Assembly (NCBI RefSeq): GCF_026151205.1
Contig: NC_087074.1
Span: 6,200,001 to 6,264,000 of the forward strand
Direction of reading: 5' to 3'
DNA: 64,000 nucleotides
Source: Bolinopsis microptera
Taxonomy: Eukaryota; Ctenophora; Tentaculata; Lobata; Bolinopsidae
Part shown: positions 1 through 64,000 of the stretch, piece after piece
How positions within the stretch are numbered: the stretch's first letter is position 1
Layout of the letters: each line of letters opens with the position of its first letter
Notes under the pieces: model-generated
What the model was told of the DNA's origin: nothing
What the model saw: only the letters and a program-made list of their open reading frames with translations
Database searches by the model: none
Translations under genes and position numbers: made by a program

Positions 1-241
1 GTTAGAAACAGATTTAAAAGTGCGTTAAAAAAATTCGTACGTAAAGTGTGTTCGGTTTTAAAAGTGTGTTTAGTGCGCACGAACCAACTGTGAGTTTCAC
101 AAATATATATCAGGCAGAACCCCTCTTAGATGTGCCACGTATGAAATCATAGGTTTTTGAAGTGCAAATGGAAAGGGATTGTATGCTTTTATTGTATTTA
201 TATTCACGATTTGTATTTTTGTTATATCAAAAGAAGGCTGA
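1..241. other. Flank left of the palindromic element; no gene seen
   Basis: AT-rich sequence without a supported coding region. Its last six bases (236-241, GGCTGA) are the left copy of the target duplication of the element that follows. Confidence 0.6.
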
Positions 242-305
242 AGTAGAAGGGAATGTATGAAGGCCAGCCATCAAGTAGCCCCCAGCCACTCACAGCACGC
301 CCTCA

Positions 306-571
306 GGTCACGTGACAGCACGTCACGTGACAGATCACATGTCATGTAACCACGTGACAAGCTCGTCAATCAAATGTCAAGGTCACGTGACAAGATAATT
401 GACCAATGAGGAGCCAGAACTTCATGATGAATCAATCAATAATCCCGACTAAAGAATCTAAAGTCTGATTAAACGGTTGCCAAGCAGATTCCTGTTATTT
501 GATCACTGGTTACGTGTTCAACTTTAGCATCACTTGACATGAATGTTATTTGAACCTCGAGATCACGTGAC
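306..571. promoter_or_regulatory. Cluster of TCACGTGA palindromes in the left arm
   Basis: GTCACGTGAC or CACGTGAC occurs at about 307, 322, 351, 382 and 562. This is the CLEAR/E-box type core known to be bound by MITF/TFE and USF basic helix-loop-helix factors. The cluster is mirrored in the right arm (about 6384-6650). Regulatory function is inferred from motif density only. Confidence 0.4.
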
Positions 572-883
572 AAGAGTCACTTGATTACCCGTCAGAACGT
601 CATGATGAATAAATCAATAATCCTGTCTAAAGGATCTAAAGTCTGATTAAACGGCTACCAAGCAGGCTCCTGTTACTTGATTACTGGTCAAATGATTCTT
701 TACGATTTACCCCGGTCCAGTCACCACTCCAAATAAGCAGAGGGTGACATAACGAAATGTGGTGTAGGGTTACCATCACTCGACCTCCTGGAAATTACAA
801 GTCTTATCATCAATTTTCTGACATTTAAGCAATAGCTACAGTATCTGAACCACATTTTCACCCTTTAAGATATAACAACTGTT

Positions 884-955
884 AGGTAGCCTAGTGGTTA
901 GAACATCCGTCTTCTGCACAAAAGGTTCAGGGTTCAAAGTCGAGTCTAGGGAGTA
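884..955 (+). repeat. tRNA-like relic (A-box and weak B-box)
   Basis: TAGCCTAGTGG at about 898 matches the RNA polymerase III A-box, and GGTTCAAAGTC about 45 bases downstream is a degenerate B-box. Acceptor and T stems do not pair well, so this is a tRNA-derived or SINE-like remnant and not a functional tRNA. A mirror copy lies at about 6000-6071 on the minus strand. Confidence 0.4.
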
Positions 956-1176
956 GCTAAGGCTCCATACCATTCACTATTATTAACTATTAAATTTTCT
1001 TGTTATAAATTTGATAAATTTCGAGAGACAAATAAAACTACCGTTTAATTGATAATTTGTTGTTGTCAACATTATAATCATAAATTGAAATCATCAAGAG
1101 TAAGATTGGGTACATAAATCATTGTATAACAGTTGCACGTAAATGGGGTTCTAGTACTGGTAGTTAGTTCCACCAA

Positions 1177-1866
1177 CTATTTATTCAGATAAAGTTTGAG
1201 AATCTTATCGACAATATTTGTGTTTTCGTTCATTAGTTTGTTTACATCAGATAGACTTGTAGTGGTGATAACTGCATCCAATAGAGATCGTTCTTCCAAG
1301 CTTAAAATATCTGTTAGGTCTTTTCCGCTGTCAATTAAACGCTGCTTCAAGACAACAAACAATTCGGTTTTCATCATGTATGAGAATAAAATGTCAAAAC
1401 ATTTATTTTGCTCTTTACACAATTTACTTTGTAACAGGACGTCTAGAGATTTAAGTAAACTCGATATCTTTTTACTGTTTGGTTGTTTGATTGGTACTCC
1501 TTTCCGCTTGCCTACGTGTTGCCAGTCAGTATCAGATTCTAACTCTTTAGCACTATATTCTTTGTTGGACTCATCATCGCTACTTGTTACACCACTAAAT
1601 TCATCATCACCACTACCTGGTACATCAGAGTTAGAACCACCTTGCTGAGATTCTTCAGAAACTATTGTATCAGCATCTGAATATACAGAATCCGGACCCT
1701 CCATTTTGACATCAGTCACATCTGAGTTAGCTTTTGACAGCGGCTGTAGAATTGCAGAACTTTCATCTGACTCTCGGTTCTCTCGATGATACCTACTAAT
1801 GTGTGAGGACAGACTATATTTATTGGCAAAAGACTTGTCACAGAATGAGCAGGTTACAGAATTCAT
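1177..1866 (-). CDS. C2H2 zinc-finger protein encoded by the palindrome, left copy
   Basis: Intact 229-residue ORF. Residues 6-27 form one C2H2 finger (CSFC, 12 residues, HISRYH). Next comes an acidic, serine-rich stretch (about 30-110) with a VKME sumoylation-like motif near residue 54. A basic patch (KRKGVPIK, about 120) and a leucine-rich, probably helical C-terminus follow. It reads outward from the palindrome centre. It differs from the right-arm copy at one residue (glycine here, cysteine there, in the SQQ-GSN context). A single N-terminal finger with an acidic middle suggests a nuclear DNA-binding or regulatory protein. No transposase motif is recognisable. AATAAA overlaps the end of the ORF. 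Expression is unproven, but intactness in both arms suggests a recent or maintained gene. Confidence 0.6.
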   Translation of the reverse strand: MNSVTCSFCDKSFANKYSLSSHISRYHRENRESDESSAILQPLSKANSDVTDVKMEGPDSVYSDADTIVSEESQQGGSNSDVPGSGDDEFSGVTSSDDESNKEYSAKELESDTDWQHVGKRKGVPIKQPNSKKISSLLKSLDVLLQSKLCKEQNKCFDILFSYMMKTELFVVLKQRLIDSGKDLTDILSLEERSLLDAVITTTSLSDVNKLMNENTNIVDKILKLYLNK

Positions 1867-1906
1867 AACTGCAGTACAAACGTTTTATAATGCTATGCAA
1901 CAACCA

Positions 1907-2220
1907 TTATATAGCAATAATCGCATAAAATCGCAAATAATCGCAAAATAATCGCATATAATCGCATATATTAGCATGTAATTGCAAATAATAGCATAAA
2001 ATTGCAAATAATCGCATATAATTGCAAAATAATTGCATAAAATAGCATATAATAGCATATAATCGCATATAATCGCATATAATAGCATATAATAATAGCA
2101 TATAATCGCATCTAATCATATATAATCACGTATATTATCTCTTAAAATCACATTTTATTATTTATACTCGCAAATAATTGCATATAATTGCAAATAATCG
2201 CATATAGTAGCAGGGAGAAT
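1907..2220. repeat. TATAATCGCA / TATAATAGCA microsatellite-like tract, left arm
   Basis: Degenerate 10-bp tandem repeat built from TATAAT(C/A)GCA. It lies just upstream of the zinc-finger ORF and is mirrored at about 4740-5050. ORFs read through it are low-complexity artefacts. Confidence 0.8.
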
Positions 2221-2559
2221 ATAATCCAACTTATACATTCAACATATTAAAGATCTTTTCAAAGATTTATTTTCATGCTGATTGCCAAGCATCATCCTGG
2301 AGATGAAACTGTAACTCTTGAGTCTACCAAAGACTGCACCCAACATGTAGGAATACTTCCTAGTGGGGACATTAAAGAACCACACCAGACAGGACAAGGA
2401 GATCATGGTGAATTCTACGTCAACTAGCCAGACGGAGATCATCTTCGAGATCTATCACTTTCTGGATTATCATTCATAACCAGTAGTCAGCGCACCATTG
2501 ATTTCTGCTTTCAAATGATAACTGCTAATACTCTTGTCGATTTTAATGCACAGAAACCA

Positions 2560-2645
2560 GCATTTGACCGGGACCGGGACCGGGAATAGCTCAAAATTGT
2601 CAATCCCGGTACCGGGATTCCCAGTACCGGGAATCCCGGTCGATT
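2560..2645. repeat. GGGACC / CCGGTACCGGGA palindromic repeats
   Basis: Short self-complementary blocks (GACCGGGACCGGGA, ATCCCGGTACCGGGATT, CCCAGTACCGGGAATC) can form several alternative hairpins. Mirrored at about 4310-4395. Confidence 0.6.
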
Positions 2646-2766
2646 ACTGGTGCATGCAACTGGCCAGGTTTAGGTATCAGGTGATTTTTCCTGCAATTTG
2701 GTAGTTGTGAAACATCACCTTGGATTTCTGTTGTCACAAAACGTACCTTTTTAGACCTTTTCTCAA

Positions 2767-3442
2767 AGCATATAATAGCATATAATAGCATATAATAGCA
2801 TATAATAGCATATAATAGCATATAATAGCATATAATAGCATATAATAGCATATAATAGCATATAATAGCATATAATCGCATATAATCGCATGTAATATCA
2901 TTCAATAATAGCATATAATATCATATAATATCATATAATACTAAATGAATACTGAATGGATACTGAATGAATACTGAATGAATACTGAATGAATACTGAA
3001 TGAATACTGAATGAATACTGAATGAATACTGAATGAATACTGAATGAATACTGAATGAATACTGAAAATAATCGCAAATAATAGCATATAATATCATATA
3101 ATATCATATAATAGCATATAATAGCATATAATAGCATATAATAGCATATAATTGCATATAAGGGATATAATAGCATATAATAATAACATACAATCGCATT
3201 CGGTAGACTCAAGATTCAAGAATTACAGTTCAATCGCCAGCATATAATTGCATATAATAGCATATAATATCATATAATCGCATATAATAGCATTATATAA
3301 TATCATATAATCGCATATGATAGCTTATAATAGCATATAATAGCATATATAATCGCATTCGGTAGACTCAAGAGTTATAGTTCCATCTCCAACATATATT
3401 CATATAATCGCATATAATAGCATATAATATTTTATAATCGCA
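2767..3442. repeat. TATAATAGCA tract and 11-bp ACTGAATGAAT array in the palindrome centre
   Basis: 10-bp units TATAATAGCA run from 2767 to about 2940. An 11-bp array of ATGAATACTGA follows at about 2945-3065. Further TATAATAGCA units continue to about 3440. Confidence 0.8.
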
Positions 3443-3500
3443 TTTAAATGAATACCAATGGTCGTTACGTTTAAATAGATAAAATTAAATGTTTTAAAAG

Positions 3501-3605
3501 AGCGATCCATCTGGAGAAGTAGGCTAGGCGGGATTTGAACCCGCATTGTCCTGCATAGGAAAGTTGCCGTTAACTCACTAACCTGAGGCTCCAGATGGAC
3601 CGCTG
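3501..3605 (-). repeat. tRNA-like element with a long acceptor-type stem
   Basis: On the minus strand the ends pair almost perfectly over about 16 bp (AGCGGTCCATCTGGAG against its complement). GGTTCAAATCC is a near-perfect B-box in a GCGGG/CCCGC T-like stem. The D and anticodon arms are not canonical, so this is a tRNA-derived module in the palindrome spacer and not a decoding tRNA. Confidence 0.45.
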
Positions 3606-3774
3606 TTAAAATAAAAATATGAACATGTTTAACAAGATCGTTACGAATATCACGTGACGGATGCTATTATAACGTACTTGCTTCTTATTGGTCAATTAAC
3701 TTGTCACGTAACCTTGACATTTCATTTACGAGCTTGTCAGTTTAAAATAATACATTATAGTTATAAATGGCTAT

Positions 3775-3854
3775 GTGGCACAGTTCGTTAGTCTGCCTGC
3801 TTGTGAAATGTCTCGCATTCACAGGGTCCCGGGTTCGATTCCCGTCTGTGCCAC
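3775..3854 (+). repeat. tRNA-like element, GTGGCACA/TGTGCCAC stem
   Basis: Eighty bases closed by an 8-bp perfect stem, with an exact B-box GGTTCGATTCC in a T-loop position. The region where the anticodon arm should be forms a 6-bp stem (TGTGAA/TTCACA) with a 10-base loop, too large for a normal tRNA. Probably a tRNA pseudogene or the head of a SINE. Confidence 0.45.
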
Positions 3855-5088
3855 TAGCTATGGGGAGAGCATCTGAATTTTCCAAGAATCTATTCATGTG
3901 GAGTGTGGCACACCACAACAAAGGTGCATTCTTCCTAGATCAAGAGAACCGTGAGGAGTATGATATGAGGTGATGTTGTATTGAGTTACATTGTCGGGGG
4001 GTCAATTATCGGGGGGTCAATTGTCGGGGGGGGGACAATTTTCACCTACCCAATGGATTATATATGTGATCGAATGATATTACATGCGATTATATGCGAT
4101 TATATGCTATTATATGCTATTATATGCTATAATATGCTATTATATGCTATTATATGCGATTATATGCTATTATATGCTATTATATGCTTTGAGAAAAGGT
4201 CTAAAAAGGTACGTTTTGTGACAACAGAAATCCAAGGTGATGTTTCACAACTACCAAATTGCAGGAAAAATCACCTGATACCTAAACCTGGCCAGTTGCA
4301 TGCACCAGTAATCGACCGGGATTCCCGGTACTGGGAATCCCGGTACCGGGATTGACAATTTTGAGCTATTCCCGGTCCCGGTCCCGGTCAAATGCTGGTT
4401 TCTGTGCATTAAAATCGACAAGAGTATTAGCAGTTATCATTTGAAAGCAGAAATCAATGGTGCGCTGACTACTGGTTATGAATGATAATCCAGAAAGTGA
4501 TAGATCTCGAAGATGATCTCCGTCTGGCTAGTTGACGTAGAATTCACCATGATCTCCTTGTCCTGTCTGGTGTGGTTCTTTAATGTCCCCACTAGGAAGT
4601 ATTCCTACATGTTGGGTGCAGTCTTTGGTAGACTCAAGAGTTACAGTTTCATCTCCAGGATGATGCTTGGCAATCAGCATGAAAATAAATCTTTGAAAAG
4701 ATCTTTAATATGTTGAATGTATAAGTTGGATTATATTCTCCCTGCTACTATATGCGATTATTTGCAATTATATGCAATTATTTGCGAGTATAAATAATAA
4801 AATGTGATTTTAAGAGATAATATACGTGATTATATATGATTAGATGCGATTATATGCTATTATTATATGCTATTATATGCGATTATATGCGATTATATGC
4901 TATTATATGCTATTTTATGCAATTATTTTGCAATTATATGCGATTATTTGCAATTTTATGCTATTATTTGCAATTACATGCTAATATATGCGATTATATG
5001 CGATTATTTTGCGATTATTTGCGATTTTATGCGATTATTGCTATATAATGGTTGTTGCATAGCATTATAAAACGTTTGTACTGCAGTT

Positions 5089-5778
5089 ATGAATTCTGTA
5101 ACCTGCTCATTCTGTGACAAGTCTTTTGCCAATAAATATAGTCTGTCCTCACACATTAGTAGGTATCATCGAGAGAACCGAGAGTCAGATGAAAGTTCTG
5201 CAATTCTACAGCCGCTGTCAAAAGCTAACTCAGATGTGACTGATGTCAAAATGGAGGGTCCGGATTCTGTATATTCAGATGCTGATACAATAGTTTCTGA
5301 AGAATCTCAGCAATGTGGTTCTAACTCTGATGTACCAGGTAGTGGTGATGATGAATTTAGTGGTGTAACAAGTAGCGATGATGAGTCCAACAAAGAATAT
5401 AGTGCTAAAGAGTTAGAATCTGATACTGACTGGCAACACGTAGGCAAGCGGAAAGGAGTACCAATCAAACAACCAAACAGTAAAAAGATATCGAGTTTAC
5501 TTAAATCTCTAGACGTCCTGTTACAAAGTAAATTGTGTAAAGAGCAAAATAAATGTTTTGACATTTTATTCTCATACATGATGAAAACCGAATTGTTTGT
5601 TGTCTTGAAGCAGCGTTTAATTGACAGCGGAAAAGACCTAACAGATATTTTAAGTTTGGAAGAACGATCTCTATTGGATGCAGTTATCACCACTACAAGT
5701 CTATCTGATGTAAACAAACTAATGAACGAAAACACAAATATTGTCGATAAGATTCTCAAACTTTATCTGAATAAATAG
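5089..5778 (+). CDS. C2H2 zinc-finger protein encoded by the palindrome, right copy
   Basis: Mirror copy of the left-arm ORF: 229 residues with the finger at residues 6-27, an acidic serine-rich middle and a leucine-rich C-terminus ending KLYLNK. The single difference is cysteine instead of glycine in the SQQ-GSN segment. The two copies are transcribed divergently away from the palindrome centre. The upstream region is the TATGCGATTA repeat tract, so any promoter must lie in or beyond this simple repeat. Near-identity of the arms points to recent formation or gene conversion. Function unknown beyond probable DNA binding. Confidence 0.6.
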   Translation: MNSVTCSFCDKSFANKYSLSSHISRYHRENRESDESSAILQPLSKANSDVTDVKMEGPDSVYSDADTIVSEESQQCGSNSDVPGSGDDEFSGVTSSDDESNKEYSAKELESDTDWQHVGKRKGVPIKQPNSKKISSLLKSLDVLLQSKLCKEQNKCFDILFSYMMKTELFVVLKQRLIDSGKDLTDILSLEERSLLDAVITTTSLSDVNKLMNENTNIVDKILKLYLNK

Positions 5779-6791
5779 TTGGTGGAACTAACTACCAGTA
5801 CTAGAACCCCATTAACGTGCAACTGTTATACAATGATTTATGTACCCAATCTTACTCTTGATGATTTCAATTTATGATTATAATGTTGACAACAACAAAT
5901 TATCAATTAAACGGTAGTTTTATTTGTCTCTCGAAATTTATCAAATTTATAACAAGAAAATTTAATAGTTAATAATAGTGAATGGTATGGAGCCTTAGCT
6001 ACTCCCTAGACTCGACTTTGAACCCTGAACCTTTTGTGCAGAAGACGGATGTTCTAACCACTAGGCTACCTAACAGTTGTTATATCTTAAAGGGTGAAAA
6101 TGTGGTTCAGATACTGTAGCTATTGCTTAAATGTCAGAAAATTGATGATAAGACTTGTAATTTCCAGGAGGTCGAGTGATGGTAACCCTACACCACATTT
6201 CGTTATGTCACCCTCTGCTTATTTGGAGTGGTGACTGGACCGGGGTAAATCGTAAAGAATCATTTGACCAGTAATCAAGTAACAGGAGCCTGCTTGGTAG
6301 CCGTTTAATCAGACTTTAGATCCTTTAGACAGGATTATTGATTTATTCATCATGACGTTCTGACGGGTAATCAAGTGACTCTTGTCACGTGATCTCGAGG
6401 TTCAAATAACATTCATGTCAAGTGATGCTAAAGTTGAACACGTAACCAGTGATCAAATAACAGGAATCTGCTTGGCAACCGTTTAATCAGACTTTAGATT
6501 CTTTAGTCGGGATTATTGATTGATTCATCATGAAGTTCTGGCTCCTCATTGGTCAATTATCTTGTCACGTGACCTTGACATTTGATTGACGAGCTTGTCA
6601 CGTGGTTACATGACATGTGATCTGTCACGTGACGTGCTGTCACGTGACCTGAGGGCGTGCTGTGAGTGGCTGGGGGCTACTTGATGGCTGGCCTTCATAC
6701 ATTCCCTTCTACTGGCTGATGACCAAATCAGGTAATTATCAAATTTACCTTCTTCTGTCAACTCATTTCACATTTTGGGGATGGGTGTGAG

Positions 6792-7631
6792 CAGTGGTCG
6801 ACCGGGGCCCCGGCCCCTGCCCCGGCCAAAATCACAACCACCGGACCTTCCCGGCCCCAGCCAAAATTTGGCAATTCGCCGGGGGTAAACCCCGGCCAAT
6901 AAATTTACCCCCGGCCCCGGCCAAAAACCATGCATTTACCGGGGGCACAGCCGGGGATTTCATGAATGGTAATTACGAGATTTCAAAGCTGAAACAACTT
7001 TGAAAAAAAAGTTACTACGGTTAGTAACATAAAAACCGTGGTTCTTCCTCAGTATCAGACTTTTCAATTATAATTTTTTGTATAATCGTCTCCGAGAAAT
7101 TTGCGATAAAACATACGTAGAAATTAAAAAGTGAAAATACTGCACTGCAGCTAAATTGTAAATGTTGCAGTGTGCAAACATGAAAGAAAGTCTTGAACTT
7201 TATGGTAAATTTTTGTGAATCGGGCCATATTTGGATGTGGGGATTACTTTTAAATCCCGAGGTCTAGATAAAGTATCAGCTGAGGGTTATCCTGAGGGTT
7301 ATCCTCAGTTCCGAGTTGAGGATTAGAAATTAAGTATGACCTGAGGATTATCCTGAGCTGGTACACAGCACGAAGTAACCGTTTAATCCTCAAGTCGGTT
7401 AGGATAAGCCGCTTCCGAGTTTAATCCTTCCCGATTGCATCACACCAGCCTAAATTATTATAAAATTCATGTTTCAATTTCTGACTACAGTTTGGTAAAC
7501 TACCCCTGGCCCCGGCCCCGGCAAAATGGAATATTTCCCGGCCCCGGCCACGGCCAATTCTCAGTGGCCAGCCCCCGGCTACATTGGGGCTCCCCGGCCC
7601 CGGTCAGAATCCTGCCCCCGGTCGACCACTG
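6792..7631. mobile_element. hAT-type MITE with 8-bp target duplication
   Basis: An 840-bp element with 16-bp terminal inverted repeats CAGTGGTCGACCGGGG, flanked by a perfect 8-bp direct repeat GGTGTGAG (6784-6791 and 7632-7639). An 8-bp duplication and CAGTG-type termini are the signature of the hAT superfamily. No transposase ORF is present, so it is non-autonomous. The subterminal regions (6800-6960 and 7500-7625) are runs of GGCCCCGGCC-type GC-rich blocks. The middle holds repeated CTGAGG/TTATCCTGAG palindromes (about 7280-7410). Confidence 0.88.
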
Positions 7632-7639
7632 GGTGTGAG

Positions 7640-8513
7640 CTGATATATTGTCTAATATAACGTGTACGACGAACGTGTCTAATATAACGTGTACAACGTA
7701 CGTGTCTAATATAACGTGTATGTGTCATTGGTCTCATTGACCTACTTCATAGCTACGAAGGCGAGGCGGATCTAACTTTATACTGACTCCATTATTGTCT
7801 CTGTGAACAGACCGACAAACGGTATACTTGTTAAATAGGGCAACTATTTGATAACAAGAACGGCCTCACAAGTTAAAAATGAGGGACAATGATGGGCGAA
7901 TAACGAAGGGCCTGCATAATATTGTTACACAATGGAACAAACTAACAATGAGGAATGTCGGAATAAGCATCTTCGTCAAGACACCACTCCTGAAAATAGT
8001 TCCTTTAAATAAGAACAAAGTGTCACACCTCCATTGTTGTGTTTTTTGTAAAGATATCATTTGTAAAGACACATTGTTGAGACCCTTGTTATAAGTTTAA
8101 AGCTTGCCCCGAAGAGCCATATTCATTCTGTAGACATGGGTTTTATTGTACTTGGACTTCAGTTCCTTTGATGCAGTAAAATATCGGCTCCATCGCGCGG
8201 TGATAAGATTTTTTGGGTTCTGTTTAGGAGTTTACAACTTATATTACAACATCAATGTTTATCCTCAAGTTACCCTTTAGATTATCATAAATTCACATTT
8301 GAGATATTACCATCTTGTACTGTCACCAAACTACAGAATTCAACTCATTATCCAGCTAGCCACAATATTTTGAAAAGTCCGTCTTATCTCGGGATTTATT
8401 GGCCGGACGTAATTTTCAATTCCCCATTCCATATTTTTTTAAGTAATCCTTACCTCTAAATTCGTCATAGTCACGGATATTCGCGTTGGGAACCCCCTTA
8501 GTTAAGATTTAAG
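7640..8513. repeat. Upstream flank of the DD3-3-like gene with a 28-bp triplication
   Basis: TGTCTAATATAACGTGTA is repeated three times at about 7648-7722. No other gene is supported up to the start codon at 8514; the rest presumably holds the promoter and 5' UTR, but no clear TATA box was identified. Confidence 0.5.
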
Positions 8514-11500
8514 ATGCGGATATTTGTCGTGACAATAATTCTCGCGTTGAGTAGTCTCGTCGTTACTGATGTTTACATGCAGAACCCTCGAGGATCCAAT
8601 AACCGGTGAGTAACACTGTTTTACAGAAACATAGTATGTCTTTAATTCATAGTTTATAGTTAATAATAGTTAATTCTTTAATTCATCAGCATGTGTTATC
8701 CGCAACAGTTATCAGCCAGTGACACCACAAATAATCATTTGGCTGATGATACAAAGTATAGATATATATCCTCATTTAATGAACTTCTAAACTGAAGATA
8801 GTTTCACTTTTCCCGATGGAATATCATAATAGTATATCAAAATGGAAACTGCAGTGTCCTTAGACTTTTGTATCGTCTAGTTTTAAAATTTAAAAACATG
8901 TCCCCACCAGGTTGAACGAGAAGACATCAAACAGGGAGAATGCCAACAGGCTGTTCGACTCACAGAACAACAACAAGGGCGGTTACAACACTGGAGATAG
9001 ACTGGCCAGTAAGGCTGGAGATAATCCACAGAGGATTTATAACATGGTGAGTAAGCTAGACTACAGAGGATTTATAACACGGTGAGTAAGCTAGACTACA
9101 GAGGATTTATCACATGGTGAGTAAGCTAGACTACAGAGGATTTATAACATGGTGAGTAAGCTAGACTACAGAGGATTTATAACACGGTGAGTAAGCTAGA
9201 CTACAGAGGGTTTATCACATGGTGAGTAAGCTAGACTACAGAGGATTTATAACATGGTGAGTAAGCTAGACTACAGAGGATTTATAACATGGTGAGTAAG
9301 CTAGACTACAGAGGATTTATCACATGGTGAGTAAGCTAGACTACAGAGGATTTATCACATGGTGAGTAAGCTAGACTACAGAGGATTTATAACATGGTGA
9401 GTAAGCTAGACTACAGAGGATTTATAACATGGTGAGTAAGCTAGACTACAGAGGATTTATAACATGGTGAGTAAGCTAGACTACAGAGGATTTATCACAT
9501 GGTGAGTAAGCTAGACTACAGAGGATTTATCACATGGTGAGTAAGCTAGACTACAGAGGATTTATAACATGGTGAGTAAGCTAGACTACAGAGGATTTAT
9601 AACATGGTGAGTAAGCTAGACTACAGAGGATTTATAACATGGTGAGTAAGCTAGACTACAGAGGATTTATAACATGGTGAGTAAGCTAGACTACAGAGGA
9701 TTTATAACATGGTGAGTAAGCTAGACTACAGAGGATTTATAACATGGTGAGTAAGCTAGACTACAGAGGATTTATAACATGGTGAGTAAGCTAGACTACA
9801 GAGGATTTATAACATGGTGAGTAAGCTAGACTACAGAGGATTTATAACATGGTGAGTAAGCTAGACTACAGAGGATTTATAACATGGTGAGTAAGCTAGA
9901 CTACAGAGGATTTATAACATGGTGAGTAAGCTAGACTACAGAGGATTTATAACATGGTGAGTAAGCTAGACTACAGAGGATTTATAACATGGTGAGTAAG
10001 CTAGACTACAGAGGATTTATAACATGGTGAGTAAGCTAGACTACAGAGGATTTATAACATGGTGAGTAAGCTAGACTATAGAGGATTTATAACATGGTGA
10101 GTAAGCTAGACTTCAGAGGATTTATAACATGGTGAGTAAGCTAGACTACAGAGGATTTATAACACGGTGAGTAAGCTAGACTACAGAGGATTTATAACAT
10201 GGTGAGTAAGCTAGACTACAGAGGATTTATAACATGGTGAGTAAGCTAGACTATAGAGGATTTATAACATGGTGAGTAAGCTAGACTATAGAGGATTTAT
10301 AACACGGTGAGTAAGCTAGACTATAGAGGATTTATAACATGGTGAGTAAGCTAGACTACAGAGGATTTATAACATGGTGAGTAAGCTAGACTACAGAGGA
10401 TTTATAACACGGTGAGTAAGCTAGACTACAGAGGATTTATAACATGGTGAGTAAGCTAGACCATGGTGAGTTAAGCATTTCCTTTGGTCGGATTTATGGA
10501 AATATTTGAAAACTAAATGATATCCCGACCATTAGGCTGAGTCAACCAAGGAGATTTAAAATAGATGTGTAATACTCTAATAGTGTAGAGACGGAGTCAT
10601 TAGCTCACTTCCTTGACTGAGTTACACTTATATTTTAACCCCGTACTCTCTGCAATATGGTCATATATCTGCAATATCCCAGCAATACTGGTCATATATC
10701 ACAATATCCCAGCAATACTGGTCATATATCACAATATCCCAGCAATTATACTGGTCATATATCACAATATCCCAGAAATACTACGCAAGTGGACCCACCA
10801 CTAAGGAAGGTACCAAACTTATGGTAGAATGGACAAATCAGCATGGTTGTGGGGAGGACCACTCCAAAATGAACTGCAACGTTGTGATACAGTACATGTG
10901 CCAGAGTAATGGTACTGATGAAGATTACCCTGTTAGTAATGGTAGTGACGAGGAGAAAGTTATAAAACGTATTTTCTACCTGCGGGACGGAACCAGCACT
11001 GATACACAGGTTAGTCCAGTATTGACTATTAAAACCAGCACGATAACAGGACGGTAACAGGCCCATATTAGTCCTATTTTAAAACCAGCACGATAACAGG
11101 ACGGTAACAGGCCCATATTGGCCCTATTTTAAAACCAGCACGATAACAGGACGGTAACAGGCCCACATTGGTCCTATTTTAAAACCAGCACGATAACAGG
11201 ACGGCAACAGGCCCATATTGGTCCTATTTGCAACCTCGATCAGGATTACCCGGGATCGTATTTAGGTTGAGACAGGGTCCGTGATTATTGGAGGTTTGGT
11301 TCGTCTTCATACCAAAGGATTTCGACGTTGTTGGTATTACTCAGTTTTACTATTTCATAATATCAAAACCGCAGAAATTCGACGATCCAAGGAAGAAGGA
11401 GTCGGATGATAAATACGATGCCCGAATGTTGAAAAACTACGTAACAAATTCTGATAAGACAGACGGCCTACATGAAACAGTTTATTGGTACGACCAATGC

Positions 11501-14500
11501 AAATACAGAGAAGCTAACGGAGGTAGCTTTTACTTTCAGTTTAACAGTTTTAAGTTCTTAAGACCCCCTTCCGGACTCCGGCCCTCCCCCGCCCCCCTTT
11601 GGAGATTGTCACATTTCTGCTTTATTTTTGGAGTTCGTCACATTTCTGCTTTATTTTTGGAGTTCGTCATATTTCTGCTTTACTTTTGGAGATTGCTTCA
11701 TTGCTTTGACATTTTTGTTATCATGTAATATATAGAAAAGTACCTGAGGCATTGGTGAACATTTATTGTTCTACAGGGCTGTTCACAGCGGATCAGGATC
11801 TTGAAGATGACGATATAGGGTATGTAACCTCTACCAGAACAAGACAGAACAACGATGGGGACAGAAGTGGATACGAATGCCCCGAGGAGAGGGACTACTT
11901 CCCTTACTGGCAGCCTACACTGCAATCCGAGTTAGTTTCTAAGTTATCAGATTATTGGGTCCAATATACCACACATTGGTTGGTAAATTATATCAGCACC
12001 AAGGTCTTAAAAACAAGTATTGCAAAGATTTCGATATACTTGTTTTTCTATTCAGCTGAAACTATGCTTCTTATAAATTCACCTTACTAACCAAAATGCC
12101 AAATAAACTTCTTTTTGTTTTTCAGAAGATTAAATCGCTTCCAAACTACGCCGTGGATAGATCTTGCCTGGCTGGGAGACACTGAAAAGTGCGATTATAT
12201 CAAGAAAAACTCATTCAATCGTAACTCGAAATGGAGATGTGTATTCGGTGGCGCCGCCGCTCTCGAAAAGAGGAGAAGTCGCAGTCACAAGAAAAAGTCC
12301 AGTGACGACGATGACGAAGATGAAGTGAAAAGAAAGTATGGTAGACCTATCTCTGAGGAAAGCTGTACCGCCGAGGGAGGGAGTTGGGTTGAGTTCCTCT
12401 CTTATCTGGAGGTCCTGAAGGACGTAACGAGCGAGAGCGCTTGTGCAGCTGCCCGGAGTAAAGATAAGAGAAACCAGATCTCCTGGAGTAAACTCAGGGT
12501 GAGAATATTAAACATGTTCAATGAAGTGAGGAGGAGGGATCTGAACAAGAGACAAGTTCCTTTTACAAGTTCCTTTTACAAGTTCCTTTTACAAGTTCAC
12601 AGTAACAAAACCTAACCTTATTACCAGAGTGACGATGCAGCTGAGGTTTGTGTAGTCCAAGCTCCAGAAGTGATGTGTGGAGCCGCTCCCTGGAGTAGAG
12701 TCAACCATCTCGGTCAGCAGATAAGAGCACAATGCACATAGAACAAAATAAAAATAAATATTCTTCAGTACATGCTGACTACCTTTACCTAAGTGGAAAT
12801 ACTAACTCACTAACTGTAACTAATAACTGGATTATTGTACACCTGATAATTAGTAAGTTCTACGTTACTTACATAACATAATTCCAGGTAATGCTGGAGG
12901 TCCCGGTCCGTCACCCAACGCCTCCAGAGTTGAAGTGGATATGCCTCACTTCCCCAGTGGAGATGCTAAACGCTGTGTGCTGCGACTGCGCTACAACATT
13001 TCAACATCCGACTACGACGGTTGGAATACTGATGCCAGTTCCAACAATGATGAGTAAGTTTCACTCCAGAACATTCTTTCTTTACATCTTCCTTTTATCT
13101 TTAATCGTTTTAACCATGTATAGCTAGTCCACGCCCTAGATACATAACATGGAGGCTTTGTTCCACTTCTAAACACAAAGCTCTAGCCTCTAACAGTGAG
13201 AACTCCACAGTGATGTTATTGAGAACGACCCTGAGATAGATGTGTTGGGTAACGGCGAGGAGATGGAACTGGCACTGAACACAGCTCAAACTGGTCGTAC
13301 CTTCCAGGACAGATCACATGTTTTCGAGGTAAGTAGACAAGATTTCAACTCAGTGAAATACAATATGAAGAGCTAAGATCTATAAGATAACCATCTTGAC
13401 TCTGTACCACAATAATTCAACAGCTATACACACCTAGCTTTTCGCACGCACATGACATACACATTACGCAGGTGTTGCCGAGGATGGACTCGATGGATGG
13501 CAAGACCATTCACAACCTGAATGTGCGTGGTAAGCGGGGTAATATTGTACAAACGTTCCCGGCTACGGAATACGACTTTATACCAGACAGACTGGTCGTT
13601 AAAAAAGATACTGATTTGGTGCACGTGCAGTGGACAGGTTCAAACACCCATGACAACAACAATGATGGAGACGCAGGAGAAGGAAAAGATGGTAAGATTT
13701 TAATTGGTTGATGACGAATTGAATTCGAAATCGGCTTTCTTACAATGAAATTAATTATAGTTACAGTAACCGTTCCTCGATTTTCTGTAATTAATATACT
13801 GTGTAGAAAACCAATAACAAGGTACATATTTACAACAGGTACAGATCGCCACAACCTGTTGGAGATGACCTCTCTAGATGAAAGTTACCCTTTAAAGATC
13901 ACGGATGCGGACTTCTGGAGCGGTGTACAGTCCTTAACAGACACTGGGGCAACTGGCGAGGATATTGCTGTTGGACTTGCTACTTCTGGCTTCTACTGCG
14001 GTATGCTTGCAGTGCTAATGTCTGTTTGATTAATATAATGATAATTTAAAAACGTTTCTTTAAAGTTTATTTATAGGTGCTCTAAACAAACTATTTAACC
14101 AGCAAAAAGGGAGACAGACCAATGTCCTGCTTCATTGTCTTTGGCTAAGAAACGCAAACTAGATGACAAACTGGACAATGCACCAGCAAGCTACTTTGGT
14201 CACGTTCTCAAGTTTACAAAGGCTGACACCTTGTTCTATATGTGTTCCAGAAACAATAACTTCTCAAACAGGTTAGTTAGTTCTGAAGGTTTGGTTTAAG
14301 ATGTTAAGCAGCTGTTAAATTGCTGTGGATTCATTTTCGCCCTGAAATCATTAGAAAGGCGTTTCTAGACTCATTTAGCTAGTAGGTATACTATATTATA
14401 CCACTGTAGTTAGATACAAGATACAAGGGCAGGTAATTTCCAGTGAGCTTAACTAAAACAATTCCAGGTCACAGAAGGGAGCCCTTTGGGTTGAGGACTA

Positions 14501-14501
14501 A
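8514..14501 (+). CDS. Secreted DD3-3-like protein, 13 exons
   Basis: Exons: 8514-8605, 8911-9046, 10776-11009, 11375-11522, 11777-11930, 12129-12498, 12628-12712, 12888-13053, 13211-13328, 13472-13691, 13839-14000, 14103-14271, 14468-14501. All junctions keep frame and give 695 residues. The start is the first ATG before a hydrophobic signal peptide ([18 protein letters not shown]), with cleavage likely before DVYMQNPRG. Conserved-looking segments are [52 protein letters not shown] and RGKRGNIVQ. They match what is known of the DD3-3 family, first named in Dictyostelium and present in several invertebrates; its biochemical role is unknown. A lysine/aspartate-rich insertion (about residues 303-325) looks lineage-specific. 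Exon 12 requires the acceptor at 14102; the upstream AG at 14076 would cause a frameshift. The exon 6 acceptor (AAG at 12128) is the least certain. Confidence 0.85.
9026..10462 (+). repeat. 35-bp minisatellite containing a 5' splice site
   Basis: About 41 head-to-tail copies of a 35-bp unit, GAGGATTTATAACATG followed by GTGAGTAAGCTAGACTACA. The first copy is the real end of DD3-3 exon 2 plus the real donor at 9047, and every later copy repeats the donor consensus GTGAGT. Sequence variants are few (ATAACAC, ATCACATG, CTATAG), which implies recent expansion. The array fills most of intron 2. Confidence 0.97.
10660..10775 (+). repeat. 30-bp tandem repeat across a 3' splice site
   Basis: Four copies of CAATATCCCAG (at 10672, 10702, 10732 and 10765) within a 30-33 bp unit that also contains CTGGTCATATAT. 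The last copy is the acceptor of DD3-3 exon 3, so the acceptor is repeated as well as the donor at the other end of the same intron. Confidence 0.9.
11010..11230 (+). repeat. 50-bp repeat directly after the exon 3 donor
   Basis: About four copies of a 50-bp unit with core AAAACCAGCACGATAACAGG and GGTAACAGGCCCATATT. The array begins immediately at the donor of exon 3 (GTTAGTCC), and a similar TTAGTCC recurs within a unit. Confidence 0.9.
11598..11697 (+). repeat. About 29-bp repeat in DD3-3 intron 4
   Basis: Four imperfect copies of TTTGGAGTTCGTCACATT followed by TCTGCTTTATT. Confidence 0.85.
12550..12600 (+). repeat. 15-bp repeat in DD3-3 intron 6
   Basis: ACAAGTTCCTTTT repeated about four times shortly before the exon 7 acceptor. 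Confidence 0.8.
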
Positions 14502-14791
14502 TGGATATAAGAACTTGAGGATCCACGACACACGTTCCACAAGTACAAAGTCAAAGATAGCTTACTCCTGAGCTTCATAGACATATATACATTACGGATG
14601 AAATATCGACCAAGAAATCGTATTTTAATGTGCACAACCTTATATGTTTCAGTTCAATGCATTATTTATTACATACAATTTATCTTTTTACATGATTTAC
14701 TCAATGTTTTGATTTAATGCATCACCAACCAAGAAAAGTGGGTAATCGAAAAATTAAGGATCACATCTGTTTACATATTATCATTGTTTAA
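14502..14791. other. Intergenic space between convergent genes
   Basis: Lies between the stop of the DD3-3-like gene (+) and the stop of the following minus-strand gene, so it holds both 3' UTRs. No further gene and no unambiguous AATAAA was identified here. Confidence 0.5.
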
Positions 14792-17700
14792 TTAGAATAT
14801 AATCATAATATCTGATAATTTATCACTGGGTATCGCACCACAAGCTGCAGTCTTTATCTGTTTACATGCCTGATCATAACCTATATCTGCTCCAACATCA
14901 ATTCTGCAAGATTTAAAGTTCTATTTCATTGTAATTTTAAGAGTTTAGATACAGAAATTCGGAAAAGTACTGATGACCGTGTGAACGTTATTCAGGGCCA
15001 GCTGGTGGAAATAAAATATATTATTGTGGCTGCATACTTACTCAATACATGATTCATCATTCATCAGAGCAGATCTAACTTTTCCTAGACGTATCTTCAT
15101 TACTTGTGGAAGATCATAGAGAGCATAAGCTTGAGCTAGATTCATCCACACTGCAAAAACTTGACTCTTACCAATTTGGATAACCACTTTTGGGCTTATC
15201 TCGCCTAAAGAAAATAGTATGATAATTTGCTAAATAGAATAGAAAATCTGACCTTTTCAATCACTATCACTATTCCTTATGTAAATAAATCTTCGTCATC
15301 CATAAAACTGTTTTGCTTTCATAAAATTGTAATTTAAACTTACTATATAAATGCTTTTGACTACAATAACCAATCTCAAGAACTTGAGGGTGGAGAATAT
15401 TATTGGTTTTTCGAATGACATTTCCACTATAAGCAACAATGATGCTGTCACAAGTGATCTCTTCTGGTGTTTGAAAACCTATGGAAAAATAAAATGTGGA
15501 CAGTGTTATCCATAGCCATTGGTCATATTATGATAATGATGGAAGTGTGGTTACTAATTAGAATTATAATCACATACACAGCACTCTGTAGTTTGGTAAT
15601 CTCAAATCTGTCAATGCATGGTTAGGGCACAGTTGGGGTGGATTAAGAATTACTAAGAACTAACAGAAATGGTTGCACCGTGGCTTAAGTTACAGCTCAC
15701 TGGCAATGCAGTTAAACCTCTATATAATACCAGGCCAAAAAGTGCACACTGCTCAGTATAAAAACCAGTATTCAAACAAAATTTCTTACACAACACGAGC
15801 TAATTAGCTAAAAGTTTGAGAGGTCCAATATATCAACGTTCCCAGTATTTAACAGAAAGGCACGGATTCTACTGTACTTTGCAAGTGCCTTCATTCAGTT
15901 TCTTGTAAATTTGCAACTGTAGAAAATGAAAAACCAACCTGTGAATCCAATAAACCTTAGAATTCTACGCAGAGTTTGCACATCAGGTAATGCTTTTTTG
16001 CAATTGAGATACAAATAAACAATCTTCTGACAATCTCTGTCCTTGCAAACATCATATAAAACTCTTATCTCATATCCACACGAAACTGCTATATTGCCTG
16101 CACCTCTTGCATAAACTTGGATCAGTTTCAATGCGGAGATCTGACTTCTTACTGCATACCAGTCCTTGAATTTGACTTCATATGAAAACTTAGCTTTTTT
16201 AGAATTCATCTTAACCACCTCAATGACTGGAGGAAGGGTATGGCACATTGCAAGAATTTCAGGAAAAAGATCATCAGCATCATTCTCATATATCTGCAAT
16301 ATATTGATAAGATAAATTCAAAAGGTGTTTTACTCAAGCTTTTTAAGCTGATCTGAATATAGCACAGGCACCTGTAAAATGAAAACCTGAGACGATATTT
16401 TTAAATAGAGAGCAATAATAACATCTTATTAAGACCAATAATTAGTCTTTACCTTAATTATAACACATCCAAGATTTGACTTGAAGACAAGGTCTACAAG
16501 CTTTGCTTGGCATTTTATGTCTAAGCACTTCAACCGTACAAATTTGCATACTTTACTTTTCACAAAGTAGTTCCAAACCGTGCTTAATCCATCAAAGCAA
16601 GCATTTATGTGGACATCATTTGTAGGAAGGCCTGGAGTTCTGATATTGTAGACAATTCTCTGGTAAGGGATGGTTAAAACTTCCATAGGGTCTCTTATGA
16701 CTGAGGAAACTACATGTAAGTATAACTGTGATTGCTTTTAAAAGATGTAACATTTGTATGTTGGAAACCGACTACTTCAGAAAAAGATTGATTAGATGCT
16801 AAAAATAAATATCTAAGTGGCAACTAAATACTAGAGGGCATCCTGATTCCTGACATGACCAAGTGACTCAATTGAAAGTACCATTCAAAGTAAAACCACT
16901 GATGATTGCAATTATCATTTCCCCACTAGCCTTGTTCTGATCGAAAAATGATGGTATCTTCTTCACAGCCATTGGAACTCTCGTGATAACGAGCATGGTG
17001 AAAAGCTGACATTTCCTCCAAATCATGAACTAAATTCAAAACTTTGTCAATTGCAAAACAGTTGGTCAGAAAAAGTCTTGTGGTTTTCTGGATACCATTG
17101 TTGCTGTCTTTAACATTTACAATGCTGACTAAGTATATTATGATGTTTTATACCCAATATTGATTATGACCAATATCTATTAGCTAAAATAAATCTATTT
17201 TACATGTATAAAAAGATGGGTAGCAAAGCTTGATATAAAATGATGTACAGTATTATATGATATATAAAGTTCAATATGTTGACTTTTCACTCGAAATTAA
17301 GTCAATAAAAATGAAATTATGTTTTTTCAAAAGCTACACACTAGATGGATATTTTTTCTGTGTGAGAGAGACGACTTTATTTTCGCTTTGGATAGCTGAT
17401 CTCAGAGTAGAAAACTCTACAATTCCTCTAATGATGAAGTCAGATGGGTTGAAAAACCAAGAGTCCTGCACAGAAAATATGTAATGAAAACATTGATCAC
17501 TCATACAACCAAAATTGTTAATGTAAACTATTAATGTAAACTAAAGTCATACTTAACAACGCACACAAGGTTTTCATAAATAAACTTACAGAAGCCTTTT
17601 GAAATTTGTTGACATCAATAGGAAGAATAAACATATCTTTAGTCAAAATTTCCGGAAGCTTTTCATCAATCTCAAATGTCTTAATTTCCATTGGACATGC

Positions 17701-18308
17701 CTCTTTGATGAAAGCAATGGTCTGATTGCTTGACTTATTGCCAAACAACTCAATCTGAAAGCTTGGAGCTGCAACAGTAGAACATTGAATAAGGATGATA
17801 TTTATTAGTTTTTCCTCCAAGTAATAGCTTTTGATGAGTTTCCAATTACGGTCAATGTTCTTTTTGTGGCAGAGGACGGAAATTCTAAAGGTAAGGTAAA
17901 ACTGTATAGATTTCCATTCAGATAGTTCTGTTAACTGAAAATATTCCAGTTATACATGAGTCGTTATACATCCGCTTTTATTTGCTCTCGATAAAATTTA
18001 ATCCTGCTTACCAAAAGTGTCAACAGTGAATTTGAAGGATATAACTTTCAGTTGTATTGATCAATGACCAAGGCAGTTAATTCAAGTGCATGGAAGATCA
18101 TCTCGGCTGAATATCAACTTAAAATTCCGAAAATGATAAATTTTAGAGCTGCATACAATCTTACCACAGAAAATTCATGAGATGAAGAGGGCTGTAAATC
18201 ATTCCGATTAAGAGCAAATAGTGGGCTACTCCAGATAATGGTGCACATGATTGTACTTGACAATTCCTTTGCTGAATTTTCACCCTCGTGGTTTATCAAC
18301 CTTCGCAT
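14792..18308 (-). CDS. Multi-exon gene of unknown function, about 570 residues
   Basis: Well-supported minus-strand exons with matching phases: 16700-16453, 16293-15939, 15478-15344, 15204-15042 and 14903-14792 (stop TAA). They read, for example, SIRDPMEVLTIPYQRIV, IYENDADDLFPEILAMC, GFQTPEEITCDSIIVAY, KVVIQIGKSQVFAVWM and EIDVGADIGYDQACK. Less certain upstream exons: 18308-18165 (start MRRLINHEGENS), 17859-17590, 17465-17342 and 17128-16967. They join in phase if the donor GTGAAG at 16966 is used; otherwise that frame stops at 16928 and there may be two genes. The protein is rich in aliphatic residues and scattered cysteines, with no signal peptide or domain that I recognise. It converges with the DD3-3-like gene. 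Confidence 0.55.
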
Positions 18309-19143
18309 AAATATATTTAGACAAACATCATGTTAATATTTGAGGTTTTAAGATATGAAATTATTTGAGTTAGAACCATATAACCTGGAATAAACTCAAA
18401 TAGAATTTTAATACTCTGATCTAACAACTTTTACATTTTAAGGTGAGCAATGGCTGTACACTGTATTATGTATGTTATGTCATGTGTTGTTATTTGACCT
18501 TGTCCCACGTCGTCATATTTGATTTTTGTTCAGAGCTATTTACCGCTAACAAATTTGACCTACATATATACATGTATACCACTGGGCTTCACCTAACCAT
18601 GTGCTTTCGTGCCACTGCGGGCGCGCTTGTTTGTAAGCGCAAGGGCTCTGTGATCTGGATAGAGCAATCACTAGGCGGCACTCAGCCTGTTAAATAATAT
18701 ATGCTGATGCCTATACCATTTCAAATTTTATTGACAAACAATTCAACTAACTTGGCATAAATAATTGACTTAAAATATTATCTAATATCTAATTGACGGG
18801 TGTTACTCGTCTAAATTTCTTCAAAGTAGCGTGCGCCGCTTTCTTCTCGAGGCAAGTGCTACGAAATGGCGCATGCCGCCGTGCCGGGCTAGTCCATGAA
18901 CAATGGAAAAAACCCGTTTAACCTTAAAATAGTGTCAAGACTCAAAAGGGCTTTTACTAATTCGCTCGCCCAAAAATTTTACGTGACTTTGGTTTTTATG
19001 GTTTTACAGCCGTACAAAACGGTTTTTATTTTATTTATATATTATTTATTTAAATAAACCCTAATCCCAACCCTAACCCTAACCATAACCCCGAAACTAT
19101 CCATAACCCTTACCACAACCCTAACCCTAAACTGAGCCCTAAA
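18309..19143. other. Intergenic DNA with telomere-like CCCTAA runs
   Basis: No gene supported. About 19062-19135 holds degenerate CCCTAACCC units. CTAAATTTCTTC followed by AAGTAGCGTGCG (about 18810-18845) is one of three dispersed copies in the window (others near 25470 and 55265), marking a small repeat family. Confidence 0.5.
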
Positions 19144-19515
19144 CAATCGAATTTATGTTTTACTAGCCTGTCACGTGACAAAAACGGTTTTTTGCCCATA
19201 ACTCTCCAGGGAAGCATTTTTACCCTACGTCATGGGGGGTGATTCGGAATCAGCGTCCAAAATACACCGATTTAGATAAATTTCATACCCATAAAATTTG
19301 GGCGAGCGATTTAGTAGGAGCGACTCAAAAGACTCAAATAACTATTTAATTCGCGTTTTTTGACAGCACTTGGGGGTTCACTACTTGTCGACATGTCGAT
19401 GAGTCCAACTCGGAGCGCGTTTCGGTGCGTACTTATAAACCTAAAATTATTTTCCCGGAGAACTAAGACAATAGCGTTTTTGGTTTTTCAGCTTGTTATT
19501 CTTTTTCAAAAGTAT
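19144..19515 (+). repeat. About 375-bp direct repeat, copy 1
   Basis: The stretch from AACAATCGAATTTATG to TTTTTCAAAAGTAT is repeated almost identically at 20751-21126, inside the neighbouring foldback arm. One evident difference is ACAAAAACGG against ACCAAAACGG. Confidence 0.9.
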
Positions 19516-20563
19516 CCCGAGTGATTTATATAAATGTATATATTGATTTTTAATATGTAATATATGACAATTTTACCAAAACCCATAATCATGGGTAGAG
19601 TGGACCGCTGCCAGTGTCTCTCTTTCCCAACGAAAAGGAAGTGATATTAATTTGATTGACCGTTCTCAAATGCAAAATGATACCGAGAATGAAATCGGTC
19701 GCTCGCTTTTCCCATTCATTCACGGCTTACGAATTGTATAAATAAGTTTCGATTGATTACATCAATCAGATGCTGTAAAAATATCTTTGGATTGCGTTCG
19801 GGTAGATACCTAGTATTCGGGGTAAGGGACAAGGGTGGTAGTTATTACTTATTGAACAAGCTTAAGTTTATTGATTCTTCATTGCCGAGTACAGCTGCTT
19901 TGGGAAGTTCTTCTTAATATATTACAATTGTAAATGAATGGGAAAAGCGAGCGACCGATTTCATTCTCGGTATCATTTTGCATTTGAGAACGGTCAATCA
20001 AATTAATATCACTTCCTTTTCGTTGGGAAAGAGAGACACTGGCAGCGGTCCACTCTACCCATGATTATGGGTTTTGGTAAAATATCATCTCTTTTTGATT
20101 ATAATGTCATGGTACTTTATAAAGTCGAAATATAAACTGATGTCTTCATTAATAAGGAGGAAGTTTCAACGATTTCGAAATTTTTCCTTTAAAAACATTT
20201 CCTTGTGTTTAGGGAAGCATATCGGTCGATCACTGACTGAATATGCCACTTAATACTCATTCAAGTTGGCATTAAATTCATATATAATGACATTAAACTG
20301 TCGTGGCAAAGCAGAATTTGTTGGAAATCACGAATGAGCAAAATTCTCACCTTTCGCACGTGCAAACTTTGAGCGGACGTTGCGTGCGCATCCAATATTG
20401 AATCGCCGTAAATTTTTGCATGTAATTGTTTTATATATAGTTTGATAAGCATGCAAAGTTTCAAAGTATTTCAAGAAGAACTGTAATCACAACGGCACTC
20501 TAAAGTTGACAGAAAATGACGAAAACAGCAATTTTCAGTGATTTTAGCAATTTTCTATCAATT

Positions 20564-21320
20564 TGGGCGTGTCCCCACGTGTGCAAATTTTCGATTTTCA
20601 ACTTTAAAACTAGCCTAATGCACAATTTATACCTATAGGAAGCAGAACTGAGCTCCACAACCCAAGGCATGGTCCAACACTAGAGAATACTAAATCGCAA
20701 AATTGACGTTTTTATAAAATAATTCTTCAAAAAAGCACAAACTTCAATGAAAACAATCGAATTTATGTTTTACTAGCCTGTCACGTGACCAAAACGGTTT
20801 TTTGCCCATAACTCTCCAGGGAAGCATTTTTACCCTACGTCATGGGGGGTGATTCGGAATCAGCGTCCAAAATACACCGATTTAGATAAATTTCATACCC
20901 ATAAAATTTGGGCGAGCGATTTAGTAGGAGCGACTCAAAAGACTCAAATAACTATTTAATTCGCGTTTTTTGACAGCACTTGGGGGTTCACTACTTGTCG
21001 ACATGTCGATGAGTCCAACTCGGAGCGCGTTTCGGTGCGTACTTATAAACCTAAAATTATTTTCCCGGAGAACTAAGACAATAGCGTTTTTGGTTTTTCA
21101 GCTTGTTATTCTTTTTCAAAAGTATCTATCAATTTGGGCGTGTCCCCACGTGTGCAACTTTTCGATTTTCAACTTTAAAACTAGCCTAATGCACAATTTA
21201 TACCTATAGGAAGCAGAACTGAGCTCCACAACCCAAGGCATGGTCCAACACCAGAGAATACTAAATCGCAAAATTGACGTTTTTATAAAATAATTCTTCA
21301 AAAAAGCACAAACTTCAATG
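20564..21320 (+). repeat. Captured block flanked by about 188-bp direct repeats
   Basis: CTATCAATTTGGGCGTGTCC up to ACTTCAATGA occurs at 20566-20750 and again at 21125-21320. Between them lies the second copy (20751-21126) of the 375-bp block otherwise found at 19144-19515. The right arm of the foldback has no such block, so this is an insertion or duplication that happened in the left arm. Confidence 0.85.
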
Positions 21321-22255
21321 ACAAATATCTTTATGAAGGAGCAAGCTAGAAAAACTTTCCGGTAGATTTTCAGAATGCTTGAACAATTATCTAAGGTAAA
21401 AATTTCCTCAGATTTTGAATAAAATTACTCCTTAATGGTTTAAAATTAATTTTAAAAGTTATTACTTTGTCAAAAATCAAGTTTTAAAAACGGTCAACTT
21501 GATGACGTCATCAAGGGGTGTTTATGACGTCAAATAATTTTTTATACAATGTAAACTAAAGTGTAAACGATTATTTGCAAGACCTGTGGTCGGAAATGGC
21601 TGTATCTTTTATACTTTTGAATCTATGGACACTTAAATACAGGCTACAATTGACTGGCAAAGCGTCTATCCCTGAATATATATGTATGTATGTATATGTC
21701 CCGACAATCTGTCGTAAAACAGGGGTTCTAGAAAACCCATTTCCCGATGCTCCTGAAACCTGACATTTTTTTTGCAGTCGATTTGGTCAACGTCTAGACG
21801 CCCTGAAAAATTTCAGATCTCTAACTCAATTTTAACATGGTTTTTAAGGCACCTGAATATGGCGATTTTGGGTTTTTTACCGAATTTCGTATAACAGTGC
21901 TGGCGAGTATTTTATGCAAATTTCTTAAAAATCTCAACATAACTATTTTTTATTCCTGTCATCTTTGACATCAAATTAGAATGTTTTGAACTAAAAACAC
22001 TACCAAAGGGGGTATAATAGTAAAGGGGGTATAATAGTAAATGGGGAACATAGTATACCCACAATAAATGCAACGGTCGTGCTTGCCAGCACTGTGATAT
22101 TGCAAAAGATACTATTTCGATATTTATGACAAGCGTGCTAAATCACTTTACAGTCAATCTTCGAAATTGTTCTAAAAGGGGCCCTCGACAGTTGAATTTG
22201 AAACCAACTGCAATCGATGTATTTTCGGGCGCTGATTCCGAATCACCGGCCCCAT

Positions 22256-22488
22256 GACATTTGTATCACATCCACAGGAGGACTATAGTGCAGTGAGCAG
22301 CAGTGAGCAGCAGTGAGCAGCAGTGAGCAGCAGTGAGCAGTAGTGAGCAGCAGTGAGCAGCAGTGAGCAGCAGTGAGCAGCACTAGCAGTGAGCAGCAGT
22401 GAGCAGCAGTGAGCAGCAGTGAGCAGCAGTGAGCAGCAGTGAGCAGCAGTGAGCAGCAGTTTCTTAGCACTATAGTCCTCCTGTGCGT
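22256..22488. repeat. 10-bp CAGTGAGCAG array framed by an 18-bp inverted repeat
   Basis: About 16 copies of CAGTGAGCAG, interrupted once by CACTAG. The array is bounded by CACAGGAGGACTATAGTG on the left and its reverse complement on the right. Confidence 0.9.
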
Positions 22489-22491
22489 CGT

Positions 22492-22583
22492 GACCCCCAC
22501 GGTCGTTTCACTATGGTTCTTATCGTTTTTACGATACAGGGGGAGCCGCGCACTCGTGCGCGGCGGGTCATACAACGTATGAC
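22492..22583. repeat. Triple-hairpin cassette, copy 1
   Basis: Three consecutive perfect inverted repeats: TATCGT/ACGATA (22521-22536), GCCGCGCAC/GTGCGCGGC (22545-22564, 2-base loop) and GTCATAC/GTATGAC (22567-22583, loop AAC), preceded by GACCCCCACGGTCG. Confidence 0.85.
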
Positions 22584-22756
22584 AACATGACATAGGGTTA
22601 AAATGCTCCCCTGACGAGATGTTGGCGAAAAACTGTCTTGATCACGTGATATAACCGTATAAGGCCGGCCATGAAGTTAGTCTAATTTCTCTTTATGGTT
22701 AGGGTTTCAGCATATGCATTTGTTAACCGGATTGGGTTAGGATTGCATCACGTTGC

Positions 22757-22847
22757 GACCCCCACGGTCGTTTCACTATGTCCCCCTTTATCGTTCTGAC
22801 GATACAGGGGGAGCCGCGCGTGCGCGGCGGGTCATACAACGTATGAC
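22757..22847. repeat. Triple-hairpin cassette, copy 2
   Basis: Same order of three hairpins as the copy 265 bp upstream. The loop of the first and the length of the second stem have changed (GCCGCGC/GCGCGGC), with pairing kept: compensated variation that suggests structure matters. Confidence 0.85.
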
Positions 22848-23205
22848 AAGGTTAGGATTAGTATAGGGTTGGGATCAGATTAAAGGGTTAGGGTTTTGAA
22901 TAGTTGTTCAGGACCAGCAAGAGAACGGGTTGATAAAGTCACGAGACAATCGAGTGTAGAGTGATTGATCATCATCCGATTCATGAAGTTTGAAAGAAGT
23001 TACTACAATGCGCGCAATTTGGGGAATGTTCTTGGTTTAGTTTTTAGTTCTTTCGCAAAAGATATAACTATAAGCTGCGTTTATCACAGTGCTGGCAAGC
23101 ACGACCGTTGCATTTATTGTGGGTATACTATGTACCCCCTTTACTATCATACCCCCTTTACTATTATACCCCCTTTGGTACACGTTACAGTTACACGCCT
23201 CTTTC

Positions 23206-23262
23206 GTGCACGCGAAGCGTGCACTCCGGCCGGAGGCGGCGGCCGAAGGCCGCCGCCTCCGG
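23206..23262. repeat. Two adjacent GC-rich hairpins with GAA loops
   Basis: GTGCACGC-GAA-GCGTGCAC (23206-23224), then a 15-bp stem CCGGAGGCGGCGGCC-GAA-complement (23230-23262). Both are perfect, in AT-rich surroundings. Confidence 0.9.
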
Positions 23263-25139
23263 CAGAAGTTTTTCAGGCATTAAGACTCATCGGAAGTCGT
23301 TCAGCAGATTTATTTTTAGTTGAAAACATTCTAATTTGATGTCAAAGATGACAGGAATAAAAAATAGTTATGTTGAGATTTTTAAGAAATTTGCATAAAA
23401 TACTCGCCAGCACTGTTATACGAAATTCGGTAAAAAACCCAAAATCGCCATATTCAGGTGCCTTAAAAACCATGTTAAAATTGAGTTAAAGATCTGAAAT
23501 TTTTCAGGGCGTCTAGACGTTGCCCAAATCGACTGCAAAAAAAGTTTAAGGTTTCAGGAGCATCGGGAAATGGGTTTTCTAGAACCCCTGTTTTACGACA
23601 GATTGTCGTGATATATACATATTCAGGGATAGACGCTTTGACAGTCAAATGTAGTCAATTGTATCCTAAATTTAAGTGTCCATAGATTCAAAAGTATAAA
23701 AGATACAGCCATTTCCGACCACAGATCTTGAAAATAATTGTTTACACTTTAGTTTATATTGTATACAAAAATTATTTGACGTCATAAACACCCCTTGATG
23801 ACGTCATCAAGTTAACCGTTTTTAAAACTTGATTTTCGACAAAGTAATAACTTTTAAAATTGATTTTACACCATTTAAAAGTAATTTTTTTCAACATCTG
23901 AGGAAATTTTTACCTTAGATAATTGTATAGGCATTCTGAAAATCTACCGGAAAGTTTTCTTATCTTACTCCTTCATAAAGATATTTGCCTTTGAAGTTAG
24001 TGCTTTTTTGAAAAATTATTTTATAAAAACGTCAATTTTGCGATTTAGTATTCTCTAGTGTTGGGCTATCCCTTGGGTTGTGGAGCTCAGTTATGCTTTC
24101 TATAGGTATAAATTGTGCATTAGGCTAGTTTTAAAGTTGAAAATCGAAAAGTTGCACACGTGGGGACACGCCCAAATTGATTAAAAATTGCTAAAATCAC
24201 TGAAAATTGGTGTTTTCACGATTTTTATCAACTTTGGAGTCCCGCTGTGATCCAAGTTCTATTTGAAATCTTTTGAAACTTTGCACTCTTATCAAACTAT
24301 ATATAAAATACCGCTATGCAAAAATTTACGGCGATTCAGTATTGGATGCGCACGCAACAACCGCTCAAAGTTTGCACGTGCGAACGGTGAGAATTTTGCT
24401 CATTCGTGATTTCGAACAAATTCTGCTTTACCACGACAGTTCAATGTCATTATATATGAATTTAATGGCAACTTGAATGATTATAATGTTTTATGTTCAG
24501 TCAGTGATAGACCGATATGCTTACCTAAACACAAGGAAATGTTTTTAAAGGAAAAATTTCGAAATCGTTGAAACTTCCTCCTTATTAATGAAGACATCAG
24601 TTTATATTTCGACTTTATAAAATACCCTGACATTATAATCAAAAAGAGATGATATTTGACCAAAACCCATAATCATGGGTAGAGTGGACCGCTGCCAGTG
24701 TCTCTCTTTCCCAAACAAAAGGAAATGATATTAATTTGATTGACCGTTCTCAAATGCAAAATGATACCGAGAATGAAATCGGTCGCTCGCTTTTCCCATT
24801 AATTTACAATTGTAATAGATTAAGAAGAACTACCCGAAGGCAGCTGTACTCAGCAATAAAGAATCAATAAACTTCAGCTAATTCACTAACTACCAGTACC
24901 ACCCTTATCCCGAAATACTAGGTATATCGACCCGAACGCAACCCAAAGGAATTTTTACAACATGTGATTGATTGTAAGCCGTGAATGAATGGGAAAAGCG
25001 AGCGACCGATTTCATTCTCGGTATCATTTTGCATTTGAGAACGGTCAATCAAATTAATATCATTTCCTTTTGTTTGGGAAAGAGAGACACTGGCAGCGGT
25101 CCACTCTACCCATGATTATGGGTTTTGGTCAAATATCAT

Positions 25140-25718
25140 ATATCGATTCAGCTCAGCTCAGCAAACGATTAAATGATTTTGGACATGGAAAATGATCACG
25201 CTTGTTTTAGTCGATCTATAAGACATTCTGATTTAATTTTAATTTTGAAAAACACGGATTAATTATCATTATGTTAATGGCTCGGCAAGTTGGCATTATT
25301 TATTTGTAGATTTATAACCCACCATGCCAAAACGTGCAGTGCGACGAGTTGGACTCGCCGACGATCTTGGAACAAATATTTTACAAATATCTATATCATT
25401 ATCAGGCTGCAGTTAATTATTCACCAGGGGACCAAAGCTTTGTTTTCATCGGTAATATATGATATTCCTCTAAATTTCTTCAAAATATTCTGGCCTTGCG
25501 CCGCTTTCTTTTCGAAATGCTGCGACGCGATGTACTGTGCGTCACGTCAGTCCATTATATTTATAATTATAACATGAATGGACAAAATGTGTATTATAAT
25601 ACTATACTATTAAATTACTAATGAAGCTGCAAAAGATATGGTGCCGGTGAAATCTCAGGCTGAGCACGTCCCAGTAATTGGTACTAAACATTATGTTTAT
25701 ATCAGTTTTTTTAAAAAC
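25140..25718. other. No gene seen; dispersed-repeat fragment
   Basis: Holds the CTAAATTTCTTCAAAAT copy (about 25470) of the small dispersed family seen near 18810 and 55265. Nothing else is supported. Confidence 0.4.
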
Positions 25719-26273
25719 CTACATTGGCTGCTTTGATGAGTTGAGTTGACCAATAGGAGAAGAAAATCTTTGGAATCCCACTACAGGACACACACATGAA
25801 AAACAGCTACCAACTCGTTTCAGAAGCGTCTTTCCAATGTCAATGACAATCTTTTGTTTCTGTGGACGGACATTGACACTTTTACTTCGCCAGTCCGTAG
25901 AATCAGATCCTTTATTTTCAGAACCTTCTAGTTGGTCCATCGTAATGTACTGTTTGATTGATACAGATGGTACATCACGTAGAACTATTCCCTTATGTGT
26001 GACTATTGGGTATTTGTGTGTGGATGTGGTGTTACTTATCTCAAGGCCGGACTCTTTGAAAGTACCATGGCTACCGCGGTGCCGTTTCAGTTCTTCAGAG
26101 CTGACAAATAGTTGCCAGTATCCGATAAAATCCTCCTTTTTTTGGAGAGGTTTCCTTTCGGTGTGTTTCATCCCGACATTTGATCTACAAGGGGCATGTA
26201 ACATTATTGTGTCTAAAAACCATTTTTTTGCAAATACAACGAGTGCTAAATAAAGCCGATTACTTCTTTGCAA
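25719..26273 (-). CDS. Hypothetical 184-residue ORF
   Basis: Open from MQRSNRLYLALV to stop, with mixed composition and no repeat character. It includes RKPLQKKEDFIGYWQLF, EELKRHRGSHGTF and SVNVRPQKQKIVIDIGKTL. I recognise no family. It ends 41 bp from the edge of the piggyBac-type element, so it may be an exon of a host gene or part of an older transposon. The opposite strand has a shorter overlapping ORF that looks like a shadow. An exon reading is possible, but no splice partners were found. Confidence 0.3.
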   Translation of the reverse strand: MQRSNRLYLALVVFAKKWFLDTIMLHAPCRSNVGMKHTERKPLQKKEDFIGYWQLFVSSEELKRHRGSHGTFKESGLEISNTTSTHKYPIVTHKGIVLRDVPSVSIKQYITMDQLEGSENKGSDSTDWRSKSVNVRPQKQKIVIDIGKTLLKRVGSCFSCVCPVVGFQRFSSPIGQLNSSKQPM

Positions 26274-26454
26274 ATTATGCTACAGATGTTTACAACCGTA
26301 CCAATGTATTTAACCCATTAGGGACGACGAGTTTTAAAGTTTGCCGATTTTGATGCCGTTTAACACACTAGGTCACTTTACAGCAAAAATGAGATATCCA
26401 AAAAAGCTAATCTGTATCTCGTTTACTTTAAAAGATACAGCTATGGTCGCATAC

Positions 26455-26920
26455 GACCCACTCGTCCGGGTCGCAAACGACCCATCACGGTTTTTCGGCT
26501 TTAACTTCTGAAACAAAGACGTTAGGATAAAATAAAATAAAAAGCATAAGTTAAAAACATATGGTCAATACTGTGTGACTCTAACTTTTTTTAAATAAAG
26601 AATTTGGGTCATTAACGACCCACTCGGCTCACTTGCTTATTACTACATATGTCCATGTAACTTCTTGAATTCAGCCTAAAGCATGACATCATAAGTTCAA
26701 AATCGCCTCTCAGCAAGTGATAATCATCATAAACTGCGAAAAATCGGTTAAATGGGTCATTAGCGACCCACTAAGACCACAAAATTGATTAATTAAATAT
26801 AATGTAGTCAAAATTTTACAAATATTAGTATAAAAACATGTTATATCTTGGTCATTACTCCTGTACGTTGATTTAAATTTAAAAATCGATCAACTGGGTC
26901 AATAACGACCCACTCGGAAG
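26455..26920. repeat. Spaced GGGTC..GACCC palindromes, left series
   Basis: Palindromes of the type GGGTCATTAACGACCC, often followed by ACTCGG or ACTCGT, at about 26447, 26468, 26607, 26757 and 26898, roughly 130-150 bp apart after the first pair. The inverted series is at about 28197, 28342, 28490, 28625 and 28650. They may be transposase-binding sites. Confidence 0.7.
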
Positions 26921-27281
26921 TTGAACCACGACATCAATTATCAGTATCATGTTGTTCTACCATCAAGAAAGACACTCGTAGGTCTTAATTCCATGCAAAC
27001 CACGGGTGGCTGACTACTAGCCCTTCTGAGATCTGGAGTCTCACTGTAATCTGCAGATCACGTCACCCAATGACTGACGAATAATGGGCAGAATTGGATT
27101 GATAGGTAGGTGAGTTTATCACCTGTTAGTACACGACCGTAATGTCGTGAGACAGCAAACAACATGCCTATCTTTTCCCGATTCCTAGAACGTCCAAGAA
27201 GAACTATACAACTGCTGGATTCAGATTTCAGATGGCTGCATCTACTCTCATCGCAGCTCCCTTTCTTTACTTCTTAGGGGC

Positions 27282-27432
27282 CGTTCATATATTACGTAAT
27301 CACTTATTGGACAATTTTTACGCTCCCCCCCCCCCCCCCCCCCCCACCACATAGCTATTATGTCAAAATTACACAAGCTTAATCATTTGGAAACTCCCCT
27401 CCCTCTCGGCCGATTACGTAATACTTGTTTTC
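27282..27432. mobile_element. MITE fragment with GGGGCCGTTCATATATTACG end
   Basis: Left end GGCCGTTCATATATTACGTA; right side has GGCCGATTACGTAAT. An interior C21 tract lies at about 27327. An ATTACGTAA-type end pair suggests a small inverted-repeat element inside the piggyBac-type element. Confidence 0.5.
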
Positions 27433-27520
27433 GTTTTGAAAGCTGCCTCGTTGTTGCGGGGTTTGTTACCCAAAACGAGGTAGTTGTCTGAGAGATTGCA
27501 GGTTGCAGCACCGCCAGCCA

Positions 27521-27560
27521 AATGGGGGGGGGGGGGGGGGGGGGGGGGGAGGGGGGGGGG
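27521..27560. repeat. Poly-G tract
   Basis: Long G run interrupted by one A; its length is likely unreliable in any assembly. Confidence 0.9.
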
Positions 27561-29025
27561 CTTTTTCCTTGTCCTTCTTCACAGAGCTGTAGATGTAGCC
27601 ATCTGAATGCAGCAGTTGTTTAGTTATTCTCGTACTTTCTAGGAATGAAAAAAACATATTGGCATGTTGGATTAGAATATGCAATTTGACCACTCGTCTT
27701 TTAGTATTTACCCAAGGTTACATGATATCTCGTATACTTCGTTCCGGGGATTTTTCTTGAGTGACATGATCTGATCACCGTGGGACCCTGGGTCTCAAGC
27801 GGTGGGTTGTAGCAGGTCGTTTACCAAGATTCGAAATTGACGAAAAAGGTAACAGAATCTAATAAGCAACAACAACAGCATGGCTATTACCTAGCAAGTT
27901 AGGAACGAGGGCCGATTCCTTTTCTTTTGCGGCACGGCCACGGTCCTTTCGGTACAGATTTCCACGCACCATAGTATTATAGTCAGGACGCAACTCCAGG
28001 CATATGCAGTAGTGTTATTCTCGCAGCTCTTTGATGAGTGATGACGGCCCTTCAGTTGGCCCTGGATCTCAGAAGGGCTAGTACTCTAGTAGTCAGCCAC
28101 CCGTGGTTTGCGTGGAATTAAAACCTACGAGTGTCTTTCTTGATGGTGGAACAGCATGATACTGATAATAATTGATGAGGTGGTTCAACTTCCGAGTGGG
28201 TCGTTATTGACCCAGTTGATCGATTTTAAAAGTTAAATCAACGTACAGGAGTAATGACCAAGATATAACATGTTTTTATACTAATATTTGTAAAAGTTTG
28301 ACAACATTACATTTAATTAATCAATTTTGTGGTCCTAGTGGATCGCTAATGACCCATTTAACCGATTTTTCGCAGTTTATGATGATTATCACTTGCTGAG
28401 AGGCGATTTTAAACTTATGATGTCATGCTTTAGGCTGAATTCAAGAAGTTACATGGACATATGTAGTAATAAGCAAGTGAGCCGAGTGGGTCGTTAATGA
28501 CCCAAATTCTTTATTTTTAAAAAGTTAGAGTTACACAGTATTGACCATATGTTTTTAACTTATGCTACAGTTTTTATTTTATCATAACGTCTTTGTTTCA
28601 GAAGTTAAAGCCGAAAAACCGTGATGGGTCGTTTGCGACCCGGACGAGTGGGTCGTATGCGACCGCAGTTAGTAAACAGCGTCTAGCTCTGTTTGTGAAC
28701 ATCTGATTATCACGGGCTTTTCATATGTCTCAAGGAAATCGTTGCCCGCAACTATTTTGTCCTCAACAAAATAAGCCTACATAAAGTTTTAATGTCCCAA
28801 TCAAGGCAAGAAGTAAAGTGAAATATTTTCCAATTATGACGACTAATTAGCCTAATTATTTAGTTGTTAGTAATTAATTGGGTCTCGACTGGAAAGTCAA
28901 TAATGTAGCCCAATAAATGTTGAGCATATGTGCGAAAGATTCGTTGCGTTTAGTCTTATGGTTTGTCCTCTATAGCCTCTAGAAAAGGTGGGTCGTAAAC
29001 GACCCTATCGTCCCTAATGGGTTAA

Positions 29026-29514
29026 TCGTGAACACCCTGTATTTAATTTTATGATAAAGTAAATGTTGAACCTCCCTAGCCTTATCATTTCATCAAGTGT
29101 CTCACTGTACAAAATCTTGAATCTGTATTTTAAAGATTTTGATGAAGATTGAATAACGCCAAGATAACATAATTATTAAAATATTACAAACGGCACGAAA
29201 AATTCACATGGCACAGCTGCAAACGAAAGAATAAACCGAATTCACTGTTAATAATTTGACTGGCTATATGCACACGTGTCGATGACATGACACTGACAGT
29301 CAAAATGTTCTATGGATTTGGTTGCAATTACAACTACTGCTGCACTTGGCAGGCGTGACAATCACGGTAGTTGAGATGATAAATATAATTATAATGAAAT
29401 GTGAAATGTGTTAGAAATGATAAAGAGCGAAACAATCACCACTGACCCACTGAGCCAAGGTCTGAGTACAAAGTCAATTTACGGATGATACTTTTACCAA
29501 AAACTGCAAATAAT
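29026..29514. other. AT-rich spacer, nothing recognised
   Basis: No coding or repeat signal stands out between the piggyBac-type element and the minisatellite. Confidence 0.5.
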
Positions 29515-32500
29515 CACCACACACCAGTTTCCGTCCTCCTAAAGCTAAGTGCATCACCAGTTCCCGTCCTCCTGAAGCTAAGTACGTCACCAGTTCCCGT
29601 CCTCCTGAAGCTAAGTACGTCACTAGTTCCCGTCCTCCTGAAGCTATAAAGTACGTCACCAGTTTCCGTCCTCCTGAAGCTAAGTACGTCACTAGTTCCC
29701 GTCCTCCTGAAGCTAAGTACGTCACTAGTTCCCGTCCTCCTGGAGCTAAGTACGTCACTAGTTCCCGTCCTCCTGAAGCTAAGTACGTCACCAGTTCCCG
29801 TCCTCCTGAAGCTAAGTACGTCACTAGTTCCCGTCCTCCTGGAGCTAAGTACGTCACTAGTTCCCGTCCTCCTGAAGCTAAGTACGTCACCAGTTCCCGT
29901 CCTCCTGAAGCTAAGTACGTCACTAGTTCCCGTCCTCCTGAAGCTAAGTACGTCACTAGTTCCCGTCCTCCTGGAGCTAAGTACGTCACTAGTTCCCGTC
30001 CTCCTAAAGCTAAGTACGTCACTAGTTCCCGTCCTCCTGGAGCTAAGTACGTCACTAGTTCCCGTCCTCCTGGAGCTAAGTACGTCACTAGTTCCCGTCC
30101 TCCTGAAGCTAAGTACGTCACCAGTTCCCGTCCTCCTGAAGCTAAGTACGTCACTAGTTCCCGTCCTCCTAAAGCTAAGTACGTCACTAGTTCCCGTCCT
30201 CCTGGAGCTAAGTACGTCACTAGTTCCCGTCCTCCTGGAGCTAAGTACGTCACCAGTTCCCGTCCTCCTGAAGCTAAGGACGTCACTAGTTCCCGTCCTC
30301 CTGAAGCTAAGTACGTCACCAGTTTCCGTCCTCCTGAAGCTAAGTACTTCACTAGTTCCCGTCCTCCTGGAGCTAAGTACGTCACTAGTTCCCGTCCTCC
30401 TGGAGCTAAGTACGTCACTAGTTCCCGTCCTCCTGAAGCTAAGTACGTCACCAGTTCCCGTCCTCCTGGAGCTAAGTACGTCACCAGTTCCCGTCCTCCT
30501 AAAGCTAAGTGCGTCACCAGTTCCCGTCCTCCTGAAGCTAAGGACGTCACTAGTTCCCGTCCTCCTGAAGCTAAGTACGTCACTAGTTCCCGTCCTCCTG
30601 AAGCTAAGTACGTCACCAGTTCCCGTCCTCCTGAAGCTAAGTACGTCACTAGTTCCCGTCCTCCTGAAGCTATAAAGTACGTCACCAGTTTCCGTCCTCC
30701 TGAAGCTAAGTACGTCACCAGTTTCCGTCCTCCTGAAGCTAAGTACGTCGCTAGTTCCCGTCCTCCTGGAGCTAAGTACGTCACTAGTTCCCGTCCTCCT
30801 AAAGCTAAGTGCGTCACTAGTTCCCGTCCTCCTGAGGCTACAAAGTACGTCACCAGTTCCCGTCCTCCTGGAGCTAAGTACGTCACTAGTTCCCGTCCTC
30901 CTGGAGCTAAGTACGTCACTAGTTCCCGTCCTCCTGAAGCTAAGTACGTCACTAGTTCCCGTCCTCCTGGAGCTAAGTACGTCACTAGTTCCCGTCCTCC
31001 TGAAGCTAAGTACGTCACCAGTTCCCCTCCTCCTGAAGCTAAGTACGTCACCAGTTTCCGTCCTCCTGAAGCTAAGTACGTCACTAGTTCCCGTCCTCCT
31101 GGAGCTAAGTACGTCACTAGTTCCCGTCCTCCTGGAGCTAAGTACGTCTCTAGTTCCCGTCCTCCTGGAGCTAAGTACGTCACCAGTTCCCGTCCTCCTA
31201 AAGCTAAGTACGTCTCTAGTTCCCGTCCTCCTGGAGCTAAGTACGTCTCTAGTTCCCGTCCTCCTGGAGCTAAGTACGTCACTAGTTCCCGTCCTCCTGG
31301 AGCTAAGTACGTCACTAGTTCCCGTCCTCCTGGAGCTAAGTACGTCTCTAGTTCCCGTCCTCCTGAAGCTAAGTACGTCACTAGTTCCCGTCCTCCTGGA
31401 GCTAAGTACGTCACTAGTTCCCGTCCTCCTGGAGCTAAGTACGTCTCTAGTTCCCGTCCTCCTGGAGCTAAGTACGTCACTAGTTCCCGTCCTCCTGAAG
31501 CTAAGTACGTCTCTAGTTCCCGTCCTCCTGGAGCTAAGTACGTCACTAGTTCCCGTCCTCCTGAAGCTAAGTACGTCACCAGTTCCCCTCCTCCTGAAGC
31601 TAAGTACGTCACCAGTTTCCGTCCTCCTGAAGCTAAGTACGTCACTAGTTCCCGTCCTCCTGGAGCTAAGTACGTCACTAGTTCCCGTCCTCCTGAAGCT
31701 AAGTACGTCACCAGTTCCCGTCCTCCTGGAGCTAAGTACGTCACTAGTTCCCGTCCTCCTGAAGCTAAGTACGTCACTAGTTCCCGTCCTCCTGGAGCTA
31801 AGTACGTCACCAGTTCCCGTCCTCCTGGAGCTAAGTACGTCACTAGTTCCCGTCCTCCTGGAGCTAAGTACGTCACTAGTTCCCGTCCTCCTGAAGCTAT
31901 AAAGTACGTCACCAGTTTCCGTCCTCCTGAAGCTAAGTACGTCACTAGTTCCCGTCCTCCTGGAGCTAAGTACGTCTCTAGTTCCCGTCCTCCTGGAGCT
32001 AAGTACGTCACTAGTTCCCGTCCTCCTGAAGCTATAAAGTACGTCACCAGTTTCCGTCCTCCTGAAGCTAAGTACGTCACCAGTTTCCGTCCTCCTGAAG
32101 CTAAGTACGTCACTAGTTCCCGTCCTCCTGGAGCTAAGTACGTCACTAGTTCCCGTCCTCCTGGAGCTAAGTACGTCACTAGTTCCCGTCCTCCTGGAGC
32201 TAAGTACGTCACTAGTTCCCGTCCTCCTAAAGCTAAGTACGTCACTAGTTCCCGTCCTCCTGGAGCTAAGTACGTCACCAGTTTCCGTCCTCCTGAAGCT
32301 AAGTACGTCACTAGTTCCCGTCCTCCTGGAGCTAAGTACGTCACCAGTTCCCGTCCTCCTGGAGCTAAGTACGTCACCAGTTCCCGTCCTCCTAAAGCTA
32401 AGTGCGTCACCAGTTCCCGTCCTCCTGAAGCTAAGTACGTCACTAGTTTCCGTCCTCCTGAAGCTAAGTACGTCACTAGTTCCCGTCCTCCTGGAGCTAA

Positions 32501-34685
32501 GTACGTCACTAGTTCCCGTCCTCCTGGAGCTAAGTACGTCACTAGTTCCCGTCCTCCTGGAGCTAAGTACGTCACTAGTTCCCGTCCTCCTGAAGCTAAG
32601 TACGTCACTAGTTCCCGTCCTCCTGGAGCTAAGTACGTCACTAGTTTCCGTCCTCCTGAAGCTAAGTACGTCACTAGTTCCCGTCCTCCTGGAGCTAAGT
32701 ACGTCACTAGTTCCCGTCCTCCTGGAGCTAAGTACGTCACTAGTTCCCGTCCTCCTGGAGCTAAGTACGTCACTAGTTCCCGTCCTCCTGGAGCTAAGTA
32801 CGTCACCAGTTCCCGTCCTCCTGGAGCTAAGTACGTCACCAGTTCCCGTCCTCCTAAAGCTAAGTGCGTCACCAGTTCCCGTCCTCCTGAAGCTAAGGAC
32901 GTCACTAGTTCCCGTCCTCCTGAAGCTAAGTACGTCACTAGTTCCCGTCCTCCTGAAGCTAAGTACGTCACCAGTTCCCGTCCTCCTGGAGCTAAGTACG
33001 TCACCAGTTCCCGTCCTCCTAAAGCTAAGTACGTCACCAGTTCCCGTCCTCCTGGAGCTAAGTGCGTCACCAGTTCCCCTCCTCCTGAAGCTAAGTACGT
33101 CACCAGTTCCCGTCCTCCTGGAGCTAAGTACGTCACCAGTTCCCGTCCTCCTAAAGCTAAGTGCGTCACCAGTTCCCGTCCTCCTGAAGCTAAGGACGTC
33201 ACTAGTTCCCGTCCTCCTGAAGCTAAGTACGTCACTAGTTCCCGTCCTCCTGAAGCTAAGTACGTCACCAGTTCCCGTCCTCCTGAAGCTAAGTACGTCA
33301 CTAGTTCCCGTCCTCCTGAAGCTATAAAGTACGTCACCAGTTTCCGTCCTCCTGAAGCTAAGTACGTCACCAGTTTCCGTCCTCCTGAAGCTAAGTACGT
33401 CACTAGTTCCCGTCCTCCTGGAGCTAAGTACGTCACTAGTTCCCGTCCTCCTAAAGCTAAGTGCGTCACTAGTTCCCGTCCTCCTGAGGCTACAAAGTAC
33501 GTCACCAGTTCCCGTCCTCCTGGAGCTAAGTACGTCACTAGTTCCCGTCCTCCTGGAGCTAAGTACGTCACTAGTTCCCGTCCTCCTGAAGCTAAGTACG
33601 TCACTAGTTCCCCTCCTCCTGAAGCTAAGTACGTCACTAGTTCCCCTCCTCCTGAAGCTAAGTACGTCACTAGTTCCCCTCCTCCTGAAGCTAAGTACGT
33701 CACTAGTTTCCGTCCTCCTGAAGCTAAGTACGTCACCAGTTTCCGTCCTCCTGAAGCTAAGTACGTCACTAGTTCCCGTCCTCCTGGAGCTAAGTACGTC
33801 ACTAGTTCCCGTCCTCCTAAAGCTAAGTGCGTCACTAGTTCCCGTCCTCCTGAGGCTACAAAGTACGTCACCAGTTCCCGTCCTCCTGGAGCTAAGTACG
33901 TCACTAGTTCCCGTCCTCCTGGAGCTAAGTACGTCACTAGTTCCCGTCCTCCTGGAGCTAAGTACGTCACTAGTTCCCGTCCTCCTGAAGCTAAGTACGT
34001 CACTAGTTCCCCTCCTCCTGAAGCTAAGTACGTCACTAGTTCCCGTCCTCCTGAAGCTAAGTACGTCACTAGTTCCCGTCCTCCTGAAGCTAAGTACGTC
34101 ACTAGTTCCCCTCCTCCTGAAGCTAAGTACGTCACTAGTTCCCGTCCTCCTGAAGCTAAGTACGTCACTAGTTCCCGTCCTCCTGAAGCTAAGTACGTCA
34201 CTAGTTCCCCTCCTCCTGAAGCTAAGTACGTCACTAGTTCCCGTCCTCCTGAAGCTAAGTACGTCACTAGTTCCCGTCCTCCTGAAGCTAAGTACGTCAC
34301 TAGTTCCCCTCCTCCTGAAGCTAAGTACGTCACTAGTTCCCCTCCTCCTGAAGCTAAGTACGTCACTAGTTCCCGTCCTCCTGAAGCTAAGTACGTCACT
34401 AGTTCCCCTCCTCCTGAAGCTAAGTACGTCACTAGTTCCCGTCCTCCTGAAGCTAAGTACGTCACTAGTTCCCGTCCTCCTGAAGCTAAGTACGTCACTA
34501 GTTCCCGTCCTCCTGGAGCTAAGTACGTCACTAGTTCCCGTCCTCCTGAGGCTAAGTACGTCACCAGTTCCCGTCCTCCTGAGGCTAAGTACGTCACCAG
34601 TTCCCCTCCTCCTGAAGCTATAAAGTACGTCACCAGTTCCCGTCCTCCTGAAGCTATAAATCACGTCACCAGTTCCCCTCCTCCT
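29515..34685. repeat. 5.2-kb minisatellite of 33-bp units
   Basis: About 155 copies of a 33-bp unit (plus strand: GTCCTCCTGAAGCTAAGTAC then GTCACTAGTTCCC). Variants sit at fixed positions: GAAG/GGAG/AAAG, TAC/TGC/GAC, CACTA/CACCA/CTCTA, TTCCC/TTTCC and CCGTCC/CCCCTCC. There are occasional 36-bp units with an extra ATA or ACA. Blocks of variants recur in the same order, so there is higher-order repetition. Because 33 is a multiple of three, several frames stay open for over 1700 codons. The substitutions mostly change amino acids in each frame, so I read this as non-coding. Confidence 0.95.
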
Positions 34686-35957
34686 CAACTAATGACTCCG
34701 ACTCTTTCCGCTCCATCAACTGTAACATTGACGTCACTATCATAAATGTCACTATGATTAACGTACGTCTAGCAACAGCTTCACGCTAACGACCTACACT
34801 ATGACGTCATCTTGCAAATAACCACAAGGCTCTTTTATAAGAAATGTGTCGTGGAAAGATGATAGTGATGGAATTAACTTTGATTGAGCGGCTGGATGGT
34901 TGATTTGTTACAATTCCAGATCATTAGTATTCTCATATAGTTCCACGTGTCACGTGGTCAACTTTGTAACACGTGGTTCCCGACTCCCACGTGTTTTTCA
35001 CGAGCTAACTACGTCCAAGCCTCGTATTATCATATTATATTATTCGAATTCTTATTCACAACGCATACCAAATCGGACGATTTAAGACTGTCCGATCGTT
35101 TCAGAGGCTGTAGTTTCATAGCAGTATCGGTTCTCTCAGATTATGAATATAAAGGTACAAAACCGCACATTCATCTGAAAAACGAGGAATTTGGTAGGGG
35201 TCCTGTTAGGTAGGGCGGCCATCTGCTGCCCCACTGGCCACCGGTCAGGTGACCACGTGGGGAGCACGGGACGGACACGTGCGTAACACGTGGTCAGTGC
35301 AATGTTACGAGCCGAGAACAGCAAACAAGAAGAGATGTACCTGGGACCCCTCATTCCCGGCTGTGTGTAGTACTGCATGTGTTCGCGAGATGTTAACCAC
35401 CAAGTCTGAGGTTCTCGCCCCCGAGAACTTTGCGGAGGATTGGAGTTGTAAAACAGAGTTGCTCACTGAGTTGGAACAGAACGAGACGACGGGGTCCGCC
35501 GCAGAGAAAGGTACGAGATGCTCGGTAGAATCTGTTTGTAGCCCGCAAATTTCACGCTGTGCACGGTTCACCACACTCTGGTGTGTATTCTGACAACGTG
35601 TTATTGTCCTGCATCTGGTCACGGATTTATTAGGTTCTCAATAAAACTAATAATATTCCGGACGTTCCTGTCTTTTCAATCGTACTCGTAGATTTCTGAT
35701 TTCGTTTCTTCTATTTTTTTCAAAAATTTATTTTCCTTACACCGATTCGGTATTCTGATTTTGAACTTTTTAAAGCTTTGATGAGTTTGCTATTAGCATA
35801 CATTGGTCGCTAGCGTATAATACATTTGAGCGTTTGTTAGACTTCCCTCGAATAAAGAACCAGCTGTTTACCGCTGTGAGGTCTTTTCTATAATTTTTAT
35901 TTTTCAATCTTAATATAATACATGTCGTCGTTGTCTTTCGCTTGAGTAGCATTTGTA
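34686..35957. promoter_or_regulatory. Non-coding stretch with seven CACGTG E-boxes
   Basis: CACGTG at 34944, 34951, 34970, 34988, 35254, 35276 and 35287. CACGTG is the core for Myc/USF/MITF-type factors. ORFs of about 100 codons overlap on both strands at 35136-35622, but neither has clear coding character. This may be a CpG-richer promoter-like region; the gene it would serve is unclear. Confidence 0.35.
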
Positions 35958-36383
35958 CAGCCACAGCCGCAACCACAGCCGCAACCGCAACCGCAGCCAC
36001 AGCCACAGCCACAGCCACAGCCACAGCCACAGCCACAGCCACAGCCACAGCCACAGCCACAGCCACAGCCACAGCCACAGCCACAGCCACAGCCACAGCC
36101 ACAGCCACAGCCACAGCCACAGCCACAGCCACAGCCACAGCCACAGCCACAGCCACAGCCACAGCCACAGCCACAGCCACAGCCACAGCCACAGCCACAG
36201 CCACAGCCACAGCCACAGCCACAGCCACAGCCACAGCCACAGCCACAGCCACAGCCACAGCCACAGCCACAGCCACAGCCACAGCCACAGCCACAGCCAC
36301 AGCCACAGCCACAGCCACAGCCACAGCCACAGCCACAGCCACAGCCACAGCCACAGCCACAGCCACAGCCACAGCCACAGCCA
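35958..36383. repeat. (CCACAG)n microsatellite
   Basis: About 70 units of CCACAG, the first few degenerate (CCGCAA). All frames are open; the poly-(AT), poly-(SH) and poly-(LW) ORFs are artefacts. Confidence 0.97.
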
Positions 36384-38460
36384 AAATACCAACAATTGAT
36401 TTGACAATTCGGGTTATTAGAATCAATTTTGGTTTGGAATTTTGTGGGGGTTTATACCTAATAGTCCCGAACCCATAAATTATGGGCCATAACACAGACC
36501 AAAATCGTGGAACGCTTAACCAGAACTCTCAGAGCCATGGATTACAGGTTTTTCGTAAACGACCCTTCCTCATAGAAGAAGTCACACTTCACAGGAGGCT
36601 CTTCCAGCAGGATTAGTGTCCGTTGATTGCCACTGAATCACCGAATGACTTTTTTCCAAGGACCGCAATCGAATGCGGAAATAAATGGCTGGCCTGAAGT
36701 GAGCCTTATTCGTTACCTGGGGACCTCAGGCTATTATGTTCATAATAGAGATTAGGCGGAATAGAGATTAGGCGGAATGACAGGCTGAGCGCGGCCCAGT
36801 AACTTATTCGTAGCGGTAATTATGAATGAGGAAACTGATAAGCTGCCTGTCACTGTATGCTCAATTACTGAATAAGATGACAGTGCAAACTACAATCAAT
36901 AGCAAGGCAGGTAACTAGGAAGCACAAGGGGTTCAGGTTGAGTGGAACGCGCAAGAATGTGCTGTTTACTTTACCAGGGACCGTGGTCAGAGATCATGCA
37001 GCAGTCGTATTGTTTACGGGATTTCTTGGCATAGTCACACTCCTCTTCAGGTCTACTGGCAGGAATGTAAAGTTAGAAACTGATACGCTACTTACACCAG
37101 CTCCTCACTGGCTCTCCTAGTCACGTGAGAGCTCCCTGATTGGCGGAGGCGCCCACGTGCACAGTCCCACCGACTTATCAGCATCATGCACCCCCGACAC
37201 CAAGTAACGTGACCTTAGTTTTAGAGCAATATTCTTATATCGCAAACCGAGTTATTGCTAAATTCATTTTTATTTTGCTTCGCCCCCTAACTAATGTCAG
37301 GTAAATAGATTACATAAAGTTGGCGTTTTCATTACTCAGTATTTTAAAGTAGCTACCACTCTCGTTTTACGCGATCCAGCGCTAACTGTAGTTCGTTACC
37401 GTTCCTTTTTTAAAACTTGACAACGGCTCTTTTTAGATATTACCCTTCAGGCTTACTTTGCATAGTTCTGTCTTGACTTTCGGGAGTGGTCATACTCACA
37501 AAAGTGTACGTTTTGGTAACGCTCAATCCGTATCCTTGGTGACGCAAATAAAGTCACCTTGGTGATTTGTGCATTAAGTAATCTTGGTGATTTGAATTAA
37601 GTGATCTTGGTGGCGTGTATTGAGTTACCTTGGTGACGTACATTGAGTTGCCTTGGTGACGTACATTGAGTTGCCTTGGTGAAGTACATTGAGTTACCTC
37701 GGTGACGTACATTGAGTTACCTTGGTGACGTACATTGAGTTACCTCGGTGACGTATATTGAGTTACCTTGGTGACGTGATTGAGTTACCTAGATTAAGTA
37801 AACAAAATTATACTTTGGTTTAACAGATAGTTCGTAAAGTACACTCAGTAATCTTGGACGCAAACTCCCGAGCCAGAAGGACGATATCAGAGATGTAATT
37901 TTGATTATTGCCGAAGAACCGTACGGAAGGATTCTGTCCGAAGGCACGCCATTCTTTATAACTCTAATTTTTACACACCATTTCAATTCCCTCTAATTTC
38001 TCGACTTTCTTCAGCCTGCAACTATTCAACTGTCCTCAATGATGTTTCAGTTTTCTGAATGTTAAGCTTTTTCTGGGTCTTCTGTTTTCTGGATCTGCAT
38101 CTGTAGCACCATTAAAAGTTTGAAAAACATTCCATATCGGCTATAATAATTGTAGTGACTGATTTTTAAGCTTCCCTCCCGTCCACCACTGACATAAAGT
38201 TTACTAATGAAGGGTGAACTCTGTGTTCTGTAAAACTGTTCATTATGTATCACACTACTGCACAGCCAGCATGATTTTGTCAGAGATTAATTCTTAAATT
38301 GATGACTCATTCAGCTCGATCTTATGAAGTTATGAGTGGTTAATACTTATTATCCACTTTTGTTGGTGATGAACCTCCAACCTGCACCGCTAGCTGGTGT
38401 TTTCAACACTGACACCAGGAACCTGTTCACGAGAGGACTATGAGCTGGTTTTGTTAAAGA
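36384..38460. other. No gene supported; about 23-bp repeat at 37530-37790
   Basis: Roughly ten copies of TTGAGTTACCTTGGTGACGT lie at 37530-37790. Elsewhere only short, unconvincing ORFs are seen. Confidence 0.5.
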
Positions 38461-38758
38461 TTATTTGCACACTGCATGTCCAGTGTTTGGATACACAGCA
38501 TCACTTGTTGGAGACAGAGGAAAAAGACAGCAGTTTACTACGTGGCCTGACATGAGTGTGGCATAAGTGTCAGGTTGAGGCAGGTAATCTGAGAGCAGCC
38601 TACAAAAGCACTCATCGACTCCGAGGGATTTCAGAGGAACTGTTTGCAGTCGCATGGTCTCCTGATCGGGCTGGTAAACTTTAAACCCCAATACAACCTG
38701 TCCACTCGTATCATCACTAGTCACCTGAATCTGGACTGAAGCTTCTGCCCCCGTGCAT
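38461..38758 (-). CDS. Probable terminal coding exon, unknown protein
   Basis: On the minus strand an acceptor CTAATCTAG at 38759 opens a frame of about 98 codons to TAA at 38461. It reads CTGAEASVQIQVTSDD, then GQVVLGFKVYQPDQETM and further DECFCRLLSDYLPQPD. Composition is balanced, with five or six cysteines, and looks like an extracellular domain tail, but I recognise no family. Upstream exons to the right were not found; they may be short or separated by the 39-kb region repeats. Confidence 0.35.
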
Positions 38759-40346
38759 CTAGATTAGGAAGAAAGTGTAACATTATCTGGTTTAATCGCT
38801 CACTATCAGGCAGCTGATTAGTGGACCATGCCCTTGTTGAGATTATTAATTGTAAGTATTTAGCAGCTTACCAGTACAATATATCTATCAGAGGCCTTGG
38901 AGAGCTATGAGCCCTGAACCAGGCCGATAAGTGTGGTGTGTAGCGAGTTAGGAAACTTATCACGTGACATGTTATAAACCAATCAGAGCGAGGAAATAGA
39001 GCACGTGGTCGGTAGTGAAGGGAAGGTGTCTGCCCCTAACCACTGAGTCTAGATCGCAGACCCAGACTCCCCCAAGTATGGGCTGGTTCCATACCTTCCC
39101 TCATACTGTCGGTATATCGCTTACTTCTTGGCGAACACTTTCCTTACCCCTTCTCCGGTCCCTCTCCCCTTCACTTGTCGTCCTTGTGTCTTGTCTGCTG
39201 TTTCTGTGCCGTATATCCCTGACGTTGACAGTGTCATATCTTCACTAACTGAGCCCGCCCACAGGGGATTGCCGAGCGTCTAGGAATCACAACGACCACG
39301 CCAAAGGTAATTTAATTTCATTAATACAGTAATAGAGCCCTCTAACTCAATTAATCCTAAATTTCGAATAACAGGGGCACGAGCGTCCCGGAGTAGCGAT
39401 GCTCCTTCATAAAACAATACAATGTAATGTCCGGTCTGAGGAGCAGAGGTAAAATCCTTTACCAAAGCGATTGAGACAGAGTAACAATGCTGAGAGTTTT
39501 GTTTCGGTGTATTTAGAATCACGTTTTAAGGTAGACCCGGGGCCTGGAAGCTACCGGAAAGTTGGTTAATCCTGCTCGATGTCGGCAAGAATCAAACGAA
39601 ACAGTTCGGCATGTTTCTATTAGCACATTAGCGACTGGGGCTAGGAACAATGGTCGCTCTGCTAAGGACCGCCTATTGAGTGATAAGTATCACCGACAAT
39701 ACCAGTAACCCTAGCCTCCCAAGCCCTCCGAGATAAGACACCGTGAAACTGTTGCCCTAGCTCAATCGCTCAATCACGTGATATCGCCGAACTCTCCTAT
39801 TTGCTGATTACCGGCACGTGACGTCAACACCGCGTGCCGATTGGCTGATTAGAGCAGGCAATGCTGACTCTTAGTCACGGTCCATTGAACGGCACCAGCC
39901 AATATTATGTGTCATTTGAGATTGTAAATGTCTTACACGTTCGAAATTGAGTATAATTATTATTATGTTCCATCTGCGGTGTAGCGAAATGTTCGACTCC
40001 CCTCGCTAATTTGGATGCTGGGTAGGGTTTGATTAGAAAATTCTATTTGTACGTGCAAAATTTTAAACTTAAGATTTTTGCTGCTTAAACTTTCTCCCGA
40101 TATTAAGCTAAATTCTAGCTATGTTCTCCGGTTTATTTTGTTTTTACTTGACGTAGCCTTATCTTACCTGCGGCTGTAGGAACCGACAAGATATCGGGTG
40201 ACGACCAATTTTGTCCTTGTCGGGCCCGGAAATGTTTTTGGTTAGGTTATTTCCGGGGGAAGTAAGCATGAACCTGCCACACAGTTTCCAAACCGCCATT
40301 GAAGTTGGCTCTTATAGTTCTCTTTTCAAAATCTTGCTGTTTCTAG
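38759..40346. other. Region upstream of the first recognised Pax exon
   Basis: Contains CACGTG-type sites (about 39003, 39776, 39814). It presumably includes the 5' end of the Pax gene, which I could not locate: no ATG exon ends in the phase needed by the acceptor at 40346. Confidence 0.4.
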
Positions 40347-43300
40347 TCATGATCAATTCGCAGATAATAGACGTATTGGAGTGAATCAACTAGGAGGTTC
40401 TTTTAAAAACGGACGACCCTTGCCGGAGGACATCAGAAAGAGAATCGTCGATCTGGCTCACTTCGGAGTTAGACCTTGTGATATCAGGTCAGTCTCCATA
40501 GTTAACAAGGTTACCATAGGTTACAAACCATAGAACCTTGTGATATCAGGTGACAGGTCAGTCTCCAAGATTACAAACCATAGAACCTTGTGATATCAGG
40601 TCAGTCTCCAAGGTTACAAACCATAGAACCTTGTGATATCAGGTGACAGGTCAGTCTCCAAGTTTACAAACCATAGAACCTTGTGATATCAGGTCAGTCT
40701 TCAAGTTTACAAACCATAGAACCTTGTGATATCAGGTCAGTCTCCAAGGTTACAAACCATAGAACCTTGTGATATCAGGTCAGTCTCCAAGGTTACAAAC
40801 CATAGAACCTTGTGATATCAGGTCAGTGTCCAAGGTTACAAACCATAGAACTTTGTGATATCAGGTCAGTCTCCAAGGTTACAAACCATAGAACCTTGTG
40901 ATATCAGGTCAGTCTCCAAGGTTACAAACCATAGAACCTTGTGATATCAGGTCAGTCTCCAAGGTTACAAACCATAGAACCTTGTGATATCAGGATTCAG
41001 GTCAGTCTCCAAGGTTACAAACCATAGAACCTTGTGATATCAGGTCAGTCTCCAAGGTTACAAACCATAGAACCTTGTGATATCAGGTCAGTCTCCAAAG
41101 TTACAAACCATAGAACCTTGTGATATCAGGTTAGTGTCCAAGGTTACAAACTATAGAACCTTGTGATATCAGGTCAGTCTCCAAGGTTACAAACCATAGA
41201 ACTTTGTGATATCATGTCAGTGTCCAAGATTAAAAACCATAGAACCTTGTGATATCAGGTCAGTCTCCAAGGTTACAAACCATAGAACCTTGTGATATCA
41301 GGTCAGTCTCCAAGGTTACAAACCATACAACTTTTCATTAAGTAAACCTTACCCCCCAAACATCAGGTTAAATCGTGCACCCTATATAATAAGTGATATT
41401 TTCGAACCATGTGCATTTATGATTCTCTTTCATCACCCTTCCACGGCTGCCAAGCACGGTTTTGCGGAGTTTGACTTTAACTGAAAGATTGTGTTATAAC
41501 GTCATAAAATTCTGCGAGACTTTCACAATGCACCAAACGTTAACAACGGTTCACTCGCGCGCGAGGTGCAACCAAATTCACTTGTCACTATCTTTCTTAT
41601 CTTTTTTCTTCGCTTCTTCTTAGTTCTTTCACCTTGACTCTAATCTCAAAATTAACAGTACTGTGCTTAAATTGTATCATGTCAAACTGTTATTGTGATG
41701 ACTTGTTCTCGTGGTAACTTATTATCGTGGTAACTTGTTGCCGTGGTAACTTGTTGTCGTGGTAACTTATTATTGTGGTAACTTGTTATCGTGGTAACTT
41801 GTTATTGTGGTATCTTGTTGTCGTGATAACTTGTTGTCGTGATAACTTGCTGTCATGGTAACTTTTTGTTATTGAAACTTGTCGTTATAGTAATTTATTC
41901 TCGTGGTAATTTGATATTATAGCTTTTTAGTAACTACTTATATCCCACAGTCGACAGTTAAGAGTGAGTCACGGTTGTGTTAGCAAGATTCTCGGCCGGT
42001 ACTCAGACACAGGTAAAACTTTAAGAATAACTATTCCGTGACACAGAAACGTTTTTCCAATTATTCACTGCAGTAAAAATTAATATATAAGTTGAGAACA
42101 GTGACGCTCTCCGCTCTGGATGTATCTATCCTTATTGTCCAACATTGAATCATTTCGCCCGAACCTCAAACAATTCACCATTTTACTCTTGAATTGAATG
42201 AAATTCAAATTAAGTGAGTTACAGAGCCTGATGTTCCCAACTTCGCCACTGAGAAGCGCCCTACATTTTACCTCTTTATTGGATTTTAATCAAGAAAACC
42301 TGATTTTGATCCCCTCTAATCGAATAATGTTACTTGGCGCACAGAGATTGCCGAGTTGTAATTGAGAGAGTGCAGACCACTGCTCCACTACTTTGAAAAT
42401 CAACAGTGGAATAAACCCTCAGTAATTGAGTTTAGACTTAATAGGATGGCCGAAATCACGTCCGCTCAAGTATTGAATTATCCGAGCAGAACCAAACAAT
42501 ATTTAATCGTATCCCAACATAAAAAGTTTAATGATGAAAAACAGGTTTTGGAGGCAGTCATGAGTTAATTTTGGGGGATGGGATATAACCTGATTAGATG
42601 TGGCCGAAAATGTCGTTAAAATAATCTTCACTTCAGGGTCCATACTCCCAGGGAACATTGGAGGGAGCAAACCCAAAGTGGCAACTCCAGAAGTAGTGGC
42701 CATTATCAGGTGACATTTAGTTGTCATGGCGACTAATTACTAATTAGTTGTCATGTTGACTGACTAGTTGTCATGTTGACTAATTAGCTGTCATGGTGAC
42801 TAAGTACTGGTTATTTGTATGTTAATTATTTGTCATGGTATAAGTAATTGTCATTGTAATATTTTTATTCATAAAATTATTGGAAAATAGATCTTGAAAA
42901 CTCTTCTGAATGTAATAATTTCCAACATTACTAAGTAATTAGTCATTATAGTAACCCCTAGTAACCATAGTAACCCCCTCAGTGAGTACAAGAGAAGGAA
43001 CCCGAGTATGTTTGCTTGGGAGATAAGGGACCGATTGCTTATGGACGGTATGCCAGCCAACAAGGTGAGATAGTGTTTTTCGAGAGTGCACCGAATATGG
43101 TACACTAGGATGGTACACTATCTGAACCGGTACTTGATTATTCAACTATAGCCTGGATTATTGTCTAGCAGTTATAATATATTATGATAAAACTTTGTGA
43201 ACTTACTGAAATACTAAAAGACAAAGGTAAAGCAATGAGAAGTAAGTGCTAAATAGATTGTCACTTATTTGAGTGGGGAGGCGGTATCTTGGATTGTGAA

Positions 43301-46300
43301 ACCGGTTTGCGTGGTTCATGAGTCTTTGAGAACACCATATTTTAGAGCATTATTGGGTTTCAGCCCTTTGTTAACATCAACCAGATGTTAGTTATCATTC
43401 TAAAGAGGCCTGATTTAGTTAGCACAGGACCGGCATATTAGCAGACTATTTCCCCCGGCACGAGTATAGAGGGGATCGTTACGATTCTATTAAAACATGT
43501 CTTCGTGATACGACTGTAACACAAGGTATCTAGATACGCCCCTACAATCTACATGCTATAGAATTGGTAGTTTTTTAGAAATTGCCAGTCAGCCAATCAA
43601 AATACACAAAAAAATCAATCCTATCATTACCGGACCATTTTAATTGATTCTACACGGCCACAAATACGTTAAGTAAAGTAAGAGTTCCTAGCCTTTCGAG
43701 TAGAAATACCGCTAGATCTTCTGTTATTATTATCAGATATCTCAACCACCAATTCTGTATCGTTGTACTGTAGAATATAGACACTTCCCAATTTAACTTA
43801 GATTTCAGCGTATTTTCAGACCTATACCAGATTACATTATACTTTAGAGTATTAAAATATAGAGAGTATCTTACGACCAAGATACGACTTCAACATAGAT
43901 AGGACTGATCCTAGATACACCAACATTTGCAGATATGAATAATATTATTAATTTCTGCCTAGTGCGGCACAGGTATCCAATAGAGCAATAGTTCGATCTT
44001 ATCATGTTACAATTTACTATATTGATAATCGCAACATCTCGCCTCCCCAGAGCCCTATTAAATGGACACGTGAGAGGTGGTGATGTGGGGACCAGTGACT
44101 GAACCTGGCTCTGTCACGTGACATACCCTCCACCTATCACTCAGCTACCCTGGCCAAGGAATCACATGGAAAATTAGCAGCAAAAAGTGGGGGGCCACCT
44201 GGTCCAGGGGGGCTGGTGGGGAGGGAGGTTTCGGTCTGTTGGTGCACATCATCAGTATAAGAGAGGGGGACAAGAGGGGGATAAGAGAAGAGGGGGACAT
44301 TAACAGCTGCACTAACGACAACTCACTTCACCTGTCATGGGAACATATTATTATAATGTGTGCAGACAGAGTGAGGAACACGGCTACTAAACACATTGTC
44401 CACCAAGTAGAGCAAGTACCTAGTGACCATGTTCTGTAAACTGCTTTCAGTTCAATAGTGGCACCTGTCTGGACCTCTACAAATCGAGCACATTAACTTA
44501 ATAGTCGCCCCACCTGCACCCTACTCTATTGTTCACATTTCGGAGGAGGAGGAGTCCATTAAATATCATTTAAATTCGGTATACCTTATTGGAAGGGCAG
44601 TCCTTGAATTGGTCTTGACATTTGACAATGTACCGGTATTATAGACTTAGACATGTTGTTAAGGTGACTGGCCGGTTCGACGATAATATTTCTCTAAGAC
44701 GAGTAACAAGTCCCCAAAGATGTGTCTCTAGAATTTAACAATGTTTAAAGTTAGCCTGTCTACGAGAATCTTACAGAATCTTCTCAATCGGAGCTCAGGG
44801 CATTTCTAATTGCGAAGCTGGATTAGAGCTGCTACATCACCTAAGTTTTCCAACCAGTTTCTCCTAAAAGGGGTACAAATAATGTCCCACATTCCCGGCA
44901 GAAGGGTGAGAGATCGAATTCCCTGTAGATTAACAAGCCACTTGTATGTGGGGGAAGGAGCGCGATGTGGCAGGGCTATTCTACCTGATTAGATCAGTAT
45001 TACACCCGGTGAGGAGGGAGTGAGCCAGGTTCCCCTGCTCAGATGCCAGTACTACACGGACAGGGTCCTTATAACGCTTACTTCACTCTCAACCGCATAC
45101 CTCGCAATCAAACACAGCTTCTCAGTGCTGCACTTAGCACACAAAATTACAAAATTACTGTCGATTTTAAGTCATCCTAATTTGATTACAAGAATTGCCA
45201 TAATAATAGGCTAGGTATTGATTTTGTGTGTGAGTGAGTGGTGCAGGGCAACTCACGATAACAATGGATAGGGCCCCACAGATCAGCCCTGAGACTCCCA
45301 ACCAATTTACACCTAGTTTCACTTCAAGAAGTGGTCAGGGTATCACGTTTACCTGCCTCTTTAGTCTAGTCCCCGCATCATGCTTAGACCCGCCAATCGT
45401 TCATATCAATTTACACGGTTCTTCTGACAGGAAAACCCAGGGTTAAACAATACCTCCCTTCGTAAGTTGAGGACTTACAATCCGTCCTAATTTTAGATAT
45501 GATCTCGGAGCTCACAATTATAACTTCTCTTATGTGTTACATTTACTGGGAACGTGTCTACCGCAATAGAATTAGGAATGTCGAGCTAAAACAATTACGA
45601 TGAATTGCAAAGAAAAGTTTCATTTTCTTCTTCTACAAAATAAAAGATCACTAAAAGTAGTCGATACAACCATTTGAATCGAAGGGAGAAAATAGATAAG
45701 ACTATTGAGGGGAGGAAGTAGAGGCAAAGAATGTGGGGAGAAAGAGTTAAGGGGCGAGATAATGCTGAGCCAGCAAAAATATAGGACAAAGTAAACTTAG
45801 AAAACGAAAAATAACGTTCACCAAAATGACTTGTTGTGGAAAAAAAGGGAAAAAAAAGGCAAATTACAAATAAAAGAGAGAGGACTAGAGAAAGTGTACC
45901 GATGAGACGAAGAAGAGAACTAGAAGAAAGGAAAGTGAGGGTTGAGTAGGAGGTGTGAAGAGTTACTCCAATTTACTGGTGGTTTGGTTTTGTCAGTAAC
46001 AGGGCCCCTAAGTAGCTAGATACCCTCCCAGAATTACAATCACACTCGCCTCCCTCCCTAACAGGGCTTAGTGTCATTGATACGTCGTGTAGCTGACAAG
46101 TCTTCTCAATTAGCGTGGTTACCGACTAGTACCCTCCTTAGTTACCTCGCTCTCTCCTCCTCTCACCTTAACTCACCTCAATAACTATCCGCTGTATTGT
46201 TAAATTACTGTCTTTATTGTCCTACTAACTTTTAGAAAACTGCATTAAACAGCTTTATGAAAGACGTTAATCGGATGACAATTTACCGCTTAACTTTAAG

Positions 46301-49300
46301 ATAATTGCAATTGTTGGATCAGTGTGTGATCCGGGTGTTCATCATAAGTAGAATATATTTATTTTCGTTTATTAACTTTTATAGATTAGTTTAATTCCGA
46401 TAGTCAAAGAATTATTCTTTGACTGCTAAATTAGGGGAAGAATTATTGCAATTAAAAACTCCTTTGATCGAATTTGATTACTAGACACGAGGCCGTTACG
46501 GAACCAACATGTCACCATACCTTTCACTACTGAGATATTAACATTTGTTTCCTGATACAGGTGCCAAGTGCTAGTACGATCAACCGAATCCTACGGAACA
46601 AAGTAACGGAAACTGTCCGACCTAAAACTGAAACACCTGATCTCAAGCTTAAAGCTGAGCCGGAGGTGAGATTGTTTACGGAGGTCCGACCTCTGGGCCA
46701 TTTTCATTAATAATCCTAAGCATAACCTGAACTTACCAGGAATTGTATGGTCCGGGAATTAAGGGAGTTTCATGAATACAATTCTAAATTGGGGCTGTGT
46801 GAGTTAACTATGTATTATGTAGGAATAGAACGTTAATTCTTTGTTATCGACAAACAATTACCCTACAAATTTTATATTCTTATTTAGCTGAATATAAACC
46901 TAACGGTTGGAACCCTCAGGAGTGTCCACAACAGTCCTTCACGATACCCCCAAACATAATGGGACAGGTTCCTACTAACTTCAACAGAGCCACTGATTTC
47001 AACCCTTTCTTAGCAACAGGTAAACATCACCAACCCTTTCTTAGCAACAGGTAAACATCACCAAACCCTAAAGTATGGGGCGTGTTTTTACAGTTCGGAA
47101 ACATTACAACACAAATTTAAACCAAGATAATCTTACATATCCGGGTGGCTTAATCTCTACTTTGATAACGGGGTCTAACCTTTCAAAAGTATTTTATTAA
47201 ATCCTGTTTCCCGGTACGCTAGCGTACCGACTACCGAGCGTACCCACTTTTGAGTGGTATAAGGACGGGGTTCTTATCTCTACCATGATAACGTATACTT
47301 TCTCACTAACACTTTAGTGATGAGTGAGTATTAGTTATGAGGTAACTCCCAACCCACCGCTTCGGCGGGTAGTTGATACACCTTTCACAAGCAAGAGCCA
47401 CTTTGGTCTACTTGCTGTGATGTGTCTCAGCAACATGGGTTGGGGGTCCCCCCTTTAAAAAATATTAGTTATGAGGTTATAAAGCAGTACCATTACAGAA
47501 GTGAGGAAGCGACCACGCAGACACAGGAGTGTCGGGGGCTGTGTTTACTCTTACAACAGATCAGAGTCAGATCCTTACAACCGTGTAAAGGTAAGTTATA
47601 ATACTACTACTACTACTACTACTATGTCGGAACTAAGTCCGATCTACGCCAGATAACCCCCTCCATGTATCCCTGTCCCGCATCAGGGTTCGCAGTTCCT
47701 CTTTAGATTTTGTCCCAACTTCCTTCAGTATTCAGTAACATAGACAAGTAGCTTTGTCTTGGTCGGCCTTGCTGTGCTCTACCGTGCGTAGGTTCCCATA
47801 AGACTAAATCACTGGCAAGTAGCTCAGGATGTCGGATGCAGTGTAATAATACTTATAAGCTTATAGTGGCAGCCTGGCAGATATAGCTGTCTTGCAGCCT
47901 GACGTTGATATAGCTGCCTGGCAGTCTAGGACTGATATAGCTGTTTTACATCCTTACCGATATAGCTGCCCGACCAGAAATCTTAGCATACATAGATTTA
48001 AAACCGTTTTGATGTTCGCTACCTTGGTGGTTTCAGCGTAAATAATATCGGTAATATAGGCATGGTATTGGGAATATATTTATGTAGCTCTAGATAGTGA
48101 GATGAGTTTTGGCCGGGCCCAGAATGGAGCCAGCGTGACGTCACGAGTCACGTTCCGGGTCACGTGGCCTTTAAGTAGCGGCTCTAAGGAACAGATAAGG
48201 TTTCAGGATCGGGACTTTGCTCGCTGATAATTGCCAGACATATGCACTTAACTAGAAGTCAATGCTGCCCCGTGATGTAAAGATATGTAAAGGGTAGGTT
48301 ACATACCAGAGGATAAGCCAGCTATATAAGTGGCTATATCAGCTACTAGTTGTATCTAGCTACTTGCTACATTTCACTTGGTTACTTAACTGCAGCTACC
48401 TGGGTAACTAATTACTGACAACGTTGCTCTGTTCTAATGTTCGGCTGCTGATTGGTGTTTATGAAGTATAATCAGTGCTAACATCAGCTGATTGGTGTTT
48501 ATGAAGTATAATGAGTGCTAACATCAGCTGGAAGTAACAGGCTTCACGGATATAACACAGTAACTATCTCTAGGTCAAATGAAGCGGAAGTTATCTTGAG
48601 CGTTTTGTCAAAACTGATTTATAAAGCAGTTTATATAAATATAAACTAAAATAAATAGAAATTCTAACATATAAGGAATTACTTTGAGAATGTTGAAGCA
48701 TGAAATTAGATATCTACACTTACACAAATCAATAAATCACTCGATCAAACTTACAAAAAAGTTGGAAACTTAGTGACAAATTGAAACTGGTAAATTTGGC
48801 AATGCTCTTGAAGAAAAAAGTTTGAAGCAACAAAACACTGTAAGGGAAGCTGAGAAGTATTAGACCAATAAAGATGAACGTCACGTAACGAGTTGGTAGA
48901 GCAACCTGTCAATCAAATTGACATTAAGAAAACCGAGGGTAACCCCTTCCCGTGAGTTTATGACTAACTGCTCGAATCAAAGATAATACCCGCCATGATT
49001 TGTTCACTAAAAAGATGAGAAAGAAAAGTTACTGTCGGTGGCAATGCTCAGCCCAAAGGATGCAATCACTGGAAGTAACATTTAGTCAGCGCAGTCAAGC
49101 AGAAAGGTAAAGTTCACTGATCCATTTCCAGGACTTTAGGCGGTGGACTCACAAGAAACCGCCTACTCGCCAGAGACAAATCGCCCGATATGAGAGGTAT
49201 CGGTGCGGTTTGGAGAAGCTACACAACGGAAGAGGGAGAGTGAGCTAGGAAGTGAGGAGGAGGAGAGCTGACCCTGTTTCCATCAGACCGTGTCACGGCC

Positions 49301-51452
49301 CCAGATCCCCCTGCAGGCTGCTCAAGCGTATCACAGAATACACATGACCTGCAGTGCCTACCCAACCGTACCAAATACTTTATTAGGCGGCTCAGCGACC
49401 GTAACTGGGCCAATGACCACCACCTCCTCCTCCTCCGCTGGTCGGAGCATGCACCGAGACAGCAGGCTGCAGATCAGTGCCTCTAATTGACGAATGATGG
49501 GGTGTCACTAGATAGCGTTACTCCGCTGGCAATGACCTGGGGTACTGGACCATGTATCTGTTGAGGACGAGAAGAGCTCAATGACCTAGACCAGTGGACC
49601 ATGCCTCATGAGGGGTTGATGACTCAAGTGAGGCGTGAAACAACGCTGGGGGTTGGTGTCTCGAGCTATTCTTAGAGGTCTGAGTGTGATTAGTTACTGC
49701 GCACTCAGCAATGGATCAAACGAATTGTTGGATATTCTTGGATATTGCCCAGAAACTTTCAGTTATCTGTTCGTGTTTGTTTACATATTCAATTTCAAGA
49801 ACAAGTTAAAATTTACAGTTCTTCTGAAGTTAGACTACTCGATTAATTAATGAATTACACATAAATAATTTAAATTTTTCAGATGGATAGTAGTCCAACG
49901 GGATCATCATTTGGAAAGAGTAAGTGCCCATATTTTGCTAAGATTTTCTATTATCTTATAATTATATTAGTATCATATTTTGTTGTTGACATTTTCTCTA
50001 CTGTTCACATCTTCAAACATGGGGGTCAACAATTGAGCTGAAAAATCTTGAAAATGCAATCTTTTTCGCGTCTTTTCGGGAGATTAAAGCATAATACTAC
50101 AAAAATAATGTGATAAATTGACTTCTTTCAGTGCACTCGCCGAGTTCAAGCTTGTCACCAGATCAGCTTCACCCTTCCTCCATATCTCCACAAAGCACGG
50201 CACCCACCTCTCCTCTTCTCCCCAACCTTATGACGTCACCTAACTCGATGATGACGTCACCAGCCTCAATGATGACGTCACCAGCCTCGATGATGACGTC
50301 ACCAGCCTCGATGATGACGTCACCGGTGCCACATGTAACGTCACCTCAGTCCCTAATGACTTCAAGCAGCTCTCACGTGACCCCTGAAGCGCAGATGGTG
50401 TCCTCAGCTCACGTTATGAATCACTCCAGTCCAGCATTGAACCTAACATCTCCAGGAATAGAGCTCAACCCGATCAGCTGCTCCTTCCCTACCAGTGAAA
50501 CTCCTGACTCTCTCCTCACTGGTAATGTGCCGCTTTTAACGTGCTTTTAAGAATGTGTTCTGATTTTTCTGTGAAACCTTGATAAATACAATTTAGAGTT
50601 ACAAACCTATCTTGTAAAACTCTAGTTGGTATTTTCCCTACAGTGCTGACAAATAGTGGAAGACAACACCCTCACCTGAGTTCTATCCTGGGACAAAGCC
50701 CTTCCTCAATCCCTGCCACCTCTCAAAAGTTAGTTCACGCATAGCTTATAATTAGGGTCCGAATGAGTGTTTGTTACAGTCAGATCTCTTTTTAAAACTG
50801 CGTTTGAGCTTTATGAAAAAGCTCGAAACGCTGTTTTATCTTGACTTGATATTTGCCTCCTGTAAAAAATACAGATTCCCTAAATAATTTTTTTTCAGTG
50901 CGTCGTGTTGCTATGGTAACGCAGGTGTAACGGGATCAGGTGGGAGGAACATTCATTACAACGCAAGAGAACAGTGCTCCTCCTACTTCTACAACACCCA
51001 CTCTGGGTCGTCCTCCATCCCATCTCACCCTAGTAACTCCCTCCCTCCTCCTTCACCCTCTCTCCCTCCTCCCGCCCCTCCCCCCAACCAACCTACCCCT
51101 CACTCAAGAGGTTTGTTTGAATTGTTATCGTCTGAATCATCTGCCATTTTCTTGGCTAAAAGGATAATTGAGTCCACTAGATAAACAGTTAATGTAACAT
51201 GGTGTTTTTCCAGGAAGCAGCTCGTGGCTGGAGGACAAGTGGGCCTCCTCCAACCCTCCAGTAGTAGGATGGACCCCGACCACCCCCATCTGGGGCAACT
51301 CGCACCTCACTCCCGTGCCCCAAACTTACCAGCCCGCCTACTCGGGGGTTCCGCCCCCCTTTCAGCACGGCATCCAGCCCCTTATCTCCTCGCACAGACA
51401 ATCTCAGAACCTCTCAAGCGATATCATCGACAATTCGAGAGTCGCGTTCTGA
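40347..51452 (+). CDS. Paired-domain (Pax) transcription factor, 5' end unresolved
   Basis: Paired-domain exons: 40347-40487 ([20 protein letters not shown] to RPCDIS), 41951-42012 ([18 protein letters not shown]), 42637-42709 ([18 protein letters not shown]), 42983-43064 ([19 protein letters not shown]), 46561-46665 ([15 protein letters not shown]). The paired domain is about 125 residues, with both helix-turn-helix halves and the linker. Later exons: 46888-47019, 47499-47590, 49883-49919, 50132-50521, 50644-50728, 50899-51110, 51214-51452 (stop). They encode a Ser/Pro/Thr-rich tail. No homeodomain is visible. HLSSILG near 50680 resembles the octapeptide/eh1 repressor motif. SILPG and ILRNK are as in Pax1/9, but class is uncertain. 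Intron phases agree except between 46665 (phase 0) and 46888 (phase 1), so a small exon is missing, perhaps near 46769-46799. 49309-49399 is another possible exon. Confidence 0.88.
40473..41335 (+). repeat. 43-bp minisatellite containing the Pax exon end and 5' splice site
   Basis: About 19 copies of ACCTTGTGATATCAG joined to GTCAGTCTCCAAGGTT and ACAAACCATAGA. The first copy is the authentic end of the first paired-domain exon with its donor at 40488. Variants include GTGACAG insertions and occasional loss of the donor (ATCATGT, ATCAGGATT). Confidence 0.96.
41695..41935 (+). repeat. About 16-bp repeat GTGGTAACTTGTTGTC
   Basis: About 15 imperfect units shortly upstream of the second paired-domain exon. 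Confidence 0.85.
42712..42850 (+). repeat. About 20-bp repeat after a Pax donor
   Basis: TAGTTGTCATGTTGACTAAT repeated about five times, starting within ten bases of the donor at 42710 (GTGACATT). Confidence 0.8.
43065..46560 (+). other. Large Pax intron inside the paired domain
   Basis: A 3.5-kb intron separating the last two paired-domain exons. Several ORFs of 60-80 codons occur but none has splice support or recognisable content. Confidence 0.6.
47000..47061 (+). repeat. 31-bp direct duplication spanning a Pax donor
   Basis: CAACCCTTTCTTAGCAACAG plus GTAAACATCAC occurs twice in a row. The donors are at 47020 and 47051. Using the second would add 31 bases and shift the frame. Confidence 0.93.
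47205..47455 (+). repeat. Folded intronic element with UUCG tetraloop
   Basis: Within one Pax intron: a perfect palindrome CGGTACGCTAGCGTACCG (47212-47229), hairpin CCACT/AGTGG (47244-47257) and hairpin TCACTAA/TTAGTGA (47303-47320). A branched unit follows: outer stem TCCCAACCCA with TGGGTTGGGG (47347-47356, 47436-47445), enclosing CCGC-TTCG-GCGG (47357-47368) and a bulged stem TCACAAGCAAG/CTTGCTGTGA (47385-47420). It ends near GGTCCCCCC. C(UUCG)G is a known extra-stable RNA loop, which favours a plus-strand RNA structure. Identity unknown. Confidence 0.6.
47591..49882 (+). other. Pax intron with several short duplications
   Basis: GATATAGCTG(T/C) units at about 47875-47970 (four copies). 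A 40-bp duplication of GCTGATTGGTGTTTATGAAG lies at 48447-48535. A possible small exon is at 49309-49399 ([16 protein letters not shown]..., phase 0 on both sides if the donor GTAACT is used). Confidence 0.5.
50228..50340 (+). repeat. 21-bp coding repeat with CRE palindromes
   Basis: Part of a Pax tail exon: ATGATGACGTCACCAGCCTC is repeated about four times, encoding MMTSPAS. Each unit contains a perfect TGACGTCA (at about 50230, 50252, 50273, 50294 and 50315). Confidence 0.92.
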
Positions 51453-51674
51453 GGACCTTCCTCCAAACGAGAGTGCTGGACTGCAGGTCATACGTTTTAA
51501 TTTATTTTTGAAAAGCAACAATTTGAGTGGGAATCAGCTCGAAATTTGTTGTTTCCTAAAAATGAAAGAGGATGATCGTCAAACATTTATCCGATACCAT
51601 TTACTCATACTGATACAATGTGAGAGAAATGTTCAGTTCTTTTATCTGGAGTATTTTCATTTTCTGTAAATAAG
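51453..51674. other. Pax 3' flank
   Basis: Probable 3' UTR; no clear AATAAA before the foldback element begins at 51675. Confidence 0.4.
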
Positions 51675-53632
51675 ATTTGACCAAAACCCATAATCATGGG
51701 TAGAGTGTACCGCTGCCAGTGTCTCTCTTTTCCAAACAAAAGGAAATGATATTAATTCGAGGAACAGTCCGCTAATGCAAATTGATACCGAGAATGAAAT
51801 CGGTCGCTCGCTTTTTCAAATCAATAAGCTTTATTACAATTCGTGAGCCGTGATCGAATTGAAAAAGCGAGCGACCGATTTCATTCTCGGTATCAATTTG
51901 CATTAGCGGACTGTTCCTCGAATTAATATCATTTCCTTTTGTTTGGAAAAGAGAGACACTGGCAGCGGTACACTCTACCCATGATTATGGGTTTTGGTCA
52001 AATATCATCTCTTTTTGATTATAATGTCAGGATAATTTACACAGCTAGTCGAAACTTCATTAACAAGGAGGTAATTTCGACGATTTCGAAATTCTGCCTT
52101 TGAAAACGTTTCCTTGTGTTTAGTTAGGTATATCTGTCGATAACCGACTGAATATGGCACTTTTTACTCATTCAAGTTGGCATTAAATTCATATATAATG
52201 CCATTTAAATATCGTGGAAAGCAGAATATATTCGAAATCACGAATGAGCAAAATTCTCACCTTTCGCACGTGCAAACTTTGAGCGGACGTTGCGTGCGCA
52301 TACAATATTGAATCACCGTAAATTTTTGCATAGTGGTATTTAATATATAGTTTGATAAGCATGCAAAGTTTCAGAAGATTTCAAAAAGAACTTGGATCAC
52401 AACGGGACTCCAAAGTTGATAAAAATCATGAAAATCAAAATTTTTAGTGATTTTAGCTATTTTAAATCAATTTGGGCGTGTCCCCACGTGTGCAACTTTT
52501 CGATTTTTAACTTTAAAACTAGCCTATAACACAATTTACACCTTTAAGAAGCAAAATTGAGCTCCACAACCCAAGGGATAGCCCAACACCAGAGAATACT
52601 AATTCACAACTTTTGTGTTTTTATAAAATTATTCTTCAAAAAAGCACTAACTTCAATAGCAAATATCTTTATGAAGGAGTAAGGTAGGAAACTTTTCCGG
52701 TAGATTTTTAGAATGCTTGAACAATTATCTAAGATGAAAATGTCCTCAGATTTTGAATAAAATTACTCTTTAATGGTGTAAAATCGATTTGAAAAGTTGT
52801 TGTTTTGTCAAAAATCAAGTTTTAAAAACACTTAAATTGATGACGTCATCAAGTGATGATGATGATGATAAATTATTTTTCAATATAAAGTAAACTGAGG
52901 TATAAACGATTATCTTTAAAACCTGTGGTTCAAAATGACTGTATCTTTTATTCTTTTGAATCTACGGACACTTAAATGTAGGCTACAATTGACTGCAAAA
53001 AGCGTCTATATATATATCTATCATATATATATATCTTCACGACAATCTGTTGTAAAACAGGGGTTCCAGAAAACCCACTTCCCGATACTCCTGAAACATG
53101 AAATTTTTTTACTGTCGACTTGGACAAGGTCTAGACGCCCTGCAAAGTTTCAGATCTCTAACTCAATTTTAACATGGTTTTTAAGGCACCTGAATATGGC
53201 GATTTTGGGTTTTTTACCTAATTTCGTATAACATGCTGGCGCGTATTTTGCGCAAATTTCTTAAAAACCTCCATATAACTATTTCTTATTCCTGTCATCT
53301 TTAACATTGAATTAGAATGTTTTGAACTTAAATGTACCTGCTGAACTACTTTCGAAAAAGTCTTAATGCCTGGAAAACAATAAAGGGGATATAATAGTAT
53401 AGGGGGTAAATAGTATTGTGAATATAAGGGCGACGGTAATGCTTGCCAGCATTGTGATTAGGGAGATCAAATAATGTTTAACAATTGATCATAGAACATT
53501 TGAATTCAACTTAAATTTTAAGTGATGAAATTAGCGCCAGATCTTATTTTAAATCTGATATGTGTGCCTTAATTTATAATAAAACACTCATTGATACATT
53601 GATAAATCAGGATGATGCATGTTATCAATATA

Positions 53633-54494
53633 GTAGAGGCTTTTACGGGCATTGTCTGCTCGATACGCTAGGGACCCCGCCCCAGACACACCTTACTAGA
53701 CGTATTTTTGACCGTAGAATCGATTAAAAGTGGTTTTAAGATGATTGGACTGACTTTTTGGGGGTAGAATCGCAAAAAACCAATTTTTGGGCAAAAAATA
53801 GGCCAAAAAACCATGTTTTTTGATATTTTGAACAAGTTAATTTTGTTGGCATGTCAGCAAAACTTGCATGGAGATAGCTAAAACACAGCCGCACAAGATG
53901 GTTTAAAAATTTGAAAAATCCCTCTATTTTTTTGGGGGTAAAAATCCAAAAAAGTAGTAAAAATTTTGACTTTTTTGCTTGAAGTTTGAATAATTTTTTG
54001 CAGTTGTATTAAATCAACCCAAAAATAGTCACATCGTGTTTGCCTAAATTTTTCCTTTCCGAGAAGTACCCACTTCATATACTTTATCGAAGTTTGAATA
54101 TTGTCACTCCGCAAGCGTTTTTGCCAAATTTTCGACGCGCACTACGCGCAAAAGCATTTAGTTGTTATCAACTGGCATCCGCGCGTTCATCATAAATTTT
54201 AAACAGCTATAACTCAGCGAGATTATGTCCGTTGTAGCTCATATTTTCACACCAAATAGAAAACAATGTAATCTTATTGCTGACAAAATATGAATATAAT
54301 TACTGTATTTGCCTTAGAGTAATAGACTGTCAAAGTTTAAAACGCGCATTGGTATAGCACGTGACTAATAAGGCCAAATTTATACTTCTTAACATATTAT
54401 CGATTCTTAGACATCATACTATTGTGTCCAATTAGCGGTTAGGTCTCTAAACTCGTAGCAGAAAACACGTCTTTTTGCCCGTAAGAGCCTCTAC
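53633..54494. mobile_element. MITE with GTAGAGGCTNTTACGGGCA ends and TA target
   Basis: Terminal inverted repeats of 19 bp with one mismatch, flanked by TA on each side. TA duplication is typical of Tc1/mariner-type elements. About 860 bp, no transposase. Confidence 0.75.
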
Positions 54495-54496
54495 TA

Positions 54497-56500
54497 ATAA
54501 GTCCGGTAACCGAGTTAAATTCTTATTTTACTGCTTCATCGACCAATTAAGTAAAATAACCTGCGAATATTATTATTAGCACGTCGCACGAGTCTAAATT
54601 TCGCCGCGGTTACACCATGCACGTCGCACGATCAATTTCCCTACAGCTACAATGTAGTTGCACCGCACCAGGAATACCATAAAATCATACCATACTCCAA
54701 CTTCCACTCCAACAGGTAGATCCACCTAAAACAGTGGGCTTCCTCCCAATTTTCCCTCGCCAGCTTCTTCAGCTCCCTTCCTCTAAAATCTTAAATCAAC
54801 CTCTTATATAGTATTAGTAGCACACTCAAAACTTTCAGTAATAATCTTTTTTACTCCAACAGTAACAGCAAAACTGAAGTAGCTCCTTTTGTTTGAATCT
54901 TCGCCTGAAGACTCTTTTTGCGGTTTAGTTTGTACTCATGAGATTATGCGATCCGTTTTTTAGAGGGTACTTTTAAGGGGATTTCACCCTGATTTGCTTT
55001 GGGGTGCTTAACGTGTACAGTGTAGCTACTAATATCCTGAGCACAAATATAAAGCTTTAAGTTTATCAAAATTGGATAAACTTGGGTCTTCCGTCCTAGC
55101 GACCTCCGTCCTCGCGACTTCCGCCCTCGTGACCGATTCCCCATAAATTTGTCAATTATTAAAATGTTTGGATAAGGCAATGAGAATATTCAGAAGGCGG
55201 AGAAACTTATTTGTTATTTGGGAATCTTTGGAATCCTCTTGACGGATGTTCAATGTTACTGGTCTAAATTTCTTCGAAGTAGCGTGCGCTGCTTTTTTCT
55301 CAAAATATTATGGCGCCCGAAGCAAGTGCTACGAAGAAGCCCGCGCCGACCTATATAAAAATCCTCCTGAATCCTGACATGATGATTTTGGGTTTTTACA
55401 AAACAACGGTTAGTGCTTTACTGTTGAGTTTTGTTTCCAAATCTGGCATTCCTTATAATTCTTTAATCTTTATTCAATTCCTTACGGTTTTACAGAACAT
55501 GCCTAGACAGAATGTTACTTGACCGAACATTGCGTCAACGGACATAATTTTTAAAACCATTCAAAATCCGAAATTGTTTCATCTTTTTTGGCGTTTTTCC
55601 GTCATTTTAATGCTTTAGCAAATAATTCTTCTATCAATTTCTAATACAGCAAAAAAACGATCGTTTAAACGATCGTTAAGCAATAACAATTTTGGAATAT
55701 GTGGTATGCGTAAAATAATAAAATGATTTACAATTCACAATTCAGTTCAAGTAGACAAATAATATTAAGTTCACCCAAGAAAAACAATTAGTAATAAAAC
55801 TCGACAGGTTAGATTCGAGTATCTCTCATGTTTAGCAGTAAAAATCTCTTTTCACCTGGTACACAGGTACGAGCTAGTTGTACAACTATGAAATTGACCA
55901 AAATTAAAATTCTTTTGGGAAAAATTGTTGACTTGGACAGACTTTATTTAAAATGAAAGCTAGAACCTTCACTTCCAGCGTCCGGTCCAATTAATGTCTG
56001 TTCAAATATAATTATAAAGTCCGGTAAGGTAGAAATCTTTTAGTGTGCACAGCTTTTTACGAATATTTTCGTATAATTTGCATTTCCCATATATGATACA
56101 TGATATAGCTTCGTATTTTCATCACTTTTTAACAATCTCATATCCTTTTTCCAAAATTTTCATCTCATATTAAGGAAGTTGGGATTTGTGTGATATTGAC
56201 CATGATATGTTGACATGCCAGTCGGTTGTGATAAAACCATTTTGGTACGTTTCTAATTCCTACTTTTTATTTCAAATTCTATTTTTAAATATACGTGATC
56301 AAATATAAAGTCACATGCTTTTAAAATTCGGTTCACATAACTTAAAATTGTAAAATCATGTATCGTCGTGGTTTTTTTAAAAAGGCGAATGTTAAAAAGT
56401 TTTCGAGATAATGACCCCTTAACGTTAACATTGGCCCTTTTGTGTAACCAATTTTCTGGAATGTTTTAGGGCGAATGTGTGACATTGTCTGTATAACATC
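54497..56500. other. Interior of foldback 2 with a decayed exon copy
   Basis: 55177-55235 resembles the first coding exon at 62613-62708 (ATTCAGAAGGCGGAGAA, TTGGGAATCTTTGGAAT shared). 55385-55425 resembles that exon's end and donor (TTTACAAAACAAC then GTAAGTG-like). A dispersed-repeat insertion (about 55260-55350) splits the two parts. 55656-55677 is a perfect 22-base palindrome (AACGATCGTTT/AAACGATCGTT). No intact gene is seen. Confidence 0.55.
55177..55425 (+). pseudogene. Broken copy of the first exon of the type II membrane gene
   Basis: ATGAGAATATTCAGAAGGCG gives MRIFRRRRNLF and then diverges. The segment equivalent to the end of the membrane span and donor appears 200 bp later, after inserted repeat sequence. 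The intact relative starts at 62613. Likely a duplicated and interrupted exon. Confidence 0.55.
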
Positions 56501-56990
56501 ACAGTGCTGGCAATCACGACCATGGCTCTTATACATTCTATACTATAAAAATATACTCACGAATTGTAATAAGTTTCGATTAATTACATCAATCACATGC
56601 TGTAAAAATCTCTTTGGGTTGCTTTCGGGTCGATACCTAGTATTTTGGGATAAGGACGGTATAGTTAGTGTCCAATTACAAATTAGCTTATGTTTATTGA
56701 ATCGTTCTTGCCGAGTACAGCTGCTTTCGGATAGTTCTTCTTAATCTTATTCTTAATCTATTACGATTGTAAATGAATGGGAAAGCGAGCGACCAATTTC
56801 ATTCTCAGAATCGTTTCTTAGTTGACTGTCCGTAAATGTAAAATGCCAAACGATAATCGTTTGTCATTTTACATTTACGGACGGTTATTCAAATTAATGT
56901 TATTTATACTTTTGTTTGGGAAAGAGAGACACTGGCAGCAGTCCTCTCTTATCTACCCAATTCTGGGTTTTGGTCAAATATTGTATAACA
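56501..56990 (-). mobile_element. Remnant of the foldback family
   Basis: Begins with the inner-end motif CACAGTGCTGGCAATCACGA and ends with the inverted outer module (GGGAAAGAGAGACACTGGCA, then TGGGTTTTGGTCAAAT). The middle (56829-56879) is a near-perfect hairpin with arms of about 25 bp (CCGTAAATGTAAAATG/CATTTTACATTTACGG). Confidence 0.7.
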
Positions 56991-57100
56991 TTCGGCTTTT
57001 TTGAAATGTCGAAAATAACATTCGCCCTTCGTGCTTTGAAAGTTTGAAAATCTATACTAAGCACGATTGGTGTAGTTTTGTAATCCTCATTGTAGGATTT

Positions 57101-57838
57101 TTTATGCAAGTATGCGGCTCAGGCTGGCCTCAGAATCAATGCGAAGAAAACAGAGGTTATGGCCATCGGATACATCGAATACATCACAGAGGCCGTATAC
57201 TGAAGCATCAACGGTGGACATTACAGTAGGAGACACGGCTATCCAGCAAGTCAGCAACTTCACTTATACCTTGGGTCGATTATATCAAGTGATGGGACTA
57301 TTGACCGGGACTTGTCTGCACGGATCCAGAAAGCCTCAGGAGCATTCAATCAGCTCGGTAATATTTGGAAGAATCGCAATATCCAAACTAACACCAAAAT
57401 ACGGATATATGTTGCAGCGGTTCTAACAATATTACTTTATGGAAGCGAAGTCTGGAACACTACTTCGAAGCAACTACATCGCTTCGAAGTTTTCCATCAA
57501 AACTGTTTGAGGAGAATCCTTCGAATTAAGTGGTTCCACCGACCACCGCAGACGAGCAATGTTCAAGTGTTGGAGCGGGCAAGAATAAACCCGGTTATAA
57601 CCTACATCAGTGCCAACCGTCTTCGCTGGTTTGGACATATTTCTAGAATGCCGGACACCAGGCTACCAAAGTATCTACTTGACTGGATACCTGCTCACGG
57701 CCGAAGATCACGTGGGCGGCCAAGAAAGAATTGGCGAACCTGTGTCCTGGAAGACGCAGTAACATTTACAGGAGATCCAGACATTGATGCAGGCCATTCG
57801 AATGATTGAGGAGACCTTATCAAGTTTAGGTAAGTAAG
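57101..57838 (+). mobile_element. 5'-truncated non-LTR retrotransposon (LINE) fragment
   Basis: Encodes the C-terminal part of a LINE reverse transcriptase ORF: QAGLRINAKKTEVMA, SNFTY.LGSIISSDGTI, AAVLTILLYGSEVWNT, RLRWFGHISRMPD and RGRPRKNWRT, ending HSND then TGA. Two frame changes (after EVMA and at FTY/LGS) show decay. A TAAGTAAG tail ends the element. A 10-bp target duplication TGTAGGATTT lies at 57091-57100 and 57839-57848. The active-site part of the polymerase is missing, so it cannot be autonomous. Confidence 0.88.
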
Positions 57839-58069
57839 TGTAGGATTTATTTCACATTTTAATATTTTAATTCACCGTTTTTTTTGCCACGTCTTTATTT
57901 TAATTTTATCTTGTTTCTATTTCATATTCGTACATTTACCTTCTTATCTATAGTTCTTCCGGCCTTTTGTTTATTTATCAAATTTTTAAGTGCCCTTTTG
58001 TTAAGAGATAAGGGTTTTGGGAGAGAAGGCACTTCTGTAAATGTAACCGAGTATTCGTCGGGGATTGGG

Positions 58070-58472
58070 CGACATCTGTCCGACAGCGACATCTGTCCGA
58101 CTCAGAAAATAGGTTATTTGGACAATAGTTTATGTCGGATCCTACCCTACGATTTTCTTAAAACTGTCCACAAAGTATGCTGGTTATAGGACGAATAATC
58201 TGTGTAAGTTTGAGCGAGTTTCTATGTGCCAAGTTTAAGATATTACCTTAAACACAAAAAATATATCCAATTCGGTTGTTTCAGTGGTTCCATAGCATAT
58301 ATCTGGAAATCCAACGATACGATTTTCTTGAAACTTTCTAGATAGTAAGATAGCTTTAAGACAAATAACTTGTGCAAGTTTGGATAAATTTCTATGTGCC
58401 AAATTTGAGATATCACTTCAAATACACAAAAATAGTGCTGTCGGACAGATGTCGCTGTCGGACAGATGTCGT
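58070..58472. mobile_element. 403-bp MITE with doubled terminal repeats
   Basis: Each end carries CGACATCTGTCCGAC twice in tandem, and the two ends are inverted relative to each other. The interior is itself an imperfect direct duplication (ACGATTTTCTT and TTTCTATGTGCCAA each occur twice). No clear target duplication. Confidence 0.8.
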
Positions 58473-59094
58473 GTTACCTTCGTCAGGTTTTGAATTATAA
58501 GTTTTCGACCGTTGCGAGAGCGTTTTATTTGGTACAATACACTAAATGTCTAAATCTTAGTCTTGTTTAATATACAGACCCCGTCAGCCTTCCACCTTTC
58601 TTGTTTTTAAAGAGACTGAGTCATCACATCGGGAATCGCAGTTCACTGTCAGAGCTACGTGCAGCCACTACCGCGAGTTGCTGAATTCTCATCTCCTCGT
58701 TTACCGGGAGTTTAAATATTAAGATTGTATCTTGTTTTAGACAGGTGCACCCGTAACTCGTTTTATACAGTTACGTTTATTTATTAACTCCTCGTTCATC
58801 GGGAGCAGTCCATTTTAGCTTTTAGTGTTAATTCCTCGTTCATCGGGAGTGGTCACTAATTTACCAGTACATATCTCGTTTAAAAAGTTAAAACCTAAAT
58901 ATATCGTTCCTTACTCCTCGTTTATCGGGAGCAGTCCATTAAGTTTTAGACCTGGTTTAATACAGGTTCATTTAGCTCTAGTCGCCCTATCCGTTGACCA
59001 GGGAGCGCCCCGTAAAGGCCAGTCAAGCCGGTTGCCGTGTAATAGCCGTTTTGTTTTTACACCACGATAGAGCTTCAAACTTTTCGGGATGTTA
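58473..59094. repeat. Dispersed CTCCTCGTTCATCGGGAG motifs
   Basis: Four copies at about 58696, 58788, 58832 and 58915 (variants TTTACC, TTCATC, TTTATC), each able to form CTCC/GGAG hairpins and often followed by CAGTCC or TGGTCA. No gene seen. Confidence 0.6.
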
Positions 59095-59250
59095 TTTGAC
59101 CGAAACCCATAATCATGGGTAGAGTGAACCGCTGCCAGTGTCTCTCTTTCCCAAACAAAAGTAGATGATATTAATTTGAATGACCGTCTGCAAATGCAAA
59201 ATGATACCGAGAATGAAATCGGTCGCTCGTTTTTCCCATTCATTCACTGC
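59095..59250 (+). mobile_element. Terminal module of the foldback family, isolated copy
   Basis: GACCGAAACCCATAATCATG through CGAGAATGAAATCGGTCGCT, in plus orientation, without an inverted partner directly next to it. Confidence 0.75.
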
Positions 59251-59525
59251 TTTTAATTTCATTTTAAGTCTGTTTTTTTCTTCTCTTCCATTGTTATTGT
59301 TAATAACAAAAAAATATAAGGCCTAAAAGTAAATAGATAAAATTCTAATAATATCATCCTTTGCATGGCAGAACCTTTTTCTATAAGTATAATACAACCC
59401 CTTGAGTCCGTCGACTACAATGATAATGTCTTTCGTCAGTCCTCGTTATCAAGTACTCATTTATATGGCCAACTTCCATATGTTCGGTACGTACAACCAA
59501 CGTAAGGATATCAGTCTTTTAGGAC

Positions 59526-59585
59526 CGCTGCTAGCAGTCCTATTAGCATCCAGCAACGGACTACTAGCAGCGGTCCTAAGAGACG
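59526..59585. repeat. Long near-perfect hairpin
   Basis: TAGGACCGCTGCTAGCAGTC pairs with its near complement 17 bases later (GGACTACTAGCAGCGGTC). Stem about 25 bp with two mismatches. Confidence 0.85.
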
Positions 59586-59638
59586 AATCGGCATTTATGG
59601 TCCTGTTCACGAATTTTGGTCGAGCTGGTACTATAATA

Positions 59639-59738
59639 CTATAATACCTTCGCTACTGAGTGCTGAGCGCGATAATTCCCGACGCGACAGCTCTTGCTGG
59701 AGGGAACGCGCGGGCACGAAACAGCGAAGGTATTATAT
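59639..59738. mobile_element. 100-bp micro-MITE with ATAATACCTTCGCT ends
   Basis: 14-bp inverted ends ATAATACCTTCGCT (59641-59654) and AGCGAAGGTATTAT (59723-59736) around a GC-richer core; TA-type flanks. Confidence 0.7.
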
Positions 59739-59739
59739 T

Positions 59740-60432
59740 AGGCATTGGAATCACTATGAAATGGTTTTGATCGACCCATACTATCCCTGCAAGTAAGCGA
59801 TATGGTAAATGGTTGAAGGTTTCCACTTAGAAATATAATTTAAAAGCAAAGTAAACAAGCCTAAGCCAACAACAAATCACTATTGAGATCACTTGACCCA
59901 TGGCATGAGCCAATCTACCTACATAACTTGGCTCTAAGTCTATATCTCTATCTCATCTTAAGCTCATAAAACAGGATTATACGCAATTGTCGCGTTATCT
60001 GATCAAGCAGTTGCTCAATTGATTCCGATTCGTCATCTTCCCATGGTTGATGGTATAGGTAGCTTGATCTATATTGGACGCAACTAGGTCCAGCAGCGCA
60101 TCTCGGATAAATGGATCACATAATCATTAGTGATGCTCCTGTTTCTCATTATAGGATGTTGATATGAAGATATGACAAGATAGAATTGCAAATTAGTTGT
60201 TATGTTACACTGAGAAAGCTTATGACGTGTACAAAGGTATTTTACTTCTCAGAGACGTGGTTCCCCTCCTTAAACTCATTTACTTTGTTCGGGATTCGTT
60301 TTGTGTTACAGAGGAATTTATTTTCTCCCTTTTGAATCAATTAAGCTAGATGACCTTTGTTATAAGGTTATAGATTTGACAATCGAGTCCACTTATTAAG
60401 TAATTTGTTGGAAATATGTATCAGGGTATATG
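59740..60432. other. No gene seen
   Basis: AT-rich interior of foldback 2, without recognisable coding or repeat content. Confidence 0.5.
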
Positions 60433-62207
60433 ATCACAATGCTGGCAAGCATTACCGTCGCCCTTATATTCACAATACTATTTACCCCCTATACTATTAT
60501 ATCCCCTTTATTGATTTCCAGGCATTAAGACTCATCGAAAGTAGATCAGCAGGTACATTTAAGTTCAAAACATTCTAATTCAATGTTAAAGATGACAGGA
60601 ATAAGAAATAGTTATATGGAGGTTTTTAAGAAATTTGCGCAAAATACGCGCCAGCATGTTATACGAAATTAGGTAAAAAACCCAAAATCGCCATATTCAG
60701 GTGCCTTAAAAACCATGTTAAAATTGAGTTAGAGATCTGAAACTTTGCAGGGCGTCTAGACCTTGTCCAAATCGACTGTAAAAAAAATTTCATGTTTCAG
60801 GAGTATCGTGAAGTGGGTTTTCTGGAACCCCTGTTTTACAACAGATTGTCGTGAAGATATATAATATATAATATAGACGCTTTTTGCAGTCAATTGTAGC
60901 CTACATTTAAGTGTCCGTAGATTCGAAAGTATAAACGATACAGTCATCTCGAACCACAGGTTTTAAAGATAATTGTTTAAGCTTTAGTTTACATTGTATT
61001 GAAAAATAATTTAACGTCATCATCATCACTTGATGACGTCATCAAATTAAGTGTTTTAAAAACTTGATTTTTGACAAAGTAACAACTTTTCAAATCGATT
61101 TTACGCTATTAAGGAGTAATTTTATTCAAAATCTGAGGACATTTTCACCTTAGATAATTGTTCAAGAATTCCGAAAATCTACCGGAATAGTTTCCTACCT
61201 TGCTCCTTCATAAAGATATTTGCTATTGAAGTTAGTGCTTTTTTGAAGAATAATTTTATAAAAACACAAAAGTTGTGAATTAGTATTCTCTGGTGTTGGG
61301 TCATCCCTTGGAGTGTGGAGCTCAATTTTGCTTCTTAAAGGTGTAAATTGTGTTATAGGCTAGTTTTAAAGTTAAAAATCGAAAAGTTGCACACGTGGGG
61401 ACACGCCCAAATTTATTTAAAATAGCTAAAATCACTAAAAATTTTGATTTTCACGATTTTTATCAACTTTGGAGTCCCGTTGTGATCCAAGTTCTTTTTG
61501 AAATCTTCTGAAACTTTGCATGCTTATCAAACCATATATTAAATACCACTATGCAAAAATTTACGGTGATTCAATATTGTATGCGCACGCAACGTCCGCT
61601 CAAAGTTTGCACGTGCGAAAGGTGAGAATTTTGCTCATTCGTGATTTCGAATATATTCTGCTTTCCACGATATTTAAATGGCATTATATATGAATTTAAT
61701 GCCAACTTGAATGAGTAAAAAGTGCCATATTCAGTCGGTTATCGACAGATATACCTAATTAAACACAAGGAAACGTTTTCAAAGGCAGAATTTCGAAATC
61801 GTCGGAATTACCTCCTTGTTAACGAAGTTTCGATTGTGTAAATTATCCTGACATTATAATCAAAAAGAGATGATATTTGACCAAAACCCATAATCATGGG
61901 TAGAGTGTACCGCTGCCAGTGTCTCTCTTTTCCAAACAAAAGGAAATGATATTAATTTGAGGAACCGTCCGCTAATGCAAATTGATACCGAGAATGAAAT
62001 CGGTCGCTCGCTTTTCCCATTTAATAAGCTTTATTACAATTCGTAAGCCGTGAATGAATGGGAAAAGCGAGCGACCGATTTCATTCTCGGTATCAATTTG
62101 CATTAGCGGACGGTTCCTCAAATTAATATCATTTCCTTTTGTTTGGAAAAGAGAGACACTGGCAGCGGTACACTCTACCCATGATTATGGGTTTTGGTCA
62201 AATTAAG

Positions 62208-62612
62208 CTATACATAATGAGATCTGTTATGATACGTAATTTCAGTAGAAGTAGGAAGACAAATTATAAAAAGGTATACGGTGGCTACGACCCGCCATCG
62301 TTTTCTATTTTAATATTGAATTGGAATTTCATAGCTCAAATTGCCAGCTCACTTTCTTTTTCCTATTTTGTTTGATTTGCTACGCATTTGTTACGTTCTG
62401 ATAGCGGGGGTTTTGCCTTACAATGCAGTATCTTATCAATTAAAACGAATGATGTCTCTATGTTAGTGACATTTTCGCATACATTTGATTGCAAGATTTG
62501 ATTTAAGTTGTGTTTCGAGTGTCAGGATTTCTATTAAACTATAAATCAATTATTTTACTGATAAAAATAACTATTCTCATAAATAGACACATTAGAGATA
62601 ATAGTAGATATT
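62208..62612. other. Probable upstream region of the type II membrane gene
   Basis: Between the foldback element and the start codon at 62613. AT-rich with no clear TATA box; presumably promoter and 5' UTR. Confidence 0.4.
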
Positions 62613-63702
62613 ATGGCAATAAGATTATTCAGAAGGCGGAGAAGATTACTTAAAAATTTGGGAATCTTTGGAATTATTTTAGTGATCGTAGCTGTTTACA
62701 AAACAACAGTAAGTGTTCTGCAGTAATCTCTACAGTCTCCGAAACTTTTCCTTATTCCTTATTCCTTATTCCTTATTCCTTATTCCTTATTCCTTATTCC
62801 TTATTCCTTATTCCTTATTCCTTATTCCTTATTCCTTATTCCTTATTCCTTATTCCTTATTCCTTATTCCTTATTCCTTATTCCTTATTCCTTATTCCTT
62901 ATTCCTTATTCCTTATTCCTTATTCCTTATTCCTTATTCCTTATTCCTTATTCCTTATTCCTTATTCCTTATTCCTTATTCCTTATTCCTCATTCCTTAT
63001 TCCTTATTCCTTATTCCTTATTTCTTATTCCTTATTCCTTATTCCTTATTCCTTACTCTCATCTTTAAAGAATTATTTGTTAATTCTGCTTATTAATATT
63101 GTGAATTAGTTATAAAAAGAAGCATGACTAAACAAGTACTTTGACAATTTGACATTTCATAAGTGAACTAAAGATAGCGATTGTGTTTTTTAGTGCAATT
63201 ATTGGCTGTAATTCGGGATAAAATAACTAGTGAGTAGTGACCGGCTATGATATAAATCTGCAGCATAATATTGATTACCATTCAATCTAATTTCAGAAGG
63301 ATAAGTCGTTAATTCAGAAAAGGAACACACTAAATCATAATCAAGATGCCAACTTATCTGAAGAAGTAATTAAGAGAAGAGTAGAGAGCGTTAAAAGAAG
63401 ATGTTCCCCTAGCAAGGATATACATCATAATGGTGCAGATTTGCAGGTTAATTAAAAGTCATTATAAATAATATTATTCAAGTTATAAAACCTGATCCGC
63501 CCTTCATCTATTCATTTAACATGTCAATAATGATATGCAGTTGTTGGGGCATATACTCTAGATGAGATGTAAATAAACTTTATTTTTATACAATAAGTCG
63601 ATAAAAAGTGTTGCCAAGAAATAGATGTGGACTGATCTTCTCCTTCCACATTTCAGGTTTCAGATTTAGTTGAAAGCCTGGAATTCAAGCTTGAGGAAAA
63701 TG
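62613..63702 (+). CDS. 5' part of a gene for a type II membrane protein
   Basis: Exons 62613-62708, 63297-63446 and 63657-63702 (phases 0, 0, 1), continuing past the window. Exon 1 encodes MAIRLFRRRRRLLKNL, an arginine-rich cytosolic tail, then a hydrophobic anchor GIFGIILVIVAVY. Exon 2 is a charged stretch (KDKSLIQKRNTLNHN, EEVIKRRVESVKRRC). Exon 3 starts VSDLVESLEFKLEEN. A short basic tail, one anchor and a charged, possibly coiled stem is the layout of Golgi glycosyltransferases, but no catalytic domain is in view, so the function is inference only. The first intron contains a heptamer microsatellite. A broken copy of exon 1 lies at 55177-55425. Confidence 0.65.
62747..63056 (+). repeat. 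(TTCCTTA)n heptamer microsatellite
   Basis: About 44 copies of TTCCTTA with rare variants, in the first intron of the type II membrane gene. Confidence 0.96.
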
Positions 63703-64000
63703 GTTTGTATATTGATTTCGTTACTAGTCTGTAAAGAGCTGCTGTGTTGTAGGGCATGGTCTTTAATTAATTAATACAGGGTGGGCCAAAAGTCAGTGTG
63801 CAAACGTTGGCCTTAATAGCTCAGTCACTGAGTGCCCAATTGAAATACTTCCTTCTGGTATGACTTAGTACCACCACTGGTTCGAGGAATTTGTCAACTC
63901 GAAAAATATTCGCGTTCATTTTTTTCAAATGGAGGTTCATTTTCACATTTATTTGATAGTTTGGATAGTCGGATCAAGCTAAATGTTATTGAATTGTGTT
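63703..64000 (+). other. Intron sequence to the window end
   Basis: Follows the donor GTTTGTAT at 63703. No further exon recognised. Confidence 0.5.

Follow-up and report, generated by a model that had tools for sequence, protein, structure and literature searches.

A splice donor repeated 41 times: a minisatellite over an exon-intron boundary in a DD3-3-like gene of a ctenophore

In the ctenophore Bolinopsis microptera, the 5' splice site of intron 2 of a DD3-3-like gene is the first of 41 copies in a 35-bp minisatellite that starts inside the coding sequence of exon 2. This minisatellite belongs to the 'mirages', which lie over an exon-intron boundary and are known from lancelets; it is found here in what seems to be a new phylum. 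The explanation favored here, with a probability of roughly 0.68, is that a minisatellite of this type has grown by ordinary repeat turnover, and that the spliceosome mostly uses the outermost donor, at 9047, the others being decoys. The window, which means the whole 64,000-nucleotide stretch that was analysed, contains the following features of this gene.

8514..8605, plus strand: exon 1 of the DD3-3-like gene, from the ATG (gene model; donor CG/GTGAGTAAC at 8606).
8911..9046, plus strand: exon 2, ending ...NPQRIYNM, its last 19 bases lying in array unit 1 (gene model).
9028..10461, plus strand: donor-spanning minisatellite, 35 bp x 41, with donors at 9047 + 35k, k = 0..40 (TRF, motif count).
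9047..10775, plus strand: intron 2 in phase 0, with 1729 nt when spliced from the first donor (gene model; predicted splicing).
10466..10475, plus strand: GTGAGTTAAG, donor of the truncated last unit (motif count, U1 pairing).
10652..10782, plus strand: repeat of ~30 bp across the intron 2 acceptor (TRF, 30 x 4.3 or 63 x 2.1).
10776..11009, plus strand: exon 3, starting KYYASGP (gene model).
11029..11229, plus strand: 50-bp x 4.0 array inside intron 3, spanning no junction (TRF).

The donor array is a real, well-bounded feature. TRF gives it a period of 35, 41.0 copies, 98% matches and 0% indels, and the motif GTGAGTAAG occurs 41 times on the plus strand of the 64-kb window, always within the array, with 41/41 units intact and a spacing of 35 between neighbouring donors in 40/40 cases. 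These counts bear out the initial annotation, which had described a donor amplified about 41 times in one intron. It had also placed an authentic donor at 9047, followed by about 40 equally good donors at a 35-base period; that series holds, and a weaker 42nd donor is now added at 10466, in the truncated unit that follows the 41-unit array, where it probably represents the inner end of the original exon-intron junction. The 35-bp unit does copy the end of exon 2 together with the donor, with an exonic share of 19 positions (ACAGAGGATTTATAACATG) instead of the 15 bases proposed, and 16 intronic positions. Six of the 35 columns of the unit are variable and none of the donor nonamer columns is affected; because six variable columns would miss all nine donor positions by chance with P=0.14, the invariance of the nonamer is no evidence of selection, and it was rejected as a signal of it. 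A 70-nt array query produced at least 21 matches in the 264.65-Mb assembly, a lower bound because very common words were skipped in the search, and all matches listed fall in the window array. Searches with mitochondrial COX1 and with GFP found nothing, and the array-rich, non-random sample of sequence examined has 41.3% GC versus a published 38.5% for the species.

Repeats are also found elsewhere in the window. A 33-bp x 156 array of 5.2 kb occupies 29522-34692, ACAGCC is repeated 71 times at 35957-36383, and TTCCTTA 44 times at 62748-63055. Two near-identical open frames of 235 aa, at 1177-1884 (minus strand) and 5071-5778 (plus strand), are inverted relative to each other and flanked by inverted arrays of ~10-bp repeats; together they form a large palindromic element whose arms enclose a tRNA-like match at 3520-3584 (minus strand).

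The other end of intron 2 is repeated as well, which the initial annotation had missed. The acceptor repeat carries CCCAG at 10678, 10708, 10738 and 10771, of which the last is the real one, ending at 10775, and it includes 7 exonic nt of exon 3. Under a stricter test (at most 2 mismatches in 16 nt), two further acceptor copies are present in the intron.

The window gene is presumably a DD3-3 homologue; a Pfam search with the first 204 residues of the protein returned no family. Exons 2-4, searched against the gene's own assembly, identified one intronless copy on C5 and two intron-bearing paralogs on C9, here named C9a (locus L018) and C9b (locus L017). The C5 copy (L019, C5:11727000-11733000) is a 683-aa intronless open frame with 44% identity to the window gene over 164 residues, and is probably an old retrocopy. 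The three intron-bearing genes were modelled by spliced alignment to this 683-aa reading frame; open frames in the models are partly so by construction, because the aligner penalises stops, and three 'introns' of 6, 15 and 21 nt were removed before counting. Some introns with weak donors may be misplaced, and the C9a model begins at residue 24. The remaining 12 introns of the window gene measure 99-365 nt, with 9/12 under 200 nt.

The consequences of donor choice were predicted by a script that took the 42 donors one by one and joined them to exon 3. Exons 1-4 are free of stops when donor 9047 is used, and this donor alone keeps the protein. All 41 downstream donors introduce a premature stop, at codon 89 in 40 cases and at codon 105 in one, even when the number of added nucleotides is divisible by three; the earlier suggestion that most choices would break the frame was too weak. 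Neither donor strength nor folding distinguishes the first donor from the other units, and both were rejected as reasons why it should be preferred. With the 5' end of U1 taken from the U1 loci of the same genome, the predicted duplex has -10.8 kcal/mol in the common unit, -11.0 in the C-2 variant and -9.2 at the 10466 donor, and in a simple fold the mean unpaired value of the first donor is 0.32 versus 0.29-0.39 for donors 2-8. Since the first donor is neither stronger nor more open, sequence alone cannot say why it would win. Another property of the array is that 40/40 internal units have CTAC, CTAT or CTTC plus AG ahead of AGG, and each could therefore supply an in-frame, stop-free microexon of 15 nt, encoding RIYNM (29 units), RIYNT (5), RIYHM (5) or RVYHM (1).

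It had been suggested that arrays starting with a unit that overlaps a donor might be present in other genes, and such arrays do occur in the same genome, both at the paralogs and in kinesin genes. In the three DD3-3 genes, each of the 43 modelled introns that reach 60 nt or more was searched for an additional intronic copy of its junctions, with at most 2 mismatches in 16 nt; 6/43 donors and 2/43 acceptors are copied in this way, as listed here with the number of further copies.

Window intron 2: donor with 40, acceptor with 2.
C9b intron 2 donor: 1 (45 bp x 2.1; position homologous to the window array, unit different).
C9b intron 11 donor: 2 (25 bp x 2.8).
C9a intron 1 donor: 103 (16 bp x 109.9).
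C9a intron 9 donor: 2 (21 bp x 3.3).
C9a intron 15 donor: 8 (34 bp x 11.9).
C9a intron 4 acceptor: 58 (53 bp x 60.1, with 45-46 nt of the unit from exon 4).

The largest of these arrays are in C9a (C9:16435000-16444000, minus strand). At c9rc 21787-23551, 110 GT...AG units of 16 bp start at ...ACTCTCAG/GTACTG and fill most of intron 1, an intron absent from the window gene and from C9b. It splits RLFDSQ^NNNRGGYN, a stretch that is unbroken in the other two genes; gain in C9a is the simpler reading than loss in both others, and would make this intron a candidate for recent gain. At c9rc 24078-27261, a 53-bp x 60 array combines 8 intronic nt (ACCCGCAG) with the first 45 nt of exon 4. The 32-bp x 44.3 array of C9a intron 11 overlaps its exon by just 4 nt and failed the junction-copy test. 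Two further arrays were seen at L025/L017: a 30 bp x 37 array at c9rc 8229-9347 that ends 7 nt short of the acceptor, and an 8 bp x 109 array (GTAACACT) at c9rc 4688-5620 that nearly fills its intron from just inside the donor.

The same copy test was positive at 4/680 exon-interior and 2078/3352 intron-interior positions, and by the latter count repeats are far commoner in intron interiors than at junctions. A crude model with uniform placement, which sets each TRF array randomly over its intron using unit length and the intron length before expansion, predicts 4.3 junction overlaps among the 22 intronic arrays of the three DD3-3 genes versus 9 observed (P=0.011), and 4.1 among 20 versus 7 observed when window intron 2 is left out (P=0.08). 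Short introns and active minisatellites would explain much of this overlap, and an excess beyond it is suggested. Whether donor motifs are generally enriched in repeat units was considered as well, and the enrichment was rejected as slight. Among 176 repeat units from 288 kb of non-randomly chosen sequence, DD3-3 loci included, motifs scoring at least 9 were found in 5, versus 2.8+-1.5 in shuffled and 2.6+-1.5 in genomic sequence, and the largest gap, at a score of at least 5, was 50 versus 36.4+-5.1 genomic; the excess stays within ~2 SD of shuffled at every threshold tried and reaches at most 2.7 of genomic at the lowest.

Kinesin genes provided an unrelated sample. A search of the assembly gave 109 matches, on ten of contigs 1 to 13, and by eye ten gaps were picked in which neighbouring matches lie more than 900 nt apart, with six further gaps above 900 nt (one of which, L065, was read separately) and one of 765 nt left out of the count. 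Because just 361 bp were read at each gap end, array copy numbers are lower bounds, and junctions were scored as lacking arrays from TRF and visual inspection alone. Arrays span 3/10 donor ends and 2/10 acceptor ends, in five different gaps (5/10), one of them marginally.

Donor after SSRSHA: 38 bp x 2.
Donor after INTSLSEL: ~33 bp, with 8 additional copies in the stretch read.
Donor after NTAKPLVDWVFQ: 35 bp, 8 further copies.
Acceptor before GNSMTLMIACCSP: 21-23 bp, 13 further copies.
Acceptor before VHELLLKANKN: 26 bp, 11 further copies (three exonic bases shared, marginal).

Junction-spanning arrays beside the exons ...SSRSHA, ...INTSLSEL and GNSMTLMIACCSP... lie in kinesin genes on C2, C12 and C13 (L063, L057/L058, L053, L055/L056). 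Among the ten, the gap C12:14430588-14434913 probably hides an exon, because profile positions 118-177 are skipped there. A five-intron kinesin gene (L044) has no junction array, TRF detecting only short AT-rich repeats at 1135-1182 that are intronic by eye. The long kinesin intron of L065 (C13:5068640-5069810), compared with its short counterpart in the near-identical copy L066, was rejected as a mirage, since it contains a palindromic insertion of ~950 bp with inverted runs of 11-bp repeats that is absent from L066. Outside the kinesin sample, L037 (30 bp x 69) and L042 (31 bp x 31; 54 bp x 11.3) have the look of junction arrays and were not counted; they may be coding repeats, because 30 and 54 are multiples of three and long open frames are present. 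L028 (43 bp x 22) was left uncounted, its exon being unproven. In Pfam, the L037 peptide has three weak matches below the cut-off, and the L042 and L028 peptides have none.

The initial annotation had the anatomy right and overlooked, besides the acceptor repeat, the potential for microexons and the fact that such arrays are of a known kind. The unit joins exonic and intronic sequence across the junction (19 + 16 positions, 41 units), it is of minisatellite size and repeated head to tail (35 bp, 41.0 copies, 0% indels), and both 5' and 3' boundaries are represented (the acceptor repeat at 10652-10782 and the 53-bp x 60 acceptor array of C9a). PMC3087553 and PMC3902484 describe amphioxus mirages in Adh3, in the globins BflGb6 and BflGb9, and also in PGBD5 and TnC, with units ranging from 10-72 bp (Adh3) to 150-160 bp (BflGb6) at 5' or 3' boundaries, and propose them as a source of new introns; there, data on Adh3 and globin RT-PCR are taken to suggest that mirages leave regular splicing undisturbed (PMC3087553; likewise PMC3902484). 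A tandem unit bridges the exon-intron boundary in both animals. The present arrays differ in their ctenophore host, in their copy numbers (41, ~60 and ~110 versus the 6 and 3 units given for the two BflGb6 haplotypes), in that both ends of one intron are repeated, and in that the splicing outcome is here a prediction only. A literature search on ctenophores and minisatellites found no report of ctenophore mirages within the library and wording searched.

A second precedent, and the nearest case of repeated donors, is human IFI6 (6-16), with a 12-bp minisatellite unit in ~26 copies at the end of exon 2. According to PMC4526556, citing Turri 1995, units of that minisatellite act as splice donors, and two downstream units are used to give three mRNA species. 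The window array resembles it in that minisatellite units carry donors, and differs in unit length and sequence and in that every downstream donor is predicted to lead to a stop, whereas IFI6 uses two of its downstream units. In human segmental duplications, variable internal tandem repeats with minisatellite units of ~30 bp at exon-intron boundaries alter splicing and can create introns (PMC2812944); those repeats have ~4 units on average and are partly coding, whereas the window array is long and inside an existing intron. The Rogers model, in which introns are gained through tandem duplication of AG/GT proto-splice sites (as outlined in PMC3087553), fits the GT...AG units that follow ACTCTCAG in C9a intron 1; it does not cover the window array, whose intron position is common to C9b.

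On the favored explanation, 35 bp across the 3' end of exon 2 and the beginning of intron 2 would have been duplicated in tandem and then expanded to 41 units. Such a duplication would often touch a junction because the other 12 introns are so short, and it would be tolerated since the exon remains complete in the outer copy, with the original intron still behind it; the resulting state does seem tolerated, given similar arrays at paralogous and unrelated genes. The first donor, 9047, would mostly be chosen, being recognised jointly with the acceptor of exon 2 at 8910, and transcripts using any of the other 41 would hit a stop and be removed by nonsense-mediated decay. By analogy, the IFI6 case may be held against this use of the outermost donor, and several donors might instead be used appreciably, the array acting as a length-dependent brake that tunes the amount of productive mRNA. 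The equal strength of the units and the unproductive nature of all 41 alternatives are consistent with a brake, as are the two downstream units and three mRNA species of IFI6 (PMC4526556). However, lancelet mirages are reported in PMC3087553 and PMC3902484 not to disturb splicing, there is no sign of special donor preservation in the window array (P=0.14), and in C9a intron 9 the inner donors have diverged from the first (GTAAGT versus GTAAAT, GTTAGT and GTAAAA), which together make a brake unlikely. Intron definition could also pick the innermost donor, at 10447 or 10466, leaving ~1.4 kb of repeat in the mRNA and the gene largely silenced. An intron from 10466 to 10775 would have 310 nt, inside the range of the other introns, and would be favored if short-intron pairing rules, as the 9/12 introns under 200 nt might imply; its product nevertheless stops at codon 89, and the gene model keeps open frames (partly by construction), so that this choice is very improbable.

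If the AG before AGG served as an acceptor, one or more pentapeptides would be added in frame at the joint between exons 2 and 3. All 40 internal units offer a 15-nt stop-free insert, but the acceptor is without a pyrimidine tract (GCTAGACTACAG), and units would have to be skipped because neighbouring donor and acceptor are just 20 nt apart; microexon use is accordingly judged highly improbable. Long tandem arrays are error-prone in assembly, and this one could be collapsed, stretched or misplaced. The scattered variants among its units and the like arrays with different unit lengths at other loci argue against that, as do the PacBio libraries in the study taken as the source of the assembly (PMC10232365), and an artefact is hardly credible; Iso-Seq served the Bolinopsis annotation in the same study. 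As for how the array arose, tandem duplication may have started preferentially at splice junctions, as through a process coupled to transcription or splicing, instead of falling there at random. The excess of junction overlaps (P=0.011), the repetition of both donor and acceptor of one intron, and the arrays in 5/10 long kinesin gaps point towards seeding. Against it, the excess weakens to P=0.08 under the same crude uniform-placement model once window intron 2 is set aside, donor motifs are just slightly enriched in repeat units, and the kinesin gaps were chosen for their length; seeding is therefore a doubtful possibility.

Repeats that cross splice junctions may, tentatively and with the odds against it, be a widespread means by which introns lengthen and new ones arise in this ctenophore genome, with the ends and starts of exons present in tens to a hundred copies, with splicing following an 'outermost site' rule and with C9a intron 1, in its ~110 GT...AG units of 16 bp, representing an intron soon after its birth. 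The arrays are natural constructs, with 41 to ~110 near-identical competing splice sites at fixed spacing, that would permit a direct test of the choice between equal donors. If they recur genome-wide outside the lancelets, the turnover of junction minisatellites would offer a general way for introns to grow and to be gained.
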